Below, in pieces: positions 1-64,000 of a stretch of DNA of 64,000 nucleotides. The notes below the pieces were generated by a model that was not told the DNA's origin, ran no database searches, and worked only from the letters and a program-made list of their open reading frames with translations. The stretch covers positions 124,001 through 188,000 of the forward strand of contig CANLXA010000003.1 in the NCBI GenBank assembly GCA_947494975.1. The letters are read 5' to 3'. Position numbers and translations under genes: made by a program. The first letter of the stretch is position 1. Each line of letters starts with the position of its first letter. This stretch comes from an uncultured Roseicyclus sp. (lineage in GTDB: Bacteria > Pseudomonadota > Alphaproteobacteria > Rhodobacterales > Rhodobacteraceae).

Positions 1-279
1 GTGGCGCGTGTCCTGATAGAGAACTGGGGCGATCCCTTCACCGACCCGCCCCCGGACCCTACCTATCGCAGTGTCGCGCCCTGGCAGGATCTGGGTGATT
101 TCGTCTTTTGGCCGTTGTCACGCAACGACAATGCCTATCCGTCGCTCACCCGGATGCGGGACGGCTGGTCGGAGCTTCTCTGTGCCCAGGCTGGCCCGCC
201 GGAGGTGCGCGATGCGTTCACCTATGGCTTTCTGTGCGCGCCCGACAGCCTTGACGAGGTCCTGGGCTCGTCCGGATGA
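1..279 (+). CDS. Hypothetical protein, 5'-truncated by window edge
   Basis: An open frame runs from the first base to a TGA at 277-279 (92 residues visible). The GTG at position 1 may simply be an internal valine, so the real start is probably outside the window. The visible part is acidic and aromatic-rich with no signal peptide or membrane segment, and I recognise no family. It lies about 430 bp upstream of rne on the same strand. The codon pattern fits the neighbours, but the gene itself is unassigned. Confidence 0.45.
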   Translation: MARVLIENWGDPFTDPPPDPTYRSVAPWQDLGDFVFWPLSRNDNAYPSLTRMRDGWSELLCAQAGPPEVRDAFTYGFLCAPDSLDEVLGSSG

Positions 280-707
280 TCGGCAAATCTGCCCTGGCGG
301 TACGTTTGGCCATTGTCTTTTCACTCGGCGCTCCCTTAATGTGAACGGACTGGCAACTTGCCAGGCAACAGTTTCTCTGCACCCCCAACAGGTCTTGCCG
401 CGCGATGACGCCGCACCGCCGGGGGCCGCAGGTCACTTGGCCCCTCGCGCGCGTTCGTCGCGGATGGGCCGTACCGAACCGCTCCCGCATGGGGGCATGA
501 ATGGGGGGCGGGCCGCGTATTGGTCCAGCCGCCGGAGACAGTCGCGATGCACCGCCACGGCGCACATACGGAAAGAGTTCGGGGGCCACAGGCCGCTGCA
601 TTCCGTGCCGGGCTCATCGCCACATCAGCACAACGTGACATGTCCACCATAGCACTGCCGGGGCTTGACCCGGGCAGCGGCGCAGGCCTGTCGCGAGCAA
701 GGAAAAA
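280..707 (+). other. Long rne leader / intergenic region
   Basis: This 428-bp stretch between the truncated gene and rne has no convincing coding frame. It holds a perfect short palindrome at 350-364 and is GC-rich with runs of G and C. Long 5' untranslated leaders are established for rne in other proteobacteria, where RNase E cleaves its own message. By analogy this could be an autoregulatory leader, but no specific hairpin homology is visible. Confidence 0.4.
350..364. promoter_or_regulatory. Perfect palindrome upstream of rne
   Basis: CTGGCAA-C-TTGCCAG is a 7-bp perfect inverted repeat around one central base, about 345 bp upstream of rne and 70 bp past the previous stop. The size and symmetry suit a dimeric repressor operator. 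The binding protein is unknown and chance occurrence cannot be excluded. Confidence 0.3.
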
Positions 708-3290
708 ATGGCAAAGACAATGCTCATCGATGCCACCCACGCGGAAGAGACCCGCGTTGTGGTGGCAGACGGCAACAAGGTTGAGGAATTCGACTTTGAA
801 TCGCTGAACAAGCGGCAACTCGCAGGAAATATCTATCTGGCAAAGGTCACGCGGGTCGAACCCTCGCTGCAGGCCGCCTTCATCGATTACGGCGGAAACC
901 GGCACGGGTTCCTCGCGTTTTCGGAGATCCACCCGGATTACTACCAGATCCCCGTTGCGGATCGCGAAGCGCTTCTGGCCGAAGAACGCGCCTATGCCGA
1001 ACAGCAGGCCCGCGAAGACGACGAAGAGGCCCCCAAGCCCAAACGCCGCCGGCGCCGTCGCCGCGCGGACACCCGGGCCGAAGACACCAACGCCGATGCC
1101 GTGGCCACCGGCGCTCCGTCCGGCATGGATGTGGTCGATCTCGACGAGAGTGACGCCGAAGGGGCCGAGGACGCCGCAACGGAACCGTCGGATCCCGTCG
1201 AGGGCCTGTCCCCGATGGAGTTGGTCGCCGATACGCCGGTTGAAGAACCCGATGACGATGGCGCGGCGGAAGATGAGGGGCCGAGCGACGGCGCCGACGA
1301 TACCTCCGATGATGAGGACTCGGCAGAGACCGAGGACGACGATACCGAAACCGTTGCCGATGATGATGTGGAAGAAGACATCCGTCCGGTGCGTAAACCT
1401 CGCCCGCGCAAATACAAGATCCAGGAGGTCGTGAAGGTCCGCCAGATCATGCTGGTGCAGGTCGTCAAGGAAGAGCGTGGCAACAAGGGCGCCGCGCTGA
1501 CCACCTATCTCAGCCTGGCCGGTCGGTACTGCGTGCTGATGCCCAATACCGCCCGGGGCGGTGGCATCTCGCGCAAGATCACCAATGCTGCCGATCGCAA
1601 GAAGCTCAAGGACATCGCCACCGCGCTGGACGTACCGCAAGGCGCGGGCCTGATCGTGCGCACGGCGGGATCCCAGCGGACCAAGACCGAGATCAAGCGC
1701 GACTACGAATACCTGCAACGCCAGTGGGAACAGATCCGCGAGCTGACCCTGAAAAGCATCGCGCCCGCGCCGATCTACCAGGAAGGCGACCTGATCCACC
1801 GCACCATCCGCGACCTCTACAATCGCGATATCGGCGAAGTCATCGTGGAGGGCGAAGCGGGTTACCGCCACGCCAAGAACTTCATGAAAATGATCATGCC
1901 GTCCCACGCCAAGAACGTGAAACAGCATGTCGACCAGATGCCGCTCTTCGCCAAGCACAAGGTTGAGTCGTACCTCGCCGACATGTTCAACCCGACGGTT
2001 CAGTTGAAATCCGGCGGCTACATTGTGATCGGCGTGACCGAGGCCTTGGTGGCGATCGACGTGAACTCCGGCCGCTCCACCAAGGAAGGCTCCATCGAGG
2101 AGACGGCGCTCAAGACCAACCTCGAGGCGGCGGAAGAAGTGGCGCGCCAGCTGCGCCTGCGCGACCTGGCTGGCCTGATCGTGATCGACTTCATCGATAT
2201 GGATGAGCGGCGCAACAACAACGCCGTGGAAAAGCGTATCAAGGATCGGCTGAAGACCGACCGCGCGCGTATTCAGGTGGGGCGGATTTCGTCCTTCGGC
2301 CTGATGGAGATGTCGCGCCAGCGCCTGCGTCCCGGCATGTTGGAGGCCACGACGCAGGCCTGCCACCATTGCCACGGCACCGGCCTTGTCCGCTCCGATG
2401 ACAGCCTTGCGCTGTCGATCCTGCGGCAATTGGAAGAGGAAGGCACGCGCGGCCGCTCCAAGGAGGTGGTGCTGACCGCGCCCGTGGGCATCGTGAACTT
2501 CCTGATCAACTTCAAGCGCGATTATCTCGATGCGATCGAGGCGCGGACCGGGATGGCGATCCGGATTGAGGCCGACGCCTCGATGATCGTGCCCGATTAC
2601 AAGATCGAGAAATTCAAGACCGCCACGCGCAAGATCACCGCCGTGGCCCCGGTCGTGTCGATGGATGCCGCCCTGATGGACGATATCGATGATGCGGATG
2701 TGATCGAGGACGAGGTGGCCGAAACACCCGAGGTCGACGAAGACGAACAGCCCAAGAAGAAGCGCCGTCGCCGTCGTGGTGGGCGTGGGCGTCGCCGGAA
2801 CGGCGACGACAACGGCGATGAGGCACAGAACGGCGAGACGTCCGATGATGCGTCGGGCGAAGAGGGGGCTGACGAGGCTGAGGCCGAGGCGCAACCCGAC
2901 GCCGATACCGACGAGGAACAGCCCAAGAAACGTCGCCGCTCACGCCGGGGTGGCCGTGGCCGGAAACCGGCGGGTGATGAGGCGTCTGACGCACCGGCGG
3001 AGGAGTTGACGGAGGCTCAGCCAGAAGCTGCCCCGGAAGAGCCTGTCGCCGATGCGTCTGCCGATGAGGCCCCGGCAGACACCGCGCCGGAGGCTGAGTC
3101 AGATCCCGCGCCCGAGCCGCAACCCGAGCCGGTGGCCGAGATGGAAGCGGCACCAGCCGCCGAGCCGGCGCCTGAGCCGCAACCGGAGCCCCAGCCCGAG
3201 TCGGAACCCGTGGTTGCCGTCGTCGAATCCGGGCCTGCAACCGATGCCCCGGCCAAGCCCAAGCGGCGCGGCTGGTGGTCCCGCGGATAG
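708..3290 (+). CDS. rne: Ribonuclease E
   Basis: Endoribonuclease E, the central mRNA decay and rRNA/tRNA processing enzyme (860 aa). The N-terminal RNase-H-like/S1 part begins MAKTMLIDAT. The S1 domain is interrupted at about residues 82-235 by an acidic and arginine-rich low-complexity insert, then resumes at the KEERGNKGAALT motif. Catalytic Mg2+ aspartates are D451 (VAIDVNSGR) and D494 (VIDFIDMD), 43 residues apart as in E. coli. The Zn-link is C552-H-H-C555. After about residue 690 the tail is disordered, with two similar QPKK(K/R)RRR..RRGGRGR arginine blocks and a Pro/Glu/Ala-rich end, typical of an RNA-binding and degradosome scaffold. The tail sequence is fast evolving, so its partners cannot be read from it. 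ATG is preceded by GCAAGGAAAA. Confidence 0.96.
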   Translation: MAKTMLIDATHAEETRVVVADGNKVEEFDFESLNKRQLAGNIYLAKVTRVEPSLQAAFIDYGGNRHGFLAFSEIHPDYYQIPVADREALLAEERAYAEQQAREDDEEAPKPKRRRRRRRADTRAEDTNADAVATGAPSGMDVVDLDESDAEGAEDAATEPSDPVEGLSPMELVADTPVEEPDDDGAAEDEGPSDGADDTSDDEDSAETEDDDTETVADDDVEEDIRPVRKPRPRKYKIQEVVKVRQIMLVQVVKEERGNKGAALTTYLSLAGRYCVLMPNTARGGGISRKITNAADRKKLKDIATALDVPQGAGLIVRTAGSQRTKTEIKRDYEYLQRQWEQIRELTLKSIAPAPIYQEGDLIHRTIRDLYNRDIGEVIVEGEAGYRHAKNFMKMIMPSHAKNVKQHVDQMPLFAKHKVESYLADMFNPTVQLKSGGYIVIGVTEALVAIDVNSGRSTKEGSIEETALKTNLEAAEEVARQLRLRDLAGLIVIDFIDMDERRNNNAVEKRIKDRLKTDRARIQVGRISSFGLMEMSRQRLRPGMLEATTQACHHCHGTGLVRSDDSLALSILRQLEEEGTRGRSKEVVLTAPVGIVNFLINFKRDYLDAIEARTGMAIRIEADASMIVPDYKIEKFKTATRKITAVAPVVSMDAALMDDIDDADVIEDEVAETPEVDEDEQPKKKRRRRRGGRGRRRNGDDNGDEAQNGETSDDASGEEGADEAEAEAQPDADTDEEQPKKRRRSRRGGRGRKPAGDEASDAPAEELTEAQPEAAPEEPVADASADEAPADTAPEAESDPAPEPQPEPVAEMEAAPAAEPAPEPQPEPQPESEPVVAVVESGPATDAPAKPKRRGWWSRG

Positions 3291-3299
3291 AGTAGCAAG

Positions 3300-3328
3300 A
3301 AGGGCGCCTCAATCGGGCGCCCTTTCTT
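3300..3328. terminator. Bidirectional terminator between rne and dsbA-like gene
   Basis: AAGGGCGCC (3300-3308) pairs with GGCGCCCTT (3316-3324) around a 7-nt loop, followed by TCTT on the plus strand. It lies between two convergent stop codons (3290 and 3348) and probably serves both genes. Confidence 0.8.
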
Positions 3329-3347
3329 CGTTCAAGCCTGCGAGATC

Positions 3348-4100
3348 TTACTCGGCAGTGTCGCGGATTATGCTTACGATGTCCTGCATGTTCGGCAGCG
3401 GCACATAACCTTGCACCAATTGATCGCCGAACACGAAAGAAGGCGTCCCGGTGATGCCCATCCGCTGCGCCAGCTCGTAATTGTAGTCAATCGTGGTCTG
3501 TACCAACGGATCGTCCATCGACACGAAGATCGCCGCGCTGTCCAGGCCCAGATCGGTTGCCAGCCGCGCCAGCGCCAGCTCCGTCACGTCGGCGCGCATG
3601 TTCATCAGGCCGTCGCTGACCAACTCATAGGCCTGCCCCCCCAGCGCGATCCGCGTGGCGATGGCAAAGCGGGAGGCCAGCACCGATTGCTCGCCCAGGA
3701 TCGGGAATTCCTTGGTGATGATGCGGATATTGCCATCCCCTTCCACCAGTTCCGTGACTTCGGGATGGGCGCGCCGGCAGAAGCTGCACCGGTAGTCGAG
3801 GAATTCGACGATCACCACGTCACCGTCCAGATTGCCGCCCACATGGTCGAAGGCGGAATTGAACAGGGCCTGTTCGTTTTCGATCACGGCCAGTTGCTGC
3901 GCCTCGGCCTCGGCCACGGCCTGCTGTTCCTCCAGCACGGCGATGGCCTCCATCAGAACCTGGGGGTTCTCAAGCAGATAGGCGCGCACCTCCTCGCGGA
4001 AGGCCTGCCGCTCCGCCGCATCCATATCGCCGATATCCGTGGCGAATGCGGGCAGGGTCATTACGGCGGCCGTGGCTGCCCCCAACATCAATCGTTTCAT
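3348..4100 (-). CDS. DsbA-family periplasmic thiol:disulfide oxidoreductase
   Basis: 250-residue secreted thioredoxin-fold protein of the DsbA/Com1 (COG1651) group. It has a signal peptide (about residues 1-20, ending PAFA), then a helical Glu/Gln-rich segment (about 27-80) resembling the N-terminal extension of ScsC/Com1 proteins. The redox motif is C105-S-F-C108 and the cis-proline is in GTPSFVFG. It probably oxidises or isomerises disulfides in periplasmic proteins. ATG at 4100 is chosen over an upstream in-frame extension because the signal peptide starts there. The gene converges on rne and diverges from the aminotransferase. Confidence 0.88.
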   Translation of the reverse strand: MKRLMLGAATAAVMTLPAFATDIGDMDAAERQAFREEVRAYLLENPQVLMEAIAVLEEQQAVAEAEAQQLAVIENEQALFNSAFDHVGGNLDGDVVIVEFLDYRCSFCRRAHPEVTELVEGDGNIRIITKEFPILGEQSVLASRFAIATRIALGGQAYELVSDGLMNMRADVTELALARLATDLGLDSAAIFVSMDDPLVQTTIDYNYELAQRMGITGTPSFVFGDQLVQGYVPLPNMQDIVSIIRDTAE

Positions 4101-4221
4101 CAAAATCTCCGTTCCGGGTCTGGCCCCAGACCTACCATATCGCGCGCCTGCCGCCACCCCGCGCCCATTGACGCGGGCGACTTCGGCTGATTTCACCCGG
4201 GCCAAAGCTTGAGGTGCCCCT

Positions 4222-5367
4222 ATGCGACATTCAACCCGCGCGCTCGTCGATCCCTTCATTGTGATGGATGTGATGGAACAGGCCCGTGCCGCAGAAGAGG
4301 CCGGGCGCCACGTGATCCATATGGAGGTGGGCCAGCCCGGCACCGGCGCGCCGCTGGCCGCCCGACGTCAGCTGACCGAGGAGATGGAGGCGGGGTCCCT
4401 TGGTTACACCGTCGCCCTGGGCCGCCCGGACCTGCGGGCCGGGATCGCGGCGCTTTACGGCGAATGGTACGATCTGGATCTCAACCCGTCGCGCGTGGTG
4501 CTGACGGCGGGCGCTTCGGGCGCGTTCCTGCTGGCCTTCACCGCGCTGTTCGATGCGCGCGCGCGTGTGGGCCTGGGCGAGCCGTGCTATCCGTCCTACC
4601 GCCAGATCCTCACCGCCCTGTCGCTGGAGCCCGTGGGCCTGCAAACCCATCCCGAGACGCGGTATCAGCCGACGCCGGCCCATCTGGACGACACTCTTGA
4701 CGGCCTGATCGTCGCCAGCCCCGCGAACCCCACCGGCACGATGCTCTTCGAGCCCGAACTGCGCGCCTTGAGCGACGCCTGCACGTCGCGCCGTATCTCC
4801 CTGATATCGGACGAGATTTACCACGGTCTGCAATATGAGGGCCGAGCCGTCAGCGCGCTGGAAGTCACCGATGACGTCTATGTCATCAATTCCTTCTCCA
4901 AGTACTTCTCCATGACCGGCTGGCGGCTGGGATGGATGGTGGTGCCGCCGGATCACGTGCGGATTATCGAGCGGCTGGCCCAGAACATGTTCATCTGCCC
5001 GCCCCATGCCGCCCAGATCGCGGCCATTGGCGCGCTGACGCCTGACGGCAGGGCGGAACTTGACCGGCACCGCGACACCTATGCGATAAATCGGCAGATC
5101 CTTCTGAACGGGCTGGCCGAGGCGGGCCTTGGCACATCCGCGCCCGCCGACGGGGCGTTCTACATCTATGCCGATGTGAGCGCCTATACGGATGATGCCC
5201 GCGCCTTTGCCGAACAGATCCTTGCGGAGGCCGGCGTGGCCGTGACCCCGGGCCTCGATTTCGACAAATCCCGCGGGGCAGGGACCTTGCGCTTCTCTTA
5301 TGCCCGCAGCACAGCCGATATCGAGGAGGGCGTGGCCCGCCTGATCGCCTTCATGGACGGGCGGTAG
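4222..5367 (+). CDS. PLP-dependent class I/II aminotransferase
   Basis: 381-residue fold-type I aminotransferase, of the aspartate/alanine aminotransferase-like group. The PLP Schiff-base lysine is K227 in SFSKYFSMTGWRLGW. Cofactor-binding elements include ASPANPTG and ISDEIYHGL (Asp to the pyridine N). The C-terminal R of LRFSYARS is the usual substrate carboxylate ligand. Length is normal and no signal peptide is present, so it is cytosolic. The amino-acid specificity cannot be deduced. It starts 121 bp from the divergent dsbA-like gene, so it probably has its own promoter there. Confidence 0.9.
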   Translation: MRHSTRALVDPFIVMDVMEQARAAEEAGRHVIHMEVGQPGTGAPLAARRQLTEEMEAGSLGYTVALGRPDLRAGIAALYGEWYDLDLNPSRVVLTAGASGAFLLAFTALFDARARVGLGEPCYPSYRQILTALSLEPVGLQTHPETRYQPTPAHLDDTLDGLIVASPANPTGTMLFEPELRALSDACTSRRISLISDEIYHGLQYEGRAVSALEVTDDVYVINSFSKYFSMTGWRLGWMVVPPDHVRIIERLAQNMFICPPHAAQIAAIGALTPDGRAELDRHRDTYAINRQILLNGLAEAGLGTSAPADGAFYIYADVSAYTDDARAFAEQILAEAGVAVTPGLDFDKSRGAGTLRFSYARSTADIEEGVARLIAFMDGR

Positions 5368-5448
5368 GCCCTAGAGGCCGCCCGGTTTCCTTGCTAGCAT
5401 CCGCTGCAACCGCAGCTGCGGACCAACCAATCAACGGATCATCAAGCC

Positions 5449-6657
5449 GTGTTCAGAGCAGTCCTGATCTTCGCCCTCCTGTGCCTCGGTGCGCCGCTGG
5501 CCGCGCAATCGCTCGGTGCGCTTGCCCGCGCCTTGCCCGAGGGCTCATCCCTCAACGGCAGCAGCGACGGTGTGGACCTGGAACTGGCGCTGTCGCAGCC
5601 GGTGCCGTTCCGGGTGTTCACGTTGGACGACCCCATGCGCGTGATCCTCGATTTCCGGGAGGTGGATTTCGCGGCCTTGCCCGAGGATTTCAACCGCGCG
5701 GGCCCGGTGGACGGCGTCGCGATGGGTGGCGCATCCACGCCCGGCTGGTCCCGCATGGTCCTGACGCTCTTGCAGCCCATGGTGCCGGAGATCGCGGCCA
5801 TGCAGACGGATCCGGTATCGGGGCAGGCCATCGTGACGCTGACCCTCGCACCGACAGATGCCGACCGCTTCGCCGCCGCCTCGGGCCCGCCGCCCGGCGT
5901 CAGCGGTGTATTGCTGCCCGTGGTGACGGAGGCGCCCGCGCCCGCGGGCGACGACACGCTGGTCGTCATGCTTGATCCCGGCCATGGCGGCGTCGATCCC
6001 GGCGCGCTCCGCGAGGGGTATTCCGAGGCCGATCTGATCCTGTCCTTCGCCCGCGAATTGCGCGAGGTGATGCGCCGCACGGGCCGGATCGAGGTTGTGA
6101 TGACGCGCGATGCCGACATTTTCGTGCCGCTGCCCACCCGCGTCACGCTGGCCCGCGCGGCGGGGGCGGATCTGTTCATCTCGCTCCACGCCGATGCCAT
6201 CGCCGAGGGCCGCGCGCAGGGGGCAACCGTCTACACCCTGGCCGATACCGCCTCCGATGCGGCCACCGCCGCGCTCGCGGAACAGCATGACCGCGCCGAT
6301 CTGCTGCAGGGCGTCGACCTGTCGGGCACCGATGATGAGGTCGCCACCGTGCTGATGGATATGGTCCGCACGGAAACCGCGCCCCGATCCCGCGCATTTG
6401 CCGATATCCTTGTGCAAGCCATTGAAACCACAGGCCTTGATCTGCATGCCCATCCGCGCAGCGAAGGCGCGTTTTCGGTGCTGAAGGCAGCCGATTTTCC
6501 GGCGGTCCTGCTGGAAATCGGGTTCCTCAGCGAAGGGGGGGACCTGGAGAACATCCTCGATGCCGATTGGCGCGCACAGATGCAGGCCGCCGTGACCGGT
6601 GCCGTGATCGACTGGGCCGATGCCGATGCCGCCGCCGCGGCGCTCAGGCGCCAGTGA
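5449..6657 (+). CDS. N-acetylmuramoyl-L-alanine amidase (AmiC-type)
   Basis: Periplasmic Zn-dependent amidase (402 aa) that removes stem peptides from peptidoglycan for septum splitting. The signal peptide covers about residues 1-20 (ALLCLGAPLAAQ). An AMIN-like domain follows (about 25-130) and then an Amidase_3 catalytic domain (about 165-390). That domain shows LDPGHGGVDPGA, the SLHADA histidine and LLEIGFLS with the catalytic Glu. The start is GTG; no earlier in-frame start gives a better signal peptide. It precedes mrcA, with a divergently oriented methyltransferase gene between them, making a cell-wall cluster. The 3' end overlaps the convergent methyltransferase by 14 bp. Confidence 0.93.
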   Translation: MFRAVLIFALLCLGAPLAAQSLGALARALPEGSSLNGSSDGVDLELALSQPVPFRVFTLDDPMRVILDFREVDFAALPEDFNRAGPVDGVAMGGASTPGWSRMVLTLLQPMVPEIAAMQTDPVSGQAIVTLTLAPTDADRFAAASGPPPGVSGVLLPVVTEAPAPAGDDTLVVMLDPGHGGVDPGALREGYSEADLILSFARELREVMRRTGRIEVVMTRDADIFVPLPTRVTLARAAGADLFISLHADAIAEGRAQGATVYTLADTASDAATAALAEQHDRADLLQGVDLSGTDDEVATVLMDMVRTETAPRSRAFADILVQAIETTGLDLHAHPRSEGAFSVLKAADFPAVLLEIGFLSEGGDLENILDADWRAQMQAAVTGAVIDWADADAAAAALRRQ

Positions 6658-7246
6658 ACCGGGCCAGCCAGACGCTGTGGCCCTTAAGCTCCGGGTCGTT
6701 GGACCGGAACCAGACCACGTCGAACCCGTATTCCGCAAGCAGCGCGCGGTATTCGTCGGGCGCAAGGCTCGCGTGGTAGACGCTTGATCCCCCCACGGTT
6801 CCCTGCGCCTCCCCGGCGGCGGGCCCGGTTGTCAGCAACAGGCGCGCATCGGCGGCGGCATGGGTGGCAAAAACCGGGAACATGGCGCGCTGATCTGTCG
6901 GGTTCAGGTGAAAGAAACTGTTGAACGCCAAGACGATGTCGAAGGTTCGGCCCATCGAAAGGCCCCGCATATCCGCATGGATCACCTCCAGCCCCGGCAC
7001 CCGGCTGCGGGCCTCTTCCACCATCGCCTCGGCGCCATCCACGCCGGTGACCTGATCGCCGCGGGCCACGAACCACTGGGCGATGGGCTGGCCCGATCCG
7101 CATCCCAGATCCAGCACCGAGAGCGGCCCGTCGCGCCCGGCCACGCAGGCCTCAAGCGCGGGGCGTTCCCACAGGGATCGGTTGCGCTGACGGGCCCAGG
7201 TCACGGCCTCGCGCTCATAGGTCTGCAGAATGTCACCCGGTCCCAT
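6644..7246 (-). CDS. SAM-dependent class I methyltransferase
   Basis: About 200 residues with a class I Rossmann methyltransferase fold. Motif I is LDLGCGSGQP, the acidic strand-2 end is VTGVDGAEAM, then HADMRGL and DIVLAFNSFFHL. The substrate is unknown and could be a small molecule. ATG at 7246 (MGPGDILQTYERE) is preferred over a start at 7333 that would add a basic, non-conserved stretch. It is convergent with and overlaps the amidase gene by 14 bp. It is divergent from mrcA, with about 110 bp between them for two promoters. Confidence 0.82.
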   Translation of the reverse strand: MGPGDILQTYEREAVTWARQRNRSLWERPALEACVAGRDGPLSVLDLGCGSGQPIAQWFVARGDQVTGVDGAEAMVEEARSRVPGLEVIHADMRGLSMGRTFDIVLAFNSFFHLNPTDQRAMFPVFATHAAADARLLLTTGPAAGEAQGTVGGSSVYHASLAPDEYRALLAEYGFDVVWFRSNDPELKGHSVWLARFTGA

Positions 7247-7356
7247 GATTGTGATCCTAACCCATGCCCGGCGCGGCAAAAACCCGCCTTCGCCTTTTGA
7301 CCCGCCCCGCGCGCGCGCGTATACGAGGGACATAATTGGGAACGGCAGTCACCATC

Positions 7357-9918
7357 ATGCGATTCATTATCGGTTTTTTCGGTGCTATTTTCAGCGCCAT
7401 TACCCTGGGCCTCGTGTTTTCGGCGATAGGGTTCGGTGGGTTGATCTTCCTGTATTCTCGCGGCCTGCCGGACCATGAGGCGCTGGCGAATTATGCGCCG
7501 CCGACGATCAGCCGGATCTATTCGCGCCAGGGCATGATCGTGGACGAATTCGCCACCGAACGGCGCCTGTTCACTCCAGCCGAGGAAATCCCCGATCTGG
7601 TGGCCTATGCGTTCGTGTCGGCGGAGGACCGGAATTTCTATAATCATGCGGGCTACGACCCGCGGGCGATTCTGGCGGCTTTTGTCGAAGCGGTCCGCTC
7701 GCGCGGTCGCGACGTTCGCGGCGCCTCGACCATCACCCAGCAGGTGATGAAGAACTTCCTTCTGGACGGTTCTGTCACGGTGGAGCGCAAGGTGCGCGAG
7801 ATCATCCTTGCGGCCCGGATCGAACGGACGCTGAGCAAGGATCGTATTCTGGAACTGTATCTCAACGAGATTTTCCTGGGCCAGAATTCCTACGGCGTGA
7901 CCGCCGCCGCGCAGACCTATTTCAACGCGACGCTGGAAGATCTGACGCTGGAACAGGCGGCGTTTCTGGCGGCGCTGCCCCAGGCGCCCTCGCTGCATCC
8001 GGTGCATGATTACGAACGGCTGATCAACCGTCGCAATTACGTGCTGCGCGAGATGTACGAGAACGGCTATGTCTCCGAAGCGGAGATGAATATGGCCCGG
8101 GATACGCCGCTGGAAACCGTGCAGGGCGGCCATCTCGAACCCTATCGGCTGGACCGTCCGCCGCGCAATTATTTCACCGACGAGATCCGCCGCCAACTCT
8201 CTGCCGAATACGGCGCCGATGAGTTCTTCTCCGGCGGCTTTGCGGTGCGCTCCACCATGGATGAAAGCCTGCAGGAAGTGGCCGAAGCCTCGCTGCGGCA
8301 GGCGCTGGAGCGGTATGACCGCAACCTTGGCACGTGGCGCGGTGCGGTCGACACGATCGATCCGTCGCTGTTGGAGGAGGAAGCCACCTGGCGCGCCGCG
8401 CTGGCCTCCGCCGATATCGCCCGCGATGTGGATGGCTGGTTCGCCGCCGTTGTGCTTCAGGTCGGTGACAGCTCTGCCCGGATCGGGATCGAGGGGGTTG
8501 AGGATGACGAGGATGGCCACTTCATTCCCGCGGAAGACGTCACTTGGGCGCGTCCGCTGAACGAGGACGGATCGCGGGGCAACACCGCGCGGGTGGCCGG
8601 TGATCTGCTCTCCGTGGGCGACGTGGTGCATGTGCGCCGCATGACAAGCGACAGCGACGGCAGTTTAATCCGCTGGACCCTGCGCCAGATCCCGGAAGTG
8701 CAGGGCGCCTTCATGGCGATGGATGTCCATACCGGCCGGGTGCTGGCGATGCAGGGCGGGTTCTCTTATCAATATTCGTCGTTCAACCGCGCCACCCAGG
8801 CGACCCGGCAGCCGGGATCGTCGTTCAAACCCTTCGTCTACGCGGCGGCTCTGGATTCAGGATATTCGCCCAACACCATCGTGATCGATGCGCCGATCGA
8901 GGTGGCGACCGGTGACGGCATCTGGCGGCCGACCAACGCGTCGAACCAGTTTTACGGCCCGTCGCCGCTTCGCACCGGCATCGAACGCTCGCGGAACCTG
9001 ATGACCGTGCGCCTGGCGCAGGATGTGGGCATGGAAACCGTGGCGCGCTACGCCGAACGGTTCGGCGTCTACGACGACATGCAGCCGTTCCTCGCCAATG
9101 CCCTTGGCTCGCAGGAAACCACGCTGTTCCGCATGGTGGCGGCCTACGCAATGTTCGCCAATGGCGGCGAGCGGGTGGAGCCGACCCTCGTGGACCGGAT
9201 CCAGAATCGCTATGGCCAGACGGTTTATCGCCACGACCAGCGCCTGTGCCCGGATTGTGAGCTGGCCTCACTCGATCCCGGCCTGGCGCCGCGGATCGTT
9301 TCGACGCGCGAGCGGGTGATCGACCCGATCACTGCCTATCAGCTGACCTCGATGATGCGTGGCGTGGTGCAGCGCGGCACGGCGTCGGGCTCGGTGAACC
9401 TGCCGGTTCCCACGGCGGGCAAGACCGGCACCACCAACGATGCCCGCGATGTGTGGTTCGTGGGCTTCACCTCCAACATCGTGGCGGGGTGCTATATCGG
9501 CTATGACCAGCCCGAAAGCCTCGGGCGCGGTGCGTCGGGCGGAGGGATGTGCGGCCCGGTCTTCCAGCGCTTCATGCTGGAGGCGATCGAGGAATACGGC
9601 TCGGGCGAATTCCCGGTGCCCGAAGGTGGCCAATTCTACCCGATTGACCGCTATTCCGGCGCGCGACTGCCCGACGGGGCGTCGGGTGAGCACGTGGTCT
9701 ACGAGATGTTCCGTGCCGGTGAAGCGCCCTTCGAAGGCCTCCTGTCGGTGATCGATGGCGGGTGGGCGATGTCGTCGGACATCCCGATCTACGGGCGCGG
9801 TGACGAAGGCGATGGCGGCGGCGGGCAGGGCACCCTTGTGGAAACCTCCGACGGCGACACGGCGCGGGTGCCCACGGCCACGGGCTTTGGAACGCTCAGC
9901 TCCGGCGGCCTCTACTGA
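7357..9918 (+). CDS. mrcA: Penicillin-binding protein 1A, bifunctional transglycosylase/transpeptidase
   Basis: Class A PBP (853 aa) that polymerises and cross-links peptidoglycan at the inner membrane. One N-terminal membrane anchor is at about residues 3-30. The GT51 domain has catalytic E90 in SAEDRNFYNH, followed by STITQQVMKN. An OB-like insert typical of PBP1A comes next. The transpeptidase has SSFK with S488/K491, SRN, and KTGTT beginning at K689. A TTG 21 bp upstream is in frame, but the ATG sits after GGGAACGGCAG and directly begins the anchor. The C-terminus ends in a Gly-rich low-complexity tail. prfB follows 79 bp later on the same strand, a gene order I believe is common in Rhodobacterales. 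Confidence 0.95.
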   Translation: MRFIIGFFGAIFSAITLGLVFSAIGFGGLIFLYSRGLPDHEALANYAPPTISRIYSRQGMIVDEFATERRLFTPAEEIPDLVAYAFVSAEDRNFYNHAGYDPRAILAAFVEAVRSRGRDVRGASTITQQVMKNFLLDGSVTVERKVREIILAARIERTLSKDRILELYLNEIFLGQNSYGVTAAAQTYFNATLEDLTLEQAAFLAALPQAPSLHPVHDYERLINRRNYVLREMYENGYVSEAEMNMARDTPLETVQGGHLEPYRLDRPPRNYFTDEIRRQLSAEYGADEFFSGGFAVRSTMDESLQEVAEASLRQALERYDRNLGTWRGAVDTIDPSLLEEEATWRAALASADIARDVDGWFAAVVLQVGDSSARIGIEGVEDDEDGHFIPAEDVTWARPLNEDGSRGNTARVAGDLLSVGDVVHVRRMTSDSDGSLIRWTLRQIPEVQGAFMAMDVHTGRVLAMQGGFSYQYSSFNRATQATRQPGSSFKPFVYAAALDSGYSPNTIVIDAPIEVATGDGIWRPTNASNQFYGPSPLRTGIERSRNLMTVRLAQDVGMETVARYAERFGVYDDMQPFLANALGSQETTLFRMVAAYAMFANGGERVEPTLVDRIQNRYGQTVYRHDQRLCPDCELASLDPGLAPRIVSTRERVIDPITAYQLTSMMRGVVQRGTASGSVNLPVPTAGKTGTTNDARDVWFVGFTSNIVAGCYIGYDQPESLGRGASGGGMCGPVFQRFMLEAIEEYGSGEFPVPEGGQFYPIDRYSGARLPDGASGEHVVYEMFRAGEAPFEGLLSVIDGGWAMSSDIPIYGRGDEGDGGGGQGTLVETSDGDTARVPTATGFGTLSSGGLY

Positions 9919-9997
9919 TCCATCCCTTACGGGCGCGGCTTGAGGCTTCTGCGGTGCTGGTCTATCTCTCCTCCATCCAATTTTGAGGGGCCGGACC

Positions 9998-11125
9998 ATG
10001 CGCGCCGAGACGCAAGCCAATATCGAGAAAATCCAGAACTCCCTGACCCTTCTGGGCCAGCGGATGGATATCGACACCGCGCCGCATCGGTTGGAGGAAT
10101 TCAACGCGATGGTCGAGGACCCGAACCTGTGGAACGACCAGGAGAAGGCGCAAAAGCTGATGCGCGACCGGCAGATGCTGGTCGACAAGCTGAAAACCTA
10201 CGAGACGATCAAGCAGGGCGTGGAAGACAATGCCGAGCTGATCGAACTGGGTGAGATGGAAGACGACGCGGAAGTTGTGGCCGAGGCCGAGGCCGCCTTG
10301 GCCGCGCTGGTGGAGGAGGCCGCCGCCAAGGAGCTGGAGGCGCTTCTGGATGGCGAGGCGGACAGCAACGATACGTTTCTGGAGATCAATTCCGGCGCGG
10401 GCGGGACCGAGAGCTGTGACTGGGCCTCGATGCTGGCGCGGATGTATACGCGGTGGGCCGAGAAGCGCGGTTACGACGTGGAGCTGCAGAGCTTTTCACC
10501 GGGGGAAGAGGCGGGGATCAAATCCGCCGTCTACAAGATTTCGGGGCACAACGCCTATGGCTGGCTGAAATCCGAGAGCGGGGTGCACCGGCTGGTGCGG
10601 ATTTCGCCTTTTGACAGCGCCGCCAAGCGCCACACGTCGTTCACCTCGGTAAAGGTCTATCCGGTGGTCGACGACAATATCGAGATCGAGGTGAATCCGT
10701 CCGATATCCGGATCGACACCTACCGCTCCTCGGGCGCGGGCGGGCAGCACGTGAACACGACCGACTCGGCCGTGCGGATCACCCACCACCCGACCGGGAT
10801 CGTGGTGACGTCATCCGAGAAATCGCAGCACCAGAACCGCGATATCGCCATGAAGGCCCTGAAATCGCGGCTTTATCAGATGGAGCTCGACAAGCGATCC
10901 GCGCTGGTCAACGAGGCCCATGAGAATGCCGGCGATGCGGGTTGGGGCAACCAGATCCGGTCTTACGTGTTACAGCCCTACCAGATGGTGAAGGATTTGC
11001 GGACCTCCTACGAGACGTCGGACACGCAAGGAGTGCTGGACGGTGCGCTGGACGGGTTGATGGCGTCGGTCCTGGCGATGGATGTGTCGGGCAAGAGCCG
11101 GGCGGAGGCGCAGGGCGACGAGTAG
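9998..11125 (+). CDS. prfB: Peptide chain release factor 2
   Basis: RF2 (375 aa) recognises UGA and UAA stop codons and triggers peptide release. The catalytic GGQ is at residues 248-250 ([10 protein letters not shown]) and the SPF stop-codon recognition motif is in [11 protein letters not shown]. Length is full. The frame is continuous from ATG to TAG, so the programmed +1 frameshift near codon 25 that autoregulates E. coli prfB is absent. ATG at 9998 follows GGGGCCGGACC; an in-frame TTG at 9983 is less likely. It probably shares transcription with mrcA. Confidence 0.95.
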
Positions 11126-11134
11126 CGCAAGGCT

Positions 11135-11178
11135 CGTCCGATCTCGGGCCGCCCGGACGGGCAGCACTCGGTCGGACG
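11135..11178 (+). terminator. Possible structured terminator after prfB
   Basis: CGTCCGA (11135-11141) pairs with TCGGACG (11172-11178). Inside, GCCC-GGAC-GGGC forms a second stem. There is no T-run, so it is either a factor-assisted terminator or merely structured RNA in the prfB-amidase gap. Confidence 0.35.
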
Positions 11179-11287
11179 ATGGGCGTGCGATGGCGACCCG
11201 ACGCGCCCCTGATCGGGGGACCCGGACATGTGGCATCGGGTGGGAGCCTCCGGCGGGAGTTTTTCTGCCAAGATGAAAGGGCGGATC

Positions 11288-12658
11288 GTGTCAGAGCTGT
11301 GGAGATATGGCGCGGTGGAGCTCTCGCAGGGGATTTCGGCGCGGGAGATTTCGGCCGTTGACCTGATGCGCGAGACCCTGGCGCGGATCAACGCGGCAAA
11401 CGGCGCCGTCAATGCCATCATATCGCTCAGGGATCGCGAAGCGCTGATGGGGGAGGCGCGGGTCGCCGATGCGATGGCGCCGCGCGGCTGGCTCCACGGG
11501 ATACCGGTGGCGATCAAGGATCTGGTGGCGGTCAAAGGGGTGCCATCGACCTGGGGATCGCCCCTGTTGGCGGATCATGTGCCCGTCGCCGATGACGGGA
11601 TTGTGCGTCGGATGAAAGCAGCGGGCGCGATTGTGATCGGCAAGACCAATGTGCCGGAGTTCGGCCTCGGCTCTCATTCGACAAATCCCGTCTTCGGCGT
11701 CACGCGCAACCCGTTCGATCGCGCGCTGAGCGCCGGGGGATCTTCCGGTGGAGCGGCGGCAGCCCTGGCGACGGGGATGCTGAGCGTGGCGGACGGCTCG
11801 GACATGATGGGATCGTTGCGCAATCCGGCGGCGTGGTGTGACGTTTGGGGATTTCGTCCGTCGGTCGGGCTCGTGCAGGGTGAGGCGCGGGACAACGTGC
11901 TGCTGCATCGGTTGTCGACCCTCGGGCCAATGGGGCGCAGCGTGGCGGATGTGGCGGCATTGCTTGGGACGTTATCCGGCACGGACATAAAGCCCGTGGC
12001 GCCGCCGGTCGCGCGGCGCATCGGATGGCTCGGCGATTGGGGCGGGGCCTACGGGATGGAGGATGGGTTGCTCAGCGCCGCGGAGGCTGCCCTGACCGGG
12101 GCGGACGATCTGGGTTGGCGCGTGGAACCGCTTGCGCCGCCAATGGACGCGGCCGCGCTGTGGGAGAGTTGGACCACCTTGCGCTCGTTCATGGTGGCAC
12201 AGGATCTGGGGCGGTACTGGCGCGATCCGGTGCAGCGGGCCTTGCTGAACCCGCAGGCCGAATGGGAAGTGGCGCGGGGGCTGGCGTTGACCGGCGAGGA
12301 GGTCGAGCGCGCCGCAGCGATCCGGCGCGGGTGGGTGGCGGCGCTGGACACCCTTTTTGCCGATTACGATGCGGTGATCCTGCCCGCCACGCAGCTTTGG
12401 CCGTTTCCGGCGGAGTGGGACTGGCCGAAATCCATCGCCGGGCGGGCGACAGACACCTATCACCGCTGGATGGAGATCGTGGTGCCGGCGAGCCTTGCCG
12501 GAGTGCCCACCCTCGCGATGCCAGCGGGTTATGGGCCCACCGGCCTGCCCCATGGCCTGCAACTGATCGGGCCGCCCGGTGGCGACGCGACCATCCTGGC
12601 GCTTGGCGCGGACTGGGAGACGTTGATCGGCCCGCGCACAGCCCGGGACCCGGCCTGA
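11288..12658 (+). CDS. Amidase-signature family hydrolase
   Basis: 456-residue amidase-signature enzyme that hydrolyses an amide bond. The Ser-cisSer-Lys triad is readable: K77 (VAIKD), S153 (GGSSGG) and nucleophile S176 (DGSDMMGSLR). Spacing of 76 and 23 matches the family. The second element reads DMMGS rather than the usual DTGGS, a departure in the oxyanion loop. GTG at 11288 is chosen because AAAGGGC lies 5 nt upstream; an ATG at 11273 is an alternative. The gene is 160 bp from prfB and not clearly linked to it. Substrate unknown. It is not GatA, since no gatB or gatC is nearby. Confidence 0.88.
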   Translation: MSELWRYGAVELSQGISAREISAVDLMRETLARINAANGAVNAIISLRDREALMGEARVADAMAPRGWLHGIPVAIKDLVAVKGVPSTWGSPLLADHVPVADDGIVRRMKAAGAIVIGKTNVPEFGLGSHSTNPVFGVTRNPFDRALSAGGSSGGAAAALATGMLSVADGSDMMGSLRNPAAWCDVWGFRPSVGLVQGEARDNVLLHRLSTLGPMGRSVADVAALLGTLSGTDIKPVAPPVARRIGWLGDWGGAYGMEDGLLSAAEAALTGADDLGWRVEPLAPPMDAAALWESWTTLRSFMVAQDLGRYWRDPVQRALLNPQAEWEVARGLALTGEEVERAAAIRRGWVAALDTLFADYDAVILPATQLWPFPAEWDWPKSIAGRATDTYHRWMEIVVPASLAGVPTLAMPAGYGPTGLPHGLQLIGPPGGDATILALGADWETLIGPRTARDPA

Positions 12659-12718
12659 TCTCACCCGCTTTACGGGTACGCCCCGGACGCAGTACAATCG
12701 GCGCGGGAGGAGGCGGAT

Positions 12719-13525
12719 ATGAGCGACACACTCGGCCACCCGATTGCGGAAGGCGCCCCGGATCTGCGCGACATGAAACTGGGCGATCTGGCCACGGCGC
12801 TGCGCCTTGGCCTGAAGGACTTCTTGCGCAAACCGATGATGGGCCTCTTCTTTGCCAATATCTACGTGATGGGCGGGTGGCTGATGTATCTGCTGCTGGC
12901 CGTGGCCGAGATGGAATGGCTGGCGATCACGATCACGGTCGGCTTCCCGCTTCTGGGGCCGTTTCTGGCCGTTGGTCTCTACGAGGTGTCGCGCCGGATC
13001 GAAGCGGGGCAGACCCAATGGGCGCGCAACGAGATTTTCGGCGTGATCTGGCGCCAGCGCTTGCGGCAATTGCCGTCGATGGCCTGGGTCGTGATCGTCT
13101 ATTTCCTGTTCTGGTCTTTCTTCGCCCACATGCTGTTCGCGCTTTTCCTCGGGCCATCGGCCCTGACCAACGTGACCAGCTCCTACGCCTATCTGCTGGA
13201 GCCGGAGGGGATCACGATGCTGCTGGTCGGCACCGGGTTCGGCGCGGTCTTTGCCTTCGTGCTCTTCACGCTGACGGTTGTGTCGCTGCCGCTACTGCTG
13301 GACCGGGAGGTGGATTTTGTCACCGCGATGATCACGTCGGTTGCGGTCGTGCGGCAGAACCCGAAGGTGATGCTGGTCTGGGCGGCGCTGATTGCGGCGC
13401 TGACCTTTCTGGCGATGGTGCCGGGGCTTCTGGGCCTGTATCTGGTGTTACCGGTCCTGGGCCACGCGACGTGGCATATCTACCGGTTGTCGACGGTCTC
13501 GTCCGGGACCGGGATGGCGGCATAG
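12719..13525 (+). CDS. DUF2189-family integral membrane protein
   Basis: 268 residues with about six hydrophobic segments (near residues 45-63, 68-88, 120-150, 165-195, 215-245). The cytosolic N-terminus contains ALRLGLKDFLRKP, a pattern seen in DUF2189 proteins. Function is unknown; the family is widespread next to respiratory or transport genes. ATG follows GGAGGAGGCGGAT, a strong ribosome site. Its last 46 bp overlap the convergent MFS transporter gene. Confidence 0.8.
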   Translation: MSDTLGHPIAEGAPDLRDMKLGDLATALRLGLKDFLRKPMMGLFFANIYVMGGWLMYLLLAVAEMEWLAITITVGFPLLGPFLAVGLYEVSRRIEAGQTQWARNEIFGVIWRQRLRQLPSMAWVVIVYFLFWSFFAHMLFALFLGPSALTNVTSSYAYLLEPEGITMLLVGTGFGAVFAFVLFTLTVVSLPLLLDREVDFVTAMITSVAVVRQNPKVMLVWAALIAALTFLAMVPGLLGLYLVLPVLGHATWHIYRLSTVSSGTGMAA

Positions 13526-14904
13526 GCGATCAGCGCGCCAAGGGCCGTCACGCCCGATACGATCCAGACAAGCCGCCGGAACGCCGCGCCCATCGCGTCG
13601 GCATGGCCCGCGCTGTCTGAGAATTCCCCGAAGCTCGCCGTGCCGCCCGCCGCCCCATAGGCGCTGGCCGCGATACTGCCCATGAGCGCCACGGCGATCA
13701 GGCTCGCCACCCGGCTGACGGCGTTGTTGAGGCCCGAGGCGGTGCCCGACCGCGCCTGGGGCACCGACCCCATGATCGCCGTGGAGAGCGGGCTGACCAC
13801 AAGCGCCATGCCGAGCCCCATCAGGGCGGTGCCGGGCAAAACCGAGATCCAGAAATCGCGGAGCGGCATCAGGAGTGCGAGCAATGCAAAGGAGATGGCC
13901 ACAAGGGCGCCCCCCGCGCCGATCATCCGGCCCGCGCCGTAGCGGTCGGCCCAGGTCCCCGCCCGCGCGGAGAGGCCGCCGATGAACACCGAGAGTGGCG
14001 CGAAGGCGATCACGGCCACCGCCTCGTCAAGCCCCCAACCGGCGATCAGCGTCATGGGCAGGAAGAAGAGCACCGTGCCGAGGGCGAAGTAGATCAGGAA
14101 CGTCGCGAGATTCGCGGCGGCGAAGGTGGGATTGCGGAAGAGGCCAAGGGGCACCATCGGATGCGCCGCGCGGGCCTCCCACGCCAGGAAGGCGGCGAAG
14201 CAAAGCGCGCCAGCGATCAGGACGTTGGGCGATGTTCCCCCGGTCAGCCCGAAGGCCAGAAGGCCCAGGGCCATCGAGACCAGAAGCGCGCCCGGGCCGT
14301 CAAGCGGCTGGTCCGGGCGGGCGGGGTCGGCGGCCACATGGGCCGTGATCAGCCAGATCGCCAGCGCGCCGAGCGGCAGGTTGATGGCGAACAGCCAGCG
14401 CCACACATCCGGGCCCCCGAGGCTGAGCGCGACGCCGCCCAGGATCGGGCCGAGCGCCGTGGTGATGGCCGAGGAGGCCGCCCAGATGCCGATGGCCCGC
14501 CCGCGTTCCTTCTCGGGGTAGGCCCGCGCGATCAGGGCGAGCGATCCCGGCACCATGATTGCCGCGCCGAGGCCCTTGAGCACGCGTCCCGCGATCATGA
14601 TCTCCGGCGAGGGGGCGAGCGCGCAGATCAGCGAGGCGATCACGAAGATGCCGATGCCGGTCACGAAACTGCGCGCCAGGCCAAAGCGGTCACCAAGGGC
14701 ACCGCCAAGAAGGATGAGGGCGGAGAGCGGCAGCAGGTAGGCGTTATTGATCCACTGCCCCTCGACCAGCGAGGCCGACAGGCCCGCGCGGATCGCGGGC
14801 AGGGCGATGGAGATGATGGTGCCGTCGATGAATCCCAGTGCGGAGGCAAGGATTGCGGCCATCAGCACCCATTTCCGGGCCTCCGGCGCGCAGAAGGGCG
14901 GCAA
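13480..14904 (-). CDS. MFS drug transporter, DHA2 (14-TM, EmrB/QacA-like)
   Basis: 474-residue multidrug-type proton antiporter of the inner membrane. It has about 14 hydrophobic helices, the MFS A motif GGALGDRFGLARSFV after TM2, and the antiporter motif C-like GPILGGVAL. Family members export lipophilic compounds; the substrate here is unknown. The frame opens at TTG (14904) with no good Shine-Dalgarno, and a GTG or ATG about 12-15 codons inside (KWVLMAAIL) could be the real start. It overlaps the convergent DUF2189 gene by 46 bp. Confidence 0.86.
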   Translation of the reverse strand: MPPFCAPEARKWVLMAAILASALGFIDGTIISIALPAIRAGLSASLVEGQWINNAYLLPLSALILLGGALGDRFGLARSFVTGIGIFVIASLICALAPSPEIMIAGRVLKGLGAAIMVPGSLALIARAYPEKERGRAIGIWAASSAITTALGPILGGVALSLGGPDVWRWLFAINLPLGALAIWLITAHVAADPARPDQPLDGPGALLVSMALGLLAFGLTGGTSPNVLIAGALCFAAFLAWEARAAHPMVPLGLFRNPTFAAANLATFLIYFALGTVLFFLPMTLIAGWGLDEAVAVIAFAPLSVFIGGLSARAGTWADRYGAGRMIGAGGALVAISFALLALLMPLRDFWISVLPGTALMGLGMALVVSPLSTAIMGSVPQARSGTASGLNNAVSRVASLIAVALMGSIAASAYGAAGGTASFGEFSDSAGHADAMGAAFRRLVWIVSGVTALGALIAYAAIPVPDETVDNR

Positions 14905-14966
14905 GGAAAAGCCGGGCGCAGGGCCCGGCTTCTGGATTGTCGTATCTGGTGGCGTATGAGCCAGCG

Positions 14967-15590
14967 TCAGCTATCCGACTTGCCCGAGGGCTGCGGCACG
15001 GGGCCGGCCGCTGCGGGGCGGGGGATCGACGGGCCCGCCGACGGCGCGTCCGGTGCCGATGTCGGCGCGGTGGAGACCGGCGTGCGCGGGGCGGCGTTGT
15101 TGGCCCCGGTCGACAGCGGATCTTCGGCGCGCTGCACCGACCCCTCGAAATGGGCGCCGCTCTCGATGGCGATGGTCTTGTGGATGATGTCCCCCTCGAC
15201 GCGTGCGGTCGATGTCAGGCGGACCTTGAGGCCGCGGACACGGCCCACGACGCGGCCGGTCACGACGATGTCGTCGGCCACGATCTCACCTTCGATATTC
15301 GCACTTTCGCCGACGGTCAGCAGATGCGCGCGGATATCGCCCTGCACGGTGCCTTCCACCTGAATGTCACCGGTCGTGCGCAGGTTGCCCACGATGGTGA
15401 GGTCGGTGCTGAGCATCGAGGGCGCAGGTTTGGTCTTGCTGCCCGCCGCTGAGCTGGAAGTGTTCGTCTTGTTCATAGTCTCTCCCGAGGTTGAGCCCGA
15501 CGCGGTGGCCGAACCGGCACCGGAGGATCCAGCGTCGGACGCATCGCCTTGCTTGGGTCCGGGTTCATTGATCTTGGATTTAGAAAACAT
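14967..15590 (-). CDS. Bactofilin (polymer-forming cytoskeletal protein)
   Basis: 207-residue bactofilin. A disordered Ser/Gly/Thr N-terminus (1-60) leads into a right-handed beta-helix core (about 62-150) with repeated short hydrophobic strands such as LTIVGNLRTTGDIQVEG and ADDIVVTGRVVGRV. The tail is Pro/Ala-rich and disordered. Bactofilins form non-polar filaments that place cell-wall enzymes. The ATG overlaps the end of the upstream M23 peptidase gene by 11 bp, implying translational coupling. Bactofilin/M23 pairs are established morphogenesis modules in other bacteria. Confidence 0.92.
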   Translation of the reverse strand: MFSKSKINEPGPKQGDASDAGSSGAGSATASGSTSGETMNKTNTSSSAAGSKTKPAPSMLSTDLTIVGNLRTTGDIQVEGTVQGDIRAHLLTVGESANIEGEIVADDIVVTGRVVGRVRGLKVRLTSTARVEGDIIHKTIAIESGAHFEGSVQRAEDPLSTGANNAAPRTPVSTAPTSAPDAPSAGPSIPRPAAAGPVPQPSGKSDS

Positions 15591-16917
15591 TGCGTCCTGC
15601 CCTTATGAAGGTCATCGGGTTCACAGGGTCACCATTGAGACGCACCTCATAGTGCAAATGCGTGCCCGTGCACCGGCCAGTGCAGCCCATATCACCTAAC
15701 AACTCCCCGCGCGAGACCCTTTCCCCTTCGCTGACGCGAATGCGGGTCATGTGGGCGTAACGGGTTGTGTAGCCATGGGAATGACGTATCTCCACCATCA
15801 ATCCATAACCACTTTGGCGGCCTGCGAAAATCACCGTTCCCGCGCCACCGGCCACAATCGGCGTGCCTCTGCCACCGGCGAAATCCACGCCGGCATGAAG
15901 CCGCCGACCGCCATTGATCGGGTCGCGGCGATAGCCGAAGCCGGAGGTGTTGCGGAACGAACCGTTCACCGGAACGGCGAACGGCAATTGCTCGGCGGCG
16001 ATGCGGTGCAGGTTGATCTCGTCGAGCGCCTGCAGCACCTCATTGGCGCGCAGCGACATCGGATCGGGCCCGTCGCCGGAGGTCGAGACGATCGGCATCA
16101 GCGGTCCGCCCTGGCCGGAATAGCCGTTGCGCACGGTTTCGATCAGATCGTCGGTCGACAGGCCCGCGGCGGAGAACATCTCGTCCAGCGGCTCCATCGA
16201 GACAGCTACGGCTTCTTCGAGTTGGCTGAATACGCGGTTCTGGCGTTCTTCCATAAGGGCCGCCTCGAATTGCAGGCGCACGATCTCCTGCTCGGCCTCG
16301 GCAATCTGCAGATGGCGCGTATCCCGCTCATCGGCGGTCAGTTCAAGGGCTTCGGTCAGGAAGGCGAGGGTCTGTTCCAACTCCTGCTCACGCGCGGCGG
16401 CGGTCTGAACGGTGCCGGTATCGGCGCGGAGTTCGTTTTGCAGGGTCGCGGCGGCCAGGCGCGCATCGTCGCGTTCCTCGATGGTGCGGCGCAGGGTGGC
16501 CTGGATCACGTCGACGGCGGTTTCCAACTCGCGGCGCCGCTCTTCGCTGTCGAGCAGGCGGGTCTGCATCGCCGAGACCTGATCCATCGCCAGCGCGAAG
16601 CGATCCTGCGCGGCCGCGGCTTCCGCCGCCCGCGCATCGCGGTCAAAGGCAACCGAATTCAGGGTGTCCTGGTACATGGCCTGCTCGCGCAGGGCCTGGT
16701 CCCGTATATTTCCCGAAGAAATTGTGTCGATCAGGAAGATCGACGTCACGATCACGGTCCAGCCGACAAAAACGGCCGATCCCACGATCATCGTGGCCTG
16801 CGTCGCAGGGCGCAGGCGGATGAATCGCGTGCCTTCCTCCGATTTCAGGAATAGTCGCTGTTCCGGCAAATGCCGTTCAAGCGTCGCGTTCACGCGACTT
16901 AAAAGCCGAGATGTCAC
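15580..16917 (-). CDS. M23-family peptidoglycan endopeptidase with coiled coil
   Basis: 445 residues, membrane-anchored. One transmembrane helix lies at about residues 41-65. A long periplasmic coiled coil (about 75-250, rich in Glu/Arg/Ala/Gln) precedes a LytM/M23 domain (about 320-435). Zn ligands are visible as H and D of LHAGVDFAGG and HxH of THLHYEV. All ligands are present, so it is probably active rather than an EnvC-type activator. The start is GTG. Its final codons overlap the bactofilin start, so the two products are likely made together and function in cell shape. A leader hairpin lies upstream at 16962-17004. Confidence 0.92.
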   Translation of the reverse strand: MTSRLLSRVNATLERHLPEQRLFLKSEEGTRFIRLRPATQATMIVGSAVFVGWTVIVTSIFLIDTISSGNIRDQALREQAMYQDTLNSVAFDRDARAAEAAAAQDRFALAMDQVSAMQTRLLDSEERRRELETAVDVIQATLRRTIEERDDARLAAATLQNELRADTGTVQTAAAREQELEQTLAFLTEALELTADERDTRHLQIAEAEQEIVRLQFEAALMEERQNRVFSQLEEAVAVSMEPLDEMFSAAGLSTDDLIETVRNGYSGQGGPLMPIVSTSGDGPDPMSLRANEVLQALDEINLHRIAAEQLPFAVPVNGSFRNTSGFGYRRDPINGGRRLHAGVDFAGGRGTPIVAGGAGTVIFAGRQSGYGLMVEIRHSHGYTTRYAHMTRIRVSEGERVSRGELLGDMGCTGRCTGTHLHYEVRLNGDPVNPMTFIRAGRNVF

Positions 16918-16961
16918 TGTCTTACGCCTCGCTTCCCCTTTGTGTTTATTCCCGCGTCACC

Positions 16962-17004
16962 GTCTTGTCCCCGGCGGCGGAAGCGGGTGGCTTGGGGATA
17001 AGAC
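16962..17004. promoter_or_regulatory. Inverted repeat upstream of M23-bactofilin operon
   Basis: GTCTTGTCCCC (16962-16972) and GGGGATAAGAC (16994-17004) are complementary over 11 bp with one mismatch, separated by 21 nt. The structure lies 45 nt before the GTG start of the M23 gene. It could be a leader hairpin of its mRNA or a bipartite operator. Confidence 0.35.
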
Positions 17005-17121
17005 ACGCCGCACTATGTCTCAATACAGTAATGACAATCCTGTTAAAGCGCACCGAAAAAACGCGGAAATCCGGCAAAAAACCGCCGATCCGTGCCGGTA
17101 TCTTCTATCAGATCGCCCGGA

Positions 17122-17937
17122 TCACCCGGCCAGCGGCCAGTAGAAATCGGGCGGAAGGCCCGCCTCGGCGCGTTTTTCCTCGTTGAAGGGCGGCTTCAGG
17201 CCGCCATGGAAGTAGCGCGTCACAAGGCCGTGGAATGTGTCTTTCGGGTCGCTGTCATGGCGCCCGCACAGGAAATGGAACCACTTGGAGCCGTAGGCGA
17301 CATGGTGCACCTCCTCGGCGTAGATGATCTTCAGCGCGTCGACGGCCATCGCAGCCGCGGGATCAGCCCCGGCCTTCTCGAACAGCGCGATCATCCCCGG
17401 TGTCACGTCGAGGCCGCGGGCCTCCAGCACCATCGGCACGACGGCCAGCCGCCCCATCAGATCGTCCCTTGTGTCCTCCGCCGCGCGCCACATGCCGGCA
17501 TGGGCCGGCAGGGCGCCGTAATGGCTGTCCATCGCCTCAAGGCAATCGGCCATCAGGTTGAAATGTTTCGATTCCTCGTCGGCCGCCTTCACCCAATCGT
17601 CATGGAACCCGATCGGCAGCGGCGTGTCGGAGAACCGTGCGATGATGTCCCAATGCAGGTCGACGGCGTTGAGCTCGATATGGGCCACGGCATGCAGAAT
17701 CGCGCGCCGCCCGTCCGGCGTGCCCGGCTTGCGGCGGGGCACGTCCCGGGGGCTCAGGAGTGGCGGCGCGTCGGGACGGGCGGGCTGATCGGGTGGGGCG
17801 GCGGTGCCGATCGCGGGCCGCTCGCCCGCCGCCCGTGCGGCCTGCCACGCGGCGGCATGGCGGCGCGACAGCGCGGTCTTCTCGCGGGCATCGGATGTGC
17901 GCAGAACCTGATCGGCCATTTCGGCAAGGGGCAACAT
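17122..17937 (-). CDS. DUF455 ferritin-like protein
   Basis: About 271 residues, soluble. Helical ferritin-like features include HAVAHIELNAVDL, AADEESKHF and YAEEVHHVAYG, whose Glu/His pattern suits a di-metal site. This is the PF04305 (DUF455) family, of unknown reaction. The N-terminal part MLPLAEMADQVL with RPARPD and PRRKPG is typical. The open frame continues upstream to 18138, overlapping bcp, but the extra 67 residues are Pro/Arg-rich and non-conserved in style, so ATG at 17937 is preferred. It is downstream of bcp on the same strand. Confidence 0.78.
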   Translation of the reverse strand: MLPLAEMADQVLRTSDAREKTALSRRHAAAWQAARAAGERPAIGTAAPPDQPARPDAPPLLSPRDVPRRKPGTPDGRRAILHAVAHIELNAVDLHWDIIARFSDTPLPIGFHDDWVKAADEESKHFNLMADCLEAMDSHYGALPAHAGMWRAAEDTRDDLMGRLAVVPMVLEARGLDVTPGMIALFEKAGADPAAAMAVDALKIIYAEEVHHVAYGSKWFHFLCGRHDSDPKDTFHGLVTRYFHGGLKPPFNEEKRAEAGLPPDFYWPLAG

Positions 17938-18100
17938 GGGCGCGGTGTGGCCCGCGATCCGGCCCGCGTCAAGCGTCGCACGCGGTATCAAGACGTGCGG
18001 CTGCGCCGCATGCGCTTGCGAGGGCGCGGGAGGACCCGCGCGATGGGGGCGCTGCCCCCAAACCCCCATGATGGGTATTTGGGACCAGTGGAAAGGCGGG

Positions 18101-18562
18101 TCAGAGTGCGCGGGCCGCCTCAAGCACGGCCTCGGCATGGCCGGGCACTTTCACCTTGCGCCAGATCTGGGTGATCGTGCCGGATGGATCGATCAGAAAG
18201 GTCGACCGTTCGATCCCCATATAGGTCTTGCCGTACATCTGCTTTTGCACCCAGGTGCCATATCGCTCGCACACGTCGCTGTCGGCATCGGATACGAGGG
18301 CTACGCGCAGATCGTGCTTGGCGATGAACTTGTCATGTTTTGCGGCCTTGTCCTTGGAGATGCCGATGATCACCGTTCCGGCGGCCTCGAAGTCGGGCGC
18401 GAGGCCGGTGAAGGCGATGGCCTCCTTGGTGCATCCGGGCGTGTCATCCTTGGGATAGAAATAGAGCACCACCTTCTGGGGGCGCAGCGCCGACAGGGTC
18501 AGCTCTGTCCCGCCATCGCGGGGAAGGGTGAAATCGGGGGCGGTCTGTCCGGGTTCAAGCAT
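18101..18562 (-). CDS. bcp: Thioredoxin-dependent peroxiredoxin, Bcp/PrxQ type
   Basis: 153-residue cytosolic peroxiredoxin that reduces hydrogen peroxide and organic peroxides. The peroxidatic cysteine is C44 in DDTPGCTKEA. The resolving cysteine found five residues later in many PrxQ proteins is replaced by Ile, so this one is probably a 1-Cys form or resolves through another thiol. The rest (KVVLYFYPKDD, GISKDKAAKHDKF, RSTFLIDPSG) is canonical. It is divergent from the AsmA-like gene and upstream of the DUF455 gene. Confidence 0.93.
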   Translation of the reverse strand: MLEPGQTAPDFTLPRDGGTELTLSALRPQKVVLYFYPKDDTPGCTKEAIAFTGLAPDFEAAGTVIIGISKDKAAKHDKFIAKHDLRVALVSDADSDVCERYGTWVQKQMYGKTYMGIERSTFLIDPSGTITQIWRKVKVPGHAEAVLEAARAL

Positions 18563-18671
18563 GGGTCCTCATCCTGTCAATTCCCGCGCATGGCTTGCGC
18601 TTCGCGTTGCAAGCTAGGCGGATTGCGGCGAGAATAAAGGGCAGGATCGGGGCAAGGCAGCTTGGGCAGGC

Positions 18672-21600
18672 ATGAGTGAGACAGGCGCAGAGGCGCGGCC
18701 CCGGGGCACGCGGCGCGGATGGCGGGCCTTGCGCATCGCGCTGGTGCTGCTGGCGCTATGCGTTTTCCTGCCGCTGGCCGCCTTTTGGGTGCGGCTCTAC
18801 GCCGCCCCGATGAGTCTGCCTGACAGCATCCAGGCGCGCTTCGAGACCCGTATCAACACCGCCATGCGCGCGGCCGACCTTTCCATCGGTGACATGGTTC
18901 TGGCCCTGCCGGACGGCGGACGCGCCCCGGCGCTGGAATTCCGTGACGTGGCCCTGATTGCGCCCGATGGCAATGTGCGCGCCGCGCTGCCCGCGCTCCG
19001 CGTGCGCATGGCGCCTGGCCCGCTATTGCGCGGGCGCGCCCGTGTGCGTCAGGTCGTGGTGACGGGTGCGGGTCTGAACCTGACGCGGACCGCCGATGGG
19101 CGCATCGATCTGGATTTTGCGGGCGCGGCGGGAGCGCCTTCGGAGGCGGCGGAGTTGAGCCTCTCCGACAGTCTCGCGCGGCTCGATCAGATGTTTGCGG
19201 GCACGGTGTTCACGGAGCTGGAAGAGGTGCGCGGCGAGGGGCTTGAGGTGACGCTGTCCGACGATGCCACCGGGCAGGTGATGCGCCTGCACGGGGCCGA
19301 GATGCGCCTGATCCGCGAGGGCGGGCAATTGAACCTCGATGTGCAGGGCGATCTGGCGGGAAGCCGCGATGCGCGCCTGCACATCACGCTGGCGCGGGAC
19401 CGGCGCGCGGGCGTCACCCGCCTTGGCATGGCCTTCGACACGCTGGCGGCGCGGGACCTGGCGGCCAGTTCCCCGGCTTTGGGATGGCTGGATCTGCTGC
19501 GCGCGCCCATCGATGGCGAATTGAATGCGGCGCTTGCCGATGACGGCTCGGTCGGGCCGGTGAATGGCTGGCTCTCCATCGGCAACGGCACCTTGAACCT
19601 GCCCGGCCAGGCCGAACCGATCGCCATCACCGGGATCGAGGCCGCCCTGGATTACAACCCCGAGACCCGCCGCGCCCGGTTCGACCGGCTGATGCTGGAA
19701 ACCGCCGATCTGTCCTTCTCCGCTGCGGGCCATGCCGATATCTCACCCTCGGGTCGTGTCTATACCGGCCAATTCAGGCTGTCGGGCATTGCCGCCGATC
19801 CCGACGGCATGTTCGACGCGCCGATTGCGTTGGACGGCGCGGATATGGATGTGCGGCTCAGCCTGGGGGAGGTTGTGGAGGTCGAGATCGGCCAGGCGGT
19901 GATCTATGATGGCGACCTTCGGGCCATGGCGGACGGGCGCATTCATGCGGGCCCGGACGGCGTCACCGTCGCGGTCGATGCTCATATGGCCGATGCCGAT
20001 CTGCCCACGATCCTGACCTATTGGCCAGTTGCCGCGATCCCCAACACGCGCTGGTGGGTGGTGGACCGTCTTCTGGCCGCGGAGGTGGAGGGCGTCGATT
20101 TCGCCTTCCGGCAAAGCCCCGGAACCGATCCGCGCTACAACCTGTCGTTCGATTTTTCCGGCGCCGATATCCGCGCCTTGCCCGCCGCCCCGCCGATACG
20201 GGGGGCGTCGGGGTATCTGGATTTGCAGAACCAACACCTTGTGGTGGGCCTGGATGGCGGCGGCGTCGGCGCCGAGGGGCAGGGGCAGGTGGCGCTGGCC
20301 GGATCGCGGATGGATATCCGCGACGTCTCCGTGCCCGGCCCGCTGGCGCGGTTCGACCTGCGCCTTGAAGGTGATGTGCCCGACCTGATGCATGTGCTGG
20401 CCGGGCCACCCTTTGCGGTGCTGGAGACCAGCGGTTTCGCGCCCGAGGAGATCGGCCAGGGCCGCATCCGGGGGCGGGCGCAATTGGCCACCCGCCTGTT
20501 GGACCGGCCGCCCGAGGCCGGGATGGCCGATCTCGACATCACGGTCGAAGCCAGTGTCACCGGCTACCGGGCCGAGGCGCTGATCCCCGACCGGGTCCTG
20601 ACCGCCGACCGGATCCTGGTCGAGATGACGAATGAGGAGCTTGCCATTGGCGGGCGCGCGGAACTTGATGGCGTGCCCGTGACAGGCCAGTGGCGCGTGG
20701 CCCTCCCGGAAGACGCGCCGCCCGGCAGCCAGGTGGAGGCCCGCGCCATGCTCAGCCGGGAGGCGCTGGCGCAATTTGGCGTGGACCTGCCGGACTGGCT
20801 GATATCCGGGGCAGCGGAGGCCGATCTGACGGTCTATCTGCGCGCCAATGGCCCCGCCTCCGTCTCCATCCGGTCCGATCTTGATGGTATCGCCCTGGCG
20901 ATCCCGGCGCTGGCCTGGTCGATGCCCGCCGGGCGGACCGGCGCCTTTGCGGCCGATATCCGGCTTGGCGCCAACCCCGAAGTGTCCAACCTGAGCCTTG
21001 AGGGCGGCGATCTGAGCCTTGAGGGCGCCGTGACGTTTACGGAGGACGGCTGGCTCAACCGCCTCTCCGCCGGGCGGTTCCGGCTCGGCCAATGGCTGGA
21101 TGTGCGCGGCGGGTTGGTGGGGCGCCGCGATCAGGTGCCGGGGATCGAGATTTCCGGCGGTGTTCTGGACTTTCGCACCATGCCGTCGCTGGCCGGTACC
21201 GGCGGCAGCAGCGGTGATGTCGGGCCGCTGGATATCAGCCTCGACCGGATGCAGATCACGGGCGGCATCGCCCTGACGGACCTCCGCGCCGACCTTGATG
21301 GCGCCACGATGAGCGGCAATTTCCGCGGCAACGTGAACGGGGCGGTGCAGGTGACTGGCCAGCTTGTGCCAAGCCCGAACGGCCCGTCGGTGCGGCTGCA
21401 ATCGGCCGATGGCGGTGCGGTGATCCGGGCGGCCGGCATCTTCGATGACCTCCATGGCGGGCGGTTTGACCTGATCCTCGCCGCGCGGCCGGAACCCGGC
21501 CAATATGATGGCCGTATGACAATCGATGCGCCCCGGATGCGCAATGCGCCCGCGATGGCGGAACTTCTGAACGTCATCTCCGTCATCGGGCTGCTGGAAC

Positions 21601-21971
21601 AGCTGAGCGGGGAGGGCATCAACATGGGGGAGGTCGAGGCGCGGTTCCGGATCACGCCCGCGTCGATTTTCGTGGATGAGGGCACGGCGGTGGGGCCGTC
21701 CATGGGGATCTCGATGGATGGCGTCTATGACGTGGCAAGCGAGCGCTACGAGATGCAGGGCGTCTTCTCCCCCCTCTACCTCGTCAACGGGCTTGTCGGC
21801 GCGCTGTTTGCGCCGCGGCGCGAAGGGCTGTTCGGCTTCAACTACCGGGTGATCTATGACGGCGCCGAAACCCGGGTGACCGTCAATCCGCTGTCGATCC
21901 TGACGCCGGGCATTTTCCGCGAGATCTTTCGCGCGCCGCCGCCGGATTTCTCGGATGGGGGCGGTGGATGA
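18672..21971 (+). CDS. AsmA-like/DUF3971 (YhdP-TamB superfamily) envelope protein
   Basis: 1099 residues. One N-terminal membrane helix (about 21-45) is followed by a very long periplasmic region of short beta strands with recurring patterns such as GVRGxLDL and VTGQW. It ends in an AsmA C-terminal-like module ([19 protein letters not shown]... [16 protein letters not shown]). Proteins of this superfamily (YhdP, TamB, AsmA) form bridge-like grooves that move phospholipids to the outer membrane, so that is the inferred role. It overlaps queA by 4 bp (ATGA), giving tight translational coupling to a tRNA-modification gene. A likely promoter lies in the 109-bp divergent gap with bcp. Confidence 0.85.
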
Positions 21972-23023
21972 AGCTCGACGATTTCGATTTCGACCTGCCC
22001 GAGGCGCTGATCGCGACGCGCCCGGCGCGGCCCCGCTCCTCCGCGCGCCTGCTGGTGGCCGATGGGCCCGAGACCCGCGATCTGAGCGTCATGGACCTGC
22101 CCGATATGCTGCGGCCGGGCGACCGGCTGATCCTCAACGACACGCGTGTGATCCCCGCACGGCTGACCGGGTATCGCCCCCGCCAGACGGCCGAGGGGGA
22201 GGTGCGCGCGAAGATCGAGGTTACGCTGCTGGAGCCGCAGGCCGATGGCACGTGGTCGGCCCTGGCCAAGCCGATGCGCAAGCTTGCACAAAACGAGAAG
22301 ATATTGTTCTCAAACGATCTTTCCGCGGACATTAACCTTTCGGAAACCGGGCTGCGATTGCGGTTCAATCGCAGCGGGGACGAGTTCGACACCGCCCTGA
22401 ACGCGGCGGGCGCGATGCCGCTGCCGCCCTATATCGCGGGCAAGCGCCCGCCCGATGACCGCGACCGGGAGGATTACCAGACGATCTGGGCCGAGCGCGC
22501 GGGCGCCGTGGCCGCCCCCACCGCCAGCCTGCACTTTGATGCCGCGCTGATGGCAGCGCTGAAACGGCGCGGCGTCGACATCACCTTCGTCACGCTCCAT
22601 GTCGGCGCGGGCACGTTTCTGCCGGTCACGGTCGAGGACGTCACCACCCACAAGATGCACGCCGAATGGGGCGAGGTGCGCGCCCAGGCCGCCGCCGAAA
22701 TCAACGCGACCAAAGCCGCGGGCCACCGGATCATCCCCGTGGGCACCACGGCGCTGCGCCTGATCGAGAGCGCCGCCGGTGCGGACGGCACGATCCGCGC
22801 CTTCGAGGGCACCACCGACATCTTCATCTACCCCGGATATCAGTGGAAAATCACCGATGCGCTGATGACCAATTTCCATCTGCCGAAATCGACCTTGATG
22901 ATGCTTGTCTCGGCGCTTATGGGGCCAGAGCGCGTGCGTGAGATCTACGCCCACGCCATCGCTTCCGAATACCGATTCTTTTCCTATGGCGACGCATCGC
23001 TGCTTATCCCGTCGCAAACCTGA
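21968..23023 (+). CDS. queA: S-adenosylmethionine:tRNA ribosyltransferase-isomerase
   Basis: QueA (351 aa) transfers and rearranges the ribose of SAM onto preQ1 in tRNA anticodons, giving epoxyqueuosine in tRNA-Asp, Asn, His and Tyr. Recognisable stretches are [55 protein letters not shown] and [18 protein letters not shown]. Length is normal. Its ATG overlaps the stop of the AsmA-like gene. The preceding pathway enzyme, Tgt, is also in this window at 53.2 kb. Confidence 0.97.
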
Positions 23024-23089
23024 CAGACCCCGCTCGACGCCGGGGCCCATACCGTCCCAATTCCACCGGTCCGATCGAGGGAGACCGCC

Positions 23090-24382
23090 ATGATTGCCGT
23101 TATCCGCAGCGCGTGGGCGCTTCTTCTGGGCATGTTCCTGCTGCAGGTGGGCAACGGCCTGCAAGGCTCGCTCATGGGGGTGCGGGGCGCCATCGAAGGG
23201 TTTTCCACCTTCGAATTGTCGCTGATCGGATCGGCCTATTTCCTTGGTTTTCTGGGCGGGTCCAGCATGGCGCCGCAATTCATCGCGCGGGTGGGCCACG
23301 TGCGCGTGTTCGCGGCCTTGGGCTCGATGATTTCGGCCACGGTCATCTCCTACCCGATGATCACCGATCCCTATGCCTGGATGGTCTTGCGCGTGCTTCT
23401 GGGCTTCAGCCTCTCGGGGATCTACGTGACGGCCGAATCCTGGCTCAACAACGCCTCCACGAACGAGACACGAGGCCAGTCGCTCTCGGCCTATATGCTG
23501 ATGCAGATGTTCGGCCTTGTGGCCGGGCAGGGCATTCTTGCGGCGGGGGACCCGTCGGGCTGGATCCTCTTCGTGATCCCGTCGATCCTGGTTTCGCTCA
23601 GCTTCGCGCCGATCCTGCTCAGCGCGCAGCCCACGCCCGCCTTCGAGGCCGCCCGGCCCATGACGCTGCGGCAGCTTTACACCGCCTCGCCCTTCGGGGT
23701 GATCGGCATGACGCTTCTGGGCGGCGTCTTTGCGGGCCAGTTCGCCATGGCGGCGGTCTATGCCACCGAGGTCGGCCTCAACCTCGGCCAATTGTCGGCC
23801 TTCATCTCGTCGTTCTTCATCGGCGCGATCATCTTGCAATATCCGATCGGGTGGATGTCCGACCGGATGGATCGCCGCATCCTGATCGTCGGGGCCGCAG
23901 GGGCCGGGGCGCTTGTGGCCCTTGGCGGCGTCTTTCTGGCGCAAAGTTATGTGGCGCTTCTGGTCGTGGCGCTTCTGTCGGGCGGGTTGGCGCAGCCGCT
24001 CTATGCGCTCCTGATCGCCTATACCAACGATTACCTGGAGCCCGAGGATATGGCCGCCGCGTCCGGTGGCATGGTCTTCGTGAACGGCATCGGCGCGATT
24101 GCGGGCCCGCCCGCGCTTGGCCTGCTGATGAGCCTGATGGGACCCGCCGGTTTCTGGCTGTTCCTGGCCATCGTGCTTCTGGTGGTGACGATCTACGGCC
24201 TCTACCGGATGACGCAGCGCCCGTCCGTCTATGCCGAGGAGGAGGATTACGACGCCGTGCCCTATACCAATATCATGCCCGGCACCTTCTCGCAGGTCGC
24301 GTTCGAGACCGCGCAGGAGTTATATGTCGAGGCCGCCGAAGACATGGCGGGGGATGAGACGGAAGAGGAGACGCGTCCATGA
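23090..24382 (+). CDS. MFS transporter (YcaD-like)
   Basis: 430-residue permease with 12 hydrophobic segments and a 45-residue acidic cytosolic tail (EEEDYDAVPYTN... EETEEETRP). The second-half MFS motif is GWMSDRMDRRILI. It resembles the YcaD group of putative uptake permeases; the substrate is unknown. Its stop overlaps the start of the DUF924 gene by 4 bp (ATGA). Confidence 0.85.
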   Translation: MIAVIRSAWALLLGMFLLQVGNGLQGSLMGVRGAIEGFSTFELSLIGSAYFLGFLGGSSMAPQFIARVGHVRVFAALGSMISATVISYPMITDPYAWMVLRVLLGFSLSGIYVTAESWLNNASTNETRGQSLSAYMLMQMFGLVAGQGILAAGDPSGWILFVIPSILVSLSFAPILLSAQPTPAFEAARPMTLRQLYTASPFGVIGMTLLGGVFAGQFAMAAVYATEVGLNLGQLSAFISSFFIGAIILQYPIGWMSDRMDRRILIVGAAGAGALVALGGVFLAQSYVALLVVALLSGGLAQPLYALLIAYTNDYLEPEDMAAASGGMVFVNGIGAIAGPPALGLLMSLMGPAGFWLFLAIVLLVVTIYGLYRMTQRPSVYAEEEDYDAVPYTNIMPGTFSQVAFETAQELYVEAAEDMAGDETEEETRP

Positions 24383-24948
24383 TTGATGCCGCGGAGGTAC
24401 TGAGCTTCTGGGAGGAGTCCGGGCCGGATGCCTGGTACAAGCAGGATGACGCTTTCGATCAGGCCATCCGCGACCGTTTCGGGGCCGTCTGGCAGGCCGC
24501 CCATGATGGGCAGCTGGAGGATTGGGCCACCGATGCAAGGGGCGCGCTGGCGCTGATCATCCTGCTCGATCAATTCCCCCGCAACATGTTCCGCAACGAT
24601 CCCCGCGCCTTCGCCACCGACCCACAGGCCCGCGACGTGGCGGGCAAGATTCTCGCCCAGGGGTGGGATCAGGAGATCGAGGGCGAGATGCGCCAGTTCG
24701 CCTATATGCCCTTCATGCATTCAGAGGATCTGGGGCATCAGGATATCTGCGTTGATCTGATGGAACAGCGGATGGAGGTGGGCAACAATGACCTGCATGC
24801 CGAGGCCCATCGCGAGATCATTCGCCGGTTTGGTCGTTTTCCGTTCCGCAACGACGCCCTGGGCCGGGAGAGCACGGAGGCGGAGAAAGACTTCATCGAA
24901 AATGGCGGCTACGGCGCCATCGTGCGGGAGCTTGAGGCGCGGGGCTAG
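24379..24948 (+). CDS. DUF924 family protein
   Basis: 189-residue soluble helical protein. Characteristic DUF924 (PF06041) stretches are VLSFWEESGPDAWYKQDDAFDQ, LALIILLDQFPRNMFRNDPRAFATD, FAYMPFMHSEDLGHQD and RFGRFPFRNDALGRES. The fold is predicted TPR-like and the biochemical role is unknown. It is translationally coupled to the upstream MFS gene by an ATGA overlap. Confidence 0.9.
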   Translation: MIDAAEVLSFWEESGPDAWYKQDDAFDQAIRDRFGAVWQAAHDGQLEDWATDARGALALIILLDQFPRNMFRNDPRAFATDPQARDVAGKILAQGWDQEIEGEMRQFAYMPFMHSEDLGHQDICVDLMEQRMEVGNNDLHAEAHREIIRRFGRFPFRNDALGRESTEAEKDFIENGGYGAIVRELEARG

Positions 24949-25086
24949 GCCCGTGCTGCGTTTCGGCGGGCCATGCATGGTGTGCAACCCGGCCTGCGAC
25001 CCAGGGGCAATTGTTCCACGCGGCACAATAGTTTAACGTTGAACAAACTTTGAACGACACCGGACCACGCAGGAGAACCCCATCCC

Positions 25087-26484
25087 ATGGCCGCACAGAA
25101 TTTCGACGTTATCGTAATCGGCGCAGGCCCCGGCGGCTATGTGGCCGCGATCCGGGCCAGCCAATTGGGCCTGAAAACCGCGATTGTCGAGCGTGAGCAT
25201 ATGGGCGGCATCTGCCTGAACTGGGGCTGTATCCCCACCAAGGCGATGCTGCGGTCCTCCGAAGTGTTCCACCTGATGCACCGCGCCAAGGAATTCGGGC
25301 TGAAGGCGGAGGGCGTGGGTTATGACCTGGATGCGGTCGTCGATCGTTCCCGCAAGGTGGCCAAGCAGCTATCAGGCGGCGTGGCGCATCTGATGAAGAA
25401 GAACAAGGTCACGACGATCATGGGCGAGGCGACGATCCCCGCCAAGGGCAAGGTGACGGTCAAGACCGAGAAGGGAACGGAGGAGCTGACGGCCAAGAAC
25501 ATCATCCTGGCCACCGGCGCGCGGGCCCGCGAATTGCCGGGGCTTGAGGCCGACGGCAAGCGCGTCTGGACCTACAAGGCCGCGCTCAAGCCGCCGCATA
25601 TGCCCAAGAAGCTTCTGGTCATCGGCTCGGGCGCCATCGGGATCGAATTCGCCAGCTTCTACAATACGTTGGGGGCCGACACGACCGTGGTTGAGGTGAT
25701 GGACCGGGTGCTGCCGGTGGAGGACGAAGAGATTTCCGCCTTCGCCAAGAAGGCGTTCGAGAAGCAGGGGATGAAGATCCTGCAAAAGGCCATGGTCAAG
25801 AAGCTCGACCGTGCGGCGGACAAGGTGACGGCCCATATCGAGGCGGGCGGCAAGGTCGAGACGCAGGAGTTCGACACGGTGATTTCCGCCGTCGGCATCG
25901 TCGGCAATGTCGAGAATCTGGGGCTGGAGAAGCTCGGTGTGAAGATCGACCGGACCCATGTGGTGACGGATGAATATTGCCGGACGGGCGTCGATGGGTT
26001 GTATGCCATCGGCGACATCGCAGGTGCGCCCTGGCTGGCCCACAAGGCATCCCATGAGGGGGTGATGGTGGCCGAACTGATCTCGGGCAAGAACAACGTG
26101 CACCCGATCAAGCCCGAAAGCATCGCGGGCTGCACCTATTGCCACCCGCAGGTGGCCTCCGTTGGCCTCAGCGAGGCGAAGGCCAAGGAGAAGGGCTACA
26201 AGGTCAAGGTCGGGCGCTTCCCCTTCATCGGCAACGGCAAGGCGATTGCGCTCGGCGAACCGGAGGGTCTGGTCAAGACCGTCTTCGATGAAAAAACCGG
26301 TGAGCTTCTGGGCGCCCATATGATCGGCGCGGAAGTGACGGAGCTGATCCAGGGTTATGTCGTGGGCCGTCAGTTGGAGACCACGGAAGAGGACCTGATG
26401 GAAACCGTCTTCCCGCACCCGACGCTGAGCGAGATGATGCATGAAAGCGTTCTGGATGCTTACGACCGGGTGATCCATATCTGA
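25087..26484 (+). CDS. lpdA: Dihydrolipoamide dehydrogenase (E3)
   Basis: 465-residue flavoprotein that reoxidises dihydrolipoamide and makes NADH for 2-oxoacid dehydrogenase complexes. The FAD fold is DVIVIGAGPGGYVAA, the redox disulfide is C43/C48 in GGICLNWGCIP, the NAD motif is VIGSGAIGIEFAS, and the catalytic dyad is H444-P-T-L-S-E449. No lipoyl domain is attached. It stands alone, not next to E1/E2 genes, although many Rhodobacterales keep it within the pdh cluster. It has an A+T-rich upstream region (25010-25060) with TTGAACAAACTTTGAA-type repeats that may carry its promoter. Confidence 0.96.
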   Translation: MAAQNFDVIVIGAGPGGYVAAIRASQLGLKTAIVEREHMGGICLNWGCIPTKAMLRSSEVFHLMHRAKEFGLKAEGVGYDLDAVVDRSRKVAKQLSGGVAHLMKKNKVTTIMGEATIPAKGKVTVKTEKGTEELTAKNIILATGARARELPGLEADGKRVWTYKAALKPPHMPKKLLVIGSGAIGIEFASFYNTLGADTTVVEVMDRVLPVEDEEISAFAKKAFEKQGMKILQKAMVKKLDRAADKVTAHIEAGGKVETQEFDTVISAVGIVGNVENLGLEKLGVKIDRTHVVTDEYCRTGVDGLYAIGDIAGAPWLAHKASHEGVMVAELISGKNNVHPIKPESIAGCTYCHPQVASVGLSEAKAKEKGYKVKVGRFPFIGNGKAIALGEPEGLVKTVFDEKTGELLGAHMIGAEVTELIQGYVVGRQLETTEEDLMETVFPHPTLSEMMHESVLDAYDRVIHI

Positions 26485-26509
26485 GGAAGGAACCTTCCTC
26501 GCAGACGAA

Positions 26510-26546
26510 AACGGGCGGCTCCTATCGGGCCGCCCGGTTTGGTTTC
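26510..26546. terminator. Bidirectional terminator between lpdA and VWA gene
   Basis: CGGGCGGC (26512-26519) pairs with GCCGCCCG (26529-26536). It is flanked by AAAA on one side and GGTTTGGTTT on the other, so it works in both directions between convergent genes. Just before it, GAGGAAGG-AA-CCTTCCTC (26483-26500) overlaps the lpdA stop codon. Confidence 0.75.
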
Positions 26547-26563
26547 GGCCCTGAAATCCGGCG

Positions 26564-29500
26564 CTACTGCACCGTGATCTGCACCTCGGCGATGGGCGTG
26601 CGCCCCTGCCGCATATAATATCGGATCACGTAGGTGCCCGGCACGTCGGGCGCCGTCAGGCGGGCGGGATTGCCGTTGCGGGTATAGTCCCACTCGGCCC
26701 ATTGGTTGCTGCCCGTGGCCCCGACAAGGCCCATCCCGAGGTAATCCTCGTCGTAACCCGGACCGGTCCATGCCACCTCGAAATCGCTGCCCGCCGCCAC
26801 GCTTTGCGGCGCGGTCAACGTGGCTTCGGCCGCCGTCACCTCGATGGTGGTGGTGGCCAGGGGCGTCCGGTCCTGACGGGTGAAATAGGTGATCTCGTAG
26901 GTGCCCGCCGTGGCCGGCACGACAACGCGCGCCGGGTTGCCGTCGCGGGTATAGGCCCAGTTTTCCCACGCATTCGAGCCACCGGCGCCAACGCGGCCGA
27001 TCCCGATATAATCGTCGGTGTAATCGGGCCCGGTAAAGCCCACCTCGATGGTCGATCCCGCCACGGCGCTGGCCGGGGCCGTGACCGAGGCCTCAACCGC
27101 ACTGATCTCTAGCGGGGCGGTTACCAGAACCGACCGGTCCAGCCCGAGGAAATAGCTGATCTCGTAGCTGCCGGGGCTGATCGGGGCCTCCATCCGCAGG
27201 GTCGACCCGTCGCGCGTATAGGCGAAGGTTTCCCAGGCGTTGGACCCGCTTGCCCCGACCCGCCCAATCCCGACGTAATCGGTGTCGTTGTTCGGGCCGA
27301 CCCAGGCGATTTCGATGGTTGATCCCGCAATTGCCGTGGCCGGGGCCGTCAGGGAGGCATCGGATTCGATCACTTCCAGCGGCACCGTTGTCAGGTTCGT
27401 ACGATCCTGCCCCAGCACGTATTCCAGCACGTAATTGCCGGTTTCCGATGGCATGACCAAGGTGACGGGGGAGCCATCGCTGGTGCGCGCGGTGGAGTCA
27501 AAACGATGATACCCGTCTTCGCCCTCACGGGTTAAGCCAATGAAATCGCCGCTGTAATTCGGGCCCGTCCAGCCGATTTCGATGGAGGACCCCGCCGTTG
27601 CCGTCGCAGGCGCCGTGATCGTGGCGGAGGCCGCTGTCACGGTGATCGGCACGGTTGTCAGATTGGTGCGATCCTGCCCCAGAACGTATTCCAGAACGTA
27701 AGCCCCCGGTTGCGTCGGCATCAGCAGATCCAGCGGAGAGCCTGCGTTGGTGCGCGTGGTTTCAGCGAAACGGTGATACCCGTCCTCTCCCTCGGCGGTG
27801 ATCCCGATGAAATCATTGTCATAGCCCGGGCCGGTCCAGCCGACCTCGATGGTCGATCCGGCAACGGCGCTGGTGGGGGCGGTGATGGTGGCGCCCAGTT
27901 CGGTGATGGTGATCGGCGCGGTGGTCAGCGCCGAGCGGTCCTGACCCAACACATATTCCAGCACGTATTCACCCGGTTGCGTTGGCATCAGCAGGTCGAG
28001 GGGCGAGCCCTGATTGGTCCGCGTCGTCTGCGCGAACCGGTGGTAGCCGTCCTCGCCCACGCGGGTGATGCCGATGAAATCATTGTCATAACCCGGGCCG
28101 GTCCAGCCCACTTCAATGGTCGACCCGGCCGTGGCCGAGGCGGGCGCAGTGAGTGTGGCGCCCAATTCGGTAATCGTCATCGGCTGCGTCACAAGGGCCA
28201 CGCGGTCCTGGCCCAGGACGTATTCCAGCACGTATTCCCCCGGCTCCGCAGGCATCAACAGGTCCAGCGGATTGCCCCGGTTGGTGCGGGTCGTCTGGTC
28301 AAACCGGTGATAGCCTTCGTCGCCCACACGGGTGATCGCGATGAAATCGTTCTCGTAATCCGGGCCGGTCCAGCCGATCTCAACCGTGGACCCCGCCACA
28401 GCGCTGGCCGGTGCCGTCAGCGTTGCGCTGGCGTCACTTACCGTGATCGGCACGGTGGTCAGCGCCACACGGTCCTGACCCAGCACATATTCGATGATGT
28501 AGTCACCCGTTTCCGTCGGCATCAGCAGATCGGCGGGATTGCCGCGATTGGTCCGCGTGGTGTTGGCAAAGCGGTGGTAGCCTTCGCTTCCGACGCGGGT
28601 GATTGCGATGAAATCGCTCTCGTAATCCGGGCCGGTCCAGCCGATTTCGATGGTATCACCGGCGGTGGCGCTGGCGGGCGCCGTCAGGGTTGCGGCGGCC
28701 TCCGTCACGGTGATCGGCACCGCCACGATCCGGGTGCGACCTTCTGCCAGCACGTATTCCAGCACGTAATCGCCCGGCGTGGTGGGCATCAGCAGATCCA
28801 GCGGATTGCCCTGATTGGTGCGGGCGGTATTGGCGAAACGATGGTATCCCTCCGCATCCACCGCGGTGATACCGATGAAGTCGCCCTCGCCATCCGGCCC
28901 GGTCCAGCCAAGCTCAAGCGTGGACCCGGCCACGGCGCTGTCCGGTGCGGTGATCGAGGCCTGAACCTCCACTACCTCGATGGGGCGAGTGCCGATCACG
29001 CGTTCATCTTCGCGCAGGATGTAGTGCAGCTCGTACAGGCCCGGCTCGGTCGGCGCGGTCAGGTCCGTGGGGTTGCCGAAGCTGACGGAGCGCCCGTTGG
29101 ACCGGGTGGCCGTCTCACCTGCGGGGACAAGCGCGATGCGGTCCTGCGGATAGCCGGGGCCGTCCCAGGCGACGGTGAAGGCCTCACCGATCTCGATCGT
29201 GTCGGGCGCGTCGAGGGTGGCGGCCACATCGGTGACGTCAATCGCGGCGGTGCCGATGATCGGGCCGTTGCCGCCATTCTGGCGATAGGTGATGTCGTAG
29301 CGGCCGGGATAGGCGGGCAGGCGCAGCGTCACGGGGTTCTCGCGGACTTGCGCCACGTTCAGGAGCACGTTGTTGTTGGGATGACGGATGATGAGCATGT
29401 CGCCCGTTTCACCGGGGCCGTCCCACGCCACTTCGATCTCGGCCGCGGCGGGCGCGGTGGCCGGCGCGGTCAGAACCGCGGTGGCGGCGGGTTCGGGGAA

Positions 29501-30904
29501 CACCACGATGATCTCGCGGTCCTGATCGATCACAACGAAATCAACGGCTTGCTCCATTTCCTGCACGGTCCAGTAGGCGGTGACGCGGTAAGCGCCCCGG
29601 GTCAGCGGCAGGGTGGCGGGGTTGGTCGTGGCGATCTCCGGCGCGGGATCCAGCGGGGTGACCTCCCAGATGATCGGATCGGTGATGGTGACACCGCCGA
29701 CATCGCCGATGCGCGCCACGAGGCTTATGTCGACGCTCAGCGCGGGCAGGGGGATGATCACCTCTTGCGGGGTGTTAGCCTCCATGGTGAAGGCGGCCTC
29801 ATGGGTGGTGCCGGTGGTGACGCGCTCCACCTGAATGCGGTACTCGCCGGGTAGCAGCGCAACATTGCCGCCGGGGGCCGCGACTGGCCCGACAATCGCG
29901 GCGCCGGTGCTATCAAAAAGGGTCCAGTTGAGTGGCGAGGCGGGCACGGACATGTCCGGTTCCACCCGGGCGGTGAAGGTCAGCTGGCTGGTCTCGATGA
30001 TCGGGGGCATGGCCACCTGCACCGGGGCCTGGCCACCTTCGACAACGGTGAACGCGGTCTGGTAGGTGGCGGGGCCATCAGGCTCATCGCGCGTGGCCTG
30101 GGCGACGTAGTCACCGGGCATTAGCTCCACCTGGATCGCAGGCGCGGTGACGCCGGAGGCCAGGTTGGCGCCTGTGCCGTCGAGCAGCGTCCATGTCACC
30201 GGGCGGGTCGGCGGCACCATCTGCGGGATCACCACCGCTTCGATGGTGGTCTGCACGGGCATCACAACCTCAACCACCTGTTCCAGTGCGGCGCTCAACT
30301 CAACGGCATTGTCCGCGGTGAGGAACTGGCCGCCCGTATTATCGGCGATGCATTGCATCTGCGCGCGCGCCTCGGGTTCGGAGGCGACGTCGAAGCCGAT
30401 CACATGGGCGGTGAAGGCCACGCCCGTGGCCTCAAGCTCCGAGGCAATGGCGCAGGGATCGGGGTTACAATTCTCGATCCCGTCGGAAACGAGGATGACG
30501 GTTGCGGCCTCTTCGGTGTGGCGCAGGCTTTGGGCGGCGGCGATCACGGCATCGGTCATCGGCGTGCGCCCGCGGGGGTTAATGGCGTTAACTGCCTCCA
30601 GAATACGGTCCTGCGTGAAGGGGGCCGGTTCCACGATCGTTTCGATATCCGCGCAGCTGCCCCGCTGCCGATGACCATAAACCGTCAGGCCAAGCGAGAC
30701 CTCATCGGCCATCTCCGCCAGCATCTCGGCAATCACGTTGCGCGCGATGACGATCTTGTTCACCCCGTCGATCTGCCCCCACATCGAGCCGGATCCGTCG
30801 AGCACAAGGATGGTGTTGGGCCTGTCATCGGACTGCGCCAGGGCGGCGAGGGGCAACATCAAAAGGGTCAAGAGAGCGAGAATAAAGGCGCGCATAAGGG
30901 GCAT
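26564..30904 (-). CDS. Giant secreted VWA-domain protein with eleven Ig-like tandem repeats
   Basis: 1446 residues. A signal peptide (about 1-24, LPLAALAQ) precedes a von Willebrand A domain (about 30-215) with an intact MIDAS: D36-G-S38-G-S40, the Thr of RTPMTDA and LVSDG. Two or three beta-rich segments follow (about 215-470). Then come eleven repeats (about 476-1446), each near 89 residues, with TAPxxxxAGSTIEVGWTGP, DFIGITR and YVLEYVLGQDR. No membrane anchor, LPXTG or sorting signal is seen, so it is probably periplasmic or released. VWA proteins bind ligands through a metal ion, and repeat arms often act as spacers or adhesive stalks. The exact role is unknown. Start is ATG 30904 or ATG 30895. 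Confidence 0.88.
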   Translation of the reverse strand: MPLMRAFILALLTLLMLPLAALAQSDDRPNTILVLDGSGSMWGQIDGVNKIVIARNVIAEMLAEMADEVSLGLTVYGHRQRGSCADIETIVEPAPFTQDRILEAVNAINPRGRTPMTDAVIAAAQSLRHTEEAATVILVSDGIENCNPDPCAIASELEATGVAFTAHVIGFDVASEPEARAQMQCIADNTGGQFLTADNAVELSAALEQVVEVVMPVQTTIEAVVIPQMVPPTRPVTWTLLDGTGANLASGVTAPAIQVELMPGDYVAQATRDEPDGPATYQTAFTVVEGGQAPVQVAMPPIIETSQLTFTARVEPDMSVPASPLNWTLFDSTGAAIVGPVAAPGGNVALLPGEYRIQVERVTTGTTHEAAFTMEANTPQEVIIPLPALSVDISLVARIGDVGGVTITDPIIWEVTPLDPAPEIATTNPATLPLTRGAYRVTAYWTVQEMEQAVDFVVIDQDREIIVVFPEPAATAVLTAPATAPAAAEIEVAWDGPGETGDMLIIRHPNNNVLLNVAQVRENPVTLRLPAYPGRYDITYRQNGGNGPIIGTAAIDVTDVAATLDAPDTIEIGEAFTVAWDGPGYPQDRIALVPAGETATRSNGRSVSFGNPTDLTAPTEPGLYELHYILREDERVIGTRPIEVVEVQASITAPDSAVAGSTLELGWTGPDGEGDFIGITAVDAEGYHRFANTARTNQGNPLDLLMPTTPGDYVLEYVLAEGRTRIVAVPITVTEAAATLTAPASATAGDTIEIGWTGPDYESDFIAITRVGSEGYHRFANTTRTNRGNPADLLMPTETGDYIIEYVLGQDRVALTTVPITVSDASATLTAPASAVAGSTVEIGWTGPDYENDFIAITRVGDEGYHRFDQTTRTNRGNPLDLLMPAEPGEYVLEYVLGQDRVALVTQPMTITELGATLTAPASATAGSTIEVGWTGPGYDNDFIGITRVGEDGYHRFAQTTRTNQGSPLDLLMPTQPGEYVLEYVLGQDRSALTTAPITITELGATITAPTSAVAGSTIEVGWTGPGYDNDFIGITAEGEDGYHRFAETTRTNAGSPLDLLMPTQPGAYVLEYVLGQDRTNLTTVPITVTAASATITAPATATAGSSIEIGWTGPNYSGDFIGLTREGEDGYHRFDSTARTSDGSPVTLVMPSETGNYVLEYVLGQDRTNLTTVPLEVIESDASLTAPATAIAGSTIEIAWVGPNNDTDYVGIGRVGASGSNAWETFAYTRDGSTLRMEAPISPGSYEISYFLGLDRSVLVTAPLEISAVEASVTAPASAVAGSTIEVGFTGPDYTDDYIGIGRVGAGGSNAWENWAYTRDGNPARVVVPATAGTYEITYFTRQDRTPLATTTIEVTAAEATLTAPQSVAAGSDFEVAWTGPGYDEDYLGMGLVGATGSNQWAEWDYTRNGNPARLTAPDVPGTYVIRYYMRQGRTPIAEVQITVQ
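26567..29479 (-). repeat. Eleven-unit 267-bp in-gene tandem repeat array
   Basis: Units of 267 bp (89 codons; the outer ones 86-87) run without interruption to the 3' end of the VWA gene. The central six (27359-28960) are closest, sharing long identical DNA runs exactly 267 bp apart, for example around 27811 and 28078. The three C-terminal units share GSNAWE-type sequence instead of GYHRF, forming a second subfamily. This pattern indicates expansion by unequal crossover or gene conversion. Confidence 0.9.
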
Positions 30905-31049
30905 CCGTTTGAAATCAGGGGCAGCGGGCCGGGCAGAATCCGACCCTTCCCGATCACGCTAGCGTGTTCCGGGCCTCCGGCAAAGGGCCGGATTTCCCGC
31001 CTTTTCCCCGGTTCTTGACCGCCCCTTTGAAACAGATCATGCCTGCGCC

Positions 31050-32156
31050 ATGACCTCGCCGCGTACCCCCTGGCCGCTGATCGCCGCCCTTTACCTGACC
31101 GGCCTGATCGCGGGGGCGCAGTTCACCAAGGTTTCGCTGACATTGCAGGGATTGGCACAGGTCTATCCCGGCTGGCCGGTGGCCTTTGCCGTGTCGGGCG
31201 TGGCGGTGATGGGGATCCTTTTTGGCGTGATGGCAGGCGGGCTGACGGCCAGCTTCGGGCCGCGCCGGGCGATCCTGTGGGCGCTGGGGGCCTCGGCGCT
31301 TGTCGGGCTGGCGCAAGCGATCCTGCCGCCCTTTCCGGCCTTCATGGCGCTGCGCGTCGTGGAAGGGGCCGGGCATCTGGTGCTGGTGGTGGCGGTGCCG
31401 ACGCTCATGGCCGGGCTGGCGGCCCCCAAGGACCGCGCGATGGTCATGGGGTTGTGGGCCACCTTCTTCGGCGTCGGCTTCGCGCTGGCCGCGCTGCTGA
31501 TCGGCGACAATATAAGATGGGCTTATGCAGGCCACGCTCTATTCGCGATGCTTATGCTGTTGCTGCTGTGGTGGATGCTGCCCAAAGGCGTGGCCATTGC
31601 CCGCCGCCCGTTGCCGCGCCTGTCCGACCACCTGATGATCTACGCCACCCCGCGCCTCTTCGCTCCGGGGCTGGGGCATGGCATCTACGCGATGCTGTTC
31701 CTGGCGCTGATCACCTTCCTGCCCGCGGCGCTTGGCGCGCTGTGGCTAGCCCCGATCCTGCCGCTGGCGGGCATCGTCGGCTCCTTCACGGCGGGTGTTC
31801 TGGCCCGCTGGATCACGCCGGGCACGTTGGTCTGGTCGACCTTCGTGCTGATGGCGGCGCTTTTCGCGCTTACCATGATCGCCGGATCGCTTGCGCCTTA
31901 TGTTCTGATCCTCGCGATGGGGGTCAGCGGCATTGTCGCGGGCGCGGGGTTTGCGGCGGTGCCATGGCTGAACGAGACGAACGAAGATCGCGCGCTTTCA
32001 AACGGCGCGCTGGCGCAGCTTGGCAATATCGGCACCTTCACCGGCACGCCGGTTCTGGCCGCGCTTGGACCGGCTGCGTATCTGCCGACGGCCATTGTCG
32101 TGTGTCTTGTGGCAGCAAGTGTCACCGGGTTGGCTTACCGCGCCGCCCGTTCCTGA
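31050..32156 (+). CDS. MFS transporter
   Basis: 368-residue, 11-12 helix permease of the major facilitator superfamily, shorter than average. The motif after TM2 is [20 protein letters not shown]. The substrate is unknown; the sequence resembles the CynX/NimT-like group only loosely. It diverges from the VWA gene. Its stop codon lies inside the LexA box that belongs to uvrA. Confidence 0.8.
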
Positions 32157-32163
32157 AATGTTC
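32149..32163 (+). promoter_or_regulatory. LexA (SOS) operator of uvrA
   Basis: GTTCCTGAAATGTTC is an exact GTTC-N7-GTTC, the established LexA box of Rhodobacterales and other alphaproteobacteria. It sits 67 bp before the uvrA ATG and overlaps the end of the preceding MFS gene. A candidate promoter follows: TTGGAG at 32175-32180, a 17-bp spacer, then TATGTG at 32198-32203. This predicts DNA-damage induction of uvrA. Confidence 0.8.
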
Positions 32164-32229
32164 TGCATTTTCGGTTGGAGACTCAACCGCGTTCCCCTAT
32201 GTGTTACCGGGTCGTTAATGGGGGCAGGC

Positions 32230-35100
32230 ATGCCGGAGCTGAAGAACATCGAAGTGCGCGGCGCGCGCGAGCACAACCTGAAGAATATCGACCTGGATAT
32301 TCCGCGGGACCAGCTGGTGGTTGTGACGGGCCTGTCCGGCTCGGGCAAGTCCTCGCTGGCCTTCGATACCGTCTATGCCGAAGGGCAGCGGCGTTACGTG
32401 GAATCGCTCTCGGCCTATGCCCGGCAATTCCTTGATATGATGGAGAAACCGGACGTCGACCACATTTCCGGCCTGTCGCCCGCGATTTCCATCGAGCAAA
32501 AGACAACCTCCAAGAACCCGCGCTCCACCGTCGGCACGGTGACGGAGATCTACGATTATCTCCGCTTGCTGTTCGCGCGCGTCGGCACGCCCTATTCGCC
32601 CGCCACCGGCCAGCCCATCGAGGCGCAGCAGGTGCAGGATATGGTCGATCGTGTGATGGCGATGGAGGAGGGGACGCGCGCCTATCTTCTGGCACCCATC
32701 GTGCGCGACCGTAAAGGCGAATACCGCAAGGAGCTCCTGGAGCTGCGCAAGCAGGGCTTCCAGCGGGTGAAGGTGGATGGCGAGTTCCACGAGCTCGATG
32801 ATCCACCCACGCTCGACAAGAAGTTCCGCCATGATATCGACGTGGTCGTGGACCGGATCGTGGTGCGTGAGGGGACGGAAACGCGGCTGGCGGATTCGTT
32901 CCGCACCGCGCTGGACCTGGCCGATGGGATCGCGATCCTTGAGACCGCGCCGAGTGAGGGGGAGCCCGAGCGCTTTACCTTCTCCGAGAAATTCGCCTGC
33001 CCGGTCAGCGGTTTCACGATCCCCGAGATCGAGCCGCGCCTGTTTTCCTTCAACGCGCCCTTCGGGGCCTGCCCGACCTGTGACGGGTTGGGGCAGGAGC
33101 TGTTCTTCGACGAACGCCTGATGGTGCCCGATGCCGCCTTGTCGCTGGAAGACGGGGCGATTGCGCCGTGGCGAAAGGGCAAGAGCCCGTATTTCGTGCA
33201 GACCATCGAGGCGATTGCCAAGCATTACGGCTTTGCCGCCAAGACCAAGTGGAAAGACCTCGACCCGAAGATCCAGCAGGTGTTCCTGCGCGGCTCGGGC
33301 GAGGAAGAGATCAAGTTCCGCTATGACGAGGGCGGGCGGGTCTATCAGGTGGAGCGTACCTTCGAGGGTGTGATCCCGAATATGGAGCGTCGCTACCGCG
33401 AGACGGATTCGGCGTGGATTCGGGAAGAGTTCGAGCGGTTCCAGAACAACCGCCCCTGCGGCGATTGCGGCGGTTATCGCCTGCGGCCCGAGGCGCTGGC
33501 GGTGAAGATCGGCAAGGGTGATGATCTGCTTCATGTGGGTCAGGTCGTGCAGATGTCGATTGCCGAGGCTTTGGCCTGGGTCGACACGGTGCCGGATGCC
33601 CTGACGGCGCAGCGCAACGAGATTGCGCGGGCCATCCTGAAGGAAATCCGCGAGCGGTTGGGATTCCTGAATAATGTGGGACTTCAATACCTTACGCTGA
33701 GCCGCAATGCGGGGACGCTATCGGGCGGCGAAAGCCAGCGGATCCGGTTGGCCAGCCAGATCGGTTCGGGCCTGACGGGCGTGCTCTATGTGCTGGATGA
33801 GCCGTCCATCGGCCTGCATCAGCGCGACAATGACCGGCTGCTGACAACGCTCAAGAACCTGCGCGATCAGGGCAATACGGTGATCGTTGTGGAGCATGAC
33901 GAGGAAGCGATCCGCGAGGCGGACTACGTGTTCGATATCGGCCCGGGGGCGGGTGTCCATGGCGGGCAGATCGTGGCCCAGGGGACGCCCGCGCAGATCG
34001 TGGCCGATGCGGCGTCGATCACCGGGCAATACCTGTCGGGCGCGCGCGCAATCCCGATCCCGGCGGAGCGGCGCAAGGGCAACAAGAAGAAGGTCTCCGT
34101 GGTCGGGGCCACCGGCAATAACCTGCAAAACGTCACGGTGGATTTCCCCCTGGGCAAGTTTGTGTGCGTGACGGGCGTGTCGGGCGGGGGCAAATCCACG
34201 CTGACCATCGAGACGCTGTTCAAGACGGCCTCCATGAAGCTCAACGGGGCGCGCCAGACGCCCGCGCCGTGTGAGACGATCAAGGGGCTGGAGCATCTCG
34301 ACAAGGTGATCGATATCGACCAGCGGCCCATCGGGCGTACGCCACGCTCGAACCCGGCCACGTATACTGGGGCCTTCACCCCGATCCGGGATTGGTTCGC
34401 GGGCCTGCCGGAATCGAAGGCACGCGGCTACAAGCCGGGGCGGTTTTCGTTCAACGTGAAGGGGGGCCGGTGCGAGGCCTGCCAGGGCGACGGTGTCATC
34501 AAGATCGAGATGCACTTCCTGCCTGATGTCTACGTCACCTGCGAGACCTGCAAGGGTGCGCGCTACAACCGCGAAACATTGGAAATTCAGTTCAAGGGCA
34601 AGAGCATAGCGGACGTTCTTGATATGACGGTTGAAGATGCGCAGACCTTCTTCAAGGCGGTGCCGAGCATCCGCGAGAAGATGGATGCGCTGGTCCGGGT
34701 GGGCCTTGGCTATATCAAGGTGGGCCAGCAGGCGACGACGCTGTCAGGTGGCGAGGCGCAGCGGGTGAAGCTGTCGAAGGAGCTGGCGAAACGCTCAACC
34801 GGCCGGACGCTCTATATCCTCGATGAGCCGACGACCGGCCTGCATTTCGAGGATGTGCGCAAGCTGCTGGAAGTGCTGCACGAGCTGGTCGACCAGGGCA
34901 ATTCGGTGATCGTGATCGAACACAATCTCGACGTGATCAAGACCGCCGACCACATCATCGATATCGGCCCCGAAGGCGGGGATGGCGGCGGGCAGATCGT
35001 GGCCAAGGGCACGCCGGAACAGGTGGCCGAGGTGGCGAAAAGCTATACCGGCCATTACCTGGCGCCGATGCTGAAAGCGCGCAAACACGCCGCCGAATAG
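32230..35100 (+). CDS. uvrA: Excinuclease ABC subunit A
   Basis: UvrA (956 aa) is the damage-recognition ATPase of nucleotide excision repair. Two ABC modules are present: Walker [14 protein letters not shown] near the N-terminus and [13 protein letters not shown] in the second half. Signature [12 protein letters not shown] and [16 protein letters not shown] precede LDEPSIGLH and LDEPTTGLH. Zn fingers are [14 protein letters not shown] and the C-x2-C...C-x2-C around [11 protein letters not shown] at 32230 ([16 protein letters not shown]) follows GGGGGCAGG; an ATG 12 bp upstream is possible. A LexA box lies upstream. Confidence 0.97.
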
Positions 35101-35110
35101 GGTGTGAGGG

Positions 35111-35137
35111 CACGCGGCGGCGTGTATCCGCCGCGTG
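35111..35137. terminator. Hairpin terminator between uvrA and VPLPA-CTERM gene
   Basis: CACGCGGCGG (35111-35120) and CCGCCGCGTG (35128-35137) form a perfect 10-bp stem with a 7-nt loop between two convergent stop codons. There is no T-run. Confidence 0.65.
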
Positions 35138-35144
35138 TCGCCAA

Positions 35145-35873
35145 TCAGGTACGCATCCGGCGGTGCAGGCCAAGTGCGCCAAGGCCGGTCAGCAGCAGCA
35201 CCGCGCCCGCAGGCAGAGGCACCGGCGCCAGTTCGTTCGAGACATCGACGTAGCCGCCCACAAAGAACGTGAACTGGGTGTCGGTATCGCCGGAGGCCGG
35301 CAGGTCGAAATTGTAGACGAACTGCTCCGCGAATGCGGTGCCGACGGCGAATTCATCTTCGACCCCGTCGATGGCCTCACTGTAGATCGAAGCGCCATCA
35401 CGGAAGATGTTGATGTAAGCGCCCGACGCGGCGGTGCCGCCCACGAGCGGATCGATGGCCTGGGTGATCGCCATGGCGATATCGAAGGTCAGCTCGATGC
35501 TTTCCGTCGAGGCGCCGAAATTGATGAAGTTCCAGACCGCGCGCCGCTCCCCTTCGGCAAAGACGGAGCCCACGGAATGCACGGACCCTTCGGCCGAGAG
35601 CGCCGCTTCGCCCATATAGGTCGGCAGGGTCGTGTTCACGAAACCGCCGTTGCAGCACACGTCGCCATTGCCATCATCCCCCGTCACGAGGGAGACATCC
35701 CCGTTGGTCATGATGGTGGATGGGCCGGGTAGGTAACCGCCGGATTCGAACAATTCCTCGGCCGGGGACACTTGCAGCGTCACGCCGATGGAGGCATCGA
35801 AATTCGCAAATGTGGAGGCGGAGGCCGGGGCAGACAGGGCCAAGGCGGCCCCGATGAAAACAAATCTGAACAT
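35145..35873 (-). CDS. VPLPA-CTERM sorting-domain protein
   Basis: 242-residue exported protein. A signal peptide (about 1-20, ALSAPASAS) precedes a beta-rich middle with no known enzymatic motif. The C-terminus has the tripartite sorting signal VPLPAGAVLLLTGLGALG followed by HRRMRT. In this family the VPLPA motif is cut by an exosortase/archaeosortase-like enzyme, a system known mainly in Rhodobacterales. No exosortase is seen in this window. GAGGAG lies 7 nt before the ATG. The cell-surface role is unknown. Confidence 0.85.
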   Translation of the reverse strand: MFRFVFIGAALALSAPASASTFANFDASIGVTLQVSPAEELFESGGYLPGPSTIMTNGDVSLVTGDDGNGDVCCNGGFVNTTLPTYMGEAALSAEGSVHSVGSVFAEGERRAVWNFINFGASTESIELTFDIAMAITQAIDPLVGGTAASGAYINIFRDGASIYSEAIDGVEDEFAVGTAFAEQFVYNFDLPASGDTDTQFTFFVGGYVDVSNELAPVPLPAGAVLLLTGLGALGLHRRMRT

Positions 35874-35988
35874 AATAATGCTCCTCAAAACAGGCCGGGC
35901 GACCCCGTCCTGACAAGATGGAAAGATGGTAAACAAAACGTGAGTGGAATGTGCGCATGGGGGCCGGAACCACCAAGTGCGGCTTTCC

Positions 35989-37152
35989 TTACCGAGCGAC
36001 TTCCAGCCGATCGAGGCCGTGGAAATGGTAGATATCCGCATATTCGGGCGCTGCGGTCAGGCGCAGATCGGGGCAGCGCTGAAACAGGATCGGCAGGGCG
36101 ATCTGCAGCTCCAGCCGGGCCAGCGGCGCGCCGACGCAGAAATGCAGACCGGCGCCGAAGGCCAGTTGCGCGGGGCCCGTGCGGGCCGGGTCGAAGTGGG
36201 TGGGATCGGGATAGGCGGCGGGATCGTGATTGGCGGCGGCCAGAAGCAGCCCCACCTGATCGCCGCGCTGAAATTGGTGGCCCTGCACCTCCACGGGCTC
36301 GTAGCAATAGCGCGTGAACATGTGGAGCGGCGGGTCGATGCGGAAGATCTCCTCCACGAACGGCGCGGGATCGGCGCCGGGGCGGTGGCCGTCTTGCAGG
36401 CAGAGGTTCAGGCCGTTGCCCATGGAATGCACCGTCGCCTCATGGCCCGCATTCAGGAGCAGGATGCAGGTGGTGATGAGTTCATCGGTGGAGAGCTTTT
36501 CGCCGTGCTCCTCCGCCGCGATCAGGCTTGAGATCAGATCATCGCGGGGATCGGCGCGGCGCTGATCCACATAGCCGCGCATGAAGGCCACGAACTCCTC
36601 GGTCGCCCGGACCGCCGCGTCTTCGTCCCCCCGCGTGCGCCCGGCCTGATACATCATCACCATGGCATTGGACCATTTGAGCAGGTCCGGGGCCATCGCC
36701 TCGGGCACGCCCAGAAGGCGGGCGATGACGGTGACGGGCAGGGGACGGCAGAACGTCTCGAGCAGGTCGTGCTCGCCGTCCGGGAAGCCATCGATCAGGT
36801 CATGGGTGAGCTGCGTGATTTCGGGGCCGAGGGCCTTGATGCGGCGGTTGGTGAAGGCGCGCAGGACCAGCGCGCGCAGGCGGGTATGGCGCGGCGGCTC
36901 AAGCTCCAGCATGGAATGGGCCTCGACCGCGTAGAAGGGCCTGAGGTGGTCGGGGATCGGAAGCTGATCCACCGGTTCGCGGCCAAAGCGGCGATCGCGC
37001 AGGATCGCGTTCGTCGCGGCGTGGGTGGTTGTGCAGGGCAGGTTGTAGTCGGCCCAGTGGAAGAGCGGCCCTGCGGCGCGGGCCCGATCATAGAACGGGT
37101 AGGGGTTCTGGACGAAAGCGGGCTCTATCGGCGGCTGGTGGAGGGTCTGCAT
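35989..37152 (-). CDS. Cytochrome P450
   Basis: 387-residue soluble class I-type bacterial P450. The I-helix oxygen-activation segment is LLNAGHEATVH. The ExxR motif is EEIFR and the heme Cys is C339 in FGAGLHFCVGAPLARLE. It oxidises an unknown substrate and needs a ferredoxin and reductase, neither of which is adjacent. ATG at 37152 (MQTLHQPPIEPAF) with GAGG 7 nt upstream is preferred over an ATG 30 bp earlier. It lies downstream of the TRAP permease on the same strand, but a terminator-like hairpin separates them. Confidence 0.93.
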   Translation of the reverse strand: MQTLHQPPIEPAFVQNPYPFYDRARAAGPLFHWADYNLPCTTTHAATNAILRDRRFGREPVDQLPIPDHLRPFYAVEAHSMLELEPPRHTRLRALVLRAFTNRRIKALGPEITQLTHDLIDGFPDGEHDLLETFCRPLPVTVIARLLGVPEAMAPDLLKWSNAMVMMYQAGRTRGDEDAAVRATEEFVAFMRGYVDQRRADPRDDLISSLIAAEEHGEKLSTDELITTCILLLNAGHEATVHSMGNGLNLCLQDGHRPGADPAPFVEEIFRIDPPLHMFTRYCYEPVEVQGHQFQRGDQVGLLLAAANHDPAAYPDPTHFDPARTGPAQLAFGAGLHFCVGAPLARLELQIALPILFQRCPDLRLTAAPEYADIYHFHGLDRLEVAR

Positions 37153-37192
37153 GGCGGGCCTCGGGATGCCTCCGGCGGGCATGTTCGGGGAA

Positions 37193-37233
37193 CAAAGAGA
37201 AGGGCGCGCCAGGCGATCAGACCGGGCGCGCCT
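37193..37233 (-). terminator. Terminator downstream of the TRAP permease
   Basis: Two copies of the self-complementary GGCGCGCC (37203-37210 and 37225-37232) pair to an 8-bp stem with a 14-nt loop. On the minus strand it is followed by CTTCTCTTTGTT, so it probably ends the TAXI-TRAP transcript before the P450 gene. Confidence 0.6.
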
Positions 37234-37263
37234 ATGCCTTATTGAGGCGAGGGGACGCCCGCG

Positions 37264-39639
37264 TCAATCGGCGCCGCGGACCGGAATGGCGGCATTGGGG
37301 TCGGGATGGAACACCCGCTGGATCAGGAAGATGCCCACGGCGATGCCGATCCCGATCAGGTCCGTCACCCAGCCGCCCGCGATCAGTGCAAGAGCCGCAA
37401 AGATCAGGCCGACCCGCAGGAACCAGGCCGGGCGGTTGCCGAGGAACCAGCCCTGGATGCCCGACGACAGCAGGAAGATCCCGAAGGTCGCCGTCACACC
37501 CGCGCGCAGCACGTTGTACCAGGCCGCTGGTTCATGGACCATTTCGCCGGCCAGTTCGACAACCGGCCCCTGCATCAGGAGGTTGCCGTTATAGAAGAAC
37601 ATGAAGGGCACGATGAAGGCCGCGATGCCGATCTTGAAGGACGCCACCGATGTTTCCATCGGATTGGCCCCGGATATCCCCGCCGCCGCATAGCTCGCCA
37701 AGGCCACAGGTGGCGTGATGGCGGAAACAACGGCGAAGTAGAAGACGAAGAAATGCGCTGTCAGGGTCGGGATGCCGAGGCCGATCAGGCCGGGCGCCAC
37801 GACCGAGGCCGCCACGGCATAGGCAGCGGTGGTCGGCATGCCCATGCCCAGAAGGATCGCGATGCACATGGCGAAGAAGAGCGCCAGAAGCTGGCTGACG
37901 CCCGCCAGATCCAGCAGCACGGCGGAGAAGCGCGCGCCGACGCCGGTGAGGCTGATCACGCCCACGATGATGCCCGCGCAGGCACAGACCGCGATGATCT
38001 GGATCGACATGACGCCCGCAAGCTCAAATGCCTTCACGATGGAGCGTGGCCCCATCCGGTAGGGCGTGAGCCACGAGACCACGGCGGCCGATACCGTGGC
38101 CAATGTGCCCGCCCGGATCACCGAATAGCCCATGAAGAGCGCCGCGATCAGGATGATGATCGGCAAGAACAGGAAGACGCGGCGGACCATGTCCCTGAAC
38201 TTCGGCAGCTCATCCTCGCGCATGCCGCGCATGCCGAGCTTGGCGGCCTCGAAATCCACCATGAAGTAGATCGAGGCGAAGTAGAGGATCGCCGGGATGA
38301 TCGCGGCAATCGCGATCTCCTGATAGGGGATGCCGGTGATCTCGGCCATGATGAAGGCACCCGCGCCCATGATCGGCGGCATGATCTGACCGCCGGTGGA
38401 GGCGGCGGCCTCCACCGCGCCCGCGGTTTTCTTGTGGTAGCCGACCTTTTTCATCAGCGGGATCGTGAGGGACCCGGTGGCCACCACGTTGCCGGCGGAG
38501 GTGCCGTTGATCATGCCCATCAGGCCGGACGCGAAGATCGCGACCTTGGCCGGGCCGCCCCGCGCGCGGCCTGCTGCGGCGAAGGCGAAGTTGACGAAGT
38601 AATCACCCACCTTGGAGGCCTGCAGGAACGCCGCGAAGATGATGAAGAGGATGATGTAGGTGGACGACACCGCCGTGGTCGGCCCCAGGATGCCCGCATC
38701 GGTGTAGAGGAAGCCGAAGAAGCGGTGCCAGGTATAGGAGTTTTCGACCGCCAGGATGCCCGGCATCAGGTGCGCGGTGAAGGTGTAGAGCAGAAAGACG
38801 CCGGTGATGATGACCAGTGCAAGGCCCGCCACGCGGCGTGTCAGTTCAAGGATCATGGCGGAGCTTGCGGTGGCGGCGAAGGCCACGCCGATGGGCACCT
38901 GCGCAGTGCCGACTGATTGCCGCGCCTGGGTGCCGTAGATCGGGATCAGGTAGAGTGCCACGACCAGGCCGCAGAGCATCAGCACAACGTCGGAAGCCGC
39001 GATCTGCGACCGGCCGCGTTTTTCGAACCAGCCCAACGCGATGGCCCCGAACGTGGCGATCAGGAGCGGGAGGCCGAAGCCGTAGATCTCACGCTCGTAG
39101 ATCCCGAGATAGGGCGCGAAAAGCTCGTTTTGGAAGGCGGGATTGTCGCCGGGTTGCGACAGCCAGGCCGCGCGTCCGCCCATTTCGACAAGCTCGCCGG
39201 TATTGATGAAGTTGATGAATCCAAAGGCTGTCCAGGCGGCGTAGACTGTCGGGATCAGCATAAGCGCCGCCGCGATGGTCAAGGGCCGTGTGGCCGAGCG
39301 CGGTGTGTCGGCGTCCTGGGAGGAAAAGGTGTGGGCGGAGAAGAGGGCAAAGCCCAGGCCGAGTGCGCCCGCGATGTGGACGATGCGGAAATTCCACGTC
39401 TCCATCGGGAATTGCGGCAGGAAGGGCAGGTCGATGCCTGTCAGGTTCTCGATCGACAGGCCGTTGAGCGCGGCCATGTGGAAGAAGGCGTATAGCGTCG
39501 AAAGGCCCGCGATGAACAGATAGGCGTTGCCGGTGAAGAGGCGGCGGTTGCTTTCCACCGGTTCCTCGTCAACACCTTCGGCCAGAACGGGGCCGTCTAC
39601 CTGATCTTCTGTCGCTTCCGTGGCGTCGCGGTCGGTCAT
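37264..39639 (-). CDS. Fused TRAP transporter permease (DctQ-DctM), TAXI type
   Basis: 791-residue membrane protein. Residues about 40-250 carry the small-subunit (4TM) part and residues about 280-760 the large DctM-like (12TM) part. Typical large-subunit stretches are GMINGTSAGNVVATGSLTIPLMKKVGYHKK, EAAASTGGQIMPPIMGAGAFIMAE and GMGMPTTAAYAVAASVVAPGL. Such fusions use a TAXI periplasmic binding protein, and one is encoded upstream (40487-41479). Uptake is Na+- or H+-driven. The substrate is unknown; organic acids are usual for the family. Confidence 0.93.
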   Translation of the reverse strand: MTDRDATEATEDQVDGPVLAEGVDEEPVESNRRLFTGNAYLFIAGLSTLYAFFHMAALNGLSIENLTGIDLPFLPQFPMETWNFRIVHIAGALGLGFALFSAHTFSSQDADTPRSATRPLTIAAALMLIPTVYAAWTAFGFINFINTGELVEMGGRAAWLSQPGDNPAFQNELFAPYLGIYEREIYGFGLPLLIATFGAIALGWFEKRGRSQIAASDVVLMLCGLVVALYLIPIYGTQARQSVGTAQVPIGVAFAATASSAMILELTRRVAGLALVIITGVFLLYTFTAHLMPGILAVENSYTWHRFFGFLYTDAGILGPTTAVSSTYIILFIIFAAFLQASKVGDYFVNFAFAAAGRARGGPAKVAIFASGLMGMINGTSAGNVVATGSLTIPLMKKVGYHKKTAGAVEAAASTGGQIMPPIMGAGAFIMAEITGIPYQEIAIAAIIPAILYFASIYFMVDFEAAKLGMRGMREDELPKFRDMVRRVFLFLPIIILIAALFMGYSVIRAGTLATVSAAVVSWLTPYRMGPRSIVKAFELAGVMSIQIIAVCACAGIIVGVISLTGVGARFSAVLLDLAGVSQLLALFFAMCIAILLGMGMPTTAAYAVAASVVAPGLIGLGIPTLTAHFFVFYFAVVSAITPPVALASYAAAGISGANPMETSVASFKIGIAAFIVPFMFFYNGNLLMQGPVVELAGEMVHEPAAWYNVLRAGVTATFGIFLLSSGIQGWFLGNRPAWFLRVGLIFAALALIAGGWVTDLIGIGIAVGIFLIQRVFHPDPNAAIPVRGAD

Positions 39640-39730
39640 GTCTGTCCCCCGGGTCGGTTCCCCGCATGCTACACCAGATTTGCCTGGTGCGGCGGTTCAA
39701 TATTCTGTGCTGTGGGCCGGTTGGCCCGAT

Positions 39731-40423
39731 CTAGTCCCTTATGCTGAGGATCTCGCTCAGCGGTTTTTTCATCTTTGCGACGGCGGGCACCTTGGCGTTC
39801 TCGGCGGCATGGCCCACGGCAAGGATCATGGTGGGCTTTTCCGAGGCCGGTCGCCCCAGCGCGTCGTTCAGGAATTTCATCGGGTTGGGCGTGTGGGTGA
39901 GCATCGACAGCCCGGCGCGGTGGAGCGCCCAGATCAGGAAGCCGGTGGCGATGCCGACGCTTTCGGGCACGTAGTAATTCTTGAACCGCGTGCCGTCGTC
40001 GAACGCCCCCCAGCGCTGCGCGAAGATGACGATCAGCCACGGCGCGGTGGACAGGTGCGGTTTGTCGGCATTCGTGCCGATCGGTTCCAGCGCGCGGAGC
40101 CATTCATCACCGGCGCCGCCCTCGTAGAACTTCTTTTCCTCGATCTCGGCCTCGTCCCGGATACGCTGCTTCAGGCCTGGATCGGAGATCGCCACGAAGT
40201 GCCAGGGCTGATGGTTCGCGCCCGATGGGGCGGTGCCCGCGGCCTGCACACAGGCCTCGATGATCTCACGCGGCACGGGCTGATCGGTGAAGTCGCGGAT
40301 CGTGTGACGGGTGCGGATCTCGTCATGGGCGGCGCGGGCGCCGGCCAGGGCCTCGGCATCGCTCAGGCGCACCCTGTCGGGCAGCGCGAGGGCCTCGTAT
40401 GACATCTGCGAGCGGCTGAACAT
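39731..40423 (-). CDS. Nitroreductase-family FMN enzyme
   Basis: About 230 residues with the FMN nitroreductase fold. Signature parts are RHTIRDFTDQPVPREIIE (FMN phosphate site), AGTAPSGANHQPWHFVAI and TGFLIWALHRAGLSMLTHTPNPMKFL. The APSGANxQPW form resembles the iodotyrosine-deiodinase-like subgroup, which reduces halogenated or nitrated phenols, so that is one possibility. It sits between the TAXI binding protein and its permease, suggesting co-transcription and a link to the imported substrate. ATG 40423 is chosen; ATG 40405 is an alternative. Confidence 0.85.
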   Translation of the reverse strand: MFSRSQMSYEALALPDRVRLSDAEALAGARAAHDEIRTRHTIRDFTDQPVPREIIEACVQAAGTAPSGANHQPWHFVAISDPGLKQRIRDEAEIEEKKFYEGGAGDEWLRALEPIGTNADKPHLSTAPWLIVIFAQRWGAFDDGTRFKNYYVPESVGIATGFLIWALHRAGLSMLTHTPNPMKFLNDALGRPASEKPTMILAVGHAAENAKVPAVAKMKKPLSEILSIRD

Positions 40424-40448
40424 CTGAATTGTCCGGGGGTTGGGCAGG

Positions 40449-40472
40449 GCGGGCCGCGAAGACGCGGCCCGC
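40449..40472. promoter_or_regulatory. Strong intercistronic hairpin after the TAXI binding-protein gene
   Basis: GCGGGCCGCG (40449-40458) and CGCGGCCCGC (40463-40472) make a perfect 10-bp GC-rich stem with a 4-nt loop in the 63-bp gap between the TAXI gene and the nitroreductase gene. There is no T-run, so it is more likely an mRNA-stabilising or partial-termination element, as between binding-protein and permease genes in other transport operons. Confidence 0.55.
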
Positions 40473-40486
40473 ACAGGAGGCTGGGA

Positions 40487-41479
40487 TCAGCCGCCGTGGA
40501 TCATGTCGGCGGGGATTTCCGCACCGGCATTCTCGGTGAACCACTGCGCCGCGCCGGGATGCCACGCCAGAACGCCGTTGCGATCCCAGTTCTCGGGCAA
40601 CGTCGAGCGGGCCGCACGGTGGATGTTCATCATCCGCTCATTGTCGGACATGATGATGTCCACAACCGAATAGACGAAGCTGTCGGGCAGCTCGCAATTG
40701 GCGATCGCGAAGTTCCACATGGAGACCGACTCCGCATCTTCTTCCATCGTCTCGTAAGTCGAGGCGGGGATCGTGAAGGGCGAAACCGGGAAGGCCTCGA
40801 GGATCTGGGCCTGCTCTTCGTCGGTGAAGGCGATGAAGTTGATATCGGTCTGCACCTCCAGCTGGCTGACGGCGGGCGTCGGCACACCGGCGGCGAAGGC
40901 GATCACGTCCAGAAGGCCGTCCTGAAGCTGGCTGCCAAGGTCGTTCCAGCCGCCGTTGCGGCGCTCGAACTCAACCCCAAGCTCTTCCATCATGCGCGGG
41001 AAGTAGGTGTCGGACGTGGAGCCCGCGGGGCCGAAGCCGATGCGCGCGCCGTTCGGAATGTCGGAAATCGAGGTGATGCCGGTCGACGCGAGCGTCGTGA
41101 TGGCAAAGGGCGTCTGGTACATGGGGAACATCGCGCAGGCATTGGTCATCTGCAGACCGGGCGCGATCGGGTTGGTGCCCTGGAGCGATTCCGCCGCCGG
41201 ACCCATGGTGGTCATGCCGAACTGGGCCTCGCCGGTATGGACAAGCGCCATGTTCTGCATCGGGCCGCCGGTCACTTCGCCGCCGCCGGAAATGCCAAGC
41301 TCTTCCGCCACAAGATTGGCCCAGCCGGAGCCATAGGCAAAGTACGTGCCGCCCTGCGATGCGGTGCCCACGGTGAAGCTTTCGGGCCAGCCGGTGCGAT
41401 CCACGTGACCATCGGCAAAGGCGGAGGTGGCCACAATGGCTGTGGTGAGCGTCAGTGCGCCCAGTTTCGTGAATGTCAT
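40487..41479 (-). CDS. TAXI-family TRAP solute-binding protein
   Basis: 330-residue periplasmic receptor. Signal peptide is about residues 1-22 (TTAIVATSAFADG). The TAXI hallmark is FTVGTASQGGTYFAYGSGWANLVAEELG, followed by GGPMQNMALVHTGEAQFGMT and IGFGPAGSTSDTYFPRMMEE. It captures the substrate for the fused permease (37264-39639). It is the first structural gene of the block, and the regulator pair lies directly upstream on the same strand. Confidence 0.93.
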   Translation of the reverse strand: MTFTKLGALTLTTAIVATSAFADGHVDRTGWPESFTVGTASQGGTYFAYGSGWANLVAEELGISGGGEVTGGPMQNMALVHTGEAQFGMTTMGPAAESLQGTNPIAPGLQMTNACAMFPMYQTPFAITTLASTGITSISDIPNGARIGFGPAGSTSDTYFPRMMEELGVEFERRNGGWNDLGSQLQDGLLDVIAFAAGVPTPAVSQLEVQTDINFIAFTDEEQAQILEAFPVSPFTIPASTYETMEEDAESVSMWNFAIANCELPDSFVYSVVDIIMSDNERMMNIHRAARSTLPENWDRNGVLAWHPGAAQWFTENAGAEIPADMIHGG

Positions 41480-41677
41480 GGAAGTCTCCCTCAGGTTGGC
41501 GCGCCCCGGCTCCCATCCGGTGCGCTTGGCGGGGTGGTGGGCAAAGGGGCGGGTCGGCGCAACAGCGCGCAGGGCCTGTTAGCGCTATTGTGCTGTTGCA
41601 GGTGCAGAAACTGGGTGGAAATCAACCCAAAGGACGCTGTTGCTGTGGGGAAGTTGACCCATGGACAGGTTGGCGCG
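41480..41677 (-). promoter_or_regulatory. Control region of the TAXI-TRAP block with repeated GCTGTTGC boxes
   Basis: The 198-bp gap contains GCAACAGC at 41559-41566 and its complement GCTGTTGC at 41592-41599 and 41636-41643. The two direct copies start 44 bp apart, close to four helical turns. These may be binding sites for the adjacent enhancer-binding-type regulator. I looked for a -24/-12 sigma-54 promoter (GG-N10-GC) on the minus strand and found no good match. Confidence 0.4.
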
Positions 41678-43012
41678 TCAGCGGCGGCGGAACTTTTCGC
41701 GGTCGAGCTTGTATTTCTGCATCTTCTCATAGAGCGCCTTGCGGCTGATCCCGAGGGTTTCGTAGGTCGCCTTGATCGACCCGTCATGGGAGCTGAGCGT
41801 GGCGGCGATCAGGGCGCGCTCATGGTCGGCCATCTTGTCGGCAAGCCGCCCGGGCGTGGCACCTGTGCGCGGCACGTCGAGGTTCAGCACCCGGCGTTCG
41901 GCCGCGTTGCGCAATTCGCGGACATTGCCGGGCCAGTCCTGCGCGGCGAGCGCGGACAGATCAGCGGCGGGCACATCCGGCAAGGGGCGATCATGGCGCG
42001 CGGCGGCCTCGGCCAGCAGAACCTGAAACAGGGCGGGGATGTCTTCGCGCCGGGCACTGAGCGACGGCATCTTCAGCGTCACGACGTTCAGCCGGTAATA
42101 GAGATCATCGCGAAACGCGCCGTCGGCGACGGCCTTGTGCAGATCACGGCCCGACGCCGCGATGACCCGCAGATCGAGTGCGACGGGATCGTTCGAGCCC
42201 AGTGGCGTCACGATACGGTCGTGGAGGACCGCCAGCAGCTTGGCCTGCAACGCCAATGGCAAGCTGTCGACCTGATCGAGAAAGAGCGTGCCGCCCCGGG
42301 CGTGTTCGAACTTGCCGTAGCGTGGCCGGGTTGCGCCGGGAAAGGCGCCCTGGGCGTGGCCGAACAGCTCACTTTCGATCAGCGCCTCGGGCAGGGCGGC
42401 GCAGTTGATCGCCACAAACGGGCGCTCGGACCGGGGCGAAGAGGCGTGCAGTGCCTGCGCCGCAACACCCTTGCCCGTGCCCGTGGCGCCTTCGATCAGC
42501 ACGTCGGCCTCGGTCCCTGCTATCGCGCGGATTTCCGCGCGCAGGGTCCGGATCACGTCACTCCCACCGGTCAGGCGCGCGGCGATGGTGTCTCCGCCCA
42601 AGCCCATCGCCTTGGCGCGGAGCGCGCGCAGTTCCAGCGTGAGGCGGCGCTTTTCCAGCGCCCGGCGGATGATCGCGACGAGACGGGCGGGATCGTAGGG
42701 CTTTTCGATGAAATCATAGGCCCCGCGCCGCATGCTTTGCACCGCCAGATCCACGTCCCCATGGCCGGTCACAAGGATCACCGGCAGGTCGGGATCGCGG
42801 TTGAGCGCGGCCTCCATCAGTTCGGTGCCGTCCATGCCGGGCATCCGGATGTCGGTCACAAGGATGCCGGGGAAGCTGTCGGACAGATGCCCCAATGCGG
42901 CGGCCGCATCGGGGCAGGCGACCATGGGCAGATCGGCCAGGCCGAGCGTCTGCTCCGCGGCCAGGCGCAGGTCTTCCTCGTCATCGACAAAAAGGACGGG
43001 GGCCTCTGTCAT
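41678..43012 (-). CDS. DctD-like response regulator with AAA+ domain; altered GAFTGA and Walker B
   Basis: 444 residues. Receiver domain (about 5-120) has phospho-acceptor D54 in LVTDIRMPG. An AAA+ domain follows (about 145-370) with Walker A GATGTGKG, and a Fis-type helix-turn-helix ends the protein (about 400-440). Two normally invariant elements differ. The sigma-54 contact loop reads GAFPGA (P225 instead of Thr) and Walker B reads LFLDQVD (Q247 instead of Glu). Either change would weaken sigma-54 activation or ATP hydrolysis in studied relatives. Its ATG overlaps the kinase stop by 4 bp (ATGA), so it is the partner of that kinase. It probably regulates the downstream TAXI-TRAP genes. Confidence 0.9.
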   Translation of the reverse strand: MTEAPVLFVDDEEDLRLAAEQTLGLADLPMVACPDAAAALGHLSDSFPGILVTDIRMPGMDGTELMEAALNRDPDLPVILVTGHGDVDLAVQSMRRGAYDFIEKPYDPARLVAIIRRALEKRRLTLELRALRAKAMGLGGDTIAARLTGGSDVIRTLRAEIRAIAGTEADVLIEGATGTGKGVAAQALHASSPRSERPFVAINCAALPEALIESELFGHAQGAFPGATRPRYGKFEHARGGTLFLDQVDSLPLALQAKLLAVLHDRIVTPLGSNDPVALDLRVIAASGRDLHKAVADGAFRDDLYYRLNVVTLKMPSLSARREDIPALFQVLLAEAAARHDRPLPDVPAADLSALAAQDWPGNVRELRNAAERRVLNLDVPRTGATPGRLADKMADHERALIAATLSSHDGSIKATYETLGISRKALYEKMQKYKLDREKFRRR

Positions 43013-44859
43013 TCGGCGGCCAACTCCGCATTGTCGGGGGCGGCTTCCAGCGTGACGCGGAAGATCGCGCCGCCTTCGGGGTGGTTTTCGGCCGACAGGC
43101 GCCCGCCGAAATCGCGCACGATGTTGTAGGAGATCGAGAGGCCGAGGCCGAGGCCCTGACCGGGATCCTTGGTGGTGAAGAAGGGATCGAAGGCCTGGGC
43201 CATGGCGTCGTCCGACAGACCGGGGCCGGCATCGCGCACCGCGATCTCGGGCGCGGGGCCGCCGGTGACGGTAATCTCGATGCGCGGCTGATCAAGTGTG
43301 TCCATCGCGTCCAGCGCGTTGCCCAGAAGGTTCACCACCACCTGTTGCAGGCGCACGCGGCCCCCGCGCGCCCAAATCTCGGCCTCGGGTGGCGCATAGT
43401 GCACCCTCGCCCCGGCTTCGCGCAGGCGCGGCGCCATCAGGTCGAGCGCGTCGGCCACGATCGGGCCAAGGGGCACGGGGCCGGTCTTGTCCTGCGGGCG
43501 GCGGGCGAAGTTGCGCAGATGTTTGGAGATCGTGGCCATTCGATCGGCCAGCCCGCTGATCCGGTCGATATTGCCGCGCGCATCCTCAATGCGGCCCCGA
43601 TCCAGAAACGTCCCGGCATTCTCGGCATAGGATTTCACCGCGGCCAGTGGCTGGTTGAATTCATGGCTCAGCGCGGCGGACATCTGGCCAAGGGCGGCCA
43701 GCTTGCCCGCCTGGACCAACTCGGCCTGGGTGCGGCGCAGCCGGTCGGCGGTGGCGCGGCGTTCCTCCACCTCGGCCTTCAATTCGCCGGTGCGCTCGGC
43801 CACACGGGCCTCCAGCAGGGCGGCGAGGGATCGTTCCTCGGACAGCCGCTCGATCAGCCGCGCGCGCCGCCCGAGGATCGTGGCGGCCAGAAGGCCAAGG
43901 ACAACGACAACCAGCGACATCAGGAAAATCGCGGTCCAGGCCCGCTGGATCGCCGGGCCGGTCGGCGTCAGGATCGAGACACGCCACCCCGCCGCTGCGA
44001 TCAGGCTGGTCTGGCGGACATAATCCTCGGACCCGTCGGCGGTGGCGATCTCCACCCGTTCCATGCCCTCTGCAAACGCGGTGGCGGAAACGTCCAGCGG
44101 GACGAGGGACATTGTGGGATATTGCTGGGTGGCGGCGATCTGTTCCACCGCGGCTTCGGGCAGGGGGGCGGTGGTGCGGAAATGCCAATCGGAGCGGTCG
44201 GACATGAAGATGACGTTGTTGGTGTCGGTCACCACAAGGGTCGCGGCGCTTTCGGCCCAGGTGGTCTCGAACCTGTCAAGCGTCAGCTTCACCGCGACCA
44301 CGCCGACGATCTCGGTGGCGTCGATGATCGGTGCGGCAAAGAAGTAGCCGCGGCGCCCGGACGTCGTGCCGCGTGCATGAAACCGACCGATGCCGGCATT
44401 CAGCGCATCGATGAAATAGGGCCGGAACCCGAAGGATTGCCCGAGAAACGAATATTCGGTGCGATAATTGGCCGTGGCCACGGTGCGGCCGGTCGTGTCC
44501 ATCACGTAGATATCCGACACGTCGAGCGACAGGGCCGCCTGGCGCAGAAGCTCATTGGTGAAGGGCACGAGGCCTTCGTTTTCCGGTTCCGCCAGAAGGC
44601 GGCGCAGGATGGGGCGTTCGGCGATCAGGGCGGGCAGGGCCTCGGTGCGTTCCAGGGCGCCGCGCAGGACCTGGGTGGCCAGTTGCAGCGTCGCGGTATC
44701 CTCGGCGCCCGCCTGGCGCAGGTAGTAGCGCTCGATCCGGGGGTAGGAGGCGAGGATGCCGGCGATGGCCAGCCCCACCACAAGTGCCACGCCCCAGATG
44801 CCCCGGCGGGTGCGGCGCGCGCGCGGGCGCGGAGGGGACAGGGAGGCGGGCTCGGACAT
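43009..44859 (-). CDS. DctB-like sensor histidine kinase
   Basis: 616-residue membrane kinase. TM1 (about 18-38), a periplasmic double-Cache-type sensor (about 45-300; GQSFGFRPYFIDALNAGIGRF is typical), TM2 (about 305-325) and a coiled-coil linker come first. HisKA follows, with the phospho-histidine in SAALSHEFNQPLAAVKSYAENA. The HATPase has the N box NLLGNALDA, DAGPGL and GLGLGLSISY. DctB-type sensors bind C4-dicarboxylates or other small acids in the periplasm, so the ligand is probably the TRAP substrate. It is translationally coupled to the regulator and divergent from the gene at 45043. Confidence 0.92.
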   Translation of the reverse strand: MSEPASLSPPRPRARRTRRGIWGVALVVGLAIAGILASYPRIERYYLRQAGAEDTATLQLATQVLRGALERTEALPALIAERPILRRLLAEPENEGLVPFTNELLRQAALSLDVSDIYVMDTTGRTVATANYRTEYSFLGQSFGFRPYFIDALNAGIGRFHARGTTSGRRGYFFAAPIIDATEIVGVVAVKLTLDRFETTWAESAATLVVTDTNNVIFMSDRSDWHFRTTAPLPEAAVEQIAATQQYPTMSLVPLDVSATAFAEGMERVEIATADGSEDYVRQTSLIAAAGWRVSILTPTGPAIQRAWTAIFLMSLVVVVLGLLAATILGRRARLIERLSEERSLAALLEARVAERTGELKAEVEERRATADRLRRTQAELVQAGKLAALGQMSAALSHEFNQPLAAVKSYAENAGTFLDRGRIEDARGNIDRISGLADRMATISKHLRNFARRPQDKTGPVPLGPIVADALDLMAPRLREAGARVHYAPPEAEIWARGGRVRLQQVVVNLLGNALDAMDTLDQPRIEITVTGGPAPEIAVRDAGPGLSDDAMAQAFDPFFTTKDPGQGLGLGLSISYNIVRDFGGRLSAENHPEGGAIFRVTLEAAPDNAELAAE

Positions 44860-45042
44860 GCGCAGGACTATGGCAGGGCCAATATGCGCTGGCCAGAGGC
44901 GCGATTCCGTCCGTCAATGGTGAAAATTCCCCGTGGCGTTTCGGTGGCCTTCCACTGGAATGCCCGCGGCCTTCGTGCATAGATACGGCATACGGAGCCG
45001 GTCTGCGACAGGACGAGACCGGCACGGTTTGGAGGAATACAC

Positions 45043-46308
45043 ATGAAGTTTACTCTCTCTGCGCTCGCCACGACGGCGATTGTAGGTCTGACGGCCGGAG
45101 CGGCGTCGGCGCAGGCGGTGTCTTGTGGCGGCGTGGGCGATGCGGGCCAATGGATCGGCGGCAGCCCCGACGCGTCCGACATCTCGACGGCGGACGGCCC
45201 CCTGACGGCCAGCGCCCTGCAGATCCCGCAAAGCGGCAGCAGCGTTGTCTTTTTCAGCGTGAGCACACCGGGCGAGTTCCGCATCGAGGCGCAGCAGACG
45301 CCGGGCGGCGATCCGGTGATTGAGCTGTTTGACGAGGCCGGCACGCTTCTGGTGACCGATGACGACAGCGGCGGCGGCTTTGCCTCGCGCGCGGAGACGC
45401 AGCTTGAGGCGGGGCAATATTGCCTGGCCACCCGCGGATATGCGGGCAGCAGCCTGACCGCGGATGTCCGCGTTGGCCGTCTGGAGCATGAGACGATTAC
45501 GCAAGGCCTGACCGGCGGTTTCTTCGGTGGCGGCGGTGGCCCGCTCTTCGTGGGGGTTGATCCCTGCACGGCCGAAACCCTGGCGATCCCGCTTGGCAAC
45601 GGCCCAATCGATGCGCAACTGGCCCAGGGCGGCGTCAGCGCCTCCAACACGATCACCGGCGCGCCCTATTACCGCTTTACGCTCAACAGCCCGCAGGCCG
45701 TGTCGATCCGGGCCGATAACCCGTCGGCGGACCCGTATATCTACATCTTCGATGGCAGCGGGAACCTGCTGGCCGAGAACGACGACTACCAGTCGCTCAA
45801 CAGCCGGGTGGATTTCACCCAGCCCCTGCAGCCCGGCAATTACTGCATCGGGATGCGCGCGCTTTCGAACCCGGACCTGCCGGTCAACGTGTCGGTCATC
45901 GGCTATGATGCCAATGCCGCGCTGGCCGAACTGTATGCCACCGGCGATGCGGCCCCGCCGCTGGACGGGTCGTTCCCGATCACCGATCTGGGCGTGCTTC
46001 CGGGCCGCTCGGTGCGCGATCAGCAGATTTCGGGCACAACGGCCACGTGGTTCTCGTTCGATGTGCCCGAAGGCGGCGCGATCGTGATCGATGCGGTGGA
46101 GGTGACGGACAGCGATCCGCTCATCATCCTGTTCAACGATATCGGGCAGGAGATTGCGTTCAACGATGACAGCGGCGGCACGCTCAACAGCCAGATCGTG
46201 GCCCGGGTGCAGCAGGGGCGTTACCTGCTGGCGGTTCGTCAATACTCCGACAGCTATCAGGGGATCATCCGCATCGCGACGGAACGCTTCGTTCCCGCGC
46301 CGCGCTGA
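45043..46308 (+). CDS. Secreted protein with three PPC-like beta domains
   Basis: 421 residues. Signal peptide about 1-24 (GLTAGAASAQA). Three homologous beta-sandwich units follow (about 55-145, 185-285, 315-415). Each has a sequence like DPxIxLFDxxGxLLxxDDDxGGxxxSR and ends in an xxxGxYCLAxR strand. This matches the bacterial pre-peptidase C-terminal (PPC) fold. No protease domain is attached, so it is not a peptidase. Paired cysteines in domains 1 and 2 suggest a periplasmic or external location. Role unknown. It has its own promoter region opposite the histidine kinase. Confidence 0.75.
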   Translation: MKFTLSALATTAIVGLTAGAASAQAVSCGGVGDAGQWIGGSPDASDISTADGPLTASALQIPQSGSSVVFFSVSTPGEFRIEAQQTPGGDPVIELFDEAGTLLVTDDDSGGGFASRAETQLEAGQYCLATRGYAGSSLTADVRVGRLEHETITQGLTGGFFGGGGGPLFVGVDPCTAETLAIPLGNGPIDAQLAQGGVSASNTITGAPYYRFTLNSPQAVSIRADNPSADPYIYIFDGSGNLLAENDDYQSLNSRVDFTQPLQPGNYCIGMRALSNPDLPVNVSVIGYDANAALAELYATGDAAPPLDGSFPITDLGVLPGRSVRDQQISGTTATWFSFDVPEGGAIVIDAVEVTDSDPLIILFNDIGQEIAFNDDSGGTLNSQIVARVQQGRYLLAVRQYSDSYQGIIRIATERFVPAPR

Positions 46309-46323
46309 CGCCTGAGGAATTCG

Positions 46324-46355
46324 AGGCCGCCCGCTGAACGTGCGGGCGGCCTTTT
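46324..46355. terminator. Intrinsic terminator shared by PPC-protein gene and tpiA
   Basis: GGCCGCCCGC (46325-46334) pairs perfectly with GCGGGCGGCC (46342-46351), with a 7-nt loop and TTTT after it on the plus strand. Convergent stop codons flank it (46308 and 46365). Confidence 0.9.
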
Positions 46356-46364
46356 CGATGGGAT

Positions 46365-47111
46365 CTAGCTGGCGGCCAGGGCCGCCGCGATGGGTCCGAA
46401 ATCGGCGGCCTTGAGGGATGCGCCGCCGACCAGGGCGCCATCCACGTCAGCCACGGCGAAGATCTCCGCCGCGTTGCCGGGTTTGACGGAGCCGCCATAG
46501 AGGAGCGGGATATCATGGGCCGCACTCTCCCCCATCCGCGCCGAAAGCTCCGCGCGCATATGGGCATGGACCTCGGCAATCTGGTCGAGCGTGGGCGTGC
46601 GGCCGGTTCCGATGGCCCAGACCGGCTCATAGGCCACCACGATCCGCGTGGGTTCGGCAGCGTCGGGGATGGAGCCCGCCAGTTGCGTTGTGATGACCTG
46701 CAAGGTGACATCGGCATCGCGTTCGGCCTCGGTCTCGCCCACGCAGACAATCGCGATCATCCCGGCCTCCAGTACCGCCTGGGTCTGGGCCGCGACCTCT
46801 GCGTCGGTCTCACCATGATCGGTGCGCCGCTCGGAATGGCCGGTGATGACGTGGCTCGCCCCGGCCTCGGCCAGCATTGCCGCCGAGATGTCGCCGGTAT
46901 GGGCACCGGAGGCGGCGCTGTGGCAGGTCTGCGCGCCCACCTGAAGCCCGCTGCCGCCCGCGCGTGCCACCATCGGCGCGATCAGCGTGGCCGGAGGGCA
47001 GAGCAGAACCTCGCATCCGGTGGGCAAATCCGCCACCAATGCGTCCACTTCGGCCAGGGCCGCGACCGATCCGTTCATCTTCCAATTGCCTGCCGCCAGT
47101 TTGCGTGCCAT
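46365..47111 (-). CDS. tpiA: Triosephosphate isomerase
   Basis: TIM barrel enzyme (248 aa) interconverting dihydroxyacetone phosphate and glyceraldehyde 3-phosphate. Key residues are N9 and K11 (GNWKMNG), the electrophile His of GHSERR, the catalytic Glu of [15 protein letters not shown] with its flexible loop, and the phosphate-binding [10 protein letters not shown] and VGGASL. Length is normal. It diverges from the oxygenase gene at 47186 with a 74-bp gap. Confidence 0.97.
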
Positions 47112-47185
47112 CTGCGCCTCCGTGCTGGGTTGGCCTTTCGGATGGCAGGCGGGCCGGGCAGGGTCAACCCATCAGGAGGTCCGCG

Positions 47186-48091
47186 ATGATTCCCCATATC
47201 GATGCGACGGCGCTTGCGGCGCGCGATCCCCACGCTCTGGCCGAGACACGCCGTGGCGCTGAAGAGATCGGGTTCCTGACGCTTCACAACACGGTGCTGC
47301 CAAAGGCCGAGGTGGCGCGGGCCATCGCAAGCTACCGCGCCTTTTTCAAAGGTGATGCGGGTAACAAGGCGCAGGTGAACATGAATACCACCGGGTCCAA
47401 CCGAGGCTGGGGCGGGCCGGGATCGGAGCAGGTCGATCCCGAGGCCAACCCCGACTACAAGGAGGTGTTCGATTGCGGTGTGGAGCTTCCGCCCGGCGAT
47501 CCGTTTGCGCGCCTGCCGGTCTATGCGCCGAACCAATGGCCGGCGCGGCCCAAGGGGTTCCAGCAGGTGATCGAAAGCTATTTCACACAGGCCCGCGCCG
47601 TCTCGCTGGACCTGTTGCAGGGGATCTCGGCCGCCATCGGGGCGGACCCGACCTTCTTTGCCGACAAGTTTGCGAAACCCATGGCGCTTCTGCGTGGCAA
47701 TTATTACCCCGAACGGCCGGATTGGGCGGGCGACAAGGATTTCGGCATTGCCGCCCATACCGATTATGGCTGCCTGACGCTTCTGGCGACGGATGGGCAG
47801 CCGGGGCTTGAGGTACAGGTGAAGGGCGGCACATGGCTGCCGGTCTCGGCGGAGCCCGGCACGTTCATCATCAATTTCGGTGAGATGCTGGAGATGTGGA
47901 CCGGTGGGCAGATCCGCGCCACGCCGCACCGGGTGATCGGGGGCGCGCAGGAGCGGATTTCCGTACCATTATTCTTCAACCCGGCCTATGACACGAATGT
48001 CGCGCCCGAGGGCGCCGCGCCGCTGACCGCCGGAGAGCACCTCTCGAAGCGATACACCGAAACCTACACGCATCTGCAAGCCATGGCCTAG
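47186..48091 (+). CDS. Isopenicillin-N-synthase-like 2-oxoglutarate/Fe(II) oxygenase
   Basis: 301 residues with a DIOX_N-like N-terminus and a jelly-roll oxygenase domain. Fe(II) ligands are H and D of AAHTDYGCLTLL and H of ATPHRV; the RISVPLFF arginine and serine hold the 2-oxoglutarate carboxylate. The substrate is unknown. Similar bacterial proteins are often annotated as IPNS family, but penicillin synthesis is not implied. AGGAGGT at 47174-47180 fixes the ATG. The last 4 bp overlap the convergent MscS-family gene. Confidence 0.88.
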   Translation: MIPHIDATALAARDPHALAETRRGAEEIGFLTLHNTVLPKAEVARAIASYRAFFKGDAGNKAQVNMNTTGSNRGWGGPGSEQVDPEANPDYKEVFDCGVELPPGDPFARLPVYAPNQWPARPKGFQQVIESYFTQARAVSLDLLQGISAAIGADPTFFADKFAKPMALLRGNYYPERPDWAGDKDFGIAAHTDYGCLTLLATDGQPGLEVQVKGGTWLPVSAEPGTFIINFGEMLEMWTGGQIRATPHRVIGGAQERISVPLFFNPAYDTNVAPEGAAPLTAGEHLSKRYTETYTHLQAMA

Positions 48092-49782
48092 GCCGCGACG
48101 TCCATGGCGGCCCCTTCCGGGAAGATCGCGCGGTCGGAGCGCTCGGCAATGTCGTTGGCGGCGGCCAGAAGGCGCTCGCGGGCGTCGCACGCGACATCCC
48201 ATTGGGTGGACGGATCAAGGCACGGCACGGCAAACCAGACGTCAATGCCCAATGCGTCCTGACCAGCCACCACCACGCTGGCTTTGTCCAGATCGTCCAT
48301 CTCGGCGCCCAGATCGCCGTCTTTCATGTCTTTCAGAATATCCATGAAGGCTTCGCGCAGGGCGGCGATATCGGCTTCGGGTGAGAGCTTGAACTTCAGG
48401 ATCCGCAGGATGGCCGGGTCCTCCAGCGTCCAATTGTCGAAGGTTTCGGAGATGAATTCCGACACCGGGACCACAACGCGCGTATCGTCCCAGTTGCGGA
48501 GCAGGACATAGGTGAAGTTGATCTTCTCCACGTAACACAGCCGATCCTGCCACATGATACGGTCGCCCACCCGGGCCGATTGGTTGAGCGCGATCTGCAG
48601 GCTGGCGAGGATATTGCCCAGAACCTCGCGCGCCGCAAAGCCGAGCACCAGCGTCACCGCACCGGCAGAGGCCAGAAGCGACAGGCCGAGGCTGCGGAAG
48701 ATATCCGCCGTCGACAAGACGATGCCCGCGCCGATCAGGAACACCACAACCGTCAGCATGTGGCGCAGCGCCGCCACCCGCGTGGCCGCCTGGCGGGCTT
48801 CGGCGACCTCCCGATGGGTCAGATCAGCCGTACTTGGCCCGATCAGGCGTTCCAGAATTGCGCCAAGGCCATTCATGACGAGCATCAGGGCGGCGGTGGT
48901 GAAGCCGATGGCCACAAGCGGCGAGATGAAAGTCGACAGGACGGACGAGAACACGAAGACCTGCGACGTGCCCCAGTAAAACACCGCTGTTACCGCCGCG
49001 ATGATCGCGGGCATCCGTGCGGCATTGAGGATCGGCTGGGTTATGGGCAGGAAATAGGTGCGCATGGCCCGGAAGGCGCGTGCCGTCAGGAACCCGGCCA
49101 TGGCCGCAACGCTCAGAAGCAGGGGGAGGCCGATTAATTCCCACCACATCAGGCCCCAGATCGCATCGCGCTGCAGGGCCGATGGCAGGAACTTTTCCAG
49201 TTGTGAGGGACCGTAGCGGGCGTAGAGCGCCTCGATATCGGCCACCGTGCTGCGCGGGAAGACCCAGACCGGCTCGACGCCTTCGCCGCCGGGCCGAATG
49301 CGGTTGAGGCGCAAGGTGGCGGGGACGGGATCGAGATCCAGCTCGCGCAGGAGCAAGGAGCGGCGCGCCTCACCCGCCATGGGACGTTGATCGGAGGCGG
49401 TAGTGTTGAGCGCGTCGGGGCGGTCGATCAGAAGCGACCAATCCAGCAGCGCGCGGCGTTCGATCACGGCATGCAGCATCTCGGCATATTGCGCACCGAC
49501 GTCGCGTTGCTCGGCCGGGGCAATATCCCCCAGATCCAGCAGATGGGCGGCCGTGGCCCAATCCGCCTCATCGGCGGCGCGGATGAAACTGGCGACGGCA
49601 CTGCGCGGCGTTTCCCGATCGACCGCATCCGGCACCGGCCCCAGCCCGGAATTGAGTTGGTCGGTCTCGAAGAAAAGGTCGTCGTTTGCAGCAAGGGGGA
49701 GGGGCAGGGCGGCGACGAGAGCCAAGGCCAGCAGCGACGACAATGTCAGGCGGACCAGCCGGGAAGGCAAAGATGTAAACAT
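48088..49782 (-). CDS. MscS-family mechanosensitive channel
   Basis: About 564 residues. A signal peptide (near residues 1-31) precedes a 150-residue periplasmic helical domain and about five to six transmembrane helices. The pore-lining TM3 and beta domain of MscS follow (GLSLLASAGAVTLVLGFAAREVLGNILASLQIALNQSARVGDRI). A cytosolic domain of about 110 residues ends it. It releases solutes on osmotic downshock. An in-frame TTG lies 9 bp before the chosen ATG (49782). It is convergent with the oxygenase gene, with a 4-bp overlap. Confidence 0.9.
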   Translation of the reverse strand: MFTSLPSRLVRLTLSSLLALALVAALPLPLAANDDLFFETDQLNSGLGPVPDAVDRETPRSAVASFIRAADEADWATAAHLLDLGDIAPAEQRDVGAQYAEMLHAVIERRALLDWSLLIDRPDALNTTASDQRPMAGEARRSLLLRELDLDPVPATLRLNRIRPGGEGVEPVWVFPRSTVADIEALYARYGPSQLEKFLPSALQRDAIWGLMWWELIGLPLLLSVAAMAGFLTARAFRAMRTYFLPITQPILNAARMPAIIAAVTAVFYWGTSQVFVFSSVLSTFISPLVAIGFTTAALMLVMNGLGAILERLIGPSTADLTHREVAEARQAATRVAALRHMLTVVVFLIGAGIVLSTADIFRSLGLSLLASAGAVTLVLGFAAREVLGNILASLQIALNQSARVGDRIMWQDRLCYVEKINFTYVLLRNWDDTRVVVPVSEFISETFDNWTLEDPAILRILKFKLSPEADIAALREAFMDILKDMKDGDLGAEMDDLDKASVVVAGQDALGIDVWFAVPCLDPSTQWDVACDARERLLAAANDIAERSDRAIFPEGAAMDVAA

Positions 49783-49842
49783 GGGCAGCAAACGCGAGGA
49801 TGGCCAGAAGGTTCCATACGCCCCACGCTTTGTATCGTCTGG

Positions 49843-50169
49843 TTACAGATGCTGAAGTGCCCGCCGCGCCCAGGCGACGGCTTCATCGGGATCATCGAGC
49901 GCGGCATCCGGCATGGTCCAATAGGGCATCGAACGGATCGTGTCCGAACCCTCGCGGGTATAGGTCCACCGCGTGCAGCCCTCCGCGTCGAGCACATCCA
50001 TGAACGCTCCCGCCCCTTTCAGGCGCAGGGTCCCGTCCGACATCAGAACCGCGAAAATCGTGCCGTGGTGATAGAGCCCGACCCCGCCGAACATCTTGCG
50101 CACCGACAGATCGCCCAGGCCCGAGAACAGCTCGGTCACATGGCCGATTTCCTCGTCGGACAGGCTCAC
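49843..50169 (-). CDS. TfoX/Sxy N-terminal domain protein
   Basis: 108 residues containing only the TfoX N-terminal domain (VRKMFGGVGLYHHGTIFAVLMSDGTLRLK... MPYWTMPDAALDDPDEAVAWARRAL). Full-length TfoX/Sxy activates competence genes; single-domain forms are common in alphaproteobacteria and their role is not established. The GTG start overlaps the upstream Fe-S carrier stop by 4 bp (GTGA), so the two are coupled. Confidence 0.85.
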   Translation of the reverse strand: MSLSDEEIGHVTELFSGLGDLSVRKMFGGVGLYHHGTIFAVLMSDGTLRLKGAGAFMDVLDAEGCTRWTYTREGSDTIRSMPYWTMPDAALDDPDEAVAWARRALQHL

Positions 50170-50537
50170 GTATCGGCCTGTAACTCGTCAACATCCTTGA
50201 ACTTGATCGACTCGCCGCAGCCGCAGGCATCGGTCACGTTGGGATTGCGGAACTTGAACGATGCCTCCAGCAAGGACACCTCGTAGTCGATCTCGGTGCC
50301 GAACAGGAACATCTGCGCCATCGGGGCGATCATCACCCGGGCGCCGTCCTGCTCCACCACCTCATCATGGGGGTCGATATCGGACACGTAATCCATCGTG
50401 TATTCCATCCCCGCGCAGCCGCCCTTCTTGACGCCGATGCGCAGGCCCTTGGTGTCGCCCTGCGCCATCAGCTTGGCGATCTGGCGGGCGGCCTTGTCTG
50501 TCATCGTGACGGCTTGTTTGCCGGGAATACCGAACAT
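50166..50537 (-). CDS. A-type Fe-S carrier (IscA/SufA/ErpA family)
   Basis: 123-residue HesB/IscA protein that carries and delivers Fe-S clusters. The three conserved cysteines are C41 (GGCAGMEY) and C105/C107 (DACGCGES). Which of IscA, SufA or ErpA it equals cannot be told from sequence alone. It is followed by the tfoX-like gene and lies downstream of the DUF3307 gene and sufT on the same strand, so the group forms a small Fe-S assembly cluster without the sufBCD core. Confidence 0.92.
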   Translation of the reverse strand: MFGIPGKQAVTMTDKAARQIAKLMAQGDTKGLRIGVKKGGCAGMEYTMDYVSDIDPHDEVVEQDGARVMIAPMAQMFLFGTEIDYEVSLLEASFKFRNPNVTDACGCGESIKFKDVDELQADT

Positions 50538-50611
50538 CGGGGCGATCCTTTTGCGTGTCGCGTGCCCCTACAATGTAAGCGCAGGGGGCGTTCGCCTCAA
50601 GGCCGGGTGTT

Positions 50612-51289
50612 TTAGTGCATCATCGGCATGGTGAGAGCGAGCGGCACGGCCACCGCAAAGCCCCAGAGCAGGCTGACGAGCGTGCCGAACAGGAGCCGGT
50701 TGCGCGCCTGTCCGTCACGCCCGCGAAGGGCCGCCAGAAGGTACACGCCCTTGGCCGCCAGAACACCGGCCAGCAGCATCGGAACCCCGCCGATCAGCAC
50801 GACGCAGAGCGCCGCGCGTTCCACCCAGCCCACAACCACGCCGTCGCTGGGGCCAAGCCCGCGGAGGGTCAGGATCGTGGCCACGGCGTATTGCCCACCC
50901 CGCGCGGCAAAGAGGATGCCGCCGAGGATCATGAAATAGAGCGGCACATTGGGGACGTCGGAGAGCGGGCTGGCCTCCCATATGGCGGGCGCCAGAAGCG
51001 CGATCCCCACGACCGAGGCCACATGCAGCACCTGATCGGCGATATAGGCGCCAAGGCCCTCGGGCATGGCGTAGGTCTTGACGATGTCGATCCAGAGATG
51101 GGCCAGCGCCAGGCCGATAAAGGCGGGATGGAAACTGAGTGTCGTCAAACACATCGTGCCGAGAACCAGCCCGATATGGAGCGCCATGGCCAGTGGGCGC
51201 CGCTTGTTGGCCACCATCCAGCCGGTCTGCAGCACGTAATCAGCAATGACATGGGCCAGGAACAGGGCCGAAAACGTGTACGCTGCCAT
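50612..51289 (-). CDS. DUF3307 membrane protein
   Basis: About 225 residues. The first 130 match the DUF3307 pattern (MAAYTFSALFLAHVIADYVLQTGWMVANKRRPLAMALHIG... ALAHLWIDIVKTY). About six to seven hydrophobic segments are present. Some relatives occur beside SatD-type regulators, but no such gene is here. ATG at 51289 is used because conserved sequence starts there; an upstream ATG at 51349 would add 20 polar residues. It lies between sufT and the A-type carrier gene on the same strand. Function unknown. Confidence 0.75.
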   Translation of the reverse strand: MAAYTFSALFLAHVIADYVLQTGWMVANKRRPLAMALHIGLVLGTMCLTTLSFHPAFIGLALAHLWIDIVKTYAMPEGLGAYIADQVLHVASVVGIALLAPAIWEASPLSDVPNVPLYFMILGGILFAARGGQYAVATILTLRGLGPSDGVVVGWVERAALCVVLIGGVPMLLAGVLAAKGVYLLAALRGRDGQARNRLLFGTLVSLLWGFAVAVPLALTMPMMH

Positions 51290-51483
51290 CCGGAGTTCTT
51301 CGTCCTCGGTCGTTGTCGGCACGCGCATCTGCGCGCCCAGGCGGCCCAAGACATGGCCAACCCCTACTGCGTTTTCCCCAACGGAACCATGGCAGGGGCG
51401 ATGCCTTGGAACAAGCGGACGCGCACGTCACCCGGCCTACGGAAAGCCTGACTTTACAAATGAAACGGGATCGTCTTGTGGGC

Positions 51484-51846
51484 TTACATGAAGCCCAGTT
51501 CGAGGCGGGCTTCGTCGGACATCATGTCCATCCCCCAGGGCGGATCCCAGGTGATCTCGACATCCACCGTCTTAACGCCATCAAGCGGCTCGATCGCATC
51601 GGCAAGCCAGCCCGGCATCTCGCCTGCCACGGGGCAACCCGGCGCGGTGAGCGTCATCACGACGGCAACGTCGTTTTCCGGGCCGATATCGATCGTGTAG
51701 ACAAGGCCGAGGTCGTAGATATTCACCGGAATTTCAGGGTCATAGACCGACCGGCACGCCTCCACGACATTGTCGTAGAGCGGGTGATCGGTGCTGGACG
51801 GCCGGATCAGCGGCGCGCCTTCCATCTGCGGTGTCTGCTCGGTCAT
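51484..51846 (-). CDS. sufT: SufT/MIP18-family Fe-S assembly protein
   Basis: 120 residues, DUF59/MIP18 fold. Diagnostic stretches are SVYDPEIPVNIYDLGLVYTIDI, MTLTAPGCPVAGEMPGWLADAI (with the conserved Cys) and DPPWGMDMMSDEARLELG. SufT proteins support Fe-S protein maturation when demand is high. It is usually at the end of a suf operon; here it stands apart from sufBCDS but near the A-type carrier gene. Confidence 0.92.
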   Translation of the reverse strand: MTEQTPQMEGAPLIRPSSTDHPLYDNVVEACRSVYDPEIPVNIYDLGLVYTIDIGPENDVAVVMTLTAPGCPVAGEMPGWLADAIEPLDGVKTVDVEITWDPPWGMDMMSDEARLELGFM

Positions 51847-51948
51847 GGTCTGGTCCCGTCGAATACCTGAGAGAAGATATAGGGATTAGGGGGAGGGGCG
51901 TAAAGTGGCGCAGGGGCCGGTGGCCGGATCCGCCGCGATCTGTGTTGC

Positions 51949-52779
51949 TCAATCAGGAGTCGACCCGATGGCCGATGTCAGGACCTTCGCCAGCGCCGTC
52001 AGGGCGTGGCGCACGGGCGGGTCGTGGCGGCCCTCGTGGTGGCAGATCAGCCATTGCTCGGAATTGAGCGGCTCGATCGCCGGGCCCAACCGGGCAAGCG
52101 GCGCGCAATCGGCGCCGACGAAAGTGGGCAACACCACCCGCCCGATCCCGGCGCGGGCCATGGCGACGGCCAGATGCGGGTCGTTGGCCCGCGTGACGAT
52201 CTGATCGCCATGGGTTTCTTCCAGCCAGCGGGCCGACGGCGTGGCCATCCGGTCGCCCGCCGCCCCGATCCAACCCGTCACCGTTGCATCCAGCCCGAAG
52301 GGTGCGAACGCGACCGCGCCCGTCCGCCGCCCGGCCAGCCAGGGTTGATCGGGTCGCCGGTTGCGCACCCCGATATCGATCTGCCGACGGGCGATATCCA
52401 TGTTGCGATCGTCGGACAGGAATTCCGGCACCCAGTCGAATTGGGGCTGCCAGAAATCGGCAAGGTGGCGCGCCAGAACATCGGAGGTCCATGTGCCCGC
52501 CGAAATCCGGACACGCCGTTTGCCGGGCTGTGCTGTGCGCCAGGTTTCGATATCCGCCGCGGCCGCCTCCATGCGCTCGGTCCGGCGCAGCAATTCCCGC
52601 CCCTCGCTGGTCAGCGCATAGCCGTCGCGGCCATGGAGAAAGAGCGGCCGGGCCAGCGTGCTTTCCAGCGCCTTCATGCGCCGGCTGAGCGTGGCCGGGC
52701 TGCTGCCGGTCTGGGCCGCCGCACCGGTGAGGCTGCCATGGCGGGCCACGGCGGCAAAGAGCGCCAGATCATCCCACAT
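51949..52779 (-). CDS. LysR-family transcriptional regulator
   Basis: 276 residues. A winged helix-turn-helix (about 1-60; LALFAAVARHGSLTGAAAQTGSSPATLSRRMKALE) is followed by a substrate-binding domain that is shorter than usual. AGGAGG 7 nt upstream fixes the ATG. It diverges from a 65-aa ORF 104 bp away, and LysR proteins often regulate the divergent neighbour. The effector is unknown. Confidence 0.9.
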   Translation of the reverse strand: MWDDLALFAAVARHGSLTGAAAQTGSSPATLSRRMKALESTLARPLFLHGRDGYALTSEGRELLRRTERMEAAAADIETWRTAQPGKRRVRISAGTWTSDVLARHLADFWQPQFDWVPEFLSDDRNMDIARRQIDIGVRNRRPDQPWLAGRRTGAVAFAPFGLDATVTGWIGAAGDRMATPSARWLEETHGDQIVTRANDPHLAVAMARAGIGRVVLPTFVGADCAPLARLGPAIEPLNSEQWLICHHEGRHDPPVRHALTALAKVLTSAIGSTPD

Positions 52780-52883
52780 CGCGTGCCTCCTTTGCAGAAA
52801 TGAAAATCGACCGGCAGTCACGGGCGTAGCGGCGCCCGGCGCGCATATGCGATTTTCCACCTGTTCAGATAAGGAAGCAAGCC

Positions 52884-53081
52884 ATGCACGACATAATTCG
52901 ACAGATAGAAATTCCGGCGCAGCCGCGAACCGGGGTTGTTGAGGAACGTGAGCTTTTTGCAAAACTGGAAGCAGATCAACGGATGCAGCGACGCAAGGCC
53001 CGCCGCGCTCGCATGTTGGAGCTGTTGGGGTGGCGCCGCCCTGTGGCAGAGACCTCTGACGCGCCCCGCCGAACCAGATGA
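52884..53081 (+). CDS. Small basic hypothetical protein divergent to the LysR gene
   Basis: 65 residues, cytosolic, with an Arg/Glu-rich helical middle (about 22-50). The start is preceded by AAGGAAG 9 nt upstream. It shares the 104-bp control region with the LysR gene, arguing that it is real and may be the regulator's target. I recognise no family; weak resemblance to short DUF1127-style proteins ends at charge pattern. It is followed by tgt 92 bp later. Confidence 0.5.
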
Positions 53082-53172
53082 CGGCCTGGCCCGCCCGCCG
53101 GATCATTGGGTGGCGGGCTTGTGGACGCTCGCCCCCTTGGCAAATCGGAGCGGTCGGTCCATTCAGGCGCCC

Positions 53173-54303
53173 ATGACAGATCGCTTCTCGTTCACCCTCA
53201 ATGCCACCTCGGGCAAGGCCCGCACCGGCGTGATCCAGACACCCCGGGGTGACATCCGCACGCCTGCCTTCATGCCCGTGGGCACGGCCGCAACGGTCAA
53301 GGCGATGATGCCGGAAAGCGTGGCGGCAACCGGCGCGGATATTCTTTTGGGCAACACCTACCACCTGATGCTGCGCCCCGGTGCGGAGCGGATCGCGCGG
53401 CTGGGGGGGCTGCACCACTTCATGAATTGGTCAAAGCCCATCTTAACCGATAGTGGCGGATTTCAGGTTATGTCACTGGCGGACTTGCGCAAGCTAACGG
53501 AAGAGGGCGTCACCTTCCGCTCCCATATCGACGGGTCCAAACACCTGCTGAGCCCGGAACGGTCGATGGAGATCCAGAAGCTCTTGGGCTCCGACATCGT
53601 GATGTGTTTCGACGAATGCCCGGCGCTGCCCGCGGATCGCAAGGCATTGGAAGACAGCATGCGCCTGTCCATGCGGTGGGCGGCGCGGTCGAAAGACGCG
53701 TTCGGGGACCGGCCGGGATATGCCTTGTTCGGCATTCAGCAAGGCGGGCTGGAGCAGGATTTACGCGAAGAGAGCGCCGGGGCCCTGCGCGAGATCGGGT
53801 TCGATGGCTATGCAGTGGGCGGGTTGGCCGTGGGGGAAGGGCAGGCGGCGATGTTCGGCTGCCTCGATTTCGCGCCCGATCAGTTGCCCGTGGACAAGCC
53901 GCGTTACCTGATGGGGGTGGGCAAGCCGGATGATATTGTGGGCGCCGTGAAACGCGGCATCGACATGATGGATTGCGTGTTGCCCTCACGCTCGGGGCGG
54001 ACGGGGCAGGCCTGGACCCGGCGCGGGCAGGTTAACATCAAGAATGCGCGCCACGCCGATGATCCGCGCCCGCTGGATGAGGATTGCACCTGCCCGGCCT
54101 GTTCCAACTATTCCCGCGCCTACCTTCACCACGTGTTCCGGGCGCAGGAGATGATCTCGGGCATGCTGCTGACCTGGCACAACCTGCATTATTATCAGGA
54201 GCTTATGCAAGGGATGCGCGACGCGATTGCCGCAGATGGCTTTGATGCGTTCGAGGCGGCGTTTCATGCGGCCCGTGCGGAGGGCGATATTCCCCCGCTC
54301 TGA
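53173..54303 (+). CDS. tgt: Queuine/preQ1 tRNA-guanine transglycosylase
   Basis: 376-residue TIM-barrel enzyme that swaps G34 for preQ1 in tRNA-Asp, Asn, His and Tyr. Key stretches are [25 protein letters not shown] (catalytic Asp), [30 protein letters not shown] and the Zn site [16 protein letters not shown]. The chosen ATG opens the conserved MTDRFSFTL; the open frame upstream is non-conserved. It works before QueA (21968) in queuosine synthesis. Confidence 0.96.
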
Positions 54304-54368
54304 TCGGTCCTTGCCCAGATTTTGCCGGGTTTGCCTGCCAACAAAGCGGCAAAAGCCGAGGGTCGCCC

Positions 54369-55268
54369 ATGTTCAGACGCCTTTACCGCCAGCGCCGGCG
54401 CATCGTGTTCCTGATTGTCATGGTCGCGGCGGCTCTCGGTGTGGCGCTGATCAACAATGACGCGTTCCGATATCAGCTGAAGCACGATTTTGCCGGGCCG
54501 ACATGGCTGGTCCTGCTGTCGTTCGCAATTGCATTTCTGGCCGTGACCCTGATCGGCAGCGCGGTGGTGATCCTGTTCCTGCCGTCGGCACGGCGGGCGC
54601 TGGAGGTGGGCGGCATGGCGGGGCTGCTGGTGGAATGCGGCAAACACGCGGTTGCGATCCTTCCGGACGGGGCCATTGTGAATTGGGCCCTTGGGGATTG
54701 GGGCAGCTGGGTTTTGTTCTTCGGCATTTTTTGGGGCCTGAGCCACCTTCTGGAGGCCGATACATTCGGCAGGGTCGGCCTGAACGTCCGATACCGGCTC
54801 AGGGCCAGCCGCGTGATCGCGGCAACGCCCGAGGCGATCTGGGCCGCAACCGCGCCGGATGCCGACACAATCGGGACCTATTGGACCCGCAGCCTGACCC
54901 GGGTGGATCCCGTTGGAGCGGCGGAACCGGACACCTTTGAAGCCCGATACAAACTTGGCCGTCACGGCACCCTGATCCAACGGCAAAAACGGCGCATCTG
55001 GAACAGGCCCCTGCACCTTCTCTACGATTTCGAGCGGGAGGATGGCGCGGGCATCAGCGGCAGCTATGAGCTTCGATCCGAGCCGTTGCCCGATGGAAAG
55101 ACGCAGGTGGAGATCACCCATGACTACCCGGCGCTCGGGTTCGGCACGTGGTCGCTGCTCTGGCTTGATGACATTGCGGCGTCCGAGCTTGATGCCATTT
55201 CCGCGCGGATCACCGGGCGACGGGATTGGTCCATCGCCGGATGGGCGGCCCGGAAGATGGCGGCCTAG
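54369..55268 (+). CDS. Membrane protein with C-terminal SRPBCC-like domain
   Basis: 299 residues. Two or three hydrophobic segments lie at about 11-30, 46-68 and near 95-125. A soluble region then starts at about 145 with an SRPBCC/START-like arrangement (SRVIAATPEAIWAATAPDADTIGTYWTRSLTRVDPVG... FEARYKLG... TQVEITHDYPALG). SRPBCC folds bind hydrophobic ligands, so a lipid or pigment role is possible but unproven. It is not part of a recognised operon. Confidence 0.6.
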   Translation: MFRRLYRQRRRIVFLIVMVAAALGVALINNDAFRYQLKHDFAGPTWLVLLSFAIAFLAVTLIGSAVVILFLPSARRALEVGGMAGLLVECGKHAVAILPDGAIVNWALGDWGSWVLFFGIFWGLSHLLEADTFGRVGLNVRYRLRASRVIAATPEAIWAATAPDADTIGTYWTRSLTRVDPVGAAEPDTFEARYKLGRHGTLIQRQKRRIWNRPLHLLYDFEREDGAGISGSYELRSEPLPDGKTQVEITHDYPALGFGTWSLLWLDDIAASELDAISARITGRRDWSIAGWAARKMAA

Positions 55269-55388
55269 TTCAGCGGGGAACGGACCCCACCGATTTCCCC
55301 GTAGGTTGCCGGGATTCCCTAATGGAGGGGTTGCGCCAACCTCACTAGGGTGTGATCCAACAACGCAACTTCCTGAAAGGACACCTTG

Positions 55389-55946
55389 ATGATCCGCGCC
55401 GCCCTTGCCCTGACCCTGACATTCGGCATCACCGCCCCCGCTTTTGCGCAGCAGCTCGACGGCTGTACCGTGACGGAGGAGGAATACGAGACCATTGTCG
55501 CCCCACTATTGGATGGCGCGTGGATGGGCACGAACGGGGCGGGCTACATATCGGGGCCTCAGATGAACATGGCTTTGCCGCCGAGCGGGTCGGAAGCCGT
55601 GACGATCACCTACAATGATGATGGTACGCTGCTGGCCCATGGCGCGGAATGGCAGGCGATCGAGGTGCGGGTCGTGAATGAAGAGATGGCCGGTGATTTC
55701 GGCATCACGTTGGCCGATGACCCCGACCTAGAAGCGCGGATGGATTTCGACAATCTGGGCCAGCAGGTGAATTGCGACAGTAGCCTTCTGCCCCTGATCC
55801 AGTTCCGGGGCGAAACCATCGCGGAAGGGCAGCAGATTCAGTTCGAAGCTCTGGTCTACATGATCAATGAGGATCTGATGTCCGGCGTCTTCTTCATGGA
55901 TTTCATGGGCCATAATGCGCGCCGGTTCCTGACGCTCAGGCGCTGA
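55389..55946 (+). CDS. Secreted hypothetical protein
   Basis: 185 residues. A signal peptide (about 1-20, ITAPAFAQ) leads into a mixed alpha/beta domain with two cysteines (C25 and C120 or thereabouts) that could form a disulfide. I recognise no family. ATG at 55389 is preferred to a TTG one codon earlier. It has a purine-rich upstream sequence (CTGAAAGGACACC) and no obvious partner gene. Confidence 0.65.
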   Translation: MIRAALALTLTFGITAPAFAQQLDGCTVTEEEYETIVAPLLDGAWMGTNGAGYISGPQMNMALPPSGSEAVTITYNDDGTLLAHGAEWQAIEVRVVNEEMAGDFGITLADDPDLEARMDFDNLGQQVNCDSSLLPLIQFRGETIAEGQQIQFEALVYMINEDLMSGVFFMDFMGHNARRFLTLRR

Positions 55947-56182
55947 TCGGGATCGGGCCGGGCGCAATCGCTTCACAGCATTTTGCGCCCTCTGCGGTCA
56001 AAACCGCCAAGTCTGGGTTGTGATGCGGTTTGGGTGGGTGCACACTCCATCCAAGCTGCCGTGGGCCGGGGTCGCTTGAAACCGCCGAGCCCACGCCCCA
56101 CGTTAAGACATCCTGAATGAGGAGGGGGCTAGGTTGCCGCAAAGCGGGGCCCGGACCCTCGGCCCAAGACACGAAGGAAGGC
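55947..56182 (+). other. lon upstream region
   Basis: 236 bp with no coding frame of note. It contains the heat-shock-type promoter at 56075-56104, and GAAGGAAGG precedes the lon ATG. Nothing else stands out. Confidence 0.6.
56075..56104 (+). promoter_or_regulatory. RpoH (sigma-32) type promoter of lon
   Basis: CTTGAAA (56075-56081), a 14-bp spacer, then CCCCACGTT (56096-56104) fit the sigma-32 -35 CTTGAAA and -10 CCCCAT-like elements. The start site would be near 56111, giving a leader of about 72 nt. lon is an established heat-shock gene, which supports the call. Confidence 0.75.
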
Positions 56183-58594
56183 ATGCCCATGCCCGAGCAA
56201 ACCATCTATCCCGTCCTGCCGCTGCGCGATATCGTCGTATTCCCGCACATGATCGTGCCGCTTTTTGTCGGTCGGGAAAAATCCGTCCGCGCCCTGGAAG
56301 AGGTGATGCAGGATGACAAGCAGATCCTGCTGTCGTCGCAGCGTGACCCGGCCGAAGACGATCCCGGCCCCGAAGGCATCTACGAACATGGCGTTTTGGC
56401 CAATGTGTTGCAGCTTCTGAAGCTCCCCGATGGCACCGTAAAGGTACTGGTCGAGGGTCGCCGTCGCGTGCGGATCACCGAATTTACCGCCACCGATCTG
56501 TTTTTTGAGGCCGCCGCGGTTGAGCTGGCGGAAACCACGGGCGATCTCGATGCCATTGCCGCGCTGACGCGGTCGGTGGCCGAGGAATTCGAAAAATACG
56601 CCAAGGTCAAAAAGAATATCCCCGAAGAGGCGCTGACGCTCGTGTCGGAGGCGTCAGACCCCGCCAAGCTGGCCGATCTGGTTTCGGGCCATCTGGGCAT
56701 CGAGGTGGATCAGAAGCAGGAGCTTCTGGAAACCCGCGAAGTCGCGGCGCGGCTGGAAAAGGTCTATGGCCTGATGCAGGGCGAAATGTCCGTGCTGCAG
56801 GTCGAGAAGAAGATCAAGACCCGCGTGAAATCCCAGATGGAGCGCACGCAGCGCGAATACTATCTGAACGAGCAGATGAAAGCGATCCAGCGTGAGTTGG
56901 GTGACGGCGAAGAAGGGGCCGGCGAAGTCGCCGAGCTGGAAGAGCGGATCGCTGAAACCAAGCTGAGCAAGGAGGCGCGTGAGAAGGCGGAGGCAGAGCT
57001 GAAGAAGCTCAAGAACATGTCGCCGATGAGCGCCGAGGCCACCGTAGTGCGGAATTACCTCGACTGGATGCTGTCGATCCCGTGGGGCGTGAAATCCCGC
57101 GTGAAGAAGGATCTGGGCCGCGCCCAGAAGATCCTCGATGACGATCACTATTCGCTTGAGAAGGTGAAGGAGCGGATCGTTGAATATCTGGCGGTGCAGC
57201 AACGCTCGAAGAAGCTGAAAGGCCCGATCATGTGCCTTGTCGGCCCGCCGGGCGTGGGCAAGACGTCGCTTGGCAAATCTGTCGCCAAGGCCACGGGGCG
57301 CGAGTTCATCCGCATCTCGCTGGGTGGCGTGCGCGACGAGTCTGAAATCCGCGGCCACCGCCGGACCTATATCGGTTCCATGCCCGGCAAGATCATCCAG
57401 GCACTGAAGAAGGCAAAAACGACCAATCCGCTGATCTTGCTCGATGAGATCGACAAGATGGGGCAGGACTTCCGGGGTGATCCTGCAAGCGCCATGCTGG
57501 AGGTGCTGGACCCGGAACAGAACTCGACCTTCGTCGATCACTATCTGGAGGTCGAATACGACCTGTCGAACGTGATGTTCCTGACCACGGCGAACTCCTA
57601 CAACATGCCGGGCCCGCTTCTGGACCGGATGGAGATCATTCCGCTGGCCGGCTACACCGAGGACGAGAAGGCGGAGATCGCCCATCGCCACCTGATCCCC
57701 AAGCAGGTGAAGAACCATGGGCTGAAGGCGAAGGAATTCACCCTTGAGCCCGAGGCCCTGCAGGAGATGATCCGCGTCTATACCCGCGAGGCGGGGGTGC
57801 GGAACCTGGAGCGCGAGATCGGCAAGCTCTGCCGCAAAGCGGTGACCAAGATCGTGCGTAAGGAGGTTGAAGAAGTTGTCATAACGCCTGACAATCTCGA
57901 CGATTTCCTCGGCGTGAAGAAGTATCGCTACGGCCTTGCGGAAGATGCCGATCAGGTCGGTGTCGTCACCGGGCTCGCCTACACGTCGGTGGGCGGGGAC
58001 CTGCTCCATATCGAGGCGCTTCAACTGCCGGGCAAAGGCCGGATGAAGACCACTGGCAAGCTTGGCGATGTGATGAAAGAGAGCATCGATGCCGCGTCAA
58101 GCTACGTGCGCTCCATCGCACCGCAGATCGGGGTGAAGCCACCGAAATTCGACCGGATGGACATCCACGTCCACGTGCCCGACGGCGCGACGCCCAAGGA
58201 TGGCCCAAGTGCGGGCCTCGCCATGGTGACGTCCATCGTGTCGGTGCTGACAGGCATTCCGGTGAAACGAGACATCGCCATGACCGGCGAGGTGAGCCTG
58301 CGCGGCAACGCGATGCCGATCGGCGGCCTCAAGGAGAAGCTTCTGGCGGCGCTGCGCGGTGGTATCACAACGGTGCTGATCCCGCAGGAGAACGAAAAGG
58401 ATCTGGTCGAGATCCCCGATAACGTGAAAGAGGGTCTGAATATCATCCCCGTCTCCCACGTGTCCGAGGTGTTGGAGCATGCGCTGACCGGTACGCCGGA
58501 GCCCATCGAATGGGACGAAGCCGCAGAGGAAGCGGCCCGTGCGGCCGCCGCCGCCTCCGGCATCAGCGGAGAAGGGGCCACGGCCCACCACTGA
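56183..58594 (+). CDS. lon: ATP-dependent Lon protease
   Basis: 803-residue LonA, which degrades misfolded and regulatory proteins. It has an N-terminal substrate domain, then AAA+ with Walker A GPPGVGKTSLGKS and Walker B LILLDEIDKM. The protease dyad is S676 (PKDGPSAGLAM) and K719 (GGLKEKLLAAL), 43 residues apart as in E. coli. ATG at 56183 follows GAAGGAAGG; an in-frame ATG 6 bp later is possible. The C-terminus is a short Ala/Glu-rich tail. It is preceded by a heat-shock-type promoter and followed by a strong terminator. Confidence 0.97.
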   Translation: MPMPEQTIYPVLPLRDIVVFPHMIVPLFVGREKSVRALEEVMQDDKQILLSSQRDPAEDDPGPEGIYEHGVLANVLQLLKLPDGTVKVLVEGRRRVRITEFTATDLFFEAAAVELAETTGDLDAIAALTRSVAEEFEKYAKVKKNIPEEALTLVSEASDPAKLADLVSGHLGIEVDQKQELLETREVAARLEKVYGLMQGEMSVLQVEKKIKTRVKSQMERTQREYYLNEQMKAIQRELGDGEEGAGEVAELEERIAETKLSKEAREKAEAELKKLKNMSPMSAEATVVRNYLDWMLSIPWGVKSRVKKDLGRAQKILDDDHYSLEKVKERIVEYLAVQQRSKKLKGPIMCLVGPPGVGKTSLGKSVAKATGREFIRISLGGVRDESEIRGHRRTYIGSMPGKIIQALKKAKTTNPLILLDEIDKMGQDFRGDPASAMLEVLDPEQNSTFVDHYLEVEYDLSNVMFLTTANSYNMPGPLLDRMEIIPLAGYTEDEKAEIAHRHLIPKQVKNHGLKAKEFTLEPEALQEMIRVYTREAGVRNLEREIGKLCRKAVTKIVRKEVEEVVITPDNLDDFLGVKKYRYGLAEDADQVGVVTGLAYTSVGGDLLHIEALQLPGKGRMKTTGKLGDVMKESIDAASSYVRSIAPQIGVKPPKFDRMDIHVHVPDGATPKDGPSAGLAMVTSIVSVLTGIPVKRDIAMTGEVSLRGNAMPIGGLKEKLLAALRGGITTVLIPQENEKDLVEIPDNVKEGLNIIPVSHVSEVLEHALTGTPEPIEWDEAAEEAARAAAAASGISGEGATAHH

Positions 58595-58621
58595 CGCCCT
58601 GTAAAATCTGAACACGAAAAC

Positions 58622-58654
58622 GAAACGCCCCGTCAGATCCGACGGGGCGTTTTC
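58622..58654. terminator. Bidirectional terminator after lon
   Basis: AAACGCCCCGTC (58623-58634) pairs with GACGGGGCGTTT (58641-58652) around AGATCC, flanked by T-rich sequence on both strands. It serves lon and probably the convergent small gene at 58687. Confidence 0.9.
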
Positions 58655-58686
58655 ATGTGTACGGCCGGTAGTCGAGGCGCGATTTT

Positions 58687-58884
58687 TTAGTAGTCTCCGT
58701 TGCCACCCGATACAGCCAGCGCGACAAGTATCAACGCAAAGAGCGGCACGATGATACCACCGGAACTGTCCGCGCTGTCCTGCGTAATCATCGTGACATC
58801 CATATGTGGAACGGCGGTGTCTTCGGCCGCCAAAGGTGTCGCCGACAGCACGACGGCCATCACAATCGTACAAAGACGTTTCAC
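58687..58884 (-). CDS. Small secreted or membrane protein (paralogue 1)
   Basis: 65 residues. A signal sequence (about 1-20, ATPLAAE) is followed by a short polar stretch and a hydrophobic C-terminal segment GIIVPLFALILVALAVSG. GTG start, with GGGGGGA upstream. It shares the G-I-x-VP-x-FAL pattern with the next small gene. Similar short proteins occur in many Rhodobacterales genomes, as far as I know of undefined function and sometimes mislabelled. Likely a tiny inner-membrane or envelope protein. Confidence 0.7.
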   Translation of the reverse strand: MKRLCTIVMAVVLSATPLAAEDTAVPHMDVTMITQDSADSSGGIIVPLFALILVALAVSGGNGDY

Positions 58885-58960
58885 GGGTATGTCCCCCCTT
58901 TTCGTGTTTACCCCACGTCAACGCTAACCGATTCGGTGCTTGGCGCAAAATCGGCACAGA

Positions 58961-58995
58961 AAAACGGCCCCGCCCGATAAGGGGCGAGGCCGTTC
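58961..58995 (-). terminator. Intrinsic terminator of the second small-protein gene
   Basis: On the minus strand, AACGGCCTCGCCC pairs with GGGCGGGGCCGTT across a short loop and is followed directly by TTTCTG, within a T-run. It lies about 50 bp past the stop of the gene at 59047-59232, so the two small genes are probably transcribed separately. Confidence 0.85.
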
Positions 58996-59046
58996 GAAAG
59001 ACTGTCCTCTGGCGTTGCTCAGAAGGCCGCAGGCCTCTGTCGCCAA

Positions 59047-59232
59047 TCAGCCGTGATGCAGCATGATCAGCAGCAGCAGCGCAAAGATCGGGACGAAAAT
59101 GCCCTGGTTCGACGCGGCGGTGTCCTCGACAACGACAACCTCGGGTACGTGCGGCTGGACGTAGCCCGATGCGTTTGCGGCGGGTGCCGCAACGGCGAGG
59201 CTCAGCGCGGCGGCGCAAGCAAGTTTCTTCAT
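59047..59232 (-). CDS. Small secreted or membrane protein (paralogue 2)
   Basis: 61 residues. A signal peptide (about 1-21, AVAAPAANAS) precedes a Val/Glu-rich linker (PEVVVVEDTAASNQ) and a C-terminal hydrophobic segment GIFVPIFALLLLIMLHHG. The ATG at 59232 follows GGGGAACCCC-type sequence; an ATG 30 bp upstream is less likely. It is a diverged tandem copy of the neighbour at 58687. A terminator lies just downstream. Confidence 0.7.
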   Translation of the reverse strand: MKKLACAAALSLAVAAPAANASGYVQPHVPEVVVVEDTAASNQGIFVPIFALLLLIMLHHG

Positions 59233-59568
59233 GGGGTTCCCCTTCAATGGCATTACAGACATGTCAGCGCGATCAGGCAGCGACCCGCTTCACCCTCTAG
59301 ATCACACCACGGGGCCGGTTCGATCAACGCAGTATCACCGTTTTTCGGCCCCAGATGGTCCGCGGACGGCCGTTTCGTGTCCGCGATGCCACGGTTTTGC
59401 GCATCGGAAACGGCCCCAAACCCCCGCGATGGCCCCGAAAGCGTGGCCCATGGGGCACGATGGCGAACCGATTCGAGCCGTTTTGCAGGTGATTCGTTGC
59501 CACGTTCCCGCCGCGCATCCCATGGTTGAGCCCGACGATTTCTTTGTGCTCACGACAGGTTACGCGAG
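59233..59568. other. Divergent intergenic region
   Basis: 336 bp between the small secreted-protein gene and the polysaccharide deacetylase gene. No coding frame, palindrome or tRNA was found. It must contain the two divergent promoters; I see no clear -35/-10 pair. Confidence 0.5.
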
Positions 59569-60345
59569 ATGGCCCCTCTCAGTCGCCGATCCCTGATCCT
59601 GGCCGCCACGTGCGGCCTGGCGATACCTGCGATCCTGCGCCCGGCCAGTGCGCAGGCGATCCAGCCGAGCTTTGCCGGTCGTGGCCCGATCCTGCGCGGG
59701 ATCGATGCCACCGTCACGCGGATCCCCACGGCGCAGCCGCTGGTTGCCATGACCTTCGATGATGGCCCCCATCCCAGCCTCACGCCGCAGCTTCTGGACA
59801 TGCTGGCCGCGCGGGGCATTCGCGCCACCTTTTATGTGATCGGCCGCAACGCCGCGCGATATCCGCAGATCCTCCAGCGGATGGTGGCGGAGGGGCACGA
59901 GATCGGCAACCACACCTGGTCGCATCCCAGCCTTTTCGGCCATTCCGATGCCTCGGTGCTGAACCAGATCGACCGGACCAATCAGGCGGTTCATGCCGCT
60001 GTGGGCCGCCCGCCCGTCACGATGCGCCCGCCTTATGGCAACCTCTATGACCGCCAGCGCCTGATGCTGTTCCAGGCCCGCGCCATGCCGACGATCATCT
60101 GGTCGGTGGACCCGCAGGATTGGCAACGGCCGGGATCTTCGGTCGTCTCGCAACGGATCGTGCGGAATTGCCATTCGGGCGGCGTGGTTTTGGCCCATGA
60201 CATCCATTCCGCCACGGTGCGCGCGATGCCGTCGGCGCTTGACGGTGTGACCGGGCGCGGATTTCGGTTCGTGACGGTTTCCGAACTGATCGGCTGGCCC
60301 CGCTGGGACCGCCGGAGATTGCGACTCGTTGCCGCCCGCGCGTAA
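59569..60345 (+). CDS. Exported polysaccharide deacetylase (NodB-homology)
   Basis: 258 residues. The N-terminus SRRSLILAATCGLAIPAIL looks like a Tat signal. The NodB domain has metal motif MTFDDGPHPSL (catalytic Asp and ligand Asp), HTWSHPS (two His ligands), RPPYGNLYDRQ and VLAHDIH. It deacetylates N-acetyl sugars of peptidoglycan or an exopolysaccharide in the periplasm or outside. The precise substrate is unknown. Confidence 0.9.
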   Translation: MAPLSRRSLILAATCGLAIPAILRPASAQAIQPSFAGRGPILRGIDATVTRIPTAQPLVAMTFDDGPHPSLTPQLLDMLAARGIRATFYVIGRNAARYPQILQRMVAEGHEIGNHTWSHPSLFGHSDASVLNQIDRTNQAVHAAVGRPPVTMRPPYGNLYDRQRLMLFQARAMPTIIWSVDPQDWQRPGSSVVSQRIVRNCHSGGVVLAHDIHSATVRAMPSALDGVTGRGFRFVTVSELIGWPRWDRRRLRLVAARA

Positions 60346-60470
60346 CCGGATTATCAGGCTCTACTGGCCTAACGACCTGATTTCGGCTACGTTGTCGATG
60401 AAACGGAAACAATCCGCGCGGCAGATCCGGCCAGGGACGCGCCAGAGCGGAGAGAGTAGGGGCACTCAAG

Positions 60471-60941
60471 ATGGCAACCAAAACCACCAAGGCAGCAACT
60501 AAAACCACGGCGCGGAAATCCACCTCCGCGGGCCCGCGCCGCAGCACCGCGAAATCCACCCGCGCCACCGCCGCCACATCGGAGGCCAAGCCGGCAGCCG
60601 TCGCGGCCAAGGCCCCCGTGGGCGTGGTGGAGCAGAGCGCTGCCGCAGCACCGAAATCCGATGATCGGCTGCGCCGCCCGGACCTGATCGAGGCCATTTC
60701 TGCCCGCGTGTCAGTCAAACGTTCGGACGTGAAGATGGTCATGGATGTGATGCTTGACGAGCTTGGCAAAGCGCTCGACGGCGCGGACGAGATTGTGGTG
60801 CCGCCGCTTGGAAAACTCATGGTCAAGAAACGGCTGGATAAACCCAACGGCCGGATGCTCACGGTGAAACTGAAACGCGCTCAACCCGAGCCGTTTGCAG
60901 GTGATGTGCCCCCCCTTGCGAATGCGGGCGATGAGGGCTAA
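60471..60941 (+). CDS. HU-family DNA-binding protein with lysine/alanine-rich N-terminal extension
   Basis: 156 residues. An N-terminal tail of about 65 residues rich in Lys, Thr, Ala, Ser and Arg (resembling histone H1 tails) leads into an HU/IHF domain (about 66-140; RRPDLIEAISARVSVKRSDVKMVMDVMLDELGKAL... VVPPLGKLMVKKR). Such proteins compact or bend DNA. It lies just before tRNA-Val, with no operon partner. The extension is longer than in ordinary HU (about 90 aa). Confidence 0.88.
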   Translation: MATKTTKAATKTTARKSTSAGPRRSTAKSTRATAATSEAKPAAVAAKAPVGVVEQSAAAAPKSDDRLRRPDLIEAISARVSVKRSDVKMVMDVMLDELGKALDGADEIVVPPLGKLMVKKRLDKPNGRMLTVKLKRAQPEPFAGDVPPLANAGDEG

Positions 60942-60957
60942 GTAGCCGCCACTCGGC

Positions 60958-61032
60958 GGGTGATTAGCTCAGTGGTAGAGCGCTTCGTTCACATCGAAGA
61001 TGTCGGGAGTTCAAATCTCTCATCACCCACCA
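60958..61032 (+). tRNA. tRNA-Val (anticodon CAC)
   Basis: Acceptor GGGTGAT pairs with ATCACCC. The D arm is TAGCTCAGTGGTAGAGCG. The anticodon stem is CTTCG/CGAAG with loop TTCACAT, so anticodon CAC. The T arm contains GTTCAAATC. The 3' end is encoded as A then CCA. Confidence 0.97.
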
Positions 61033-61207
61033 AGCCTCCCCACCCCGCCTCGTTTCTTCGTCTGGGCATGCCGTTGGCCCGACCGACGCGGCCCGCTGTG
61101 GCGGGACCTCTGGGTCGGGAGTTCAAATCTCTCATCACCCACCAAGTCTCCCCACCTCGCCTTGCTTCTTCGTCTGAGCATGCCGTTGGCCCGACCGACG
61201 CGGCCCG
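61002..61207 (+). repeat. Tandem duplication of the tRNA-Val 3' half and flank
   Basis: Copy 1 (61002-61095) begins inside tRNA-Val and copy 2 (61114-61207) repeats it 112 bp later with about five differences in 94 bp, all transitions. Copy 2 holds an orphan tRNA 3' half at 61114-61144 (variable-loop end to CCA) without acceptor 5' or anticodon parts. An 18-bp spacer (61096-61113) separates the copies. Confidence 0.9.
61114..61144 (+). pseudogene. Orphan tRNA-Val 3' half
   Basis: Identical in sequence to the T arm, 3' acceptor strand and CCA of the intact tRNA-Val, but no 5' half is present. It cannot fold into a tRNA. It is a remnant of a second gene copy or a duplication product. Confidence 0.8.
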
Positions 61208-61227
61208 TTTGCGTCATTGCCGCTTGG

Positions 61228-61386
61228 TCACGGGTCCTCTTCTGCCAATTGCGCCAAATCGGCGGCGCGGGACAGGCTGGCGAGTTCCTCGCGGAGCGAT
61301 GCGTCCATGCATTTAACGCAGAGAGGCCCCACCGGCGTCGGGCCGTAGCGGGTCAGGGCGAGCAGGCGGATCAGGATATCGGACAT
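61228..61386 (-). CDS. 52-aa CVKC small protein, second gene of the SoxR-controlled pair
   Basis: Below the usual size cut-off. It encodes MSDILIRLLALTRYGPTPVG, then a CVKC motif (PLCVKCMDAS), then a helical Glu/Ala-rich end. The ATG lies 4 nt after the stop of the DUF1127-like gene, with GACGAG between, so translation is probably coupled. The two closely spaced cysteines could bind a metal or act in redox. No known family is recognised. The open frame, the coupling and the SoxR-box promoter upstream support it. Confidence 0.6.
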   Translation of the reverse strand: MSDILIRLLALTRYGPTPVGPLCVKCMDASLREELASLSRAADLAQLAEEDP

Positions 61387-61390
61387 CTCG

Positions 61391-61594
61391 TCACCACAGC
61401 TCTGTGCGCAGGGGCGTGCGCTCGATTGCAGGCAGCCCCAAGTCGCGAGCCAGGTGCGGGTCGTGCAAGACCCGGTCCAAGTGCTGCATTTGCCGCGCCT
61501 TGGCAGCGCGCAGCCACCAGCGGCGCCACAGCCGCGACGCGCCTAGGGGGCGGGGTTGGGGTGTGGGGTGGGTCATCAAGAATTGGATCGACAT
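61391..61594 (-). CDS. DUF1127-like small basic protein under a SoxR-type promoter
   Basis: 67 residues. The C-terminal two thirds, with RRWWLRAAKARQMQHLDRVL and HDPHLARDLGLPAIE, have the DUF1127 pattern (aromatic/Arg helix, then L.D..L.DLGL). AGAGG lies 8 nt before the ATG. DUF1127 proteins in Rhodobacter have been reported as small RNA-binding factors tied to oxidative stress, a link I recall but cannot check here. It begins about 29 nt after the predicted start of a SoxR-box promoter (61630-61660) and is co-transcribed with the 52-aa gene. Confidence 0.72.
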   Translation of the reverse strand: MSIQFLMTHPTPQPRPLGASRLWRRWWLRAAKARQMQHLDRVLHDPHLARDLGLPAIERTPLRTELW

Positions 61595-61629
61595 GGGAAT
61601 ACCTCTTGGCGAATCATTGCGATTACAGG

Positions 61630-61660
61630 ACGCTACGACCTCAAGTTCACTTGAGGTAAA
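61630..61660 (-). promoter_or_regulatory. SoxR-dependent promoter and SoxR operator
   Basis: The minus strand reads TTTACC (61660-61655), then a 19-bp spacer, then TAGCGT (61635-61630). The spacer and -35 end contain the near-perfect palindrome CCTCAAGTTCACTTGAGG (61639-61656), which differs from the canonical soxS operator of E. coli by one central base. The long 19-bp spacer is the known hallmark of MerR-type promoters. It faces the DUF1127-like gene, and soxR itself starts 11 bp away on the other strand. Confidence 0.88.
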
Positions 61661-61666
61661 GGCCTA

Positions 61667-62161
61667 ATGTCATCCAAGGTTGCAAAAGATCTGAGTGTCG
61701 GAGAGATGGCCGCCCGCGCTGGTGTGCCGGTATCGACCCTGCATTATTACGAGGCGGAGGGGCTGATCCGGTCGTGGCGGAACAGCGCAAACCACCGCCG
61801 TTACGACCGGCGCGAATTGCGGCGGGTCGCGATCATCCGCACGGCGCAGGCCGTGGGCGTCCCGCTGAGCGAGATCAAGGCGCTGTTCGACGGTTTGCCG
61901 GGCGGTCGGATCAAGGCCGAGGATTGGGCCAGAGCCGCGACGCTTTGGGCCGACCGGCTGGACGATCAGATCGAAACGCTTCTGCGGTTGCGTGATCAGA
62001 TGAGCGCCTGCATCGGCTGTGGTTGCCTGTCGATGGATCATTGCCCGCTCTACAACCCCGACGACCGGATGGGCGCGCATGGCGCGGGGCCGCGGCGCTG
62101 GGTGGGCGACGCGGCGGAAGTGGCGGAGATGGATGCCAGCGGGGCGGCCGCGGATGTTTGA
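61667..62161 (+). CDS. soxR: Redox-sensing MerR-family regulator SoxR
   Basis: 164 residues. A MerR helix-turn-helix (about 8-45; VGEMAARAGVPVSTLHYYEAEGLI) is followed by a dimerisation helix and the [2Fe-2S] cluster motif C115-I-G-C118-G-C120-L-S-M-D-H-C126, with spacing identical to E. coli SoxR. Redox-cycling agents oxidise the cluster and turn the target promoter on. No soxS is present; the obvious target is the divergent small-gene pair. Its 3' end overlaps the phosphatase gene by 8 bp. Confidence 0.96.
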   Translation: MSSKVAKDLSVGEMAARAGVPVSTLHYYEAEGLIRSWRNSANHRRYDRRELRRVAIIRTAQAVGVPLSEIKALFDGLPGGRIKAEDWARAATLWADRLDDQIETLLRLRDQMSACIGCGCLSMDHCPLYNPDDRMGAHGAGPRRWVGDAAEVAEMDASGAAADV

Positions 62162-62762
62162 CCACCCGCCGCTCTACATCTTGCGCCACGGGGAAACCGA
62201 ATGGAATCGCGAGGCACGGTGCCAGGGCAGCCTCGATGCGCCGCTGACCGAATTGGGGCAGCAGCAGGCGGCGGCGCAAGGCATGATCCTGCGCGAGCAG
62301 GTTTTGCCGCGTTTTCCGGGCATCGATGTGGCCGTCAGCCCCTTGGGGCGCACCCGGAAAACCTGGGCTTTGGCGGCGGGGGCGGCGGGCCATGCCGACC
62401 TGCCGCATCGGATCGAGCCCCGATTGGCCGAGGTGCATATGGGGGTGTGGCAGGGCCGCCTGCGTGCCGACATTCTGGCGCTCGATGCCTTGGCGCAATC
62501 CATGCCGAATGTCTTCGAGCTGTCCCTCGCCGCACCGGCGGGTGAGGATTTCGAGGCGCTGCACGCCCGCCTTGTTCCGTTCATTCAGGGCCTCACCCGG
62601 CCCACCATCTGCGTGACCCATGGCATCACGTCGCTGATGCTGCGCGGGCTTCTTCGCGGCCTCGATCGGAGTGATATGGCGGCCCAGGGCCACGACCAGG
62701 GGGTGATCTATGCGCTTGCGGATGGGAAGGAGCGTATTCTGCGCCCGGTGATGCAAGATTGA
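62154..62762 (+). CDS. Histidine phosphatase family protein
   Basis: 202 residues of the phosphoglycerate-mutase-like fold. The catalytic LRHGETEWN contains the RHG motif, the second histidine is in CVTHGITSL, and VAVSPLGRTRKTW supplies the second arginine. Enzymes of this shape dephosphorylate small metabolites or proteins; the substrate is unknown. The ATG overlaps soxR by 8 bp, so the two are co-translated and the phosphatase may belong to the same regulon. Confidence 0.9.
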   Translation: MFDHPPLYILRHGETEWNREARCQGSLDAPLTELGQQQAAAQGMILREQVLPRFPGIDVAVSPLGRTRKTWALAAGAAGHADLPHRIEPRLAEVHMGVWQGRLRADILALDALAQSMPNVFELSLAAPAGEDFEALHARLVPFIQGLTRPTICVTHGITSLMLRGLLRGLDRSDMAAQGHDQGVIYALADGKERILRPVMQD

Positions 62763-62807
62763 CCCTTGCCCGACGCCCCGCCGCCGCGCTATCAGGCGCG
62801 TCGGAAT

Positions 62808-62883
62808 GGGTGGTTAGCTCAGTTGGTAGAGCGTCTCGTTTACACCGAGGATGTCGGGGGTTCGAGCCCCTCACCACCCACCA
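62808..62883 (+). tRNA. tRNA-Val (anticodon TAC)
   Basis: GGGTGGT pairs with ACCACCC; the anticodon loop TTTACAC gives TAC; the T arm contains GTTCGAGC; CCA is encoded. It is an isoacceptor of the tRNA-Val 1.8 kb upstream. Confidence 0.97.
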
Positions 62884-62884
62884 C

Positions 62885-62915
62885 CCAAGCGTTCTGCCGC
62901 AGGCAGGTTGCTTGG
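62885..62915 (+). terminator. Hairpin after tRNA-Val(TAC)
   Basis: CCAAGC (62885-62890) pairs with GCTTGG (62910-62915), and inside it CTGCC (62894-62898) pairs with GGCAG (62902-62906), with symmetric GTT bulges. It sits directly after the tRNA 3' end. No T-run, so its role as a terminator or processing signal is inferred. Confidence 0.5.
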
Positions 62916-63085
62916 TAACCAACAGTTCGCACGCGGCGAGATTGTTTGGGCCCGACGGCGGGTTTTTGCGCGGGCACGGGTCCACATAAGCCACATCTCA
63001 GGGCAACGACCGTCCCATCGCCTTGACCCGCCCATCCGGTCATGGCCACACTCCAAGTAGTTCCGCAGACAGAACAGGACCTCGG

Positions 63086-63451
63086 ATGAGCGACACCAAG
63101 ATCATGCCCCCGGGCCAGGGCAATCCATTGCAACCGGCCATCATCATCTACCTTGTCTATGCCGGCAGCTTCTTTGTGCCCTTCGTGGCGATTGGCGGCC
63201 TTGTCTACGCCTATGTTGAGCGGGGCAAGGATCCGGTGCTCGACAGCCATCTGGATTTCCAGATCCGCACCTTCTGGTGGGGCCTTCTCATCCTGACCAT
63301 CGGGATTATCCTGACTTTCATTCTGATCGGTATGCTGGTGATCCTGTTCTGGGTTGTCTGGACCGTGGTGCGGATCATCACGGGCATTCAATTGGCTCAG
63401 AAACAGCAACCTGTCAGCGGTGTCGAACTGTTCGGGCTGAAAGCCGTCTAA
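63086..63451 (+). CDS. Small integral membrane protein (DUF4870-like)
   Basis: 121 residues. Three hydrophobic segments (about 18-45, 62-90, then 85-105) with [16 protein letters not shown] and [20 protein letters not shown]. The layout resembles the DUF4870/Tic20-like group, which has no defined role. ATG at 63086 is used; the upstream in-frame extension lacks conserved sequence and overlaps a non-coding stretch. Confidence 0.75.
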
Positions 63452-63554
63452 TCGGTGCGATTGCGCACAGAACGGGTTCGGTGCGGGGGAATTGGCGCGC
63501 GGACAGCGTGGCGCTACCTATTCGTCGACCCCAACGCCGAAAGGAGCCCGCGCC

Positions 63555-64000
63555 ATGAGTTGGAACCCCGCACTCGACCCTGATTGCCCCACCGGCGATG
63601 ACGTGGACGCCATCGAAACCGTGATCGTGCCCCGCGCGCGCGATCTGGGCGATTTCGAGGTGCGCCGCGCCTTGCCCGCGCCCAAGCGGCAGATGGTCGG
63701 CCCGTTCATCTTCTTCGATCAGATGGGGCCTGCGGAATTCATCACCGGGCAGGGCGTCGATATTCGGCCTCATCCCCATATCGGCCTGTCGACCGTCACA
63801 TACCTTTACGAGGGCAAGTTTCATCACCGCGACAGCCTTGGCACCGATCAGTGGATCGAGCCGGGTGCCGTCAACCTGATGACGGCGGGCCATGGCATCA
63901 CCCATTCCGAGCGGATCGACGGTGAGATGTTGCGCGAACCCTACCGGCTGTCGGGCATCCAGACCTGGATCGCCCTGCCCAAGGATGCCGAAGATGACGC
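63555..64000 (+). CDS. Pirin-family cupin protein, 3'-truncated by window edge
   Basis: 148 codons of a pirin-like protein run off the window. AAGGAG at 63541-63546 precedes the ATG. The cupin metal site is visible: two His in [17 protein letters not shown], and His plus Glu in [10 protein letters not shown]. Some bacterial pirins act as quercetinases or as modulators of pyruvate metabolism; the function here is open. The C-terminal domain is outside the window. Confidence 0.92.

Follow-up and report, generated by a model that had tools for sequence, protein, structure and literature searches.

Background

In Escherichia coli, the soxS promoter carries its SoxR operator within a 19-bp spacer. 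Outside the enteric bacteria SoxR is viewed as switching pumps and enzymes directly. The DUF1127 proteins are widespread, and in the passages available from PMC12501420 it is treated as an open question whether they act on RNA or on protein, with both modes being discussed.

We report on a soxR locus in a stretch of 64,000 nucleotides from an uncultured Roseicyclus sp. (contig CANLXA010000003.1, positions 124,001 to 188,000), hereafter referred to as the window. A first-pass annotation had placed a SoxR box ahead of a two-gene operon for small proteins, and the operator and the two open reading frames, ORF A and ORF B, are indeed seen in the sequence (Table 1). Comparison with related genomes provides some insight into how soxR, A and B belong together, and we lean, if not strongly, towards the explanation that they constitute a cassette in which SoxR switches A and B, which would serve as a redox-stress adaptor. 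Specifically, in one Rhodobacteraceae lineage small DUF1127-like proteins are predicted to be the main or only output of SoxR. The association across many genera, the A-B fusions and the absence of a VOC gene (see below) go beyond what the window sequence alone showed. Among the matches listed in the DUF1127 and SoxR literature, mostly titles and abstract openings, there was no description of a soxR-A-B operon. The Ruegeria "soxR/soxS" genes (PMC9769926, seen in passages) were set aside as evidence, as these names may mean sulphur-oxidation genes, and the passages available from an oxidative-stress proteome of Dinoroseobacter (PMC8007024) hold no SoxR target information.

Methods

Relatives of A were sought by scanning genome_contigs (84,980 species) for the motif DPH[LM]A[RK]D[LI]G, which gave 35 stretches. 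For the held-out test, 1602 ORFs from 84 SoxR loci outside the training set were searched with an A HMM (18 rows) and a B HMM (10 rows); the ORFs were taken from the 800 bp downstream of the best box, and L190, which has the same sequence as L149, was left out. The SoxR tree was computed from 103 rows, with the duplicates L138-L141 and L146 removed beforehand and with L149 and the identical L190 both included.

Results

The SoxR operator and the A-B promoter

The window soxR is genuine: its product scores 183.1 bits against TIGR01950, where the cut-off is 116.9. Divergent from it, the operator lies inside the 19-bp spacer of a minus-strand promoter (TTTACC-19-TAGCGT), just as the first-pass annotation had described; the operator is exact and both hexamers are present, the -10 being weak with 3/6 identity to TATAAT. 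The promoter scan could not report this promoter because it was restricted to spacers of 16-18 bp.

Table 1. Coordinates of the features of the soxR-A-B locus (window positions)
Feature	Position	Strand	Basis
ORF B, 52 aa, cysteines C23 and C26	61228-61386	minus	4 nt downstream of the A stop; profile relatives
ORF A, 67 aa, Arg-rich, DUF1127-like, DPHLARDLGLP core	61391-61594	minus	conservation beside soxR
Shine-Dalgarno AAGAGG of ORF A	61602-61607	minus	sequence; CAAGAGG kept in 9 congeners
-10 hexamer TAGCGT, 19 bp from the -35	61630-61635	minus	sequence and congeners; weak consensus match
SoxR operator CCTCAAG-TTCA-CTTGAGG (CCTCAAGTTCACTTGAGG)	61639-61656		exact match; sole exact 20-mer palindrome genome-wide
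-35 hexamer TTTACC of the A-B promoter	61655-61660	minus	sequence and congener alignment
soxR, 164 aa	61667-62161	plus	divergent; 10 bp between ATG and operator; cluster motif CIGCGCLSMDHC; TIGR01950

Allowing up to three mismatches, the 18-mer is expected 2.49 times by chance in the window and was found once, that occurrence being exact, and the exact 20-mer palindrome occurs once in the 4.55-Mb genome; a chance operator was dismissed on these grounds. With up to three mismatches the 20-mer has 10 places in the 4.55 Mb compared with 8 for a reversed-pattern control, and the pattern scan found no further convincing SoxR site in the window genome. Just one further 18-mer in this genome (G000) has one mismatch (C4:368536); it lies within a dehydrogenase-like reading frame and was rejected as a second site.

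The same promoter elements are kept among the nine A-positive congeners. The box is exact in eight of them and has one mismatch in G007; the -35 is TTTACC in 9/9 (and TTGACC in the further genomes G084, G065 and G079), the -10 reads TAGCGT, TATCGT, TAGCCT or TAGGGT, and the A start codon is 60-63 nt from the box.

ORF A resembles DUF1127 proteins

All 18 A proteins examined are rich in arginine (12-23%) and basic (pI 10.6-12.0). None reaches the gathering cut-off of DUF1127 (PF06568), one of the ten members scanned matches at all (E 5.2), and A is not among the eight PF06568 matches (E ≤ 10) in the window genome. An hhalign comparison of the A profile with DUF1127 is weak (P 0.0037, probability 9%), and so is the signal from an HMM of 13 canonical DUF1127 sequences, whose top 30 comprise 15 A proteins, 8 shuffles and 7 other ORFs. 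When six bridging sequences, all selected with the A profile and five of them Pfam-confirmed, were added to this HMM, its top 30 of 1674 sequences took in 27 of the 28 A proteins; the remaining three places went to one shuffle, one other ORF and the A-like ORF found in L216, and the window's own A gave E 0.18. This result is supportive and nothing further, because it was the A profile that supplied the bridges. In the other direction, five of the seven non-SoxR matches of the A profile that were scanned are Pfam DUF1127 proteins, most of them with LDPHLLRDIGL-like cores. On these comparisons we call A DUF1127-like and not a DUF1127 member. The likeness proposed in the first-pass annotation holds for composition, charge and the related core, but all A proteins stay below the Pfam cut-off. 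Sequence searches of Pfam, NCBIfam and PDB with A and B gave nothing usable; neither has an AraC match in Pfam or NCBIfam, in agreement with the earlier suggestion that the target is something other than soxS.

The Arg-rich, basic and DUF1127-like character of A would also suit an RNA-binding riboregulator like CcaF1, the idea put forward in the first-pass annotation, by which SoxR would head a post-transcriptional redox regulon. Passages of PMC12501420 cite CcaF1 of Rhodobacter sphaeroides as binding RNA, but according to the same passages protein binding was shown for other DUF1127 proteins. We consider this special case of the adaptor explanation possible, if on the doubtful side.

ORF B and its cysteines

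By single-sequence search B was found in 4/147 genomes, all in the window genus, and it is recognisable in four of the nine A-positive congeners. Exact CVKC was seen in no genome beyond the window species and the relative nearest to it; G003 has CIKC and G007 CTTC. In the 10-row B alignment C23 is kept in nine rows, and five of the six rows outside the Roseicyclus/HKCCE4037 group have CG[PS][LV]C, the CVKC of the window being local. C-x3-C is present in 5 of the 12 held-out B matches, and the G176 fusion and some others are without the pair; the cysteines are consequently no constant of the B family. On these alignments B is a new and patchy family, often with a cysteine pair. As to the first-pass description of B as a protein with a CVKC motif, the frame is real and abuts or overlaps A, but CVKC is not a conserved feature. 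Two domain matches, B to an Rhp7 zinc finger (E 0.09) and G084 B to CATRA-C (E 0.0072), were below the cut-off and in one sequence each, and were judged to be chance.

Between G000 and G010, dN/dS is about 0.26 for A, about 0.19-0.21 for B (11 substitutions over the full length) and 0.05 for soxR; by these values, which for A and B rest on few substitutions, both ORFs are under purifying selection. If A and B were chance ORFs beside a conserved autoregulatory operator of soxR, with no gene product that matters, their small size and a B frame that is not recognisable in five of the nine A-positive congeners would be accounted for. The synonymous bias, the fixed distance between box and start, the conserved Shine-Dalgarno and the coupling of the two frames would not, nor would the held-out HMM matches, the fusions and the boxes that precede A-B without soxR (below), and we regard chance ORFs as exceedingly improbable. 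The comparative evidence speaks against them strongly for A and less so for B.

A-B and soxR in the genus

A SoxR match is present in 9 of the 13 genus genomes, and A is present in the same nine and in none of the four without soxR (Fisher 0.0014, ignoring relatedness). In the search with A, 16/147 genomes match at E ≤ 0.01 and the nine congeners do so at E < 1e-11. The soxR-less congeners (G004, G009, G011 and G012) have an HU-like gene, tRNA-Val(CAC) and a mutase-like gene in order, without A-B and soxR, where "HU-like" and "mutase-like" are names read from translations and not database results; in G012 the empty site holds another ORF of about 100 aa. Since the empty sites keep the same neighbours without A-B and soxR, these genes look to be present or absent as one cassette.

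Close to the locus, at 61002-61207, the window has a pair of direct repeats of 94 nt, 95% identical and with starts 112 nt apart, that contain the tRNA-Val(CAC) 3' end; by eye, the empty sites of L275 and L279 hold partial copies of the tRNA 3' end that resemble these repeats. Adjacent small ORFs at 58687-58884 and 59047-59262 (minus strand) have a signal-peptide-like start, an acidic middle and a hydrophobic C-terminus; similar peptides were seen by eye near the SoxR loci L089, L196 and L199, and these ORFs are possibly a small membrane peptide family.

Spread beyond the genus

Relatives of A are encoded by 13 of the 35 motif stretches, and all 13 are divergent from soxR behind a box that has at most one mismatch. 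Five (L138-L141 and L146) are genomes of the query alignment (G010, G007, G005, G003 and G084), which leaves eight new relatives, three in Boseongicola, three in Silicimonas, one in Rhodophyticola and one in a second Pseudaestuariivita; of the 13, L142 and L145 are near-copies. Conservation beside soxR in relatives is thus seen for the A frame at every one of these loci, but for B the expectation held in part, as a B frame follows A in 9/13. At the six loci of this kind outside the Roseicyclus/HKCCE4037 group, B overlaps the A stop in all cases (TAATG, ATGA or longer).

The SoxR tree falls into two groups on either side of a branch 1.06 changes per column long (support 100/100). In one of these sister clades the neighbour of soxR is a VOC/glyoxalase-like gene: its 51 rows are 50 labelled VOC and L216, where an A-like ORF, identified by eye, comes before VOC. 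The other group has 52 rows, 39 of them labelled A-B, where the A-B labels of the tree are partly by eye and those of L198, L209 and L216 have no HMM support. Within it a 41-row subclade (support 92/66) contains 37 A-B rows, three with no target seen and one with DUF4386. Other targets on the A-B side are MFS, RND, EamA, YCII, DoxX and a monooxygenase-like gene (by eye).

At many SoxR loci of the VOC clade the operator differs from that of the window, and this suggests a changed SoxR-operator specificity. Exact CCTAAAGTTAGGTTTAGA was observed at nine loci (L092, L095, L098, L100, L101, L225, L232, L235 and L242) in a search from L091 on.

In the held-out test the best matches were 13 for A and 12 for B (E ≤ 0.014), all on the operon strand and within about 270 nt of the box. 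The loci with an A and/or B match number 18 and all belong to the same side of the SoxR tree, with 0/51 loci of the VOC clade having one; the cut of E 0.014 was set after the scores had been seen, and at E 0.01 the number is 16 loci. For 18/33 versus 0/51 held-out loci the Fisher value is 1e-9, which ignores relatedness and uses this post hoc cut. The next A match (E 0.016) is a distal ORF in the VOC locus L094.

In a few genomes A and B are fused as one protein. B-A fusions are present in G176 (A 0.0042, B 5e-5) and G215 (A 2.3e-4, B 0.0012), and G338 has a fusion of the B-A type with a B match and an A core identified by eye. In G286 a B match (7.7e-4) is accompanied by an A core DVGL and then CGC, while G065 has A and then B by order, with only B significant (0.0075). 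Because of the fusions, A and B probably act together. By eye, we also noted the motif D[IV]G[LI][DE]CGC or DCGC, resembling a metal or cluster site, in fused or single mini-proteins at L258, L189, L198, L186 and L236.

Boxes away from soxR, and counts in the family

In three genomes a box precedes A and/or B with no soxR adjacent. In G167 (84% complete), A and B follow an exact box and no soxR was found beside them; in G338 an exact box precedes the fusion about 100 kb from the genome's own soxR; and in G313, with the same tRNA-Val neighbour, A and B are behind a box with three mismatches. These cases suggest that the box belongs to A-B and not just to soxR. The SoxR of G338 (L246) is in the VOC clade and its A-B is away from soxR, so A-B would not be tied to one SoxR type; the SoxR proteins of G167 and G313 (40 and 42% identity) are both outside the tree sample.

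With the A profile, 27 of 394 family genomes match at E ≤ 0.001. Thirteen of these matches adjoin a SoxR match, G167 has the exact box, G313 the box with three mismatches, and 12 are without such a link, including five Pfam DUF1127 proteins and the A-like protein of G327. In 11 of the 13 best A-profile genomes the match adjoins SoxR, G167 and G327 being the exceptions. The B profile matches in 25/394 family genomes at E ≤ 0.01, with 12 behind a box, G313, and 12 others with E of at least 9e-4; the match in G290 (L261) was rejected as it lies within a large unrelated frame. SoxR itself is present in 172/394 family genomes, and most SoxR genomes of the family are therefore without A.

The A-like protein of G327 (L168; 55 aa, SDPHMRRDIGLPN) has no SoxR match in the genome and no box nearby, and by eye lies upstream of a homocysteine-methyltransferase-type-like frame.

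VOC genes and the predicted SoxR regulon

VOC genes are present in 9 of the 16 A-B or congener genomes searched, and in all nine the best box, with 0-2 mismatches, lies 68-72 nt upstream of the conserved LEH codons. A single VOC query at E ≤ 1e-5 gave no match in G000 and G010 (both at least 99% complete), G008 (83% complete) and the four SoxR-less congeners. Since VOC was not found in the window genome by this query, A-B is the whole predicted SoxR regulon there.

Four loci of the VOC clade (L216, L236, L241 and L249) have longer gaps between box and VOC. The gap ORFs of L216 and L236 look like A or B by eye and are not significant (E 2 and 1.7), the L241 gap is an N-terminal extension of VOC, and the L249 gap is unrelated. 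L216 (G158), on the VOC-clade side of the tree, has a box, a 67-aa A-like ORF ending SEHMRRDIGLSR and then VOC; this ORF gives E 2 with the A model and E 0.012-0.029 with DUF1127 models, and the arrangement is a possible ancestral order. L236 has, by eye, a 59-aa ORF with DCGC between box and VOC.

The close tie to soxR could also mean that A and B are modulators of SoxR, that is, a feedback pair that binds SoxR or reduces or repairs its [2Fe-2S] cluster and thereby ends the response. This would be in keeping with the linkage in 13/13 named loci and the absence of these genes as a unit, with the lack of another target in G000 and G010 (for G010, by VOC search and 1-mismatch pattern), with the cysteine pair in many B proteins, and with DUF1127 proteins being able to bind the regulator PhoR, as given in passages of PMC12501420. 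It fits less well with A-B standing apart from any adjacent soxR in G167, G313 and G338, with the VOC-clade SoxR of G338, by which A-B would not be bound to one SoxR type, and with no significant A or B at the SoxR loci of the VOC clade. We consider it unlikely.

Discussion

In the explanation that we prefer, the SoxR-switched adaptor, oxidised SoxR would bind the operator, remodel the over-long (19 bp) divergent promoter and activate a short transcript encoding two small proteins. Once translated, A would be a basic, Arg-rich and diverged binding protein of the DUF1127 type and B a small protein, often with a cysteine pair. The two would act jointly and, as they are sometimes one polypeptide, probably as one complex, a redox-stress adaptor that would bind a cellular target, either RNA or a regulator protein, and retune it. 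In the window genome A-B would be the sole predicted target of SoxR. The sequences themselves display the operator, the promoter geometry, the conservation and joint inheritance of the genes, the coupling and the fusions, while binding and activation by SoxR, translation, the complex and the way in which A binds are inferred.

A more specific version, which we find rather doubtful, has A-B as a new SoxR output in the form of a micro-complex, where the cysteine pair of B or a DIGLxCGC-like tail would be a thiol or metal site tuning the binding of A, and where the window species would run its whole redox-cycling response via A-B with no SoxR-controlled enzyme. More generally, these data hint that oxidative stress may here be met by small binding proteins in place of enzymes. 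Having a probable inducer, a partner that is often present and congeners that naturally either carry or lack it, the A subfamily makes the question of RNA versus protein action of DUF1127 proteins directly testable. Moreover, the A and B genes are small enough for annotation to miss.

Comparison with known systems

The locus shares with soxR-soxS of E. coli the divergent genes, the one operator in a promoter with a 19-bp spacer and the one main target, but this target is two small proteins without a recognised DNA-binding domain and not an activator of the AraC family. As in SoxR regulons outside the enterics, SoxR would act directly on few genes; whereas the usual targets there are enzymes and pumps, here the target would be a micro-operon. 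In A-B genomes the VOC/glyoxalase-like gene that neighbours other SoxR loci either has a different location, with a box of its own, or was not found. Finally, A has in common with DUF1127 proteins such as YjiS, CcaF1 and the Agrobacterium SDPs that it is small and Arg-rich with a core of the D..L..D[IL]G[LI] type, and differs from these in being below the Pfam cut-off, in its DPHLARDIGL-type core, in its link to SoxR and in having B next to it or fused.
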